A stretch of DNA of 45,855 bases from an uncultured Methanomicrobiales archaeon (GTDB taxonomy: Archaea > Halobacteriota > Methanomicrobia > Methanomicrobiales > Methanospirillaceae). The DNA lies in the NCBI GenBank assembly GCA_903926075.1, contig CAIYHQ010000130.1, positions 1 to 45,855 of the forward strand, written 5' to 3'. Position 1 is the stretch's first letter; the number at the start of each line of letters is the position of its first letter. The notes beneath the pieces were generated by a model that saw only the letters and a program-made list of their open reading frames with translations, had not been told where the DNA came from and ran no database searches. Below are positions 1 through 45,855 of the stretch, in pieces. Both the position numbers and the translations under genes were made by a program.

Positions 1-1941
1 AACGGAAAGATGATTGATGGGATCAATGCAATGCTTGACACTTTCATCGGCCCATTCAATGTCTCTGCTGAGTATATTGAACGAATCAGTGAAGGAGATG
101 TCCCACAGAAAATTACAGACACTTATAAAGGAGATTTCAATGAGATTAAAAATAATTTAAATAAACTCATTGATGTCGTGAATATGAGAAATGCGGATGT
201 TCAACTTCTTATAAGTGCAGCAACTGAAGGTAAACTTGACGTAAGAGCGGACTCCACCAAATACCACGGACTTAACGGAAAGATGATTGAAGGTATTAAT
301 GCAATGCTTGACACTTTCATCGGCCCATTCAATGTCTCTGCTGAGTATATTGAACGAATCAGTGAAGGAGATGTTCCACAAAAAATAACAGATAACTACA
401 AAGGAGATTTCAATGAGATTAAAAATAATTTAAATAAACTCATTGACGTTGTGAATATGAGAAATGGCGACATTCAACTCCTTATCAATGCAGCCACTGA
501 AGGTAAACTCGACGTAAGAGCGGACTCCACCAAATATCACGGACTTAACGGAAAGATGATTGATGGGATCAATGCAATGCTTGACGCGTTCATCGGCCCG
601 CTAAATGTTGCTGCAGAGTATGTGGACCGTATAAGCAAAGGGGATATTCCCAAACACATCACTGATAATTATAAGGGTGACTTCAATGAAATTAAAAACA
701 ACCTGAACCAGTGTATCAATGCTATAAACCTCCTTATTGAAGATACCCAGAACCTTGCCAGTGCTGCAAAGAGAGGAGACCTGGATAAGAAAGCGGATAA
801 ATCCAGGCACTTAGGTAAATTTGCAGAGATAGTTAATGGAATTAATGAAACTCTTGACTGGGTTGTCATTCCTCTTCATGAGGGGATGCGGATTTGTAAT
901 GAATATTCCCAATGTAATCTAACCTCACATTTTGATGAACATATAAAAGTGGAAGGTGAATTTAAGCGGTTCAAGGAATCGCTTGACAGAATCGGAGATG
1001 GCATTTCATCTACTATCCATAGTCTGAAACAGGAGATAATCAGCCTTGCAAAGAATGCTGACACGGCACATGTCGGAGTTTCCGATGTGAGCAGAGGGGC
1101 CCATGAAATTGCAAAGAATGCTGACGAAGTAAGCAGGAATGCCGAGAAGAGTGAAGATGGGATCAATCAGGTCCTGCGTGCAATGGCTGACCTGACAACA
1201 ACAGTCTCTGCTGTTTCGCAGAATGCCGATGCTGTGGCAAGGTTAAGTCTTGATGCAAATAATCTCGCAATGGAAGGATCTAAACATGCGGGTGATGCTG
1301 AGACTGGAATGATTAGTATTACAAAGTCTTCGCATGAAATCGAGACGATTGTTAAGGAAATCAAGAGCGAAATGGATAAAATTGGCAAAATTGTAGGCAT
1401 TATTACAGATCTTGCCAACCAGACCAACCTTCTTGCCCTTAATGCTGCTATTGAAGCTGCAAGGGCAGGTGATGCCGGCAGGGGTTTTGCAGTTGTGGCG
1501 AGTGAAGTAAAATCTCTTGCACAGGAATCCCGTGTATCTGCTGAGTCGATCTCTGATATGATAAGTGGCCTTCAAAAGAAGACAGATAGTGCTGCAAACG
1601 CAATGGAAAATGCAGGAAAAGCAGTAAATGAGGGAAATAGTGCTTTATCTGACACTTTAAAGGCGTTTACGCACCTTACACAATCTGTTGACACTATAAA
1701 TCAGAATATGGTCTCGGTTGCAAGTGCTACAGAAGAACAGGCTGCAAGTTTTGAAGAGATCACGGCAAGTGTGAACGAAATGAGTGTGCTTGTCAAGAAG
1801 ACAGCAGATGATGCCCTTCATTCTTCAGCGACAAGCGAGGAAGCTCTTGCCGTTGTGGACCAGATAATTGATATTATTAAGAAGATCAATGAAGCTGTTG
1901 ACGTAATGAACAAGGAAGTAACAAAATTCAAGTTACGTTAG
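1..1941 (+). CDS. Methyl-accepting chemotaxis protein, poly-HAMP type (5' partial)
   Basis: This is the C-terminal 646 codons of a chemoreceptor or related signal transducer; the frame is open to base 1, so the true start lies upstream. The visible part begins with three tandem 91-residue units. Each contains a '[37 protein letters not shown]' segment and reads as HAMP-like linker repeats. The third copy diverges in its second half. After a linker follows a long coiled-coil signalling domain whose conserved tip '[18 protein letters not shown]' and '[15 protein letters not shown]' are at codons encoded around 1420-1530. A Glu/Gln-rich segment '[16 protein letters not shown]' near 1725-1770 is the likely methylation-type helix. 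The protein ends without a CheR-tethering pentapeptide. No membrane segment is visible in this part. It converges with the cheB-like gene after a 27-base gap. Ligand and output are not deducible here. Confidence 0.93.
10..828 (+). repeat. Three tandem 273-bp (91-codon) repeats inside the chemoreceptor gene
   Basis: Copies start at 10, 283 and 556, spaced exactly 273 bases. Copies 1 and 2 share long identical stretches, for example the run from the 'gcaatgcttgacactttcat' block through the ISEGD codons. Copy 3 is similar in its first half and then diverges. The first copy begins almost at the window edge and is preceded by the repeat's last codons (N-G-K), so more copies probably lie upstream. 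Near identity at synonymous positions points to recent duplication or gene conversion. Confidence 0.9.
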
Positions 1942-1968
1942 TAGAATAATATTGCCTGCGGGTCCTCT

Positions 1969-2559
1969 TCAGGAACCTGCAAACTCCACCATACTTTCTT
2001 TTATCTCAGCAAAAGAGAGAATTTTATCTACATATCCACTTAAAATTGCCGATTCGGGCATGCTCCTGACAGTGGAGTATAAAGGATTCTGCACAATGGT
2101 CTGCCCTCCTATCTCCTTGATGTGACGAATCCCTTCGGTTCCATCCTTTCCCATCCCTGACAGGACAATTCCCATAATCTTCCCCTGGTATTTTTTTGAA
2201 AATGACATCATAAGGACGTCAATTGATGGACAGACATAATTTACTTTTTCTCCGCAAAAGAGCTTTATTTCCTTGTCATGAAAGACCTTCATATGTCTTC
2301 CTGAAGGTGCTATAAAAATTTTCCCTATGATGACAGGCGACCCTTCTGTCGCTACACTGACCTCCATTTTTGTCCCACACTGGATTCTTGCTGCCAAACG
2401 ATTATTCATCTGCTGAGGCATATGCTGGACTATAAGGATAGCAGCATTAATTCTTGGAAAGTCTGTAAACAGGTTGAAGAGAACGTGTGTCCCTCCGGTA
2501 GAAGATCCTATTACTATTATTTTATCCGGTCCTTTCATTATTTGTTCCATATTGGTCAT
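1969..2559 (-). CDS. cheB: CheB-type protein-glutamate methylesterase, catalytic domain only
   Basis: This is a 196-residue stand-alone CheB catalytic domain, predicted to remove methyl groups from, or deamidate, glutamyl residues of chemoreceptors in the cytoplasm. The catalytic triad is visible: Ser20 in 'GSSTGG', His46 in 'VQHMP' and Asp139 in 'SGMGKDG'. The usual N-terminal receiver domain is absent. A separate receiver gene sits immediately upstream with an ATGA overlap (2556-2559), so the two halves of a classical CheB may be encoded as split, coupled genes; that is inference. It is convergent with the receptor gene to its left, its natural substrate class. Met1 and Met4 are both possible starts; Met1 gives the overlap. 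The family call is certain; its partner receptor is not. Confidence 0.9.
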   Translation of the reverse strand: MTNMEQIMKGPDKIIVIGSSTGGTHVLFNLFTDFPRINAAILIVQHMPQQMNNRLAARIQCGTKMEVSVATEGSPVIIGKIFIAPSGRHMKVFHDKEIKLFCGEKVNYVCPSIDVLMMSFSKKYQGKIMGIVLSGMGKDGTEGIRHIKEIGGQTIVQNPLYSTVRSMPESAILSGYVDKILSFAEIKESMVEFAGS

Positions 2560-2939
2560 AAAAGACTAAGGTAATCATCAACCAGAGCAACAAGCTCCTG
2601 AGGTTCAAATGGCTTTGTAATATAATCAATTACGTATTCCTTAAGATAATCAAGGTCAGGGTCGGGGGCATCTTTTGCTGTAAGCATTGATATTATGACT
2701 TTATCCGAATAGCCTCTTTCGACTATCTGTTTTATTGCCTCCCACCCGTTCATCCTGGGCATCATCACATCCATAAGAATGATTCCCAAAAAGCCATTTT
2801 CAAGGTGCTCCAGGCATTCATCTCCACTTTGAGCTTTAAAAACTTCAAAACCCCTTCTCTGGAAGATAGACTCAATAGTAAATAAAATATCAGTATCATC
2901 ATCTACTATCATCAGACTTTTCTTTTTATTATCTGCCAT
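2556..2939 (-). CDS. Single-domain response regulator (receiver)
   Basis: This is a 127-residue CheY-like receiver. The acidic pocket is at residues 13-15 (VDDD), the phospho-acceptor is Asp57 in 'LMDVMMP', Thr87 is in 'MLTAKD', and Lys109 is in 'ITKPF', so all phosphorylation residues are intact. There is no output domain. Its stop overlaps the start of the cheB-like gene by four bases (ATGA), and 64 bases separate it from the PAS kinase gene upstream on the same strand, so the three probably form one leftward unit. Likely roles are phosphorelay between the kinase and CheB, or control of CheB in trans. It could equally be an independent CheY-type output protein. Confidence 0.9.
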   Translation of the reverse strand: MADNKKKSLMIVDDDTDILFTIESIFQRRGFEVFKAQSGDECLEHLENGFLGIILMDVMMPRMNGWEAIKQIVERGYSDKVIISMLTAKDAPDPDLDYLKEYVIDYITKPFEPQELVALVDDYLSLL

Positions 2940-3003
2940 TTTTCTTCAAGTCCCTTAAATTGTAATTTTAATTGAGTTCTACTGGAGTCATGCAAATTTA
3001 ACT

Positions 3004-6000
3004 CTACTCTCTGATTGGAAATTCTACTATAAATGTAGATCCCTTTCCTCTTCCATCTGATCTAACTGTTATAATCCCATGATGACTCTCTGCGATTCTT
3101 TGAGATATAGTAAGTCCGAGACCTATAGAATTTTTATCATGACGGGAAAAATCTGCTTTATAAAATTCATCAAAAACCTTCAGGCATTCACCTTTTGCTA
3201 GTCCAATACCGGTATCAATGACTGAAATACGAAGATAATCATCCATTCTTTCACCACGAACTATAATTGAACCTCCATTTTGTCCCATATAATGAATAGA
3301 GTTAGAGATAAGATTTTCAAATAGTTCGCGAATAAGGATCCTGTCTCCTTTAATAAACAAAGTCTCTTCAAATTCCATTTTTGCTGTTATCCCAAGTCTT
3401 CGGAATTCATGATGATGGTATTCAAGAACCGAAAGGATCTCATTTCCAAGGTCAAACTCCTCTATCTCCAGTTGAAACCCAAGGGTATTCAGTTTAGCAA
3501 GCTTCAAAGTTTTATCGACTATTGTGCGGATATAACTGATGTTATTAGAGATTACGTCAAGAAGTTTTACAGAGTATTCGCCATGCTCTTCATTTCTAAG
3601 TTCAGAAATGAGGGCAACAACGGGAGTTAGAGGAGTTTTCAGGTCGTGACCCAGCTGGTTTATAAATTCATCTTTCTGTTTGAGAAGCTCTTCCACCTGA
3701 GCCGTTCTCTCTATCACCATCTGATCAAGATTTCTGTTCATTTTAGAGAGATTGTTCTGTAATTCCTCCAGTGCACGATTTTTACTTTCTAAATCCCTGG
3801 TATACTGCTCAATAACTTCCTGGGTCATTTTACGTTCAGTTATATCTACGACCACTGCAAATGATCCTGCATATTCCCCCTTGTTATCAAAAAGTGGAGA
3901 TGCAGAAAGTTCTGCAGATATAAGGTCCCCGTTTTTTTTCAGAAGGAAGATCTCATACCTTTCTTTAATGCCGGCTCTCCGCCTTTCAAGCGATTCATGG
4001 ACATCTTCGTGGAGAGATTGAGGGACAAACGAGTAATAGGAAATTCCTATCATTTCACGAGAATTGTATCCAAGCATTTCTGACATTCGTGAGTTTACAA
4101 AGTTTGTAATCCCTTCAGTATCTAAAGCCCAGATTCCTTCGTTCAGGCTCTCAACAAGATTTCTATATTTAATTTCGCTTTCCCGGAGAGCAATTTCAGC
4201 AAGTTTTAGTTTGGTAATATCCCTTCCTGTCGCCTGAATCTCAAAAAATTTTCCGTTAGAATCAAAAATCCCATGAAATATCCATTGGTGCCAGCGGAGA
4301 GTATCAATATCTTTGGAAAATGGATATTCAATAATACGTATATCTTCCGGGTTAGTAAGTGCTGAAAGATTATCCTTTATTTTTTTAACCATATCAGATG
4401 GGACTAATAAAAAGAAATTAGATCTTATAAGATCTTCCGAAATCAGATTAAAGTATTTACTGACAGCATGGTTGATAAATGAGATCTCACCGCCCGGATA
4501 GAACCTTATTAAAAATTCAGTTTGATCTTCAATAACATGCCTGTAACGCTCCTCACTCTGTCGCAACTCGTTTTCTATATTGATTCTATCAGTTATATCA
4601 AAACCAGACCCAATTATCACCTGAATCTTATCTCGTATTGCAAGTGCCGGGGAGACATGAAACCAGCGTTCTTCCCCACTTTTGGTAATTATCTTTACGT
4701 CGTAAGAAGAAGGTACTTTATCACCTTTATAACGTCTATTTGCGAGATTTCTAACAAAATTCTGATAGTCAGGATGAAAAAATTCCCAGAATGGTTTATC
4801 TAGTAATTCTTCGTACGAATAACCGGTTGCACGAATTGTAGCCGGGTTGCAATAAACAAAGTTATCTCCCCTCACTTCAAATATAAAATTGTCTGTTTTA
4901 TATGCAAGAGCAAAAAAACGCTCTTCGCTCTCATAAAGCTGTGCGGTCCTTTCACGGACCCGGTCTTCAAGTTCGTCATGTGCTTTTTTTAATTCAATTG
5001 TTACTGTCTTTCTGTCTGTTACGTCACGGATACTCTCGATTATTGCAGTAATCTCACCGTCCTCATCATAGAGAGGACTTGCAATTCCCCATAGATAGAC
5101 CGTAGAGCCCTGAAAATCTGGGATGCAGGTTTCTGCAACTATAGAATTTTTTAAAAATTTTAATTCCGTATATTTTTTCTGCACTTCTGATTTAGGTTCA
5201 AGAATCAGATCAATGAGAATCGGCCTACGTTCATTATAAAATGGGAGTGAATATTCATAATTCCCTTTTCCAAGAATATCCTCAGATTTTACACCTGTCA
5301 GGTGTTCCATTGCTTTATTCCAGAATATTACTTTCTGTTCCTTGTCAATTATGAATGTGGCATCCGGAAAAAAGTTTATTATATCTTTAAGTCGTTTTTC
5401 GGATTCCTTTAAAATTTTCTGTTCTCTCTGCAATTTTTCAGCTTCTTTCTGGGCAGTAATATCCTGGACGAGAACAATAGCAGAAAAATTTTTATCTGAC
5501 AATCCATAAAATACGGTCACATCGTTTAATGCAAAGAATGTAGACCCATCTTTTCTTATATGTTCTGCTTCAAATACGTGATGTCCTGTCTCTTCTGCTG
5601 CTTTTATTTGTTTCTCCGAATATTCTTTGACGCAAGGACTGATAAGATCCAAAAATGGAACGTTTTCAATTTCGGGGACTGTGTATCCATGAAGGCTTGC
5701 ATATGCTTCATTTATCAGGACAGGACGGTTAAACCCACCCTGCATTGTAATGATACCAATTTGGGCGTACTGAAAGACTTCCGCCATCTCACGTAAAGAT
5801 TCTTCCAGTAACATCTGCGCCGAGATATCAAGAGCGGAGCCTATAATTGAGACGTCCTGGTTTCGAATAATTAATGAATGAGAAGCTTTTAACCATTTTT
5901 CTTCACCTCCTTTTGTCAGGACTTTTAACTCAACAGTATTGAACGGCACTTTCTCCTCTAACTGGCGATTAATCAATCCTGATATACTTTTCCTGAAATC

Positions 6001-6579
6001 AGGATGAACAATATCAAGAAAAGAGTACTCTGATAGTTCAACGCTGTCATAACCTAAAAGGCTTAAACATGCCGGATTACTATAAACAAAGCAGTTATTT
6101 TTAATTTCATAAATGATTGTTTCAGAATTGTTTGCAATTGTGCTGAACCGTTCCTCGCTTGCTTTAAGTGCTGCTTCAGCATTCTGTTTCTCTTCCCTGA
6201 CCGCTAATTCAGATAGTTCACGCTCTATTACCGGGATAAGCCTTTCAAGTTTATCCTTTGAGACAAAGTCTTTTGCTCCTGCTTTCATGAGGTCGACAAC
6301 TATCTCTTCCCCGACTTTTCCGGATACTATTATCACTGACAGGTCAGGAGCCAATTCCTTGAGGAGTTTTAGTGAATCAAATGCTGTAAACCCAGGAAGC
6401 TTAAAATCACAAAGGACTATCTCCCAGGAAAGGTCAGAAATAATAAGATCACGTAGGCCGTCAAGGGTATAGACACGGGTGTATATAGGAAGATATCCTC
6501 CTTTCTTTAACCATCTAAGCAGAAGTTCCTCATCATATGGGGAGTCTTCAACAAGGATAAACCGGATCTGATTTGGCAT
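3004..6579 (-). CDS. Hybrid sensor histidine kinase: REC, six PAS, HisKA, HATPase
   Basis: This is a 1191-residue soluble sensor kinase. An N-terminal receiver occupies about residues 5-120, with Asp58 in 'VLCDFKLPG'. Then come about six PAS domains, at roughly 140-260, 262-380, 390-520, 548-665, 670-785 and 790-910. Their PAS and PAC cores are recognisable from repeated 'SEERF', 'GYS.EEL', 'DITDR/DITERK' segments. A coiled coil near 910-955 leads into the dimerisation domain with His978 in 'GHDLKTPL'. The C-terminal ATPase shows the N box 'ENLISNS', the G1 motif 'DTGIGL' and the G2-like 'SIGLGLTI'. No transmembrane segment is seen, so signals are probably cytosolic (redox, gas or small ligand). 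The receiver-first order is common in methanogen kinases. It lies upstream of the receiver and cheB-like genes on the same strand. Confidence 0.93.
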   Translation of the reverse strand: MPNQIRFILVEDSPYDEELLLRWLKKGGYLPIYTRVYTLDGLRDLIISDLSWEIVLCDFKLPGFTAFDSLKLLKELAPDLSVIIVSGKVGEEIVVDLMKAGAKDFVSKDKLERLIPVIERELSELAVREEKQNAEAALKASEERFSTIANNSETIIYEIKNNCFVYSNPACLSLLGYDSVELSEYSFLDIVHPDFRKSISGLINRQLEEKVPFNTVELKVLTKGGEEKWLKASHSLIIRNQDVSIIGSALDISAQMLLEESLREMAEVFQYAQIGIITMQGGFNRPVLINEAYASLHGYTVPEIENVPFLDLISPCVKEYSEKQIKAAEETGHHVFEAEHIRKDGSTFFALNDVTVFYGLSDKNFSAIVLVQDITAQKEAEKLQREQKILKESEKRLKDIINFFPDATFIIDKEQKVIFWNKAMEHLTGVKSEDILGKGNYEYSLPFYNERRPILIDLILEPKSEVQKKYTELKFLKNSIVAETCIPDFQGSTVYLWGIASPLYDEDGEITAIIESIRDVTDRKTVTIELKKAHDELEDRVRERTAQLYESEERFFALAYKTDNFIFEVRGDNFVYCNPATIRATGYSYEELLDKPFWEFFHPDYQNFVRNLANRRYKGDKVPSSYDVKIITKSGEERWFHVSPALAIRDKIQVIIGSGFDITDRINIENELRQSEERYRHVIEDQTEFLIRFYPGGEISFINHAVSKYFNLISEDLIRSNFFLLVPSDMVKKIKDNLSALTNPEDIRIIEYPFSKDIDTLRWHQWIFHGIFDSNGKFFEIQATGRDITKLKLAEIALRESEIKYRNLVESLNEGIWALDTEGITNFVNSRMSEMLGYNSREMIGISYYSFVPQSLHEDVHESLERRRAGIKERYEIFLLKKNGDLISAELSASPLFDNKGEYAGSFAVVVDITERKMTQEVIEQYTRDLESKNRALEELQNNLSKMNRNLDQMVIERTAQVEELLKQKDEFINQLGHDLKTPLTPVVALISELRNEEHGEYSVKLLDVISNNISYIRTIVDKTLKLAKLNTLGFQLEIEEFDLGNEILSVLEYHHHEFRRLGITAKMEFEETLFIKGDRILIRELFENLISNSIHYMGQNGGSIIVRGERMDDYLRISVIDTGIGLAKGECLKVFDEFYKADFSRHDKNSIGLGLTISQRIAESHHGIITVRSDGRGKGSTFIVEFPIRE

Positions 6580-6780
6580 GTATCATCATTGAACAATTGA
6601 GATAGTCAGGAACATGTCTGTTTACTACCCCTCAAAGTCTTTATCAAACTATGTCCTTCTACTAAAAAATCCTGCCCTTCGATGATTGACTGTATATCTA
6701 TACTGTCTATTCCGAAAAGGACAATAAAACGGTAAAATTTACGCGGGAAATAAAGGGAGATAACGCGGACGCGGTGCATA

Positions 6781-6792
6781 TTTAAATATTTA
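6781..6792 (+). promoter_or_regulatory. Likely TATA box of the PRC-barrel gene
   Basis: The AT run 'tttaaatatttaaa' ends about 20-25 bases before the ATG at 6812. That places the expected archaeal transcription start at or just before the start codon, so the mRNA would be nearly leaderless. The rest of the 232-base gap from 6580 is AT-rich and shows no gene I can support; it also contains the kinase gene's promoter on the other strand. Confidence 0.45.
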
Positions 6793-6811
6793 AAAAATAG
6801 ATCTCTATTAT

Positions 6812-7063
6812 ATGACACGGATTCTCGCCCGGAGCCTCTCAAAAAAGAAGATAATGACAACTGACGGGAAGATGATCGGGACTCTCAAGAATATCATTGT
6901 TGACTTTGATACTGGAATGCTTGTTGATTTGATTATATATCCTGACCCCTCCTTTGATACTGCAGGATACCGGGTGGATGGAGACAGACTTACAATAACT
7001 TTTGACTCCGTAAAAGATATAAAAGACTATATCGTGGTTGATCGGTCATTAGCCAGGAGATGA
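6812..7063 (+). CDS. PRC-barrel domain protein
   Basis: This is an 83-residue protein that is essentially a single PRC-barrel. It starts 'MTRILARSLSKKKIMTTDGK', followed by the typical 'IGTLKNIIVDFDTGMLVDLI' strand pair and a C-terminal '[12 protein letters not shown]'. Small archaeal PRC-barrel proteins of this size are common and are linked to RNA metabolism or membrane-associated assembly; the exact role is unknown. There is no signal peptide and no cysteine. The 3' end overlaps the convergent phosphatase gene by 37 bases (7027-7063). The start is supported by the nearby TATA box and the family-typical N-terminus. Confidence 0.88.
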   Translation: MTRILARSLSKKKIMTTDGKMIGTLKNIIVDFDTGMLVDLIIYPDPSFDTAGYRVDGDRLTITFDSVKDIKDYIVVDRSLARR

Positions 7064-7743
7064 GGTAAAAATAAACGGACACATTCTATAAAACCTTCTC
7101 CGTACATATTTTGTGAAACGTAATCAGATACTTTTTTCAGTTCTTTATGCGCATTTTTCAATGCTGCACCCTTTCCTGCAACCCGGAACATTTCAATATC
7201 ATTAATGCCGTCACCTATTGCAAGAAAATCAGAAGCAGCAAGGCCGGTTATCTTTGCAATTTCAACCATGGCTGCACCCTTTGAAACTCCCTTACTATGA
7301 ATATGGATTGCATACCCGGTGTCAACAACTGCAACAGAATCATCCGATATGAGTCTCTTTATATGTTCTATTGGGACTGTGCGTGCAAATGCAATATCAG
7401 AAAAACGATAATTGTGACTGAAGAGCTCAAGATCAAGCCCTTCTTTTTTCAATACATTGGTGATAACGGAAAGACATCGTTTCGTCGCACTCCTGTCCCC
7501 TCGAATGAATATCTCGCCCTTATAGCCAATGCGAAAAATACCTCCGTTCTCGCCGATAAAAGTTCCCTCTGAACCTATCATCTTACAGAGTGCGTCCATA
7601 AAGCAGGCTGTGTTACCACTCGCAAGAATAACCGGAACACCTGAAAGTACAAGAGAGCGGATCACCTGAACTGCTTCAAGACATAGTTCGCGATCGGGAC
7701 CACTAATGGTCCCGTCAACATCAGTAATAAGAGCTTTTAACAC
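7027..7743 (-). CDS. pgp: Phosphoglycolate phosphatase, archaeal HAD type
   Basis: This is a 238-residue HAD superfamily (IIB, Cof-like) phosphatase. The nucleophile motif 'DVDGT' gives Asp8 and Asp10. Motif II is 'LASGNT', and the C-terminal metal motif is '[10 protein letters not shown]'. In archaea this length and pattern match phosphoglycolate phosphatase, which hydrolyses 2-phosphoglycolate to glycolate; a sugar-phosphatase activity is the alternative. The start is GTG at 7743 and overlaps the end of radA by seven bases, so it is the promoter-distal gene of the RPA/radA block. The 3' end overlaps the PRC-barrel gene on the other strand. Confidence 0.87.
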
Positions 7744-8711
7744 GACTTAATTCCAGCCTCTTCAACAATGAATGTTGCTTCACCTTCCGGGAGATTCGGA
7801 CTGTCCACAAGGCGTGCTATTCTTTTACCGCCTTTACTCTTCCTGAGATAGACCCGGAATGTCGCTGAATGTCCCACAATATTGCCCCCAATAGGTTTTG
7901 TAGGGTCCCCAAAGAACACGGCCGGGTTTGACATGACCTGATTTGTAACAAGTGCAACGGCATTATGCTCATCGACAAGTTTAAAGAGTTCATGCATATG
8001 GCGGTTCAATTTCTGCTGGCGTGCCGCAAGTGTCCCTCTTCCCGCGTATTCGGCCCTGAAATGACCGGTAAGCGAATCGATGATAAAGAGACGGACAGGA
8101 TAGTCTCCCCCTTTTAATTCATTTGCAAGTTCATGTGCACTTTCAACGAGCAGCATCTGGTGGTCAGATGTATGAGCTCGTGCAACGTGGATCCTTGGGA
8201 GGACATCATCCAGATCAAGCTTTGCGACTTCAAGTCCGTTTACCATCTGCTCTATACGCTCAGGCCTGAATGTGTTTTCGGTATCAAGGTAGATGATACT
8301 GCCGTGCAGCCCTCCGTCATCTTCATCAAGCTGGGCATTCACTGCCAGCTGATGGACTATCTGACTTTTTCCTGACCCGAATTCACCATACAGTTCAGTA
8401 ATTGCCTGTGTTTCAAGACCCCCTCCAAGAAGTTCATCAAGGTCAGGGACAAGGGTTTTAAGTTTCTTTACTCCTTTTCTCTGCTCAAAAACGTCCTGTC
8501 CGGTTTTAAAGCCCCCAATATTGGCAAGTTCCCTTGCTGCCTTGATCATCTTTTTTGCAGTCGCTTCTGCAATTTCTGCGGTCTCAGATAGTTCAAGAGG
8601 TGACGCAGTTGCTATACTCTCAACAGATACAAATCCTGCTTCACGTAATTTCTCTGCTGTTGTGGGTCCTACACCCGGGATGTCTTCCAGTTCAAGTGAT
8701 CCTGTTGCCAT
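7737..8711 (-). CDS. radA: DNA repair and recombination protein RadA
   Basis: This is the archaeal RecA/Rad51 strand-exchange ATPase, 324 residues, the usual length. An N-terminal helix-hairpin-helix domain covers about residues 5-65 ('[16 protein letters not shown]'), followed by the polymerisation linker. The ATPase core has Walker A 'GEFGSGKSQ' at 109-117 and Walker B 'LFIID' at 208-212. The L1/L2 DNA-binding region includes '[13 protein letters not shown]', 'VTNQVM' and '[12 protein letters not shown]'. No intein is present. It is 30 bases downstream of the RPA-like gene, which encodes the single-strand DNA-binding partner of RadA filaments, and overlaps pgp by seven bases. Confidence 0.98.
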
Positions 8712-8741
8712 ACAACTTCACATAATACCATTTTAGAGAAT

Positions 8742-10076
8742 TCATATTACCTCTTCGCTCTGCGGAGTGTGAAAGTGAACTTCTTTTCCATTTGCTTTCT
8801 CAAGATATTCTTTAAATGACTGAACCTGTTTGAATATTTCGTCCAATGTAAAATTTGTGGGTGCAATTTTCAGGATATTGAGGTTGTTGCCTGACAAAAA
8901 ACCACTTACTGTGACTTCAGAACCATGAGGCTCATTTGTATTTGTAAGATACCGGACTCGTCCATCATCAAAGAATGTGCCTTCCGGTGTCTCAATAATT
9001 GTGCCTTCGCCTTCAAAATGGACTTGAGGCATTCTTTCAGGATCAATAAATGACGAAATTCCGGCTGAAAGGTATGGCTTGCCGTCTCTTCCTGCCTTAA
9101 CTGTCATATGATACATCGTCACTGTGTCACCAGTGGACAGAGGTTCGGAAGCATGTTCACCCCACAAATCAAATTTCACCATTTCACTTTCATTCACTAA
9201 TACACCCTCACGAACACGGGAAGGAGAACCATCCCTAAGTGTGAGAAAACGAATCCTTGAAAGTGAATGAATTATACCTTTTACTGAATATTTTTCTCTG
9301 ACAACAAGGGATTTTAGAGGAGTTAATGGAACTTCAACAGAAGTGTCAAGTGGTGCAACGCCACTATCTTCAGAGAAGGAGTATTCCCTGCCCTGCCCCC
9401 TATCCTGCAACCTGACATTCGAGAACCGGACAGTCATTCCTGCTTCCATCTCCTCTATTTGTGAAGGGTTCCATACTGCAAGTCTTGCTGTCCCTTCAAC
9501 TGAACCAACGAGCAGGTTTTGCATTTCCGCTATAGTTCCATCCCGTTTCGTATAAGTCCGGACCGGAGATATAGAAATGATGACTACATCAAGGTCAGTA
9601 ACCTCGTCTTCAATTTTACCTGCGCCGATTTCACAGTTTATATCAAAATCGACTTTGCGTAGGGCGAGTGCAATGATTTCATACCGGTTCTTTGGACTGT
9701 GACGCCCAATCACCTCTAAAACTTCACCGATTGCAACCTCATTTACAAGCATTGCTTTTTCGTCCCAGAGGACAATCCGGACATCCCCGGTCTCGTCCCG
9801 GAGGGTAATTTTTGAAACACACCCCTTTTCATCGTCTTCCCGGTCAAAGATCCTGGGCTCTCCAGTTTCAACAATTTTCCCATAAAATGAGAAAAGACTC
9901 GAACGCGCACGAAGGCCTGAAATTTTAATGTGTTCTCTCCCGCAGTCTGTTACTACTAGCAGAGATGCGGTAGTCTCATCAATTAGACCCGCACAGCTCT
10001 CCATTTTCTGTTCAGTCCTCCTTTCAAACTCCTCCCTTGTCATTAGATCATCAACAAGGGAATAATGAAAATTCAT
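8742..10076 (-). CDS. RPA-like single-stranded DNA-binding protein with OB folds
   Basis: This is a 444-residue protein with three OB-fold segments of the archaeal replication factor A type, at roughly 62-142, 164-245 and 265-350. OB folds 1 and 2 show the strand pattern 'ITLRDETGDVRIVLWDE' and 'GSVEGTARLAVWNP'. No zinc-finger cysteine cluster is evident, unlike RPA41-type proteins. It is predicted to coat single-stranded DNA in replication and repair. The ATG overlaps the lysA stop as TGATG (10074-10078), and radA follows 30 bases downstream. The short N-terminal region before OB1 looks helical. It could also be described as an OB-fold nucleic-acid-binding protein of unknown specificity. Confidence 0.9.
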   Translation of the reverse strand: MNFHYSLVDDLMTREEFERRTEQKMESCAGLIDETTASLLVVTDCGREHIKISGLRARSSLFSFYGKIVETGEPRIFDREDDEKGCVSKITLRDETGDVRIVLWDEKAMLVNEVAIGEVLEVIGRHSPKNRYEIIALALRKVDFDINCEIGAGKIEDEVTDLDVVIISISPVRTYTKRDGTIAEMQNLLVGSVEGTARLAVWNPSQIEEMEAGMTVRFSNVRLQDRGQGREYSFSEDSGVAPLDTSVEVPLTPLKSLVVREKYSVKGIIHSLSRIRFLTLRDGSPSRVREGVLVNESEMVKFDLWGEHASEPLSTGDTVTMYHMTVKAGRDGKPYLSAGISSFIDPERMPQVHFEGEGTIIETPEGTFFDDGRVRYLTNTNEPHGSEVTVSGFLSGNNLNILKIAPTNFTLDEIFKQVQSFKEYLEKANGKEVHFHTPQSEEVI

Positions 10077-11383
10077 CAGGACCTGCGGGGTTCGTCCTGC
10101 CAGGGCGGAGTGACCATTGTCCGGGTTATATCCTCAATGGTTTCTTTACGCCGCATCAAGGATTTATCCCTCCCTTTGAGTATCACTTCGGCACATCTTG
10201 GACGGGTGTTGTACTGGGATGACATTGAGAAACCGTATGCTCCAGTGTCAAGGAGAGCAACCAGGTCTCCGGCTTTTATTTCAGGAAGAAGACGACCTTC
10301 AGCAAAAACGTCACCCGTCTCGCAGATAGGTCCTGTTATTGTATATTCAGCAGTACAGGGTGAATCAGCTTTATTTGCAACAACGATTTCGTGATAAGCT
10401 TCGTACATGGTCGGGCGGATAAGCAGGTTGAACCCTGCATCTACATTTACAAAACGCCTATGTGCCTCTTTTACTGAATTAACACGGGTCAGGAGGACTG
10501 TCGAATCCGCGACAAGCGAGCGTCCGGGTTCAACCCATAACTGTGGGTGTTCGTTCATCTCCTTAATTCCTTTAAGAAAGACGGGCATGACTGCATCTGC
10601 ATATTCACGGTATGAGGGGGCTTTGTCGACACCATGCCTGTAAGGTATTCCAAGACCACCTCCAAGGTCAACGAATGAAAACCTGATAGAGAGGTCGTGA
10701 AGTTCACATGCTAGTTGCATCATCACTTCAGTCGCTTTTACGAAAGGTTCAGTTGCAAGTATCTGAGACCCTATGTGACAGTGAATTCCCGCGGGTGTGA
10801 TATTTTCGCATGAAAGCGCTTCCATATAAGCGGGAATTATTTTTTGGTGGGGAATTCCGAATTTGCTTGTGGACAGACCAGTTGCTATCTTAGGGTGCGT
10901 CGGAACATTGATTGCAGGGTTTACACGAAATGACACCTGTGCCTTTGATCTGGACTCATCTGCAATAGTGTCAAGTTTATGGAGCTCGTCAATTGAATCA
11001 AGTGTTACGGTTACGCCTTTTTCAACTGCAAGTGCGAGGTCCTCTTTTGTCTTTGAACTCCCATTGAAAAGAAGTCTGTCGTGAGGCATGCCTGCAATCT
11101 CTGCAAGTCTTAGTTCGCCTGTCGAGAAAACATCTGCACCGGCCCCAAGTTGTGCAAGAGCACGAAAAATGGCCAGGTTCCCATTGGCTTTTGCTGCATA
11201 CAATATCCTGACCGGGTCGTAATGAGTTTTAAGTGCTTTAAAAAAGTCAGAATAGTTTTGGAGGATGCGATCTTCTGATGTAACATACAACGGAGTTCCG
11301 TATTCACTTGCAAGCAGGTTACAGTCATGCCCCCCGATAAAGAGATTATTATTGCTGACAGTCAGGTGCGAAGGTAGTTTCAT
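10076..11383 (-). CDS. lysA: Diaminopimelate decarboxylase
   Basis: This 435-residue PLP enzyme of the alanine-racemase fold decarboxylates meso-diaminopimelate to L-lysine, the last step of lysine synthesis. The PLP-binding lysine is Lys65 in 'YAAKAN'. Other family motifs are 'HCHIGSQI', 'VDLGGGLGIPY', the phosphate-binding 'VEPGRSLVA', and 'CETGDVFAEGRLLPE', which carries the active-site cysteine contributed across the dimer. The start overlaps the dapL stop by four bases (ATGA), so the two lysine genes are coupled. Its stop overlaps the RPA-like start. Confidence 0.96.
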   Translation of the reverse strand: MKLPSHLTVSNNNLFIGGHDCNLLASEYGTPLYVTSEDRILQNYSDFFKALKTHYDPVRILYAAKANGNLAIFRALAQLGAGADVFSTGELRLAEIAGMPHDRLLFNGSSKTKEDLALAVEKGVTVTLDSIDELHKLDTIADESRSKAQVSFRVNPAINVPTHPKIATGLSTSKFGIPHQKIIPAYMEALSCENITPAGIHCHIGSQILATEPFVKATEVMMQLACELHDLSIRFSFVDLGGGLGIPYRHGVDKAPSYREYADAVMPVFLKGIKEMNEHPQLWVEPGRSLVADSTVLLTRVNSVKEAHRRFVNVDAGFNLLIRPTMYEAYHEIVVANKADSPCTAEYTITGPICETGDVFAEGRLLPEIKAGDLVALLDTGAYGFSMSSQYNTRPRCAEVILKGRDKSLMRRKETIEDITRTMVTPPWQDEPRRS

Positions 11384-12528
11384 ATCGATATCCCCTTCAT
11401 CCGTTCAACTGCTTCGAGGATCCTCTCTTTTGTCCGTGTTATTGCAAATCTTACATAGCCTTCCCCTGCACTTCCAAATCCCACGCCCGGGGTTGCTACA
11501 ATTCCTGCTTTTTCAAGAAGCGAAGCGGCAAATCCAATGCTGTTTTTTACCGGAAGCCAGACATAAAATGTTGCTTTGGGGGGTTCAGTTTTAAATCCCA
11601 ATTCTGACAGGCCATTTACAAGTGCGTCCCTGCGCTCCTTATAAATCGAACACGCTTCCCTGACGCAGTCCTGGGGACCGGATAGAGCCGCTGCACCTGC
11701 TATCTGTACTGCATTGAACACACCTGAGTCCACATTGGATTTTACACGGCCAAGGCCCTCCAGAATATCTGAATTCCCGCACGCCATGCCGATCCGCCAT
11801 CCGGTCATGTTGTATGTCTTTGAAAGGGAATGCATCTCAACTCCAACTTCCATTGCACCAGAGGTCTCAAGGAAAGATGGAGCTTTGTATCCATCAAATG
11901 AGATCTCTGAGTAAGGATTGTCTGAAACAACCACAATATTGTAGTCAGAGGCAAAATCAACAAGTTCCTTGTAAAAACCAGAGGTTACTATTGCAGACGT
12001 GGGGTTATTGGGATAATTTACAAAGATAACTTTTGCCTTTTTTGCAACTTCAGACGGGATATCAGATAATACCGGGATAAATTTATTTTCAGTTTTAAGC
12101 GGCATTGCATATACAGAACCCTCTGAGAAGAGAGTTGAAGTCTGGTATACAGGATAACCCGGACTAGGGCACAGTACATAATCTCCAGGGTTCACAAATG
12201 CCTCGTTAAAATGGGCAATGCCATCTTTTGAGCCCATCAATGAGATAACTTCTGATTCGCCATCAAGGCTTACACCAAATCGTTTTTTATACCAATCCGC
12301 AGCAGCACTCCGAAAGACCGGAAGTCCTGCATATGAGGGATAGTGATGATTAACCGGGTCTTTTGCAGCTTTACAAAGTGCATCGACCACATGGGGTGGT
12401 GAGGGAAGATCCGGGTCACCGACGCCAAGGTCGATAACATCCACGCCTTCCTGTTGTTTTTTCGACTTCATCTCATCTATTCTTGCAAAGAGATAGGGAG
12501 GGAGCCTGTCAAGTCTCCTTGAATACAT
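11380..12528 (-). CDS. dapL: LL-diaminopimelate aminotransferase
   Basis: This 382-residue class I/II aminotransferase converts tetrahydrodipicolinate directly to LL-diaminopimelate, the short lysine route used by many methanogens. The N-terminus 'SRRLDRLPPYLFARIDEMK' and 'VIDLGVGDPDLPSP' are typical. The PLP lysine is Lys237 in 'HSLSKTYNMTGWRIG', preceded by 'NYPNNPT' and 'SDNPYSEI'. The length and the partnership with lysA favour DapL over aspartate aminotransferase. It is the first gene of the leftward lysine/RPA/radA block and is divergent from cutA with a 48-base gap. Confidence 0.92.
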   Translation of the reverse strand: MYSRRLDRLPPYLFARIDEMKSKKQQEGVDVIDLGVGDPDLPSPPHVVDALCKAAKDPVNHHYPSYAGLPVFRSAAADWYKKRFGVSLDGESEVISLMGSKDGIAHFNEAFVNPGDYVLCPSPGYPVYQTSTLFSEGSVYAMPLKTENKFIPVLSDIPSEVAKKAKVIFVNYPNNPTSAIVTSGFYKELVDFASDYNIVVVSDNPYSEISFDGYKAPSFLETSGAMEVGVEMHSLSKTYNMTGWRIGMACGNSDILEGLGRVKSNVDSGVFNAVQIAGAAALSGPQDCVREACSIYKERRDALVNGLSELGFKTEPPKATFYVWLPVKNSIGFAASLLEKAGIVATPGVGFGSAGEGYVRFAITRTKERILEAVERMKGISI

Positions 12529-12531
12529 AGT

Positions 12532-12540
12532 CTTTATATA
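12532..12540 (+). promoter_or_regulatory. Possible TATA box for cutA
   Basis: The sequence 'ctttatata' lies about 40 bases upstream of the cutA ATG, the right distance for a short leader. Read on the other strand it is only about ten bases from the dapL ATG, which is too close for a standard start. It is therefore assigned to cutA; the dapL promoter may lie further right. Confidence 0.35.
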
Positions 12541-12576
12541 TTCAATCTGTGACCATTTTAATTTAACAGGAAAATT

Positions 12577-12894
12577 ATGGACGAATATGTACTTATTCTT
12601 TCGACCTGCAGTGAGTTACAGTCGCGTAAAATTGCACATACACTTGTTGATGAGCGATTTGCCGCCTGTGTTAACATACACCCTGTCAGGTCTGTATATC
12701 GCTGGAAGGGAGAAGTGGTAAATGATGACGAGGATTTGCTTCTTATTAAAACAAAAAAAGCGCTGGTGCCAGGTGTTATTGAAAAAATAAAAAAAATTCA
12801 CAGTTACGAGGTCCCAGAGGTTATAGTAATTCCAATAATTGAAGGTGAAAAAACGTATCTAACATGGATAGATGAACAGACTTCAATAGAATAA
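12577..12894 (+). CDS. cutA: CutA1 divalent-ion tolerance family protein
   Basis: This is a 105-residue CutA1-family protein. The family forms small, very stable trimers with a ferredoxin-like fold. Recognisable segments are 'LILSTCSELQSRKIAHTLVD', 'AACVNIHPVRSVYRWKGEV', 'DLLLIKTKK' and 'EVPEVIVIPI'. The cellular role is unclear: in bacteria it is linked to copper or other divalent-ion tolerance, in plants and animals to other functions. It is a single gene, divergent from dapL, with no obvious partner. The gap to the next gene (12895-13011) shows nothing I can call. Confidence 0.93.
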   Translation: MDEYVLILSTCSELQSRKIAHTLVDERFAACVNIHPVRSVYRWKGEVVNDDEDLLLIKTKKALVPGVIEKIKKIHSYEVPEVIVIPIIEGEKTYLTWIDEQTSIE

Positions 12895-13011
12895 AAACAT
12901 TGATTTGGAATTAAAAACAGCCTTGTTGATGGTTGCCTGTCCACTGAGCGCACAATTGCTTACCTTGCTGAAAGGAGACATGACTTCTGGGCGACCTTTG
13001 TCTTTTTCCTT

Positions 13012-13419
13012 TTAAAAAGGCCTTTCTGGTATCTCGCCAGACAAAAAAAGGGCAGAGTGAGGGCAGGCAATGACGCATTTTCCGCAGATCACGCATTTCT
13101 CTTCTTCTACAAGAATTCCCCAGTCATCTCCAAAACTAAAGACTTCCTGCGGACATATGCTGATACAAGCCCCACAATCGACGCATTCACGCGTGTCTAT
13201 CCTTATCCCCCTATCAAGAATCCGGACAGATGCTCCCAGGCCTGCAATTTTCTGTCGTACAAGTTCGCATGAGTCATCAGGTACATCGATTAAGAGTTCC
13301 CCTTCATGCGAGTCAATCATTGCCCTTTCAACATTTACAAGGACTCCTGTTTCTTTCACAACTTGTGCGATGATTGGGTATTTCCCCTGCTTTCTGGAAA
13401 CAGAAACAAGGAGCTTCAA
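13012..13419 (-). CDS. NIL-domain 2[4Fe-4S] ferredoxin, iron-sulfur subunit of aspartate-semialdehyde sulfurtransferase
   Basis: This is about 135 residues: an N-terminal NIL domain (about 1-70, beginning 'KLLVSVSRKQGKYPII') followed by two 4Fe-4S motifs. They are C79-x2-C82-x2-C85-x3-C89-P and C109-x2-C112-x2-C115-x3-C119-P. Its homologue MA1822 of Methanosarcina acetivorans works with MA1821 in making homocysteine from aspartate semialdehyde and sulfide. The start chosen is TTG at 13419, because a GAGGTG ribosome-binding site sits six bases upstream and TTGA overlaps the stop of the DUF39 gene. A GTG at 13428 would add three residues. The enzyme pair is co-directional and coupled. Confidence 0.92.
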   Translation of the reverse strand: MKLLVSVSRKQGKYPIIAQVVKETGVLVNVERAMIDSHEGELLIDVPDDSCELVRQKIAGLGASVRILDRGIRIDTRECVDCGACISICPQEVFSFGDDWGILVEEEKCVICGKCVIACPHSALFLSGEIPERPF

Positions 13420-14924
13420 CGTGACCACCTCTGTTCAAATAATTTTCCAAGAGCAATTGCAGTGAGCATTGCAACCACTTTATTCTCGCGGTCTACAACA
13501 GCAAGTGCACTTATGTTGTGCCTTTCAAGTTTTTGTATTGCGACATCAACAGCTTCGTCCGGATTTGTTGTAATGACTTTTTTAGTCATTATATCTCGTA
13601 CACAGGTCTTGTTACCTGGTCTCGCCACCGCTTTTGATACATCATACGTAGTTACAATACCAACAAGCTGACCTTTTTTGTTCACTACCGGCAGGTGATT
13701 TGTCTCGTCCTTTAGAAGGGTCTCAGCTGCAACTTTTATAGGGGACTCTTCATCTATCGGAATGAACCTGCGATCCATAATATCGATTACACGTGGAACA
13801 TGGGCAGTTTCACGCATCGGTTTTCCTGCTTTATCCGGATTAATCCTTACTGCAGGAAGTGTAAGCTGCATTTTTCCTGCTTTAACCCAGTCCTTCAGAG
13901 TGTCAGCAACAATTCTTGCCCGCTTAAGACTTGAAAGAGGGGAAGTGCGGACATCTTCTCCATTGATAGTTATCATACCTGACTTCAGTTCTTCATATGT
14001 CACTTTCCTGATAGATGGCCGGTTACTGCTCGGAACACCGTAATCAAGAATGTCTACACTGATATCCCGGTCAGTTACTGCTGTACTGCGGACTGATTCA
14101 ATATCAATGATAGGAAGCGGGACTCCGACACCAAGGTACAAAGTTACACCATATCCATGCATTGTTGCAGCCCTGACAAATGTATTTGACATCTGTTTCA
14201 TATCACCGCATGTCATCAGGGTACCAAACGCTCCGGCAGGGGAGTGTTGTGTTCCTTCACCTACAACTGTTCCGATGGCACCTCCGAGAAAGATTGGGAC
14301 ACCGCTTCCGATAAGCCTGAATTTTGGGTCGTTTGAAATAGGGTTCAGGACTCCTGAGCCAGAGTAAGCTATATTTCCGCCATGCGGGAGAAGCATGCCC
14401 ATGTAGGTATGCAGTGTCCTGTCTGTGGTGTTGGTGGCGGCATTATACCTCTGGTACGCGTTCCTGGGGTTGACCATTATTGCCTGATTCATATCATCAA
14501 GGACAAGTTGAGTTGTGATTGTGCGGCGTGGGTAACAATCAGTACCGTGAGATATGGCTCTGAGTTCTATCGACTTTCCTCCTATCAGGTCTTCAAGAAT
14601 GTGAGCCCCGCCATAAACAGACTGCTGGGTTGTTGATTGCTGGGTTGCCCCAACATAAGCATCTACAGCCGCAAGACCCGCAAATACCTCAACATCGTTG
14701 AGCCAGACCCTCTCCATACGGATAGGTGGTTCTGCATGGCCAAAATTCAGAAATGCACCTGAAGAACACATAGCCCCGAATGTCCCGGTAGTAACGACAT
14801 CTACTTCTTTGAGCGCCTCCTCCTCACCAAGTTCGGTAACAATGAGTGGCATCTCTTCAGCGGTCACAACATGAGCATTACCGTCCCTGATCCTCTCATT
14901 TATGAGATCAATGGACTTTTTCAT
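13416..14924 (-). CDS. DUF39-CBS protein, L-aspartate semialdehyde sulfurtransferase (homocysteine synthesis)
   Basis: This is a 502-residue protein with an N-terminal DUF39 (HcyBio) domain to about residue 370 and two C-terminal CBS domains (about 385-500, e.g. 'HLPVVNKKGQLVGIVTTYDV' and 'ISALAVVDRENKV'). The family (MA1821) forms homocysteine from aspartate semialdehyde in methanogens lacking the usual transsulfuration or O-acetylhomoserine routes. Cys53 in 'GAMCSSG' and Cys130 in 'GTDCYPRR' match the positions of the conserved functional cysteines as I recall them. CBS domains suggest adenylate or S-adenosyl-ligand control; that is inference. It is followed by its NIL-ferredoxin partner with a TTGA overlap. 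An 85-base divergent promoter region separates it from the NIF3 gene. Confidence 0.92.
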   Translation of the reverse strand: MKKSIDLINERIRDGNAHVVTAEEMPLIVTELGEEEALKEVDVVTTGTFGAMCSSGAFLNFGHAEPPIRMERVWLNDVEVFAGLAAVDAYVGATQQSTTQQSVYGGAHILEDLIGGKSIELRAISHGTDCYPRRTITTQLVLDDMNQAIMVNPRNAYQRYNAATNTTDRTLHTYMGMLLPHGGNIAYSGSGVLNPISNDPKFRLIGSGVPIFLGGAIGTVVGEGTQHSPAGAFGTLMTCGDMKQMSNTFVRAATMHGYGVTLYLGVGVPLPIIDIESVRSTAVTDRDISVDILDYGVPSSNRPSIRKVTYEELKSGMITINGEDVRTSPLSSLKRARIVADTLKDWVKAGKMQLTLPAVRINPDKAGKPMRETAHVPRVIDIMDRRFIPIDEESPIKVAAETLLKDETNHLPVVNKKGQLVGIVTTYDVSKAVARPGNKTCVRDIMTKKVITTNPDEAVDVAIQKLERHNISALAVVDRENKVVAMLTAIALGKLFEQRWSR

Positions 14925-15009
14925 AGAGAAGTGTTGAAGCGCTTGTGATATATATGAACACCTGTTCCCTCTGCTAAGTCATAAATATCCATATTCCACA
15001 TAACCCTGT

Positions 15010-15714
15010 ATGGACAGGGCTGAAATTGTAAGGATGCTTGAAGAGATTGCTCCTCCTCTACTTGCACTTGATTTTGATGTGGGCAGAACGGGACTCATTG
15101 TAGAAGGCTCAACCAAAGTAAAGAAGGTTTGCTGTGCGCTCGATGCCACAGTTAATGTCGCAAAAAGGGCAGTAGATCTTGGTGTGGATATGCTTGTGGT
15201 CCATCATACTCCTCTATTCACGCCGGTTACTTCAGTTACCGGTGAAAACGCAAGGCTTCTCGGGGTCTTGCTTTCAAATGAGATCAACCTCTACGTGATG
15301 CACACGAATTTTGATCGGGCAGGTTCAGGAATAAATGACACGCTTGCTGATATGCTCTGCCTTTCCTCCCGGGTGCAAATGTCACTTGGTGTTATTGGTA
15401 ACTGTCCCATGTCATTAAATGAGGTTTCAAATATTCTTGGGCCTTTAAGAGTTTACGGGGGAATTCCTGACTTTTCATTTCTCGCAATTGTCGGAGGGAG
15501 CGGGTTTTCTCTGGACCTGATTGAAGAGGCATGCAGCCTTGGAGCAACCTCTTTCCTTTCTTCAGAACTAAAACATTCAGTAATCCGGAGTTCACATATT
15601 CCTTTGCTGGAATCCACTCACTATGCACTCGAGAACCCAGGTATGCGTTCACTTTCAGAGAGAATGGGCTGGGAGTTTATTGATGACCCCCCTTCTCTTT
15701 CAATGGCTATATGA
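15010..15714 (+). CDS. NIF3-like metal-binding protein (GTP cyclohydrolase 1 type 2 homologue)
   Basis: This is a 234-residue NIF3/YbgI-family protein. The metal-site motifs are visible: 'DMLVVHHTPLF' with the paired histidines, 'MHTNFDRAGSGINDTLADML', and the C-terminal 'LLESTHYALENPGM', which carries the last His/Glu ligands. The family forms dinuclear-metal toroids with no firmly established substrate; database names calling it GTP cyclohydrolase are homology labels. The last four bases overlap the SWIM gene start as ATGA, so the two are translated together. Confidence 0.9.
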   Translation: MDRAEIVRMLEEIAPPLLALDFDVGRTGLIVEGSTKVKKVCCALDATVNVAKRAVDLGVDMLVVHHTPLFTPVTSVTGENARLLGVLLSNEINLYVMHTNFDRAGSGINDTLADMLCLSSRVQMSLGVIGNCPMSLNEVSNILGPLRVYGGIPDFSFLAIVGGSGFSLDLIEEACSLGATSFLSSELKHSVIRSSHIPLLESTHYALENPGMRSLSERMGWEFIDDPPSLSMAI

Positions 15715-16031
15715 CCGATTTATGGGAAGAACTCAGGTTAACCGGATTCCTCTCTCCACAATGCCGAGAAAAAATTGCGAGGAAATATGGGAAAAGAGGG
15801 GAAAAGGCAATGAAACTTGTGGAAGAGGGGAAGATAAGAAGATATAATGATTTTTTTGTAGTAAAAGGTACAAAAGAAGATCATATTGTAGAAAGCGATT
15901 TCTGTACATGCAGGGACTTTCAGCGGAGAGGAGCCGTGTGCGCTCATATCCTTGCAATTAATATTGCGTCTGCCATATCATCGTTTGTTGAGATTGATCA
16001 GTGGTATCAGGATATTTACAGAGAGACCTGA
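15711..16031 (+). CDS. SWIM zinc-finger protein
   Basis: This is a 106-residue protein consisting of a short helical N-terminus and a SWIM zinc finger: Cys65-x-Cys67-x9-Cys77-x-His79 in 'CTCRDFQRRGAVCAH'. SWIM fingers bind DNA or proteins, and in eukaryotes they are tied to recombination mediators (Shu complex). Archaeal stand-alone versions have no established role. It is translationally coupled to the NIF3 gene (ATGA overlap) and lies 65 bases before alaS on the same strand. Confidence 0.9.
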   Translation: MTDLWEELRLTGFLSPQCREKIARKYGKRGEKAMKLVEEGKIRRYNDFFVVKGTKEDHIVESDFCTCRDFQRRGAVCAHILAINIASAISSFVEIDQWYQDIYRET

Positions 16032-16096
16032 ATAAAAGTTTTGCGTCACTTTTAATGAGACACATCACATAAACTGATACTGCGTAGGGCTTTAGA

Positions 16097-18838
16097 ATGT
16101 TAGAGAGTGAGTATAATCTTCAATATTTCCATAATGAACACCTTCTGAGAAAGACCTGTACCAAGTGTGGGGCCAATTTCTGGACAAGGGACCCGGAGCG
16201 TACTTTATGCGGGGATGCACCGTGTGAACCATATTCATTTATTGGTTCACCTGTCTTTTCGTCCTATTCGCTTGATGGAATGCGAGAAGCTTTTCTGTCA
16301 TTTCATGAAAAAAACGGACATAAACGAATTGGACGGTACCCGGTTGCAGCAAGGTGGCGTGATGACATTTATCTCACGATAGCATCTATAGCTGACTTTC
16401 AGCCATATGTAACTGCAGGAATTGTCCCTCCCCCGGCAAATCCGCTTACAATCTCCCAACCCTGTATCCGGCTTAACGATCTCGATTCTGTTGGCAGGTC
16501 CGGAAGGCATCTGACTACTTTTGAGATGATGGCACACCATGCCTTTAACACAGATACAGAAGAGATTTACTGGAAAGACCGAACTGTCGAACTTTGCGAC
16601 CAGTTTATAGCTTCTATCGGTGGCGAACTCAATAAAGTCACTTATAAAGAGCACCCCTGGATCGGAGGGGGTAATGCAGGGCCTAGTGTTGAAGTCCTCA
16701 TTGCGGGCCTTGAAGTTGCAACCCTTGTCTTTATGAACCTTGGCAGGAACAAGACCGACGCTCCTGGAATAGATCTCAACGGGGAGATGTACTTCCCAAT
16801 GAAAACCCGGGTTGTTGATACAGGTTATGGGCTGGAAAGATTTGTATGGGCCTCAAAAGGTTCTCCTACAATATATGACGCAATATTTCCTGACCTTGTG
16901 AGCAGGGTTATGTCTGACGCAGGTCTTGAGCATTATCTTGACAATGTGGAATATGCAAAAGTTCTTTCCCTTAATGCAAAATTTGCCGGCTTAATGGACA
17001 TATCAGGTCCAAACCTCTATTCTCTCCGTGAAAAAGTAGCTCATGAGATCAATATTCCGGTTGAAAAACTTGACCGGATGATGAATCCTATCGAAAGAGC
17101 TTATGCTATTGTTGACCATACCCGCTGCCTTGCTTACATGCTTGGTGACTGTATCGTGCCTTCCAATGTCAGGGAAGGATACCTTGCACGACTTGTCCTC
17201 AGAAGAACCCTCAGAATGATGAATGAGATAAAACTCGATACTCCTCTTGAAGAGTTTATTGAGATCCAGATGAGGAGAATCGGGCTTGACTCATTTGAGC
17301 AGGAACTCGGGCTTGTAAGGGAAATTGTAGGGAGAGAAGTTGAGAAATACCGTCTCACTCTTGAACGTGGTACAAGGATAGTACAAAAACTTGCAAGGAA
17401 TTATAAGAGTAAGTCAGAGCGGATACCACTCAATGAGATGATCACCCTGTACGATTCTCATGGCATACCTCCCGAAATTACCCGGGATATTGCAATTGCA
17501 GAGTCTGCAGTTGTAGAGTTCCCTGATAATTTTTACTCGCTTGTTGCAGATATGCATTCATCCTCTGAAGAGGGCATTGCTCATAACCCATATGAAAAAT
17601 ATCATGACAGGCTACGGAAACTTCCGGCAACAAAAAGGCTTTATTATGAGCTTCCGGCAGACATGGAGTTTGAAGCAACAATTCTTGATACATTTGATGG
17701 ATTTCTTGTCCTCGACCAGACACTTTTTTACCCGGAGGGTGGTGGTCAGCCTGCTGATACCGGGATGATTATCTCGTCAGACATTGTCGCAAGAATTGAG
17801 GATGTAGTCAAAATCGGAGACGTAATTATCCATAAAACCGACTCAAATAATTTAAAACGCGGCGAGCGTATAAAAGGGATGATCGATGAAAATCGTCGCT
17901 GGTCCCTAATGCGGCACCATACTGCCACACATATTCTGCTTCATGCATCTAAAGAGGTCCTCGGGCCACATATACACCAGTCAGGTGCACAGAAAGGAAT
18001 GGAAGGGTCACGAATTGATATCCGCCACTATAAGCATATCACAGAAGAAGAGATCAACCAGATTGAGAACGCGGCAAACCGAATTGTGATGCAGGACGAA
18101 TCTGTAAGGATCTCAGTTGAAGACAGGGTAAGGGCAGAAGCCAAACATGGGTTTTCACTTTATCAGGGAGGTGTCCCTCCTGGCCGGGAGATTCGTGTTG
18201 TACAGGTATCAGGCGATGTGGAGGCCTGTGCTGGGACACACTGCCGCAGAACAGGTGAAGTTGGATTTATCAAAATAGACCGGGTGGAACATATCCAGGA
18301 CGGTGTTGAACGCATCGAATTTACTGCCGGGTCTGCAGCAGTTCAAAAAGTTCAGGAGATAATCAAACTTATTGACTCCGCGGCAAAGACCTTGTCAGTC
18401 CAGAGAGAGAACCTGCCCCTGTCTGCATCGAGATTTTTTTCCGAGTGGAAAGAACAGAAAAAAGAACTTGAAAAGCTGGGAAAGCGAATAGTTGATCTTG
18501 AAACGGGAACAATCAAAGGTGAACTGATACATGGAAAAATGGTCTATGTTAAGCAGCTTGACCTTCCAGGACGTGAACTTGCTGCGCTTGCACAAAATCT
18601 TTCAAAAGAGAATGTTATCACACTTTTTATGAACAGTGAAAATCCATGCCGGGTCGTTGCAACATCCGGTTCACCATCCGTGAGCGCCCACGATCTCGTG
18701 ACAGAAGTCTGTGGAATTCTTGGAGGTAAAGGTGGTGGCAATCAAAAAATGGCACAAGGCACGGGTATATTTTTAAATGAAGCTGATGCTGCGTTAGATA
18801 AGGGTAAGAGAAAAATAGCGGCTGCATTTAATGACTGA
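16097..18838 (+). CDS. alaS: Alanyl-tRNA synthetase, archaeal type
   Basis: This 913-residue class II synthetase charges tRNA-Ala and edits mischarged Ser or Gly. The archaeal N-terminal zinc element 'CTKCGANFWTRDPERTLCG' and 'CEPYSFIG' precede the catalytic core, with class II motif 2 around 'GRSGRHLTTFEMMAHHAF' and motif 3 around 'DTGYGLERFVW'. The editing domain carries the four zinc ligands His608/His612 in 'HHTATHI' and Cys711/His715 in 'CAGTHC'. The C-Ala region ends 'LGGKGGGNQKMAQGTG'. Its last eight bases overlap the next gene, a membrane-anchored HTH protein. Confidence 0.98.
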   Translation: MLESEYNLQYFHNEHLLRKTCTKCGANFWTRDPERTLCGDAPCEPYSFIGSPVFSSYSLDGMREAFLSFHEKNGHKRIGRYPVAARWRDDIYLTIASIADFQPYVTAGIVPPPANPLTISQPCIRLNDLDSVGRSGRHLTTFEMMAHHAFNTDTEEIYWKDRTVELCDQFIASIGGELNKVTYKEHPWIGGGNAGPSVEVLIAGLEVATLVFMNLGRNKTDAPGIDLNGEMYFPMKTRVVDTGYGLERFVWASKGSPTIYDAIFPDLVSRVMSDAGLEHYLDNVEYAKVLSLNAKFAGLMDISGPNLYSLREKVAHEINIPVEKLDRMMNPIERAYAIVDHTRCLAYMLGDCIVPSNVREGYLARLVLRRTLRMMNEIKLDTPLEEFIEIQMRRIGLDSFEQELGLVREIVGREVEKYRLTLERGTRIVQKLARNYKSKSERIPLNEMITLYDSHGIPPEITRDIAIAESAVVEFPDNFYSLVADMHSSSEEGIAHNPYEKYHDRLRKLPATKRLYYELPADMEFEATILDTFDGFLVLDQTLFYPEGGGQPADTGMIISSDIVARIEDVVKIGDVIIHKTDSNNLKRGERIKGMIDENRRWSLMRHHTATHILLHASKEVLGPHIHQSGAQKGMEGSRIDIRHYKHITEEEINQIENAANRIVMQDESVRISVEDRVRAEAKHGFSLYQGGVPPGREIRVVQVSGDVEACAGTHCRRTGEVGFIKIDRVEHIQDGVERIEFTAGSAAVQKVQEIIKLIDSAAKTLSVQRENLPLSASRFFSEWKEQKKELEKLGKRIVDLETGTIKGELIHGKMVYVKQLDLPGRELAALAQNLSKENVITLFMNSENPCRVVATSGSPSVSAHDLVTEVCGILGGKGGGNQKMAQGTGIFLNEADAALDKGKRKIAAAFND

Positions 18839-19481
18839 TGAAGTCCTGATATTAAAACCAGAAGACGAACAGGCCCAGTTGATAGCAAGAGCGATAGCAA
18901 GTCCAACGGCAGGAAGTATTCTTACAATCCTTACAAACGGCCCGAAAAATTCAAGTGAAATCTCAAATGAACTTTCTCTTCCAATCCCGACCATACAATA
19001 TCATATACGAAACCTTCTTGAAGCCGGAATTATCGAAATTGCATATCAGAAATTCAGCATTAAAGGAAAAGAGGTAAAATATTACAGGCAGAGAGAAAGA
19101 CTTTTCATTGTCACTTCAAAACCGGCATCTGTAAGGGACACTTTGATGCGTTATGGAATTATTTCATGTATCGTGATAGTTTCCGGACTAATTATGCGGG
19201 CATTTATCGAAAATGAGCAGCTTTCAAAAGGTATAGGGGGCTCAGAAATGATGAATGCGCAGGATAGTTTTTCAATGGCTGCGGTTCCTGCCGTTATGAG
19301 AACCGCAGAAACACCGGGTATTGATTTAACACCGGTTTTATCATTCTTAACTGGTGGGTTTTTAGTTCTTGCTCTCTTTTTAATTTTTGACCTTATTAGG
19401 GCCTTGCGAATAAAAGGTTTACAAAAAAAGCGTACTGCGAACAGGAGCGAAGTTCAGGGAGATTCTGAAGATTCTTTATAA
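18831..19481 (+). CDS. Membrane-anchored winged-helix (ArsR-like) transcription regulator
   Basis: This is a 216-residue protein with an N-terminal winged-helix DNA-binding domain (about 20-90: 'SILTILTNGPKNSSEIS', recognition-helix region 'PIPTIQYHIRNLLEAGIIE'). Two predicted membrane helices follow, at about 107-125 ('GIISCIVIVSGLIMRAF') and 168-191 ('VLSFLTGGFLVLALFLIF'), joined by a polar loop of about 40 residues that would lie outside the cell. A basic tail follows. The architecture is a one-component sensor that binds DNA from the membrane. It overlaps the alaS 3' end by eight bases and the convergent receiver gene by 28 bases. The target and signal are unknown. Confidence 0.85.
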   Translation: MTDEVLILKPEDEQAQLIARAIASPTAGSILTILTNGPKNSSEISNELSLPIPTIQYHIRNLLEAGIIEIAYQKFSIKGKEVKYYRQRERLFIVTSKPASVRDTLMRYGIISCIVIVSGLIMRAFIENEQLSKGIGGSEMMNAQDSFSMAAVPAVMRTAETPGIDLTPVLSFLTGGFLVLALFLIFDLIRALRIKGLQKKRTANRSEVQGDSEDSL

Positions 19482-19843
19482 GCCTTCTTTATAAGTTCTT
19501 CAAGTTTTGAAAAGAGCTCTGTTGGGTGGCCTGATTTCTGTAGATAATAAACAGATTTACATTTTAATGCATCAACTATCTCGTTGTCTCTATCTTTTCC
19601 AGTAAATATGATGATTGGCACACTTGAACCTGAAACACGCAACCCCTGAAACATTTCAGGGTAACTAATGGATGGGAGGGTATAATCAGCTACAATGACA
19701 TCAAAACTCTCATTTTTTAATTTTTCAATTGCTAACTGGAAGTTCATGGCACTGTCTATGCTAAGCGTTCCACTACGTTCAAGAAAAAGTGTCCCTACCT
19801 CGATAAGTGCAGGCTCATCATCGATAAGGAGTACCCGAATCAT
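19454..19843 (-). CDS. Single-domain response regulator (receiver)
   Basis: This is a 129-residue receiver with the acidic pair at residues 8-9 ('IDDEP'), phospho-acceptor Asp53 in 'IVADYTLPS', Thr in 'IFTGKDRD' and Lys in 'LQKSG'. No output domain or kinase is adjacent, so it is an orphan. The insertion-rich alpha4/beta5 region ('LKCKSVYYLQKSGHPTEL') resembles receivers found at the front of methanogen PAS kinases. Its 3' end overlaps the HTH regulator's 3' end by 28 bases on the opposite strand. Confidence 0.87.
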   Translation of the reverse strand: MIRVLLIDDEPALIEVGTLFLERSGTLSIDSAMNFQLAIEKLKNESFDVIVADYTLPSISYPEMFQGLRVSGSSVPIIIFTGKDRDNEIVDALKCKSVYYLQKSGHPTELFSKLEELIKKAYKESSESP

Positions 19844-19891
19844 TGTGGACTAATATGCATGGGACATTAATATTGTTGTCGGAATTTTCAA

Positions 19892-19900
19892 TTATATAAA
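19892..19900 (+). promoter_or_regulatory. TATA box of the radical SAM gene
   Basis: 'ttatataaa' is a strong archaeal TATA element. It is only five bases before an in-frame ATG at 19906, so the transcript should begin downstream of that ATG. This is one of two reasons for placing the start at the GTG at 19984. Confidence 0.55.
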
Positions 19901-19970
19901 GGTAAATGGAACTATTAATTTTATTAAAATCAAATCCCCTTTGTCCCCTCTTAAACCTTGATAACTGTAC

Positions 19971-19976
19971 AAGGAG
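19971..19976 (+). promoter_or_regulatory. Ribosome-binding site that decides the radical SAM start
   Basis: 'aaggag' lies seven bases before the GTG at 19984 and is a near-perfect match to the archaeal anti-Shine-Dalgarno sequence. The upstream ATG at 19906 has no comparable site and sits too close to the TATA box. Confidence 0.6.
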
Positions 19977-19983
19977 ACCTTTA

Positions 19984-21114
19984 GTGCAGAACTTGTTCTA
20001 CCATCTGCTTCTGACTGATACATGCAATCTCTGTTGTAGTTACTGCAGGGAGAAGATCTTTTCTCCTGATTTTACCTCTCTTTCCAATGATCTATGTATA
20101 GACGAGACTCTTCCATCTGAATTTGTAATAGATTTAGAAGATTTACTTTATTTTCTTTCACTCGACCCAGCCCCGGTTCTTACCTTTTATGGAGGGGAGC
20201 CACTCATCCGTTCGGACCTTGTAACAGAGATTGTTAAGCGGGCCCCTTTCTGTCGTTTTATGATACAAACAAACGGTATCCTTCTGCCTGAATTAAAAAG
20301 AGAGACTCTTGAAAAACTGGAAGTAATCCTTCTGTCTATTGACGGCGACAGAACACTCACAGACAAAAACCGTGGTAATGGGACTTACGGAAGAATTATT
20401 AGATCAATCCAATATGTGCGTGATAATGGTTATGACGGTGAATTGATTGCAAGGATGACAGTTACAGAAGATACTGATATTTTCTCTGCTGTTTTACACA
20501 TCAATAATGAGCTCAGTTTATTATTTGACTCAATCCACTGGCAGATGGATGCGAATTTTTGGAATGATTACGAATTAAGGGATATTCGGGACTGGATAAC
20601 CCATTATTACAACCCAGGAATAAAAAGACTCGTTACTGAGTGGGTTAAGAACATGAATGATTTCGGAAAGGTTCTCAAATGGTATCCCTTCCTGGGAATT
20701 ATGGATGATCTCCTTCATGAAAGAAAGACCCTGCTCCGTTGCGGGGCCGGTCATACGAACTACAGTATTCTGACTGATGGTACGATAGTTCCGTGCCCTG
20801 CCATGGTCGGCTTAAAAGATTATTATCTAGGAAATATTAAGACAACGAGCCCTCTTGATCTTAAAAAAATTGAAACCTGCGGGGAATGTGTTAATTGTCA
20901 TCTCCTGAACATCTGTGGCGGAAGATGTCTCTATGCACAGATAACGTCACCCTGGCCACTTGAAGGTCAGAAATTGATTTGTGAAAGCGTTGAAAGCCTG
21001 ATTGAAGCACTTTGCGATTCAAAACCTGAAATTGAGAGGTTAATTCGAGACAAAAAAGTTTCTTCTGCCGACTTTCTACATACAAAGTATAATGGATGCG
21101 AAATAATACCCTGA
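19984..21114 (+). CDS. Radical SAM/SPASM enzyme, putative peptide modifier
   Basis: This is about 376 residues from the GTG start. The radical-SAM cluster motif is Cys14-x3-Cys18-x2-Cys21 ('CNLCCSYC'), followed by 'LTFYGGEPLIR' and 'QTNGILL', typical SAM-binding segments. The C-terminal part has the SPASM-like Cys-rich region: 'LRCGAGHTNYSILTDGTIVPCP', then 'CGECVNCHLLNICGGRC', expected to hold auxiliary 4Fe-4S clusters. The overall pattern resembles the methanogen family described as putative peptide-modifying radical SAM enzymes (Mhun_1560 type), from memory. If translation began at the ATG 19906 there would be 26 extra residues. No obvious precursor peptide is adjacent; the gene is followed directly by a decayed secreted-protein remnant. 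Confidence 0.88.
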   Translation: MQNLFYHLLLTDTCNLCCSYCREKIFSPDFTSLSNDLCIDETLPSEFVIDLEDLLYFLSLDPAPVLTFYGGEPLIRSDLVTEIVKRAPFCRFMIQTNGILLPELKRETLEKLEVILLSIDGDRTLTDKNRGNGTYGRIIRSIQYVRDNGYDGELIARMTVTEDTDIFSAVLHINNELSLLFDSIHWQMDANFWNDYELRDIRDWITHYYNPGIKRLVTEWVKNMNDFGKVLKWYPFLGIMDDLLHERKTLLRCGAGHTNYSILTDGTIVPCPAMVGLKDYYLGNIKTTSPLDLKKIETCGECVNCHLLNICGGRCLYAQITSPWPLEGQKLICESVESLIEALCDSKPEIERLIRDKKVSSADFLHTKYNGCEIIP

Positions 21115-21115
21115 T

Positions 21116-21623
21116 AAAAGGACTCGATTTATATTATCCATTCTCATTATGGTATGTGCCTTTATGCTCTCGTTTGCGAATCTGCAAGCTGGGGCGGTGG
21201 AAGCTGGAATTACTCCCTGGCCTGTCTGTGTTGATGCTCTCCTTCCATAGCCTCCCTGACTATCACTCCAAACTCCGGTAATGTATCCGGATCAATAAAT
21301 AACCGGAACGGAGCCCTGATACTCCACGTAGATCAGCTCTTTTCCTTATACCAAAATAATGATTGTTCAAAAATAACCTGACATCAGGTTTACCGTCTTT
21401 GATCAGGACCGCCGGCCGAAGATGGCTCCATGGACAAGGAGTTCGTACATGCGTTTTCCTTGCAAAAGGTTTGGGGGAGGGTAATTATACCTATCGCTTT
21501 GACTCATGGGAAGATTATGGAGACGCACCAGAACCCATGCTGCTGGGATATTCTGCTCAATGGATGGTATTTTGGGCTATCCGAAGACCTATATTCCCAG
21601 CGGCTGAAGTATCTATAGGATGA
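21116..21623 (+). pseudogene. Frameshifted remnant of a secreted protein with Ig-like repeat
   Basis: No single frame covers this stretch, but joined frames read like one exported archaeal protein. 21116-21247 gives a signal-peptide-like 'KRTRFILSILIMVCAFMLSF'. From 21247 another frame gives 'IASLTITPNSGNVSG'. Around 21380-21410 a frame gives 'DIRFTVFDQD', then 21409-21470 'AEDGSMDKEFVHAFSLQK', then to 21620 'GEGNYTYRFDSWEDYGDAP'. This pattern of an Ig-like strand, a linker and a Tyr-rich strand is typical of archaeal surface proteins. At least three or four frameshifts are needed. An 86-codon frame (21363-21623) inside it ends on the next gene's start as ATGA, so a residual short product cannot be excluded. 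The remains could also reflect sequencing indels. Confidence 0.5.
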
Positions 21624-23227
21624 GATTCTTCAATACTGCAGGACCGGTGGACTGCAAAGACCATTACTGTCTCCCCCCACTCTCCCGCTTTAATCTATCT
21701 GAAATCCTGGATCTCATACATCAGAAGAAATATTTTGTATTGCATGCACCTCGGCAGAGCGGAAAGACCTCCTGTCTTTTAGCTCTGCGGGATTATCTCA
21801 ACCATGAAGAGCACTATTACGCCGTGTATGTAAATATTGAGGCAGGTCAAAGTGCAAGAGGAGATGTAAAGCGGGGGATGCGGGCGATCCTTAGTGAACT
21901 CTCCTTTCAGGTTGGACCTACTCTTGAAGAGGAGAGATTCAGGGGAGTGATCAGTTCAGCTATTGATGAATATGGCGAAGATGCTGCATTAAAAGCGATT
22001 CTTGTATATTGGTGCCAGCACCTTACCAAACCCCTTATTTTACTCATCGATGAGATAGATGCCCTGGTTGGAGATACTCTCATCTCCCTTCTTCGTCAGA
22101 TCAGATCAGGATATCCTCAAAGACCTGCCTCCTTTCCCTCATCCGTTATCCTCTGCGGGGTTCGTGATGTGCGTGATTATCGGATTCATTCAGACAAAGA
22201 AAAGATGATCATCACCGGCGGGAGTGCATTTAATATCAAGGCAAAATCCTTAAGCCTTGGTAACTTTTCAGCTGAAGATATCTGTACCCTCTGCCTGCAA
22301 CATACCGAAGAGACAGGGCAGATCTTTGAGCCTGCTGCTTTGGATGCTATCTGGCACCTGACCTCCGGCCAGCCCTGGCTTGTCAATGCCCTTGCCTACG
22401 AGACCTGTTTTGAACTCGAAGAGGGAAAAGATCGCAAGAATCCGATTACATCATTGATGGTAGAAGAGGCAAAGGAACGTCTGATACTCAGGCGGGAGAC
22501 TCACCTCGATCAACTCGCAGACAAACTCAGGGAGGAACGGGTGAGACGGGTAATAGAGCCGATTCTCATGGGAGACGTCTATGAAGGGATACTTCGTGCT
22601 GATGATATTGAATATGTTCAGGATCTTGGTCTGATCACCCAGGCAAGCAACGGAGAAATTATGATCTCAAACCGGATCTATCAGGAGATAATACCCCGGC
22701 AGCTCGCCTGGGAGAGTCAATCCGGGATGTCAATTCAGCAGTCCTGGTTCGTTGACGAAGAGGGCCGGCTCAAGATATCAAGCCTTCTTGAATCTTTCAG
22801 ACAGTTCTTCAGGGAGAATTCAGAGGTCTGGATTGAGCGGTTTCAGTATAAGGAAGCCGGCCCTCATATTCTCATTCAGGCATTCCTTCAGCGGATTATT
22901 AATGAAGGAGGGCGGATAGATCGCGAATACGGGCTTGGCAGAACACGGACTGATCTTCTCATTCTCTGGCGCCTGAAGGATGGATCATATCAGAGAATAA
23001 TCATCGAACTGAAAATTCTCCGCCGGTCCCGTGAGCAGACGATCAGCAGCGGGATGGCACAGACCTGGAAGTATGCGGACACATGCGGTGCAGATGAGGC
23101 CCATCTGATCATCTTTGACCGGGATGAGGAAAAACCATGGGAGCAGAAGATATTTCTGGAGACACGGGTCTATGAAGGGACAGAAAAACATCCGATCCGG
23201 TTCCAGATAACGATCTGGGGAATGTGA
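21620..23227 (+). CDS. AAA ATPase fused to a PD-(D/E)XK nuclease-like domain
   Basis: This is a 535-residue two-part protein. The N-terminal STAND/AAA-type ATPase has Walker A 'APRQSGKTS' at 43-51 and Walker B 'LILLIDEIDAL' with Asp144/Glu145, followed by a winged-helix-like region to about 370. The C-terminal part has a PD-(D/E)XK-like core: Asp445 in 'RTDLLILW' and Glu463-Leu-Lys465 in 'IIIELKI'. Relatives occur patchily and in many copies in methanogens and bacteria. They are suspected to be defence-like or selfish DNA-processing proteins, with no proven function. The codon use looks more GC-rich than the flanking genes, which is consistent with transfer. It starts at the end of a decayed gene remnant and stands alone. 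Confidence 0.87.
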   Translation: MRFFNTAGPVDCKDHYCLPPLSRFNLSEILDLIHQKKYFVLHAPRQSGKTSCLLALRDYLNHEEHYYAVYVNIEAGQSARGDVKRGMRAILSELSFQVGPTLEEERFRGVISSAIDEYGEDAALKAILVYWCQHLTKPLILLIDEIDALVGDTLISLLRQIRSGYPQRPASFPSSVILCGVRDVRDYRIHSDKEKMIITGGSAFNIKAKSLSLGNFSAEDICTLCLQHTEETGQIFEPAALDAIWHLTSGQPWLVNALAYETCFELEEGKDRKNPITSLMVEEAKERLILRRETHLDQLADKLREERVRRVIEPILMGDVYEGILRADDIEYVQDLGLITQASNGEIMISNRIYQEIIPRQLAWESQSGMSIQQSWFVDEEGRLKISSLLESFRQFFRENSEVWIERFQYKEAGPHILIQAFLQRIINEGGRIDREYGLGRTRTDLLILWRLKDGSYQRIIIELKILRRSREQTISSGMAQTWKYADTCGADEAHLIIFDRDEEKPWEQKIFLETRVYEGTEKHPIRFQITIWGM

Positions 23228-23294
23228 TAAAAGAAGTGAACAATTATCCCCTCTGATTTTTATCATCCGGTACTTCAAAAATGGTCAATGGAAT

Positions 23295-23900
23295 TCACAG
23301 GATATCGATAAAGTTTTTAAGAACCTTTAGTCCGGCTGACCCACTCTTTTCAGGGTGGAACTGAAGTCCATAAACAGAATTATCTGAAACTGCCGAGGCA
23401 AAGTCAGTTATGTATTCAGTCGATGCCAGTGTATATTCACTTCTTGTTGAGGCAAAGTAGGAATGAACAAAGTAAAAATACTCCCCTGAATTAATGCCAG
23501 AAAAGAGAGGGTCATCGGTCTTCTCTATCGTAACTGAGTTCCAGCCCATGTGTGGAATTTTATACCCCTCTTTGTGAGGAAACCGCCTGACATCCCCTGG
23601 GATCAAACCCAGACCCTCATTACGTCCATGCTCTTCACTCCATTCCAAAAGCATCTGCATCCCAAGACATATACCTAAAAGTGGGACTTCCTTTGACCGC
23701 CTGATTATTGCCTGCTTAAGTGGAGTGAGTTGAGCCATACCTTCACGGAAAGCACCAACTCCAGGAAGAATAATGCCATCAGAACCCGAAATCAGTTCAG
23801 GGTCGCTTGTAATTATTGGTGATGAACCCGCTTTTGAGAGACCCTTCTTTACACTTCTGAGATTTCCAAGACCATAATCAACAATTGTTATCTGTTTCAT
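23295..23900 (-). CDS. hisH: Imidazole glycerol phosphate synthase, glutaminase subunit
   Basis: This is a 201-residue class I glutamine amidotransferase that feeds ammonia to HisF in histidine synthesis. It starts 'MKQITIVDYGLGNLRSV', has the nucleophile Cys78 in 'GICLGMQ', and the catalytic His182/Glu184 in 'LQFHPEKSG'. The oxyanion strand is 'PGVGAF'. The ATG at 23900 was chosen because the family always begins at this strand; an upstream in-frame ATG at 23999 would add 33 unrelated residues inside the neighbouring gene. Its start overlaps the 3' end of the PAPS-reductase-like gene by 23 bases. HisF is not in this window. Confidence 0.95.
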   Translation of the reverse strand: MKQITIVDYGLGNLRSVKKGLSKAGSSPIITSDPELISGSDGIILPGVGAFREGMAQLTPLKQAIIRRSKEVPLLGICLGMQMLLEWSEEHGRNEGLGLIPGDVRRFPHKEGYKIPHMGWNSVTIEKTDDPLFSGINSGEYFYFVHSYFASTRSEYTLASTEYITDFASAVSDNSVYGLQFHPEKSGSAGLKVLKNFIDIL

Positions 23901-25290
23901 AGCCACTCTGCCCCCGAATTCTCCAACCGCCGTTCTCTGCCCAACCTGGTTGGAAACCGTGTTCAATACCCCATTTAATGACTTTCTCTTCCCATTCACA
24001 CCAAAGTTGCGGGTGTGACTGCTTTACATGCTCAATTACACCAAGATCTGACGACGGACACATGTAACAGCCGATCCTATCAAGGCCCTGTTCATAGAGA
24101 ATATTATATGGGGCCTTTTCCTGCATAATGTACAGCCATACATGAAGTGCTGTCCAGTGTTGAATCGGGGCACATGCAAGTTGGGCAGGGATGTTTCTGT
24201 TTCTCCATACGCGTGGACTCTGTTTTCTTGTTTGTGATTCATATTTTCTCTGGCCTACAAAGGTGAGGCAGTTACCAATTTTGGCATTGATGATTTCTGA
24301 AAGCGGGTTTAATTTGCATACCCTGCAACACCAGCGAAAATTCCTTGCCGGGGGCCCTTCCTCATTAAAACGCTCCCAGAATTTAGTATTTCCATCAGTC
24401 CTGATGACTGGAAGATCATATAACTTACTTACTTTCTCAATATTCTCATAAGTTTCCTTAAATTCAAATCCTGTATCTGCAAATAGCATTGGAACTTTCC
24501 CAACTACCTGAAGGACAAGCAGGAGTGTGGCAAGGCTGTCTTTACCACCCGAATAAGAGATAGTCAGGCAGAGATTCGGATTGTCATTTACAACATTCTC
24601 TATAAACATGCAGGAAGAACTGACAAATTCATCGAGTGCAGGTTGATTGGAACGTACCGCGTCATCCCATGTAGCATTTCCCTCTTTGAAAACGGCAGGT
24701 GCATTTTTTCTCGTCCTAACAATACTTCCCTTTTTCATAGTCAAGGCGGTTTTTGCATCTACTTTAGCGCGGCCTACACCTATACATTCCATATTTTTTG
24801 AGACAAGATAAACCTCATCTCCTGCCCTGACATGAGGGTCAATAAATACAAGACCCGGGGCAAGGAGACTTGAACCGTCATCACGAATGGAAGTTACGGC
24901 CCCATCATCTACAATAATATACCTTTTTTTAGGCTTTACAAGAGAATATGAGTAAATTCTGGGTAATGCTTCCCAACTTTGTTTTTTTGTGTCATAACGG
25001 ATAGCACCGACAACTGCACCTCCTATTATAATTTCTTCCATCCTGTCAGGGTCCGGCGCTTTATTCAAAAGTACAAGTGTTCCATCCGGGATTAAATTAC
25101 CTCCAAATGTCTCCTCAAAAATATTATTGATGAATCTGATGTCATAAGGAAAAGCAGGCCTTGCATCCCCCGGAGGAGTGATGCACACCTCCCTTGTTGC
25201 AGAGCCACACGAGCAGAGAGGAGCTAGAACCGGCACAAAACAGTTATCACACCAATGAAGCAGAATCTTCCCGAGATAAGTCGGACGCAT
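23878..25290 (-). CDS. Zn-ribbon/PUA/PP-loop PAPS-reductase-like protein
   Basis: This is a 470-residue archaeal protein in three parts. A zinc ribbon has Cys14, 17, 26 and 28 ('CDNC' and 'CSC'). A PUA RNA-binding domain at about 122-195 contains 'RYIIVDDGAVTSIRDDG' and 'GDEVYLVSKNMECIGVGRAK'. The PP-loop ATPase of the PAPS reductase family has 'SGGKDS' at 247-252. Extra conserved-looking cysteines are Cys321, 322, 325 ('CCRVC'), Cys373 and Cys408/411 ('GCYMCP'), suggesting an Fe-S cluster. The PUA and zinc-ribbon parts argue for an RNA or tRNA thiolation-type role rather than sulfate assimilation; this is inference. It overlaps hisH by 23 bases. Confidence 0.88.
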   Translation of the reverse strand: MRPTYLGKILLHWCDNCFVPVLAPLCSCGSATREVCITPPGDARPAFPYDIRFINNIFEETFGGNLIPDGTLVLLNKAPDPDRMEEIIIGGAVVGAIRYDTKKQSWEALPRIYSYSLVKPKKRYIIVDDGAVTSIRDDGSSLLAPGLVFIDPHVRAGDEVYLVSKNMECIGVGRAKVDAKTALTMKKGSIVRTRKNAPAVFKEGNATWDDAVRSNQPALDEFVSSSCMFIENVVNDNPNLCLTISYSGGKDSLATLLLVLQVVGKVPMLFADTGFEFKETYENIEKVSKLYDLPVIRTDGNTKFWERFNEEGPPARNFRWCCRVCKLNPLSEIINAKIGNCLTFVGQRKYESQTRKQSPRVWRNRNIPAQLACAPIQHWTALHVWLYIMQEKAPYNILYEQGLDRIGCYMCPSSDLGVIEHVKQSHPQLWCEWEEKVIKWGIEHGFQPGWAENGGWRIRGQSGYETDNNC

Positions 25291-25345
25291 AAAGTCAACA
25301 ATACTTATTCGACGGAACTGCTAAAAAGAGGTTTGGCTTTTAGAG

Positions 25346-25447
25346 ATGGATTCCAAGACATACGAGGCCGGCAAGCTGAATTATGGTATGTGTCAGGGAA
25401 TAGACTGTTGTAATCATTGGTGGAAATATGAAAACATTTATCCATAA
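25346..25447 (+). CDS. Possible 33-residue Cys/Trp-rich peptide
   Basis: This is a short reading frame starting 'MDSKTYEAGKLNY' and ending with a Cys/aromatic cluster that includes 'MCQGIDCCNHWWKYENIYP'. The composition (three Cys, two Trp, three Tyr and one His in 33 residues) is unlike random non-coding DNA. I see no strong Shine-Dalgarno before the ATG and no convincing TATA box. It is divergent from the PAPS-reductase-like gene and overlaps the next micro-ORF by 20 bases in another frame. A role as a metal-binding microprotein or a modified-peptide precursor is speculation. It may be a chance frame. Confidence 0.3.
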   Translation: MDSKTYEAGKLNYGMCQGIDCCNHWWKYENIYP

Positions 25448-25592
25448 ATACGGATTTACAACGGGCGTTACATTAGATAAAACCGAGCTTGCTGACGATG
25501 TAATCACAGTCAGAGGTGGTGCCGGAGAAAATACAAGCATCGATGGTGGCATCATGAATGGTTCAATTATCATAGCATTACCTTCACTATAA
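25428..25592 (+). CDS. Small hypothetical protein, 54 residues
   Basis: The frame begins 'MKTFIHKYGFTTGVTLDK' and ends '...GGIMNGSIIIALPSL'. The best support is a good ribosome-binding site ('ggtgg', about six bases upstream of the ATG at 25428) and the inverted-repeat terminator candidate that follows at 25620. The sequence is acidic/Gly-rich in its middle and carries no cysteine. I do not recognise the family. A longer frame on the opposite strand (25340-25573) covers the same DNA but is low-complexity and less protein-like. Confidence 0.4.
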   Translation: MKTFIHKYGFTTGVTLDKTELADDVITVRGGAGENTSIDGGIMNGSIIIALPSL

Positions 25593-25619
25593 AATTAGGT
25601 AATCTCATATTTATACTTG

Positions 25620-25650
25620 CCTTTTAAAAAAAAGGGATTTTCGCCATTTT
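25620..25650 (+). terminator. Possible hairpin terminator after the micro-ORFs
   Basis: The inverted repeat CCTTTT-AAAA-AAAAGG (25620-25635) is followed by T-rich sequence 'gattttcgccattttt'. It lies 28 bases after the 54-residue frame. Confidence 0.35.
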
Positions 25651-25657
25651 TATAAAT
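25647..25657 (+). promoter_or_regulatory. Possible TATA box of the secreted-protein gene
   Basis: 'ttttataaatg' is a TATA-like element about 120 bases upstream of the TTG start at 25778. It would leave a leader of about 95 bases. The gap 25593-25777 holds no other gene I can support. Confidence 0.3.
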
Positions 25658-25777
25658 GAAATCGCGTAATTACAAAATACTCATGTGCTATCTGTAGGAG
25701 GACACGAAGTTTCTAAATGAATAACAGATATAGATAGATGCGAGAAAGATTATCGTAGAATTACCGGAGAATTTTCT

Positions 25778-26575
25778 TTGGCTGATAGCACCAGTAGAGC
25801 TGTAGGGGGTATACTACTGTTTTTAATTCTACTGTTTAGTATGCCGGCTGGTGCAGGCCATACACCGGCCACAAGCGGTGATGGAATTAATATCAGGACA
25901 ACTACAAAAGTTGATGTGATCGGCTCATTTCTTACTTCGGATGACCTTGACTGGACCGATGGCTCAAACGGTGATCAGACGGTTGTTGGTTATTACGAAC
26001 ATACGAATGCAATAGGTGGGGAAACAAAATATTCCAAAGACTTCTCCCTTGATACCGGCGATAAGACGGCGATTGATAACAATCTGAAATCAACAAGGGC
26101 ACTTGACTTCAGTGCATCAGCCGACGGTTCGCCGGGAGGTAGAATGATAACAGATGAAGCAGTGATGATTGATACAATAAATAATGGGGCCTCAGGCACT
26201 CTAAACGAGGTCTCACTCTGCCCGTTAGGTTCTTCTGCAGAGAACTCAAATTCAGCCGCATTTTCCGGAAGAGTCGTTGCAGGAAGTTCACTTGACGTTG
26301 CTGAAGTTTCACTGGTCACTGATACGGCTGTAAGGGCGGTTGCATCAAATGCTGACACTCCGCAGTCCCTTACGTATACTATCAATGCCCACGGCACCGA
26401 ATTGAACAATACAACATCTAACGGAGCAATTGGTGATGCAACAGCATTTATTGATGCAAACGTTGTACAAGGAAACGGGGAGACCGGGAGCGAAACGTCT
26501 TCACTATCTTATTCAGACCTGACGAGTGTAAGTGGAACATTTAACCTGTCAAAAGATTTCACATACTCATCATAA
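25778..26575 (+). CDS. Secreted protein of unknown function
   Basis: This is a 265-residue exported protein starting at TTG, supported by 'ccggaga' seven bases upstream. The N-terminus has a signal peptide: a short polar part, then hydrophobic 'GGILLFLILLFSMPAGAG', with cleavage likely near residue 27-31. The rest is Ser/Thr/Asn/Asp/Gly-rich and beta-like, with repeats of 'S...D.A.V....T' character and very few charged-basic residues, as in extracellular archaeal proteins. There is one cysteine and no C-terminal membrane anchor or sorting motif. I do not recognise the family. Its 3' end overlaps the convergent HAD gene by six bases. Confidence 0.75.
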   Translation: MADSTSRAVGGILLFLILLFSMPAGAGHTPATSGDGINIRTTTKVDVIGSFLTSDDLDWTDGSNGDQTVVGYYEHTNAIGGETKYSKDFSLDTGDKTAIDNNLKSTRALDFSASADGSPGGRMITDEAVMIDTINNGASGTLNEVSLCPLGSSAENSNSAAFSGRVVAGSSLDVAEVSLVTDTAVRAVASNADTPQSLTYTINAHGTELNNTTSNGAIGDATAFIDANVVQGNGETGSETSSLSYSDLTSVSGTFNLSKDFTYSS

Positions 26576-27334
26576 AAGATGAGTAAGCGCTTCAATTGAA
26601 TCAATAACAGCAGTTGGCTTTATTGCCGACATTTCAAGTTTTTCAGCCGAAAATTTACCAGTCCTGACAAGTATTGCTTCCATACCGGCAGACAGGGCTC
26701 CTTTTATGTCAGTCTCGATGTCATCGCCCATCATGATACAGTCACCGGGACTTAGCCCAATGTCCGATATTGCGAGCATAAAGAACTCTTTTGAGGGTTT
26801 TCCTATAAGAATAGATTCAGGGCCTGCAGCATACTCAAGAGCTTTAACAAACGGGCCGGCAGAGAGTAGAAGGCCATCCCTCCCCATCCAGTAGCGGTCA
26901 CGTTCAAGTGCAATGAACAGAGCACCCCGAAGAATTAGCCTGAATGCACCAACAAGGCGGGAGTAAGTGAATTCATCCCCTGCATCTCCAACGACCAGAC
27001 AATCTGCCTCATCATGATGTGTTATTCCCTCAGCTGCAAAATCCTTCCACGAGTCGCCTGTCAGGAGAAGATGTGCAGTTTCTATCTGTTTTTGCTTAAG
27101 GAAAGACGCTGCAGCGTATGCAGGTGTAAATATCATATTTTTAGAGACCCGAATTCCCATTTTTTCCAGGTTCTCTTTTATTGTTTCCCTGCTTTTTCTT
27201 GTAGTGTTGGAAAGAAAACGATAGGGAATTTTGTTTTTTTCAACAAACTCAATTGTCTGTAAAGCTCCTTCTATGGGTTTGTTATCAACATAAACTACAC
27301 CGTCAAGGTCAAGAAGAACAGCTTTACTGCCCAT
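26570..27334 (-). CDS. HAD-superfamily IIA phosphatase (NagD/AraL/LHPP-like)
   Basis: This is a 254-residue sugar- or phospholipid-type phosphatase of HAD subclass IIA. The nucleophile motif 'LLDLDGVVY' gives Asp9 and Asp11. Motif II is 'FLSNTTRKSRE', the C2 cap lies in the middle, motif III lysine is in 'LIGKPSKEFF', and motif IV is 'IMMGDDIETDIKGA'. The substrate cannot be read from sequence; close relatives are annotated as TIGR01458-type hydrolases. It is a lone leftward gene, convergent with the secreted protein. Confidence 0.9.
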   Translation of the reverse strand: MGSKAVLLDLDGVVYVDNKPIEGALQTIEFVEKNKIPYRFLSNTTRKSRETIKENLEKMGIRVSKNMIFTPAYAAASFLKQKQIETAHLLLTGDSWKDFAAEGITHHDEADCLVVGDAGDEFTYSRLVGAFRLILRGALFIALERDRYWMGRDGLLLSAGPFVKALEYAAGPESILIGKPSKEFFMLAISDIGLSPGDCIMMGDDIETDIKGALSAGMEAILVRTGKFSAEKLEMSAIKPTAVIDSIEALTHLL

Positions 27335-27367
27335 AGTTTTCCATAATTAAAATTTTTCACTGATTTT

Positions 27368-27823
27368 TTACCTTTCTGTTAGTTTAATATGCTCTTCGGT
27401 CTTTAAGACAAGATTTTTCTGATCTGATAATCGCGCAATGTCAAGTACCGCAAGCAGGACATGCACCGCGTCCTCAAGATACGAAAGTATATCTGCGGGA
27501 AATAAGGCAAGACCATAGTCATGGCTTAGGTTGTCAGCAATTCCACGATGGTCAAGACCATTTTCCCTGAGTTCAAGGATTTTTCTTGCAAATTTTCTCT
27601 CCGGACAACCACAAAGAGGCGCATCTCTACAATTGCACCTGGTGAAGTCACGAATAAAAAAAAGGATTTGATTTCTCACTTCCGGTTTTAATTGTTCAAA
27701 ATTGATTTTGGAGTTGATGGCCTCAACGACTGCCCCATGAAATGCCGAAGATGGAAGGTGATAACCGCAGAGTCTTTCAAAGGTCTTATGATGCCTGAAT
27801 CTCGCTTTTCTTGCAATCATCAA
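27368..27823 (-). CDS. Stand-alone DUF5814-like Cys-cluster protein
   Basis: This is a 151-residue protein with a compact cysteine cluster Cys63-x-Cys65-x5-Cys71-x-Cys73 ('CNCRDAPLCGC'). A segment 'RKILELRENGLDHRGIADNL' and 'YGLALFPADILSYLEDAVHVL' follow. This resembles the extreme C-terminal domain (DUF5814) of large methanogen DEAD/DEAH helicases, as I recall it, here without a helicase. The cluster probably binds zinc or Fe-S. The start overlaps the stop of the DUF2150 gene by four bases (ATGA), so the two are coupled. The function is unknown. Confidence 0.72.
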   Translation of the reverse strand: MMIARKARFRHHKTFERLCGYHLPSSAFHGAVVEAINSKINFEQLKPEVRNQILFFIRDFTRCNCRDAPLCGCPERKFARKILELRENGLDHRGIADNLSHDYGLALFPADILSYLEDAVHVLLAVLDIARLSDQKNLVLKTEEHIKLTER

Positions 27824-28452
27824 GACTCGCCGGCTTCTTCGTCAAAGTTTTTGAGGGAAGTTAAGGCTTCATGCATTGAATCAATAGTATTAAGCCACTC
27901 TTCAAAAAGGGTCGGCTCTTCCATATCGTCCTTCAGATATTTTCCACAACATGAGCCGCCTTGAATTACAGATGCTCCAATAGATGATGCGATTTCAAGA
28001 AGTTTGTCCGGGTCCTTGTCTCCCATCTTTTTCCCCTCCTTAACAAGGGTTTTGATGTCTCCGGCTTTCTCCCCATTGAGATAAGCCTTGCACGATGAAA
28101 AAAGGACCTGAATAGTCTCCTGAACAGATCGTACTAGTTCCACTACCTCTCCTTCCGGCGGGTTTGAATAAACAATCTCTTCGACCCCCTCAAGCTTCGT
28201 AAGCGCGTCCTCGGTGCTGTATCTGCCATTCTGCTGCAGTTTTATTATTTTCAGGACAGAAAGGATAATATCGAGAGAGAAATTCTGAAGTACCCGAAAA
28301 CCTTCTGGCATCTCATCAGAGTCCGGGTCTCCTGAAAAATCTGATTCTGCAAGTGTAGTTATCCAGTTATCCCACCTTTCCTTATTATAAAAAATATAGA
28401 AAAGTTTTAGTGGTTCTGACTCCTTTTGAGCCTTTTCGGACTTCCGTGCCAT
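27820..28452 (-). CDS. DUF2150 family protein
   Basis: This is about 210 residues of helical, acidic protein beginning 'MARKSEKAQKESEPLKLFYI'. The aromatic 'FYIFYNKERWDNWITTL' near the N-terminus is the family signature I rely on. A 'GGSCCGKY' motif lies in the C-terminal third. The ATG at 28452 was chosen over one at 28512, whose 20 extra residues are unlike the family and Cys/Pro-rich. DUF2150 proteins are restricted to archaea and have no assigned role. It overlaps the DUF5814-like gene by ATGA and lies 88 bases after hisG. Confidence 0.75.
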   Translation of the reverse strand: MARKSEKAQKESEPLKLFYIFYNKERWDNWITTLAESDFSGDPDSDEMPEGFRVLQNFSLDIILSVLKIIKLQQNGRYSTEDALTKLEGVEEIVYSNPPEGEVVELVRSVQETIQVLFSSCKAYLNGEKAGDIKTLVKEGKKMGDKDPDKLLEIASSIGASVIQGGSCCGKYLKDDMEEPTLFEEWLNTIDSMHEALTSLKNFDEEAGES

Positions 28453-28540
28453 TGGAGATCCGTTACACGCGGTAAGAGATGAATTTTTGGGAACAGGACA
28501 GACCGGATGCACATATGATTTAAAACCAAACCCTCACATA

Positions 28541-29413
28541 TCAGCGGATAATCTTTGAAATCGGAACTTCAAGGATGTCTTCTGCTCCTGCTTCTTTCAG
28601 GTCACATATAAGACGGTTGACACCTCTTTTTGCAACAACGGTCTCAACACTGTAATACCCACCGCCATAAAGCTGGGCTACAGTAGGTCTTTTTAAGGCA
28701 GGCAGGCATGCGATGACTCTTTCAAGCGCGTTTTCACTCACATTCATCGATAAAAGCACCTGATGACGGGCTTCTATTACTCCAAGGAGAAGAGTAACTA
28801 CGGAATCAATTGCCCTGCGTTTTTCAGGGTCTCCATAACTCGCTTTGTGTGCTATAATTAATGTTTTTGATTCCATTATCTGTCCTATAATACGCAGTCC
28901 GTTTTTTCGCAGGGTTGTTCCTGTCTCGGTAAGGTCGACAACAACATCGACAAGGTCCGGGACTTTGGCCTCAGATGCCCCGTATGAATAAAAAAGTGAG
29001 ACCGGAATATTTAGGTCTTCAAAAAATTTCTTTGTCAGGTTGGGATATTCAGTTGTGACGCGGCTACCCGGGCGGATCTCTTTTATTTCATGTATTGGTT
29101 CATCACCATGGACCGCAATGACAATTTTTACACTTCCTTCACCGGTTTTACTGTAGTTCAGACTTGCGACCTCAATAACATCTGCGGAAGTCTCTTTCAC
29201 CCAGTCTTTTCCTGATATGCCAAGGTCAAAATAACCCCGTGCAACATAATCAGGGATCTCCTGCGGCCTGAGTATCTTTACTTTTCCAATCCTCTCATCG
29301 TCAATTTTCGGGTTATAATCCCTGTCTGTCCTCCTGACCTCGAGATCAGCCTCCTTAAAAAGAAGGAGTGTCTGCTCCTCAAGGCTCCCCTTTGGAAGGG
29401 CAATTGATATCAT
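28541..29413 (-). CDS. hisG: ATP phosphoribosyltransferase, long form
   Basis: This 290-residue enzyme makes the first committed intermediate of histidine from ATP and PRPP. The N-terminus 'MISIALPKGSLEEQTLLLF', 'GYFDLGISGKDWV', and the PRPP loop 'DLTETGTTLRKNG' are clear. The extra C-terminal domain of about 75 residues (from 'ASYGDPEKRRAIDSVV') is the regulatory ACT-like domain, so it is the long, feedback-inhibited form that needs no HisZ. The ATG at 29413 with an upstream GGAGG was chosen; a TTG at 29434 in frame would add seven residues but has no ribosome-binding site. Confidence 0.95.
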   Translation of the reverse strand: MISIALPKGSLEEQTLLLFKEADLEVRRTDRDYNPKIDDERIGKVKILRPQEIPDYVARGYFDLGISGKDWVKETSADVIEVASLNYSKTGEGSVKIVIAVHGDEPIHEIKEIRPGSRVTTEYPNLTKKFFEDLNIPVSLFYSYGASEAKVPDLVDVVVDLTETGTTLRKNGLRIIGQIMESKTLIIAHKASYGDPEKRRAIDSVVTLLLGVIEARHQVLLSMNVSENALERVIACLPALKRPTVAQLYGGGYYSVETVVAKRGVNRLICDLKEAGAEDILEVPISKIIR

Positions 29414-29498
29414 CTGTTTATTTGTTCCTCCCAATTCATGATAAAGTAATTAGCCCTGAACATAGGAGTTTTCAACTCGTAAGTAGAGATCTCATTAA

Positions 29499-30674
29499 TT
29501 GTCAAAAAGAGTTGTCCTTCTCCGTTATGGTGAACTTTTTCTTAAAAGTGAACCTGTAATGCGCCAGTTTATTAGCGCTCTGATTGTATCTCTCAACCGG
29601 TCATTAAAGGCACATGATCTTGATGCTGTCATAACAACCCCCAGAGGGAGAATCTTTATCGAAGGTTCTCTTCCAGAGAAGATAGCGGAACTGGCATCGC
29701 GTATTTTTGGAGTCATCGATGTAAGCATTGCACTTAAAACGGAAAATGACCCTGATTCACTCGCTAATGCAGCTGCAGAGATTGCGGCCCTGAAATTAAA
29801 AGAAGGCATGTCTTTTGCAGTAAGGCCCACACGTCAGGGAGTGCCTGGTTTTTCCAGTCAGGAACTGGGAGCAAGGGTCGGCTCAGAGATCCTAAACAGG
29901 TTCCCGGGAATCTCTGTTAACCTTAGTTCTCCGGATTATGAGATTTTTGTTGAATCAAGGCCTTTTGGTGGTTATGCCTATGATAAAAGGATACCAGGAC
30001 CGGGCGGTCTGCCGTCGTGTACGCAAGGTACAGTAGTTTCACTGATTTCATCAGGTCTTGATTCCCCTGTAGCTTCCTGGCTCATGATGAAAAGAGGTTG
30101 TGACATTATTCACCTGCATATTGATGGTGGAAAATGGGCTGGCCCCGATGTCCTTTCAACTGCCATTGAAAGCCATGCTGCGCTTTCGCTATGGGCAGCG
30201 GGTGTTAAAATGGAGCTGATAGTAGTACCCGCAGAGTCATTTTATTCAGATCTTGTTTCACTGACAAACCCACGGTATCGTTGTATCATCTGCAAGAGGT
30301 TTATGTACCGGCTTGGAAGTCGTATCACAGATATAACTGGTGCCTATGCGTTAGTCACAGGCGAAAACCTGGGCCAGGTTGCCTCCCAGACTCTCTCAAA
30401 CCTGGCTGTTATTTCAGAATCGGCAAATGTTGCTGTAATCAGGCCGCTTATAACAAATGATAAGACAGATACTATTGTTATCGCGAGGAATATAGGGACT
30501 TTTGTCAAAGGCAATAAAGACCTTGGTTGCCGGGCCGTTCCGGCAAGACCTGCCACAAAATCAACAATCGATGAAATAGTTAAGGCAGAATCAAAAATTG
30601 GTATAGAGGGACATATTGAGAGGGCTGTTGCAGAAAAGCGGTCTATATTTGCACTAAATGGTGAAATTATATAG
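29499..30674 (+). CDS. thiI: ThiI-type tRNA 4-thiouridine sulfurtransferase
   Basis: This is a 391-residue protein starting at TTG. An N-terminal ferredoxin-like and THUMP RNA-binding region ('VVLLRYGELFLKS' onward, to about 170) precedes a PP-loop ATPase with 'SSGLDSP'. It thiolates U8 in tRNA. There is no rhodanese domain, as is usual in methanogens; a Cys pair 'RCIICKRFM' in the catalytic domain fits the archaeal type that uses a CxxC and Fe-S chemistry. Its 3' end overlaps the convergent SepCysS gene by eight bases, and it is divergent from hisG. Confidence 0.92.
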   Translation: MSKRVVLLRYGELFLKSEPVMRQFISALIVSLNRSLKAHDLDAVITTPRGRIFIEGSLPEKIAELASRIFGVIDVSIALKTENDPDSLANAAAEIAALKLKEGMSFAVRPTRQGVPGFSSQELGARVGSEILNRFPGISVNLSSPDYEIFVESRPFGGYAYDKRIPGPGGLPSCTQGTVVSLISSGLDSPVASWLMMKRGCDIIHLHIDGGKWAGPDVLSTAIESHAALSLWAAGVKMELIVVPAESFYSDLVSLTNPRYRCIICKRFMYRLGSRITDITGAYALVTGENLGQVASQTLSNLAVISESANVAVIRPLITNDKTDTIVIARNIGTFVKGNKDLGCRAVPARPATKSTIDEIVKAESKIGIEGHIERAVAEKRSIFALNGEII

Positions 30675-31845
30675 TATTTAGCCCATTTTCCTGGGCTATT
30701 TCCCTGAACGAAAGAGCTACATACTGTGCCTGTTCTCTGGTTATTCCATAGGGATTATACTTCCAGACACGGGTTGCGCCTTGTATGATTCCGGTTATCC
30801 CTTTCTCTTTTAAGGAACTGGTAAAGAAAAATCCCTTTTTTTTATGTTTTTTGGCTACAACATCAAAACTTTTTGTTGTGTCAACACGTGTAAGTGTGTG
30901 CCGGCGGGGATATTCACTTAGTACTTCGGTTCCTTCAATAGAAAGGAGGGAACCGAGTATCATTTCAGCATTACTTAGTTCCCTGTCCCAGTGCCTGACC
31001 CTCTCTTTAACATGTGGGAATGAAGCCATCATACCAATAAGTGTAACTCCCATGAGTGTGCAGCCCATCATTTCCACTTCCTTAATACCAAAAGTCCGTC
31101 CGGTCCGGTCTCCCCTGACCTTCGTAGTCCTGAATACCTCATCAGACCTCTCACTGGTTGTTCCAAGTACACCGGACGGTGCAGGGGCTGCCATGCTTTT
31201 ATGGCCAGAACCCACAACAAAATCTGCTCCAATATCCCGACCGTTTACCGGAATTATACCTACAGTATAAGCCCCGTTATAGAGTACAGGTATATCGTAA
31301 GTATGTGCAACCTTGATTAGATCCCTGACCGGATGGAAGTTGCCGAACTGATAGTCAACATGGTCAAGAAAAAAGAGCTGAGGGTTTCTGCCCTCCCTCC
31401 GGATTACCTCCTCGATTGTCTCTGCCACTGCATCCGCTGAAACAATCCTGTCTTCTCCTGCCTGGACTTCAAATGGAATTCCACCCGATTCTTCAATTGC
31501 AAGAAATTCAGTGTAATGTGAGAGTGATGTGACAAGTACCGGGTCACCTTTGCAGATATATGTACGGGCTACTGCCTGGAATCCTCTACGTGCACCTGGA
31601 ACAACCCTGACCTGGTCCATCCCGATAAACCCTGCCAGGTCCTTATGAAACTGTTCTATTCCGGGTTTTTTTATGTAGTCCAGTCGGTTTGGCCTGACAC
31701 AATGGTCGCACACAGAATATCCGTCACCATAAGCAATTACTGCTTTCATTGCATCCGCTGTAAGCCTCCCCCCGGCCTGTATCGGGTCAAGATTTATCGA
31801 TACCTCTTCAAGGTCACGAACTTCGGGGCCCATTCCACACTTCAT
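30667..31845 (-). CDS. pscS: O-phospho-L-seryl-tRNA:Cys-tRNA synthase (SepCysS)
   Basis: This 392-residue PLP enzyme converts Sep-tRNA(Cys) to Cys-tRNA(Cys), the tRNA-dependent route to cysteine in methanogens. The PLP lysine is Lys216 in 'GSGHKSMAAPAPSG'. The N-terminal 'CDHC' gives Cys46 and Cys49, and Cys262 lies in 'MMGCTLMG'. These three match the essential cysteines known for the family, thought to hold sulfur or an Fe-S cluster. Its start overlaps the stop of a 60-residue gene by four bases. The partner SepRS is not in the window. Confidence 0.95.
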   Translation of the reverse strand: MKCGMGPEVRDLEEVSINLDPIQAGGRLTADAMKAVIAYGDGYSVCDHCVRPNRLDYIKKPGIEQFHKDLAGFIGMDQVRVVPGARRGFQAVARTYICKGDPVLVTSLSHYTEFLAIEESGGIPFEVQAGEDRIVSADAVAETIEEVIRREGRNPQLFFLDHVDYQFGNFHPVRDLIKVAHTYDIPVLYNGAYTVGIIPVNGRDIGADFVVGSGHKSMAAPAPSGVLGTTSERSDEVFRTTKVRGDRTGRTFGIKEVEMMGCTLMGVTLIGMMASFPHVKERVRHWDRELSNAEMILGSLLSIEGTEVLSEYPRRHTLTRVDTTKSFDVVAKKHKKKGFFFTSSLKEKGITGIIQGATRVWKYNPYGITREQAQYVALSFREIAQENGLNTI

Positions 31846-32024
31846 TCGATAAGCTCCTTCCTCATGGTCCTGATATCCTCTTCCACCCGCAAAATAGCGT
31901 TTCTTACGGCCTCTTTTTCTTCAAGGTTAAGAATGTGATTCGGAGCACTGCTTCGCAAAATGACCCTTATATCTGTAAGAGAGAAAAGAGCATCATAAAT
32001 TGATTCTACTGCTTTTTTTGACAT
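31842..32024 (-). CDS. 60-residue protein coupled to SepCysS
   Basis: This is a small helical protein 'MSKKAVESIYDALFSLTDIR' ending in a charged helix 'EAVRNAILRVEEDIRTMRKE'. Its stop overlaps the SepCysS ATG as ATGA, and a purine-rich 'gagaag' precedes its own ATG, so it is very likely expressed. It is far shorter than SepCysE (about 200 residues), the known scaffold joining SepRS and SepCysS, and I see no clear similarity to it. It has no cysteines. A role in the cysteine-tRNA machinery is inferred only from the coupling. Confidence 0.72.
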   Translation of the reverse strand: MSKKAVESIYDALFSLTDIRVILRSSAPNHILNLEEKEAVRNAILRVEEDIRTMRKELIE

Positions 32025-32128
32025 ATTCTTTATCTTCTCATAAAATTATGCATCTGAAACGAGATTATATTCACCCTGCACCGGTAGTTCATTAATAATA
32101 CAGGGTCATTTTTATTATAGATATAACC

Positions 32129-33277
32129 ATGAAGTTCGTTCATATTGCAGACACACATCTCGGCCTCTCGGCATTTAACAGGATAGACCCTGATACAGGA
32201 ATGAACATGCGTGAGGCCCAGATATATGCGAACTTCCTTTTATCTGCGGATGAGATCGTCAAAGAGCGGCCAGATGCCGTTGTTCATGCAGGTGACCTTT
32301 TTGACCATGTCAAACCCAAGACTAAAGCCTATACTACTGCTCTTGAAGCGCTGGAAAGGTTCTCTGATGCTGGAATTCCTCTTATCCTTATCGCAGGAAA
32401 CCATAGCATGCCAAAGACCAGATATACAGATTCTCCTTTTAAAGTCCTCAAATACCATCATGCACAGATTTATGCTGCGTATCAATATCGTTACGAGAAA
32501 ATTGAACTTGATGATACAACTTTTCACCTTATCCCGAATATGCTCAGACCTGAAGATTACGGCAGCGCCTACAATGATGTCTCAATCAATAATAACTCGG
32601 CAAATGTACTTGTCACCCATGGCCTTGCCGACCAGATAAAAGACAGAAGGCTTGCAACTGTAGCTGAGCATGAGCTGAATAGTACAATTTTGTCGCCGGA
32701 TTTCACTTACATTGCACTAGGACATTATCATAACCAGTATCCTGTCACAAATAATGCCTGGTATTCTGGTTCACCAGAATTCTTCACATATGGTGAGATT
32801 GATGAAGTGAAAGGTGGCCTTGTTGTTGACACTAATAGCGGAGTTGTGGAACATTTCCCATTGCCACATACTCCTATGACAAACCTTGGTACAATTGACT
32901 GCAGTAACATTTCAATTCACGAAGTCCCTTGTAAAATTCTAGAAAATATTGAGAACAGGAGATTGGAAAAAGGGTCCATGGCAATAATCACGTTAACCGG
33001 ACTCGACTCTGAAAGTGCAAAGCTTATGGATATGAAGCAGCTTTCCAATGTGCGTGAACACCTCCTTGACCTGAAGGTGAAGATAATTCAAAGAGATCGT
33101 CTGCAACCGGAAAACCGTTTCTCTCCAGGAAAAAAAGTGGACTACATCAGGGAATTTGATAATTTCATCGGGAAAACTGACCTGAGCCCGCAGGACAAGA
33201 AGATAGTCCTCGAAAAAGGGATAGAAGTGCTCAATTATGTCATTTCCTTAAGACAGGAGAAAGACCATGATACTTGA
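32129..33277 (+). CDS. mre11: DNA double-strand-break repair nuclease Mre11
   Basis: This is a 382-residue metallophosphoesterase nuclease. The phosphoesterase motifs are in order: 'IADTHLG', 'VHAGDLFDH', 'IAGNHS', 'LVTHG' and 'ALGHYHN'. A capping domain and a C-terminal Rad50-binding helix region follow. It acts with Rad50 in processing DNA ends. It is the first gene of a four-gene operon; its 3' end overlaps rad50 by 11 bases. An AT-rich 'ttattatagatataa' just upstream of the ATG contains possible TATA elements but is too close for certainty. Confidence 0.97.
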   Translation: MKFVHIADTHLGLSAFNRIDPDTGMNMREAQIYANFLLSADEIVKERPDAVVHAGDLFDHVKPKTKAYTTALEALERFSDAGIPLILIAGNHSMPKTRYTDSPFKVLKYHHAQIYAAYQYRYEKIELDDTTFHLIPNMLRPEDYGSAYNDVSINNNSANVLVTHGLADQIKDRRLATVAEHELNSTILSPDFTYIALGHYHNQYPVTNNAWYSGSPEFFTYGEIDEVKGGLVVDTNSGVVEHFPLPHTPMTNLGTIDCSNISIHEVPCKILENIENRRLEKGSMAIITLTGLDSESAKLMDMKQLSNVREHLLDLKVKIIQRDRLQPENRFSPGKKVDYIREFDNFIGKTDLSPQDKKIVLEKGIEVLNYVISLRQEKDHDT

Positions 33278-36200
33278 ACGGCTATACCTGAAAAATTTTA
33301 AACGCTTTCTCTCTGAAGAGATCCTGTTTGCAGACGGGATAACAGGGATAGTAGGGAATAACGGAACAGGAAAGTCAAGCATCGTTGAAGCAATACTACT
33401 CGCACTTTTCGGAATCAGAGCAACCGGGATTGATACTTCTTACATTATATCCTCTGCAGCCCGCGATGGTGAGAAGTGTACGGTGGAACTTACATTCACA
33501 CTGAAAGGCCAGTCATACACTGTTTCCCGCACAATAGGGGCCGGAAATGATCACGCAGCAAAAATATACCTTAATAGCAAGATACTGGCCAAAGGGGTTA
33601 ATGAAGTAGCAGGGGAAGTGAAACGGATAATCGGATTGAGCCCTGAAGACTTTAAAAATACAATCTATGCAGGCCAGAAGGACCTGATGTCACTACTTTC
33701 AAAAAATCCAGGTAAGAGAAAGGAATGGTTTTCAAGGGTCATTGGAATCGATCACCTTAAAATTGAGAGCAATGTCATACTCAAATCCGAAATTGATGAA
33801 ACATCTGAAAAAATTGCAAGGACCGAAGGAAAACTTCAGGAACTTGATAAAGTTGCAATAGAGTCCTCTGTTTCTGAACTGAAGCAAAAGTGCATTGATT
33901 GCGAAATTGAATTTGAATCGACCGGAATTTCAATCGATAATCTGGATATCAAGAAAAAAGAGTTTGATCTTAACCTTCAGGTTTTGCAGGAAAAGGCACA
34001 AAAAGGCGGGAACCTGTCAGCCGAGTTGAGTCATATTACAGATGAGAGTAAGAGAGTCAATGATGAGATAGTGAAAAATGAAGAACTTATCAGTTCTATT
34101 GAGTCCAACCGGGTTCTATGGGAGCGAATAACAAAGCTTGAAGAGGAATACCAGGAGATAAACAAAGACCTGGAACTCATCAGTGAAGACCATATTGCAT
34201 ATACAAATATCAATATTGAACTAGGGTTTGAAAGGACCAGGTTACTGGAACTGGATAAAAAAATTGCAAATGAAAGGACAGAAATTTCCCTATTAGGCGA
34301 ACAGGTCAGGGAAATGGAAACCCTCCATCCTGATTTGAAACGCCGGGAAACTGCACTCCAGGAACTTAATGAATTAAAAGAACGTGAAAAAGTCTATTCA
34401 ACATATATCAACCGTCGAAATGAGTTGCTTCAGAAAGTCTCATTCCTTGAACAGAGGGAAAAAGAACTATTCTCTGAGCTTAATGCAATACGAGCTGCAG
34501 AGGAAGAGTGTAATTCTTTAAACATAGTACTTGCAGCCCTTCCGACGAAGAAAGAACAACTGAAGGGCTTAACCACACTTCAGTCCCTTCATTTCAACTT
34601 AAGGTCCTGGCAGGAACAGGCAGTTAAAGGGGAAAATGAATTAAATTCGCTATTAGAAAGCGAAATTGCTATCAGGGACAAACTAAAAGGCCTGGAATCT
34701 TTCGAAATAGAAAAAGAAAAAATTTCAAACGAAATAGGGCTCTGTACACAATTAAAAGGAAAATTACAAAGTGATCTTGATAAACTTGAGCGGGATCTGG
34801 CACAGATACGCAAAGATAGTCAGGATATTGATGAGATTGGAGAGAAAGGGACCTGTCCACTCTGCAAACAGGAACTTGGTGAACACTTCCACAAAATTCA
34901 TGAAGAATATTCAGCCAGGAAGGATCTTCTTGGAGAGCTTTTTATAAAGAAGAGAGAGGAGTCAAAAAGCCTTAAGGAAAAAATGGATGTTCTAACGAGG
35001 ACATTAAACGAGATAACAAATTCCGAAAAACAGCTTCAGGTAATAAATAACGAATATCTGACAATTTCTGCAAGAATTAAGGAGACTAATAACCGGATCA
35101 ATGGATGGAAAGAGAAAGTTGCACTTGAAGAGGAGGCAATAGGAAAGATAAGTTATCCTGATCTGGACGTAACAGACATACCCATAATCGAGAGCGAAGT
35201 TAAGTCTCTAGAGGAGTCAAAGACAAAACGTGACGAGCTCGTTGGAAAGACATCCCGCGGGCCCGGGCTTCTTCTGGAGCAAAAGAAAGTCCTGGATGAC
35301 CTGGTTTTTACAAAAACTGAAATCAAAACGGTTAAAGATGAAATTACAACCCTATCTTTCAATCCTGATGAGATTATTAAACTGGAAGCTGGAATCAGGA
35401 AATTAGAAGATTCATATCAAAAATACATGAAGCTCGAAGTCAGGTCTAAAGAGATACCTGCACATGAAAAGACTCTTTCTATTGCATTAAAAGACTACAT
35501 CGAGACCGAACTTAAAGTTCAATCTATCCTAAACAGACTGGAAAAACTGAAGGTGCAGGAAGACTTGTTTACGAGGAAAAAACAGGAATTAAATGAACTT
35601 CTTCCGGTTCATAAACGTTACCAGGAGCTTCTCCCGCTATTCCATAAACTCCCACTCTACTTCGAAACAAGGGAGAATTTACTGGAGAGATCACTTTATC
35701 TGAAATCGCAGGTTGAAGCAAAGGAGTCCCTCTTAAAGTCTTTAAATTTTAACCCTGACTCAATCCCGCTAATAAAGAAAGATATTGAAAGACTCCATGA
35801 GACGATAAATAATGAAAAAGGGAAGGCAGCTGGACTTGAAGAAAGGATAAGTCAGATAAAAAAAGAGATAGAAGAAAAAGGCAGTACTCTTGCAAGGATA
35901 GAGGGATATACACAGGAACATCGTGAACTTATAGAACAGGTCCGTGTCCTTCGAATCACGCGGACAGCCATCACGAATTATGTCGAGTACCTAATGAACG
36001 TTGTTCAGAAAAACATAGAGAGTGATGTTGGTTCTTTACTTGGAATAATAACAGATGGAAAGTACGAAGATGTCATTCTTGACCCTGACTTCACGGTACT
36101 GGTGCATGACCTTAATGGCGACTTTCCTGTAGAACGTTTCAGTGGTGGAGAACAGGACGATATTGCGGTTGCACTCAGAATTGCATTAAGTCGTTACATT

Positions 36201-36434
36201 GCAGGTATGAAAGGTTTCGATGAAAGCACTTTCCTGATATTTGATGAGATTTTCGGAAGCCAGGACGAGGAACGCAGGTCCAACCTCATAACCGCGATGA
36301 GGAGCCTTGAACAAAAGTTTCCCCAGATCCTTCTTATCTCACATATCCCGGAAGTACAGAACGAATTTGAGACAACTCTGCTTGTTGAAATGACTGGTGA
36401 AGGGTCGAGCAAGGTTAGGCAGGTGAGTTATTGA
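33267..36434 (+). CDS. rad50: DNA double-strand-break repair ATPase Rad50
   Basis: This is a 1055-residue SMC-like ATPase. Walker A 'GNNGTGKSS' is near residues 30-38. Long coiled coils flank the zinc hook Cys530-Pro-Leu-Cys533. The ABC signature 'FSGGEQDD' (Ser959) and Walker B 'FLIFDEIFG' (Asp993, Glu994) are at the C-terminus. It tethers and opens DNA ends together with Mre11. Length and order are normal for archaea. It overlaps mre11 by 11 bases and the nurA start by four (TTGA). Confidence 0.97.
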   Translation: MILERLYLKNFKRFLSEEILFADGITGIVGNNGTGKSSIVEAILLALFGIRATGIDTSYIISSAARDGEKCTVELTFTLKGQSYTVSRTIGAGNDHAAKIYLNSKILAKGVNEVAGEVKRIIGLSPEDFKNTIYAGQKDLMSLLSKNPGKRKEWFSRVIGIDHLKIESNVILKSEIDETSEKIARTEGKLQELDKVAIESSVSELKQKCIDCEIEFESTGISIDNLDIKKKEFDLNLQVLQEKAQKGGNLSAELSHITDESKRVNDEIVKNEELISSIESNRVLWERITKLEEEYQEINKDLELISEDHIAYTNINIELGFERTRLLELDKKIANERTEISLLGEQVREMETLHPDLKRRETALQELNELKEREKVYSTYINRRNELLQKVSFLEQREKELFSELNAIRAAEEECNSLNIVLAALPTKKEQLKGLTTLQSLHFNLRSWQEQAVKGENELNSLLESEIAIRDKLKGLESFEIEKEKISNEIGLCTQLKGKLQSDLDKLERDLAQIRKDSQDIDEIGEKGTCPLCKQELGEHFHKIHEEYSARKDLLGELFIKKREESKSLKEKMDVLTRTLNEITNSEKQLQVINNEYLTISARIKETNNRINGWKEKVALEEEAIGKISYPDLDVTDIPIIESEVKSLEESKTKRDELVGKTSRGPGLLLEQKKVLDDLVFTKTEIKTVKDEITTLSFNPDEIIKLEAGIRKLEDSYQKYMKLEVRSKEIPAHEKTLSIALKDYIETELKVQSILNRLEKLKVQEDLFTRKKQELNELLPVHKRYQELLPLFHKLPLYFETRENLLERSLYLKSQVEAKESLLKSLNFNPDSIPLIKKDIERLHETINNEKGKAAGLEERISQIKKEIEEKGSTLARIEGYTQEHRELIEQVRVLRITRTAITNYVEYLMNVVQKNIESDVGSLLGIITDGKYEDVILDPDFTVLVHDLNGDFPVERFSGGEQDDIAVALRIALSRYIAGMKGFDESTFLIFDEIFGSQDEERRSNLITAMRSLEQKFPQILLISHIPEVQNEFETTLLVEMTGEGSSKVRQVSY

Positions 36435-37450
36435 GTGGGTATAAAGAGGAAATTAATACTGTTGTAAAGTTTCTCGGAGACAGGATTCCCAGTAATATCG
36501 AAGAGATGTTCATCCGCTTAAGTGGAATTTCAAAAAAAGATTTTTTTATAGTTGAAGCTCATGAAACCGGGACGGTTGCAGGTGTTGATGGCAGCAACGC
36601 AAATATACTTGATGCAGGATTTTTAGCCCTCTCCGCTTTTCGGGCAGTAGTCAGTCTTTTTAATGAGAATCAGAGGATCAAGAGGGGTATGACGCCGATA
36701 AAATTTAATTTTATCGGATCAGGTGAGTATAATGATGATTTTCCAAAATTATTCAACGAATGCTTTGGAAAAGATCCTGGTACCAGGCTTTCAAATGCAG
36801 ACCCTTACAAAGTCAACTCAGTCGTTAGGGATACCCTTGAGTACTTTGTAAGTCTTGAAACTCTTAAAACGCTCGAAAAAGAAGCCCTGCTCCTTATTGA
36901 CGGGGCATTTCATGTAGAACATAAAAGCCTTGACCCCATCATTGAAGAACTTTTTTTCCGGGCTGAAGAAAAAGAGATTAACATATGTGCTGTGACAAAA
37001 CGGTGTGAAGTAACCTGGGGAGACGGTTACCCGCTAATCCCTGCAGTTATGAGGGCCGCAGAGAAGTTCAATATGAAAGCACCCTGGTGGATAAAAATTG
37101 ACGACGACTGGATTTCCGGGAGAAGAACTCCTGAATGGAAAAAAGGTTCGATATTCATTACACTTCTGCATTCCTGTGCGAAATCTGCACTCAAAGTGGA
37201 ACTCCCTCGTTATTATGGTAATGAAAGGATCTGTAAGGTGATGCAGAAACTTGCTGCAGTTTCATGCGACGGACGGATACCCGGTTATCCATTTCCTCTC
37301 TTTGATGCTCACAGGGCCTGTGCAATAAAGAGGGAAGTGGCATCAGATATAAGAAACCGTATTATTGAAGGTATGACAAAACGAGGAATACAGCATAGGG
37401 ATTTCAAAGCAGTCTGGGAAGATATACATGATGAATTTAACCATTACTGA
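36431..37450 (+). CDS. nurA: 5'-3' end-resection nuclease NurA
   Basis: This is a 339-residue RNase H-like nuclease that resects DNA ends with HerA. The metal-binding motifs visible are 'VAGVDGSNA' near residue 50, 'LLIDGAFHV' in the middle and the later acidic/His residues near 'GYPFPLFDAHR'. The start is TTG at 36431, overlapping the rad50 stop as TTGA, the same coupling style as the NIL-ferredoxin gene. Its end overlaps herA by 23 bases. Confidence 0.93.
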   Translation: MSGYKEEINTVVKFLGDRIPSNIEEMFIRLSGISKKDFFIVEAHETGTVAGVDGSNANILDAGFLALSAFRAVVSLFNENQRIKRGMTPIKFNFIGSGEYNDDFPKLFNECFGKDPGTRLSNADPYKVNSVVRDTLEYFVSLETLKTLEKEALLLIDGAFHVEHKSLDPIIEELFFRAEEKEINICAVTKRCEVTWGDGYPLIPAVMRAAEKFNMKAPWWIKIDDDWISGRRTPEWKKGSIFITLLHSCAKSALKVELPRYYGNERICKVMQKLAAVSCDGRIPGYPFPLFDAHRACAIKREVASDIRNRIIEGMTKRGIQHRDFKAVWEDIHDEFNHY

Positions 37451-39020
37451 AACTATTGACACTGCAAAGTTCAGGCTCATAGGAAAGAGCGTCCTTACAT
37501 ACAGGTTTATCATTCCCCATGATGCCACTCTGTTTGTCGGGGACATACTCAAAATTGTCGACTCAAAAAAGGGATATACCTTTTACGCAAAAGTTACCGA
37601 TCTCCTCCACGAGAGCAATTTTAATGATCCGAACTGGGATACCCGAGTTTATAGTGAAAATTTCTTTGAACTTGGGGATGATGTATTTCTCGGTGTCGAG
37701 GCGGTCCCTCTCGGATTTGTTGATGAAACCGGAGAATTCAGAAAACCTGGAACAGTTCCTACAAAATTTTCACGAGTGGAGAGACCCGTAAAAGAGGACT
37801 TCTTCTTCCTCTCCCGCGTGATGGGTGATATTGAAGTCGGGACCATGAAGACGGGTCAGGGCACATATACCGACGTAAAGGTCGCTATCCCCTCTGAAGT
37901 TTTATCGTCACATATGGGCATATTTGCAACTACCGGGAGTGGGAAAAGTAATTTTATGAAGGTATTTCTTTCTTCCTGTATTCCTGTAAGAAAATTTGGC
38001 ATCCTTCTTGTTGACCCTCACGGTGATTATGTTACAGGAAATCCAAAGGACGCGGGATCAAAAGGGCTTGTCCAGCTCCGTTCTAATACCGAAGGAATTG
38101 CCTTTTTTACTACCGGAGATGAGGAAAGAAGAAAACGATACTCAATGCAGAGGCTTTACATATCATACGAGGACTTCAGCATATATGACCTTACCCTCCA
38201 TTACGAACTTTCCTCCACACAGTTTGATATAATCGAAACTTTATCAGAATTTCACCCTACAGATGTGATAAAATTTTTTCAGAATACCAGTTTCAAGGGC
38301 TGGAAACCTGAATCATATGAGGGGGGATATACTCAAATTGCAGATAGATTGCGAAATTATCAGGAGAGTACTCTCAATGTGATGCAAAGGCGTATCCAGA
38401 CAATAGTAAGTTCGCAAAAAGGCTTCTTTGATGAGACGAGATCATCGGTTAAGGAAATTATCGAAGCTCTTCATGAGAACAAGGTTGTTCTCATCGATAT
38501 GCCCTTTATGAGTGAGAAGAGTGAGCTCTTTGCCCTCTCGATTTTGAGCAGGAAAATATTACGGGACCATCAGGAAAGAGTCAGTGGCAAAGGGAGAAAG
38601 GCGGGAGAATACCAGGTGATGATAGCGATAGAGGAGGCACAAAGAGTGTTAAGCCCTGGCTCGTCCACGAAAATATTCAGAGAATGCGCAATGGAGGGGA
38701 GAAAATTTGGTGTGGGCCTCTGTGTCATCACCCAGCAGCCAAAAAATATAGATCCTAAAATCCTCGCACAGATAAATACTTACGTTGTAATGGGACTGTC
38801 AGATAAGGCAGACAGGGACATCGTTGAGACGAGCGCGAAGCAGGACCTTTCAAAGATGGATGTTGAGATTCAGACCCTTGAGCGGGGAGATGCAATTATA
38901 AGTACTCTCCAGATACCATTCCCAATAAGCACACGCGTCCATTATTTTGAAGATTATATTGACCATGTTAAAGAAACTCTCAAAAGCGAGAAAAATGAAG
39001 AGAGGATCGAGACCTTCTGA
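37428..39020 (+). CDS. herA: Bipolar DNA translocase/helicase HerA
   Basis: This is a 530-residue hexameric FtsK/HerA-type ATPase. The N-terminal HAS-barrel (about 1-130) precedes Walker A 'ATTGSGKSNF' (Gly170-Ser174), Walker B-like 'GILLVDPHGDY', the catalytic 'IAIEEAQRVLSPG' and an arginine-rich C-terminal region with 'VITQQPKNIDPKIL'. It drives DNA through the NurA nuclease during resection. The start is one of two adjacent ATGs at 37428. Overlap with nurA shows coupling. It ends the operon 88 bases before fdhA. Confidence 0.96.
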   Translation: MMNLTITETIDTAKFRLIGKSVLTYRFIIPHDATLFVGDILKIVDSKKGYTFYAKVTDLLHESNFNDPNWDTRVYSENFFELGDDVFLGVEAVPLGFVDETGEFRKPGTVPTKFSRVERPVKEDFFFLSRVMGDIEVGTMKTGQGTYTDVKVAIPSEVLSSHMGIFATTGSGKSNFMKVFLSSCIPVRKFGILLVDPHGDYVTGNPKDAGSKGLVQLRSNTEGIAFFTTGDEERRKRYSMQRLYISYEDFSIYDLTLHYELSSTQFDIIETLSEFHPTDVIKFFQNTSFKGWKPESYEGGYTQIADRLRNYQESTLNVMQRRIQTIVSSQKGFFDETRSSVKEIIEALHENKVVLIDMPFMSEKSELFALSILSRKILRDHQERVSGKGRKAGEYQVMIAIEEAQRVLSPGSSTKIFRECAMEGRKFGVGLCVITQQPKNIDPKILAQINTYVVMGLSDKADRDIVETSAKQDLSKMDVEIQTLERGDAIISTLQIPFPISTRVHYFEDYIDHVKETLKSEKNEERIETF

Positions 39021-39108
39021 TCTCACCCACAAGTAATCTACAATTTTTCAGATTAAAGCGGTACGCTTATTAAGAGAGTCAAACAAACCAAATTATCCGA
39101 GGTTTTAC

Positions 39109-41169
39109 ATGGATGTAAACTATGTACCAACAACATGCCCTTATTGCGGCACTGGATGTGGATTTAACCTTGTGGTTAAGGATAAAAAGGTGGTAGGAGT
39201 CGCCCCATGGCACCGCAACCCCGTCAACGAGGGGAAGCTTTGTCCAAAGGGCACCTATGCCTATGAGTTCATCAACCATGAGGACCGCCTTACTAAACCC
39301 CTCATAAAAAAAGACGGGAAATTTGTAGAGGCAAGCTGGGAAGATGCATACAAACTGATTTCTGACAAATTTAAGGGGTATAAACCCAATGAAATTGCAT
39401 GTCTTGCTTCATCACGCGTTTCAAATGAGGACAATTACCTTATGCAGAAGTTCGCACGTGCAGTATTGAAAACACCCAATATCGATCACTGTGCGCATCT
39501 CTGTCACCCATCGACTGTTGCAGGACTTGCAGCAGTTTTTGGCTCTGGTGCGATGACTAACAACATAGGAGATATTTCGAAGGCAAAGTGCGTATTTATA
39601 ATCGGGAGCAACACTTTCGAGCAGCACCCACTCATAGGAAGGCAGGTAATACTTGCAAAGAAGAATGGTGCAAAAGTCATCTCTGTTGACCCAAGAAACA
39701 CGGCCACTGCAAAACAGTCAGATCTATTCCTGCAGTTCATACCAGGAACTGATGTTTCAATCCTTAACGGGATGATGCAGGAGATAATTAAAAACGGGTG
39801 GGAGAATAAGGACTTCATTAAAGCGAGGACAAAAGACTTTGAGAAATTAAAAGAAGTCGTAATGAAGCCTGAATACTCACTTGACAATGTTGCAAAAGTA
39901 ACCGGAGTCCCTACCGAAAGTATAAAACTTGCAGCAGAAATGTTTGCAAAGTCGGAAGCGACCACAATTCTATACTCGACAGACATCACCCAGCAGGTGA
40001 CCGGTGTTGACAGTGTCAAGTCAATAGCTAACATTCAGATGCTCACAGGAAACATTGGAAAGCCAGGTTCAGGTGTAAATGCACTTCATGGCGAGAACAA
40101 TGTCCAGGGAGCCTGTGACATGGGTTGCCTTCCTAATGTATTCAGTGGATACCAGCAGGTTGCAAACCCGGACGCTCACAAAAAGATGGCAGACGCATGG
40201 GGATGTGGCATCGCAGAGGGAAAGCCAGGTTATACGGTAGCTGAAATAATAAATGTCCTTGCAGATAAACCAGGAGAATTAAAGGCTCTCTATATAATGG
40301 GAGAAAATCCGATTCTCTCTGACCCTGATTCCCAACACGTTGAGAAGGGCTTAAAGAACCTTGAGTTCCTTGTTGTCCAGGATATATTCCTTTCAGAGAC
40401 TGCAGCATTTGCTGATGTAGTCCTTCCTGCCGCATGCTTTGCAGAGAAAGACGGAACACAGACTAATACTGAACGCAGGGTACAACGCTGGAATAAGGCA
40501 CAGGACCCGCCGGGAGAGGCAAAAGCAGACTGGCAGATATTCTGTGAACTTGCAAAACAGATGGGTGCAGAAAAATCCTTCCCATATAAGAATGCAGAGG
40601 AAGTTTTTGTCGAAATTGCAAAAGTGACCCCTTACTATAGCGGGATGACATATGCACGCCTAAAACCCGAAGGCATTCAATGGCCTTGCCCGACATCAGA
40701 TAGCACAGGAACTCCGATACTTCACACTGAGAAGTTTTCGACTCCAGACGGGCTTGGTGTTTTCACTCCTGTTGAATGGAAAGCCGCTGCAGAAGTCCCT
40801 GATGCGGAATATCCGTATGTCTTTACGACCGGGAGCGTAATCTTCCACCTGCACTCAGGTACTATGACCCGCAGGTCATATACACTTGACAATGAAGTTC
40901 CAACAGGCTGGATTGAGATAAACCCTGAGGACGCAAAGTCACTAGGGATAAAGAATAATGAAGTTGTAAAAGTGAGCACACGCCGTGGTGATGTCCAGGT
41001 CCCTGCAAAGGTGACAAAAGACATTAAGAAGGGTGTCATGTTCATGCCATTCCACTTTAGTGAATGTGCTGCAAACACTCTCACAATTAATGTTATGGAC
41101 CCTGCAACAAAGTCAACTGAATCCAAGACCTGTGCCGTAAAGGTAGAGAAGATCCCGGAGGGAGCGTAA
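39109..41169 (+). CDS. fdhA: Formate dehydrogenase, catalytic (alpha) subunit, cysteine type
   Basis: This is a 686-residue molybdo/tungstopterin enzyme that oxidises formate and passes electrons to the F420-reducing FdhB. The N-terminal 4Fe-4S site is 'CPYCGTGCGFNL' with a fourth Cys in 'EGKLCPKG'. The metal ligand is Cys132 in 'HLCHPSTVAGL', where selenoproteins carry Sec; no in-frame TGA is involved. Later motifs include 'SVDPRNTATAKQSDLF', 'HGENNVQGACDMG' and the C-terminal pterin-binding domain. 'cgaggt' lies seven bases before the ATG. It is followed after one base by fdhB. Confidence 0.97.
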   Translation: MDVNYVPTTCPYCGTGCGFNLVVKDKKVVGVAPWHRNPVNEGKLCPKGTYAYEFINHEDRLTKPLIKKDGKFVEASWEDAYKLISDKFKGYKPNEIACLASSRVSNEDNYLMQKFARAVLKTPNIDHCAHLCHPSTVAGLAAVFGSGAMTNNIGDISKAKCVFIIGSNTFEQHPLIGRQVILAKKNGAKVISVDPRNTATAKQSDLFLQFIPGTDVSILNGMMQEIIKNGWENKDFIKARTKDFEKLKEVVMKPEYSLDNVAKVTGVPTESIKLAAEMFAKSEATTILYSTDITQQVTGVDSVKSIANIQMLTGNIGKPGSGVNALHGENNVQGACDMGCLPNVFSGYQQVANPDAHKKMADAWGCGIAEGKPGYTVAEIINVLADKPGELKALYIMGENPILSDPDSQHVEKGLKNLEFLVVQDIFLSETAAFADVVLPAACFAEKDGTQTNTERRVQRWNKAQDPPGEAKADWQIFCELAKQMGAEKSFPYKNAEEVFVEIAKVTPYYSGMTYARLKPEGIQWPCPTSDSTGTPILHTEKFSTPDGLGVFTPVEWKAAAEVPDAEYPYVFTTGSVIFHLHSGTMTRRSYTLDNEVPTGWIEINPEDAKSLGIKNNEVVKVSTRRGDVQVPAKVTKDIKKGVMFMPFHFSECAANTLTINVMDPATKSTESKTCAVKVEKIPEGA

Positions 41170-41170
41170 A

Positions 41171-42406
41171 ATGTCAGCAAAAGGTGATATGGTCTATGCA
41201 TGGACTACTGATGCAGAACTTCACAAGAAGGGTGAATGCGGAGGTGCAGTTACAGCACTTCTGAAATATGCCCTTGAGAGCAAGATGGTTGATGCAGTCT
41301 TTGCAATTAAGAAAGGTTCTGACCTCTATGATGCAGTACCGACACTTATCACAGACCCAAAAGAGGTAGATTCAACTGCCGGGTCCCTGCACTGTGGTAC
41401 ATTGCTTGTCTCAAAGCTTGTAAAGAAATACCTTGATGGTGCAAGCAACATGAAAATTGCAATGACCGTGAAGGGCTGCGACGCAATGGCAATGTATGAG
41501 ATAGCAAAGAGAAAACAGATAAATCTCGACAATGTGATCATGATCGGAGTCAACTGCGGTGGTTCAGTAAGCCCTATTGCAGCAAGGAGAATGATCACTG
41601 ATAAATTCGGTGTCGACCCGGATTCAGTTCATAAAGAGGAGATCGATAAAGGCCAGTTCATTATTGAATTCGAAGGAGGCCACAAAGGCATCTCGATAGA
41701 TGAACTTGAAGAGCATGGGTACGGAAGGAGAAGCAACTGTAGGCGTTGCAAGATGAAAGTCCCACGCCAGTCAGACCTTGCCTGTGGAAACTGGGGTGTA
41801 ATCGGAGAGAAAGCCGGAAAAGCAACATTTGTTGAAGTCTGCAGCGAGAAAGGTGCAAATCTTCTTGATGCGGCAGTTAAGTCCGGAAAACTTGCAACTG
41901 AAGCTCCTAACCCAAAGGGTCTCGAGATGCGAGGGAAAGTCGAAGGAGCAATGTACAAACTCTCTGACAAGTGGAGAAAGAAATACTTTGAGAACCTAGG
42001 CACCGGACGCGACAGACTGAAAAAGATTGTTCAGGACACTTCACGCTGTATCAAGTGCTACTCCTGCATTGAAGCCTGCCCGATATGTTACTGCGTTGAG
42101 TGCAGTACAAAGAAACCTCATCTCGTGGAACCCGGAGAAGTTCCTCCGAATTTCATGTTCCACCTGATTCGCTTTGCCCACATTGCAGACTCCTGCGTTA
42201 ACTGCGGACAGTGCGAAGAACTCTGCCCGATGGAGATTCCAAATGCCCTCTACATGCATGCAAACCAGGTAGAGCTTGAGAAGATGTTCGGTTACACGCC
42301 AGGTCAGGACATGACGCTCCCGATAATGGCACTCGTTGAAGAGCGTACCGAGCGTGACCGTCTCCATTCGACGGGCGAAGACATGATCTACAATGTATTT
42401 AAATAA
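41171..42406 (+). CDS. fdhB: Formate dehydrogenase, beta subunit (F420-reducing)
   Basis: This is a 411-residue flavin/Fe-S protein of the FrhB/FdhB family, transferring electrons from FdhA to F420. It opens with the family 'ELHKKGECGGAVTALLKYAL' and has 'TVKGCDAMA' and 'MIGVNCGG'. Near the C-terminus are two ferredoxin motifs 'CIKCYSCIEACPICYC' and 'CVNCGQCEELCP'. It starts one base after fdhA and ends in a hairpin terminator. The pair can also feed electrons to heterodisulfide reductase in methanogens growing on formate. Confidence 0.96.
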   Translation: MSAKGDMVYAWTTDAELHKKGECGGAVTALLKYALESKMVDAVFAIKKGSDLYDAVPTLITDPKEVDSTAGSLHCGTLLVSKLVKKYLDGASNMKIAMTVKGCDAMAMYEIAKRKQINLDNVIMIGVNCGGSVSPIAARRMITDKFGVDPDSVHKEEIDKGQFIIEFEGGHKGISIDELEEHGYGRRSNCRRCKMKVPRQSDLACGNWGVIGEKAGKATFVEVCSEKGANLLDAAVKSGKLATEAPNPKGLEMRGKVEGAMYKLSDKWRKKYFENLGTGRDRLKKIVQDTSRCIKCYSCIEACPICYCVECSTKKPHLVEPGEVPPNFMFHLIRFAHIADSCVNCGQCEELCPMEIPNALYMHANQVELEKMFGYTPGQDMTLPIMALVEERTERDRLHSTGEDMIYNVFK

Positions 42407-42427
42407 ACAATAACTTTTTTTTATTGT
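42407..42427 (+). terminator. Hairpin/T-run terminator after fdhB
   Basis: ACAATAA (42407-42413) and TTATTGT (42421-42427) are a perfect 7-base inverted repeat around a loop made mostly of T. With the run of eight Ts inside it this fits an archaeal U-tract terminator and would also serve the convergent hicB remnant on the other strand. Confidence 0.6.
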
Positions 42428-42710
42428 AACATTTCAAGAAGATCTTTCTTGGATATACGTTTCCAAAGTGCAACTTTTGAAAGGATATCATTGAGTGTGC
42501 CCGGACACTCGGACCTACCTCACACTCAGAAAGGGTAAGAATCCGGATAGCCTCTCCTCGTGTCATCTCTTCATCGAAGTGGAGCGAAACCGCCTCACAA
42601 ATATTATTCATTAGCTCATCGAGTGTCTTTCCCTGCGTGAATATGTCAACCCCGATCCCTCATCCACACCAGAAAGTGTCATCAGGATATATCTCAAATT
42701 TTACGAGCAT
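42421..42710 (-). pseudogene. HicB-like antitoxin remnant
   Basis: Reading from the ATG at 42710 gives 'MLVKFEIYPDDTFWCG', then a TGA stop (42660-42662). In the same frame follow 'GIGVDIFTQGKTLDELMNNI' and 'AVSLHFDEE', the typical HicB/UPF0150 beta-alpha core. The C-terminal part ('TLNDILSKVALWKRISKK' to the TAA at 42421) is in a different frame, so there is also a frameshift near 42490-42530. Arg to stop (CGA to TGA) is a simple explanation for the nonsense codon. No HicA toxin gene is found beside it. Confidence 0.7.
42492..42528. repeat. 8-bp inverted repeat at the hicB frameshift
   Basis: TGAGTGTG (42492-42499) and CACACTCA (42521-42528) form a perfect inverted repeat with a GC-rich spacer, at the site where the hicB-like reading frame shifts. 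Confidence 0.45.
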
Positions 42711-42711
42711 G

Positions 42712-43083
42712 GATTTCCTTTATCTTATTGAATTTTTTAGAAGAATAATGAATCTCATATGCAGATAAAAGATAGAGAAGATCCTGGAGAAATCTTACCT
42801 AACTTAATGTTCTACTTTATTTGCTGATGAAATTGAAAGAAAACATGGTGACGAGACTGGTGGTACCGATTCAATGATTACAGAGATCCGACAAAAAAGT
42901 CGCATTGTCCCACTTGATACAATACTTGCGAGAAAAGCTGGTGCAATCCGGAGAATGCTGAAGGAGTGTGGTCTTGGTGATGCAATCATTTATGCTACAG
43001 CAGAAATGCATCATGGCGAAGTGCTTACTGGAGACCCACATTTCAGGGATTTACCAGGTGTTATCTATATTGAAAAGGATTAA
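42712..43083 (+). pseudogene. VapC-like PIN-domain toxin remnant
   Basis: The frame from 42808 gives 'LFADEIERKHGDETGG' and then 'ARKAGAIRRMLKECGLGDAI', 'IYATAEMHH' and 'VLTGDPHFRDLPGVIYIE', the C-terminal half of a PIN domain with the later acidic residues. The N-terminal half is present only as pieces in other frames: 'YLIEFFRR' near 42721 and 'DREDPGEILPNLMFY' near 42771-42815. At least two frameshifts and the loss of the start and first catalytic Asp make it inactive. Two residues also seem missing in 'GLGDAII' compared with the common 'GLGxADAII' pattern. Confidence 0.7.
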
Positions 43084-43092
43084 ATAATCCTC

Positions 43093-43106
43093 ATATATTT
43101 ATTATA
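43093..43106 (+). promoter_or_regulatory. TATA box of the MNT/HEPN pair
   Basis: 'atatatttattata' is a strong TATA-like run centred about 36 bases before the ATG at 43134, giving a transcription start at about 43122-43125 and a very short leader. Confidence 0.45.
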
Positions 43107-43133
43107 ATCAGAAAAAAAATTCAGTTGAGAAAA

Positions 43134-43484
43134 ATGATTAAAAGCAGTCAGATGACCAGGCAGCATGATATCAATGTAGATGAGGCTATTAATCGTTATA
43201 TATCCCGAATCAAAGATATCTATGGCAATTCTATCTGCCAGGTTGTTCTGTTTGGTTCATATGCACGGGGTGAGGCTGGGCCTGAGTCTGATGTTGATCT
43301 TATGGTAATAACCACGGATATGAATTGGGAAACCGAATACCAATTAATTACTATGGGTTATTGTCTCTATCCTGAGATGAATGTCCTGCTATCTGTCAAA
43401 GTCAGGACTCTTGATGAATTTAGGCAGGCAGGTAATACCGCCTTTTTAAGAGAAGTTAAACAGGATGGAGTTGTTGTTGGCTGA
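43134..43484 (+). CDS. MNT-type nucleotidyltransferase (antitoxin of MNT/HEPN pair)
   Basis: This is about 116 residues of minimal nucleotidyltransferase, with the polymerase-beta motif 'VVLFGSYARGEAGPESDVDL' in which the Gly-Ser and the two Asp of 'DVD' are intact. MNT proteins of this kind neutralise their HEPN partner, in characterised MntA/HepT pairs by AMPylating it. The ATG at 43134 fits the short-leader promoter; a TTG at 43125 in frame would add three residues and an ATG at 43152 would remove six. It overlaps the HEPN gene by 20 bases. Confidence 0.88.
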   Translation: MIKSSQMTRQHDINVDEAINRYISRIKDIYGNSICQVVLFGSYARGEAGPESDVDLMVITTDMNWETEYQLITMGYCLYPEMNVLLSVKVRTLDEFRQAGNTAFLREVKQDGVVVG

Positions 43485-43890
43485 CCTGATAGAGAGTTAT
43501 ATTTTCCTGGAGAAATCAAGTGAGCGGCTAGCTGTTGCACAGTCCCTTTATAACAATGCATATTATGAAGATGCTGTTTCACGGGCTTATTACGCTATGT
43601 TCTTTGCAGCCCGTGCTTTACTTCTTACTCAGAATATCTCACCAAAAACCCATAGAGGAGTAATAACCGCGGTAAGTGAAAGGTTTGTAAAGACGGGTTT
43701 ACTATCCCATAATATCTGGGAGTTCCTGGCAGCAGGTGAAACAATTCGTGAAGAAGCAGATTATTCATCGGAAAGAAGAATTGACCGCATAAGATCATAT
43801 ACTACCCTCGAACATGCTAAGGTTTTCGTTGAGACATGTTCACAGATTTTGAGTTTAATTAATAAAAATTATCAGAACAGTGGTGAATAA
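43465..43890 (+). CDS. HEPN-domain protein (toxin of MNT/HEPN pair)
   Basis: This is a 141-residue all-helical HEPN protein of the COG1895 type: 'SSERLAVAQSLYNNAYYEDA', 'AVSRAYYAMFFAARALLL', 'HRGVITAVSERFVKTG' and a C-terminal 'RIRSYTTLEHAKVFVE'. The last contains Arg and His spaced as R-x6-H, which may be the RNase motif (R-x4-6-H), but I would not insist on it. It overlaps the nucleotidyltransferase gene by 20 bases, the usual order of these pairs. The pair looks intact while its neighbours are decayed. Confidence 0.87.
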   Translation: MELLLADLIESYIFLEKSSERLAVAQSLYNNAYYEDAVSRAYYAMFFAARALLLTQNISPKTHRGVITAVSERFVKTGLLSHNIWEFLAAGETIREEADYSSERRIDRIRSYTTLEHAKVFVETCSQILSLINKNYQNSGE

Positions 43891-43904
43891 GTAGAGATCT
43901 GAAA

Positions 43905-43920
43905 TTTTTTTATTTTTTTT
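43905..43920 (+). terminator. T-rich terminator after the HEPN gene
   Basis: A run of 15 T broken by one A (43905-43920), 15 bases after the HEPN stop, fits an archaeal U-tract terminator. Confidence 0.5.
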
Positions 43921-44019
43921 CGTTACATTAAACGCGATTATTGGACATATTTCCAAAAATTTTCTCAATAACAAACGCGATCAACGAGATTTCAACTTTT
44001 ATTCTAGTTAATCTATAAT

Positions 44020-45179
44020 TTAGAAGGCAAGAAATTGAAGTGACAATCGCTGATATTTTGCATACCTTTTTTTTGCCCGGTGCCGCAATGATACTTCTAA
44101 CTTATCCCAACGCTCACGTACCTCTTCATTTCCAAAAATGTCCTGGTACAAAATACTCAAGAATTCGTGAGCTTTTTCAGCAAACACTGTTGACCGGAGA
44201 GTAGTGGGCCATATCTATTTCGATTTTGTTCGTCTACTGTATGGACACACAATTTGTACAAATTTCTGCTTATTAAAAGTCGAATTTGAATCGAGTAAAT
44301 GTGTACATATGCCAAATTTCGTTTAGCTAAATTTTGATTGCCGAGGTCATAATCCCTTTTTAATTCTTTAAATAATAGTTCGATTAACCATCTGTACCGA
44401 TAAAGTTGCTAAATTTCTTCAGTTAAGTATACTTTGTTTGGAAGGTTCGTCACATCAGTATGCCATATAAACGTCTCTTCATCCCCCAAAAAAAACACAA
44501 CTCTGAAATTCATATAGATTGTTTTTATCTTACTTCCATCAGGATTGAACCTGGTTCTAAAAGTGCATAAAATATCAATTTCATCCGTTTTGGGACATTT
44601 TCTGAGAAAATCGTTTAAGGGTATTCCTTCTTGGAATTGTTTTTTTGCTTGAGACGATGCAGATAAAATTTCGATCACATTTAGTGTAGCATTTTTAATC
44701 CAGCTGCTTTCCCATTCGATCTTACAGCTGGCCATACAGTTCTAAGTTTTTGACTCATTGGAATGATACTTCTATCCTGAATTAAAATATCTTTCAAATC
44801 CTGAATCGGTCCTATTAACTTAGCAGAGCGACCCAAAATCCGTGGATTCAATATAATTGTCTAAAATTTCGCGGAGGAATGTAACCATATCCTTATTAAA
44901 ACGGTTGAAAAAACTGTGGTACTTAATTTTATCTTTGGGATTTAAAGTATCATCAAAATCAATGTACCGCCGAAAGATTTCTTCCAATGATGGCTTTGAA
45001 TGGCTGCTGATACCGAAAAAGAGGATCATTATTGAAAATACGGGATTAAGTTTTCTCAGCCTCTTCACATAACCAGAATTGCGTGCTTTTTCCATTACAA
45101 TGCCCAGGGAAAGTAAATTTGTTTTCCATAACACCAGACAATTTTCACCTTCTATGAAAAGGGATTTCATATCTTTCAT
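44020..45179 (-). pseudogene. Degraded IS4-family transposase
   Basis: Fragments in all three minus frames line up in order. 45179-44820 gives the N-terminal part ('LNPVFSIMILFFGISSHSKP'). About 44830-44740 gives 'LIGPIQDLKDILIQDRSIIP', which looks like the first catalytic Asp region. 44735-44409 gives the middle with 'WHTDVTNLPNK'. After an in-frame TAG (44409-44411) the frame continues with 'YRYRWLIELLFKELK', an exact Y-x2-R-x3-E-x6-K signature of IS4 transposases holding the catalytic Glu. A last frameshift leads to 'FGNEEVRERWDKLEVSLRH' and the stop at 44020. At least three frameshifts and one nonsense codon make it dead. The N-terminal frame is open to about 45220, so the true start may be upstream. 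I could not fix terminal inverted repeats. Confidence 0.85.
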
Positions 45180-45325
45180 ATTTGTGGCGACTTCTAGTGA
45201 GTAATAATATGGCAGATAGGAATTAGGGTATAGGTCCTTAAGCTAACTCCCATGAAATGTACAGTTCCGGTCGGCTAACCCGGAAGCGGTATGCATGCAA
45301 TGAGACGAGATCAAACGTTTATATT

Positions 45326-45346
45326 TCTGGGATATATGAACCCAGA
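45326..45346. repeat. Small hairpin in the gap between two insertion sequences
   Basis: TCTGGG (45326-45331) and CCCAGA (45341-45346) form a perfect 6-base stem with a 9-base loop. The whole gap 45180-45475 has no supported gene; it is expected to hold the ends of the two insertion sequences, which I could not delimit. Confidence 0.35.
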
Positions 45347-45475
45347 TCTTTACTCACGAGCCGCTTAGATAAGATTAACAATAGATTGATTCAGATGCAT
45401 GAACGTTAGTAGGTTTTATAATTCACGGCAATAGACATAAATAGGAAGATTCGGATAAATGATACTAGTGTCATG

Positions 45476-45855
45476 TCAAACAACAAATGTCGGATAAAGG
45501 CGTGACAGTTTTATTCGAGCATCTTCGGTAGTGAATTGCCAATTAACCTTGGAAATTTTATTATTTCTAGATTGCTCCCATGCTTGCACTTCTTGTCGGA
45601 TTACCTCAATATTTTCAATTCTCCGGTCCAAACATTGACGTGTAAGTACACTTAATTCGATCTCTGCCATATTAAGCCAACTTCCATGTTTCGGTGTATA
45701 AACAAATTCAAATCGATTCCATAGTTCTTTAGCTATTTCCGGAGGATAACTGTCATAAAGTGATCCCGGCATATGCGTGTTAAGGTTATCCATAATCAGG
45801 GTAATTATATCGGCCTGAGAATATTCTTTGGCGATATCCTGGAGAAATTGTGCCC
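45476..45855 (-). CDS. IS630-family transposase, C-terminal part (runs off the window)
   Basis: The frame is open to the window end; the last 127 codons are seen. The DDE domain is clear: 'ITLIMDNLNTHMPGSLY' with the second catalytic Asp, 'FEFVYTPKHGSWLNMAEIE' with the catalytic Glu, and a helical tail. Residues upstream ('AQFLQDIAKEYSQADI') continue in frame, so the first ATG visible (45793) is internal. The sequence carries no frameshift here, in contrast with the IS4-type gene next to it. The left end of the element should lie a little below 45476; a terminal repeat was not confirmed. Confidence 0.88.
   Translation of the reverse strand, partial: AQFLQDIAKEYSQADIITLIMDNLNTHMPGSLYDSYPPEIAKELWNRFEFVYTPKHGSWLNMAEIELSVLTRQCLDRRIENIEVIRQEVQAWEQSRNNKISKVNWQFTTEDARIKLSRLYPTFVV

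Follow-up and report, generated by a model that had tools for sequence, protein, structure and literature searches.

A 60-residue protein encoded directly in front of SepCysS in Methanomicrobiales, probably a minimal homologue of SepCysE

SepCysS makes cysteine on its transfer RNA. In the contig analyzed here, a 45,855-nucleotide stretch from an uncultured Methanomicrobiales archaeon (the window), the start of the SepCysS gene is overlapped by an open reading frame of 60 codons, and the question raised by this locus is what so small a protein does beside this enzyme. The original prediction regarded the protein as undescribed and too small to be SepCysE, and proposed that it might be a minimal scaffold or stabilizer for SepRS and SepCysS. 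Here it is called SepCysSn, after the family to which, as argued below, it very probably belongs.

A small gene joined to SepCysS

The genes at the junction are:

31842..32024, minus strand: SepCysSn ORF, 60 aa, probable stand-alone homologue of the N-terminal (SepCysS-binding) domain of SepCysE
31842..31845, minus strand: ATGA overlap of the SepCysSn stop codon and the SepCysS start codon
30667..31845, minus strand: SepCysS, 392 aa, above the TIGR02539 cut-off, with an 8-residue insertion

The small ORF is intact, with 60 codons, an ATG start and a TGA stop, and the open frame around it comprises 67 codons in total, 7 beyond the annotated 60. Translation confirms the predicted 60 residues without a cysteine, and the coupling to SepCysS through ATGA, together with the clean start, was read correctly. 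The insertion in the window SepCysS is seen in comparison with the enzymes of known structure from M. jannaschii and A. fulgidus; as described in the text of Mukai et al. 2017 (PMC5424206), it is absent from clade I and present in clades II-VII, with exceptions. No tRNA gene was found within the window.

Eighty loci were fetched by SepCysS similarity alone, constituting the best 80 of 116 relatives; because these are the loci nearest to the query SepCysS, all belong to the split clade, in which the two genes are separate. Every one of these best 80 of 116 has a SepCysSn profile match immediately upstream of SepCysS. Counted from model position 1 through to its stop, the ORF measures 59 or 60 codons in 79 of them, and the overlap with SepCysS is exactly 4 nt in 68. 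The start codon varies among the same 80 loci (GTG in 35, ATG in 29, TTG in 14, others in 2). The median dN/dS of SepCysSn was 0.17, with every pair below 1 (33 disjoint pairs from the best 80 of 116 loci), and residues R20, R24, P28 and H30 are invariant in 40/40 members of an alignment consisting of the window sequence and 39 of the 80 loci, hand-picked for variety. The small ORF is a real gene under purifying selection, far beyond chance.

At the level of whole genomes, a single-sequence search with the small protein yielded a match in 142 of 150 Methanomicrobiales genomes. Seven of the 8 genomes without a match also lack a full SepCysS match (G038, G057, G061, G067, G103, G123 and G127), and the eighth, G113, carries a SepCysS with the hairpin domain fused, indicating that absence of the small gene tracks either absence of SepCysS from the assembly or fusion. 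At least one of the 142 matching genomes, G069, has its match in a fused SepCysS only. Across the phylum, 158 of 392 genomes match and 234 do not. When the search for loci started from the small protein, or from its profile, SepCysS was found a few bases away in 52 of 53; the lone exception (L029) is a short stretch in which no SepCysS was found. The expectation of the original prediction that the small gene would precede SepCysS in other Methanomicrobiales is therefore borne out, and neither loss of the ORF nor disruption of its frame was encountered in close relatives, the ORF being present in 80/80 of the best 80 of 116 loci, where it keeps its frame and, at 59 or 60 codons in 79, its length.

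Two further occurrences were observed. Genome G054 contains a second, diverged split SepCysSn-SepCysS pair, apart from its first (L143, 1994-3369). A 67-aa ORF at L193 (2924-3127) adjoins a gene that reads as gyrase-B-like and gives a weak SepCysSn profile match (E 3.8e-5), in a stretch from which SepCysS is absent.

The surrounding genes in the window are:

29499-30674: ThiI, convergent to SepCysS
27820-28512: DUF2150 protein (E 2.6e-58), an archaeal family of unknown function
32129-37450: Mre11-like gene, 1055-aa ORF reading as Rad50-like, and NurA-like gene (19.7 bits against a cut-off of 21), divergent and upstream of SepCysSn

The neighboring genes are conserved much less strictly than SepCysSn: of the 72 loci with enough sequence downstream, 31 have ThiI there, and of the 71 with enough sequence upstream, 25 have Mre11 next to SepCysSn.

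Likeness to the N-terminal domain of SepCysE

SepCysE, which bridges SepRS and SepCysS in class I methanogens, is known from several structures (PDB 3wkr, 3wks, 5x6b, 5x6c). In MJ1481, of 216 residues, the N-helix (residues 1-24) binds SepRS, and its deletion abolishes that binding; the N-terminal domain (residues about 42-100) grips the SepCysS dimer, and a C-terminal Toprim-like domain (residues 111-213) binds tRNA.

A Pfam search with the single window protein returned DUF2100, at profile positions 38-85 with E 0.007 and 16.7 bits, which falls below the curated cut-off of 23 bits. We take DUF2100 to be the SepCysE family, an assumption supported by the match in the M. jannaschii control. 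Within the whole genome, DUF2100 matches the window ORF alone, and full-length DUF2100 was not found; at E 0.1, 3 of the 40 aligned SepCysSn members match. The same Pfam search gave a DNA gyrase C-terminal match weaker than DUF2100 (E 0.03), which was set aside as chance because it is absent from all other members of the 40. NCBIfam returned no match for the small protein.

Comparison with 177,635 PDB sequences required an alignment profile, as the single sequence gave one match only, unrelated and with E 0.68. With the 40-member profile, the best match is SepCysE MJ1481 (3wkr, 5x6b, 5x6c), at residues 54-94 with E 0.015, and the next is unrelated with E 2. An AP-x-H-x-L motif around the invariant P28 and H30 is common to the SepCysSn family and MJ1481. 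The printed profile alignment shows no match in MJ1481 to the invariant R20 and R24, suggesting that the SepCysSn interface may differ.

The AlphaFold2 model of SepCysSn is a helical hairpin (mean pLDDT 96.6, helices 3-25 and 34-59). Helical hairpins are a common fold. Among 350,542 chains searched with Foldseek, no match to the model reached E <0.001; ranks 1-5 are all SepCysE N-terminal domains (probability 1.00, E 0.08-0.16, 24-26% identity), while rank 6 has E 1.3. VIA-align superimposed SepCysE with Z 8.0 and rmsd 1.9 over 59 residues (22% identity), a Z tied with those of unrelated hairpins up to 8.4, with the SepCysE fit closer and its identity higher than those of the hairpins above it. 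In this alignment residue 1 of the model corresponds to MJ1481 residue 42; given this and an open frame of 67 codons, the N-helix of SepCysE is absent from the window ORF. Each of these scores is modest alone, but the sequence comparisons, the predicted fold and the gene neighborhood all point to the same family. The original prediction was wrong in setting the protein apart from SepCysE, to whose N-terminal domain the ORF is homologous. The ORF is not a full-length SepCysE, since it ends at 60 aa and two parts are missing.

Fused domains and the route to Cys-tRNA

The source genome contains a second SepCysS (contig C115; locus L142, 1387-2775), in which a SepCysSn domain is fused at the N-terminus. 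In the 30 loci L031-L060, for which the SepCysS score was the sole criterion of selection, the domain was present in 30/30, fused in 17 and split in 13. A further set, L142-L154 and L186-L203, was hand-picked, many of its loci for having a domain match. The profile E-value of the fused domain is 0.004 for the genome's own copy and 1.6 for the weakest, L052; a two-sequence BLAST aligned 23 residues at 48% identity (E 2e-5). Pfam, run on three fused SepCysS proteins, did not detect the DUF2100 domain, so the assignment of the fused domain relies on the family profile and BLAST. The coexistence of split and fused versions in one genome provides a natural experiment on SepCysE without its SepRS and tRNA parts.

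To the tree of SepCysS catalytic regions, 67 of 72 rows were admitted (34 fused, including the copy of this genome, and 33 split); repeats were left out, as was L153, in which no domain was found and the upstream stretch consists of X (N bases). The tree requires a single change of state between split and fused, with support 90/95, and the same holds for 91% of 200 bootstrap trees. Lacking an outgroup, it leaves the direction, fusion or fission, undecided.

At L142, the fused SepCysS adjoins one ORF that reads as ThiF-like and another resembling Cys/Met PLP enzymes. At L198 (2220-2465), an extra stand-alone hairpin is near-identical to the fused domain downstream, with an ORF that reads as a nucleotidyltransferase between them, which looks like a partial duplication.

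SepRS is present in the genome (C50, E 1e-199), while a search for CysRS gave nothing above the cut-off, and SepRS/SepCysS therefore appears to be the sole route to Cys-tRNA. SepSecS was likewise not found in the genome. With the assembly 96.94% complete, these absences, and that of full-length DUF2100, are likely rather than certain; the same setting is described for archaea without selenocysteine in the text of Mukai et al. (PMC8762117). Given this apparent dependence on a single route, SepCysSn, an easily overlooked small protein, may be essential.

In M. jannaschii, the SepCysE N-helix docks on loops of SepRS. The reference used for M. jannaschii SepRS, 2du7, is presumably that enzyme, as its loops sit at the published residue numbers. 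In the SepRS of this genome, loop 1 reads GSING in place of ILDEF, loop 2 (FNGERRV in M. jannaschii) is five residues shorter, and loop 3 reads AARCG in place of ALVSN. The changed docking loops are much like those of A. fulgidus SepRS.

Proposed role and comparison with known systems

We conclude that the ORF is very probably SepCysSn, a minimal SepCysE homologue reduced to the SepCysS-binding hairpin, which probably forms a dimer on the SepCysS dimer and stabilizes or orients it. By analogy with the solved M. jannaschii complex, two hairpins would be placed at the two-fold axis of the SepCysS dimer, keeping the dimer in its active geometry and perhaps also positioning the N-terminal chain of SepCysS that runs along the tRNA. 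Overlapping frames, or fusion, would keep the two proteins at a 1:1 ratio and favor co-translational assembly.

From the absence of the SepRS-binding and tRNA-binding parts, together with the changed SepRS dock, we infer a role confined to SepCysS, in which SepCysSn probably neither bridges to SepRS nor carries tRNA. The scaffold of the original prediction, a minimal bridge between SepRS and SepCysS, is accordingly unlikely, whereas its other suggestion, a stabilizer, is plausible for SepCysS. Precedent for a bridge exists in SepCysE itself, and with SepRS present and CysRS undetected, channeling of Sep-tRNA(Cys) would be useful; however, the ORF begins at the equivalent of MJ1481 residue 42 and so lacks the N-helix, the tRNA-binding C-terminal domain is missing, and the SepRS loops that would receive the helix are altered (1 and 3) or shortened (2). 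Without a bridge or a tRNA carrier, some other route would be needed to bring Sep-tRNA(Cys) from SepRS to SepCysS.

It is similarly improbable that the hairpin binds SepCysS but mainly docks another partner, such as a sulfur donor or a loader of the SepCysS iron-sulfur cluster. The full conservation of R20 and R24, unmatched in MJ1481, suggests an extra function, and ThiI adjoins SepCysS in the 31 of 72 loci already mentioned, but this linkage is inconsistent and always convergent, the gene lying on the opposite strand in 33/33 matches found. That the ORF is spurious, or merely a leader coupling translation to SepCysS, as its shortness and overlap might suggest, has next to no chance of being correct, being refuted by the other lineages in which it forms a protein domain of a fused SepCysS and by selection on its residues, evident in the dN/dS values and the four invariant positions.

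A broader reading may be advanced tentatively: outside class I methanogens, SepCysS would generally have the hairpin as a second subunit or as a domain, and would in effect be a two-part enzyme. Full-length SepCysE would then be an elaboration of this hairpin, to which a helix for binding SepRS and a carrier for tRNA had been added.

The protein is not undescribed, as had been supposed. Mukai et al. described the family as SepCysSn when separate and SepCysSN when fused (2017, PMC5424206; 2022 follow-up, PMC8762117), and it is also treated in a review (PMC9499178); as far as the text of these three sources goes, SepCysSn and its gene arrangement have both been published already. A literature search, conducted mostly outside subscription journals, found no experiments on SepCysSn. 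Compared with SepCysE, the window protein resembles the N-terminal domain (residues about 42-100) and lacks the SepRS-binding N-helix, the linkers and the C-terminal tRNA-binding domain, with 60 residues against 216. Compared with the published SepCysSn, the window gene is likewise separate and directly in front of SepCysS, and in relatives the domain is fused to it; the passages on SepCysSn in PMC5424206 and PMC8762117 do not name Methanomicrobiales. New here are the near-universal presence of SepCysSn in this order (80/80 of the best 80 of 116 loci, 142/150 genomes), the pairing of a split version with a fused paralogue within the same genome, the single transition between split and fused forms, and the changed dock on SepRS.
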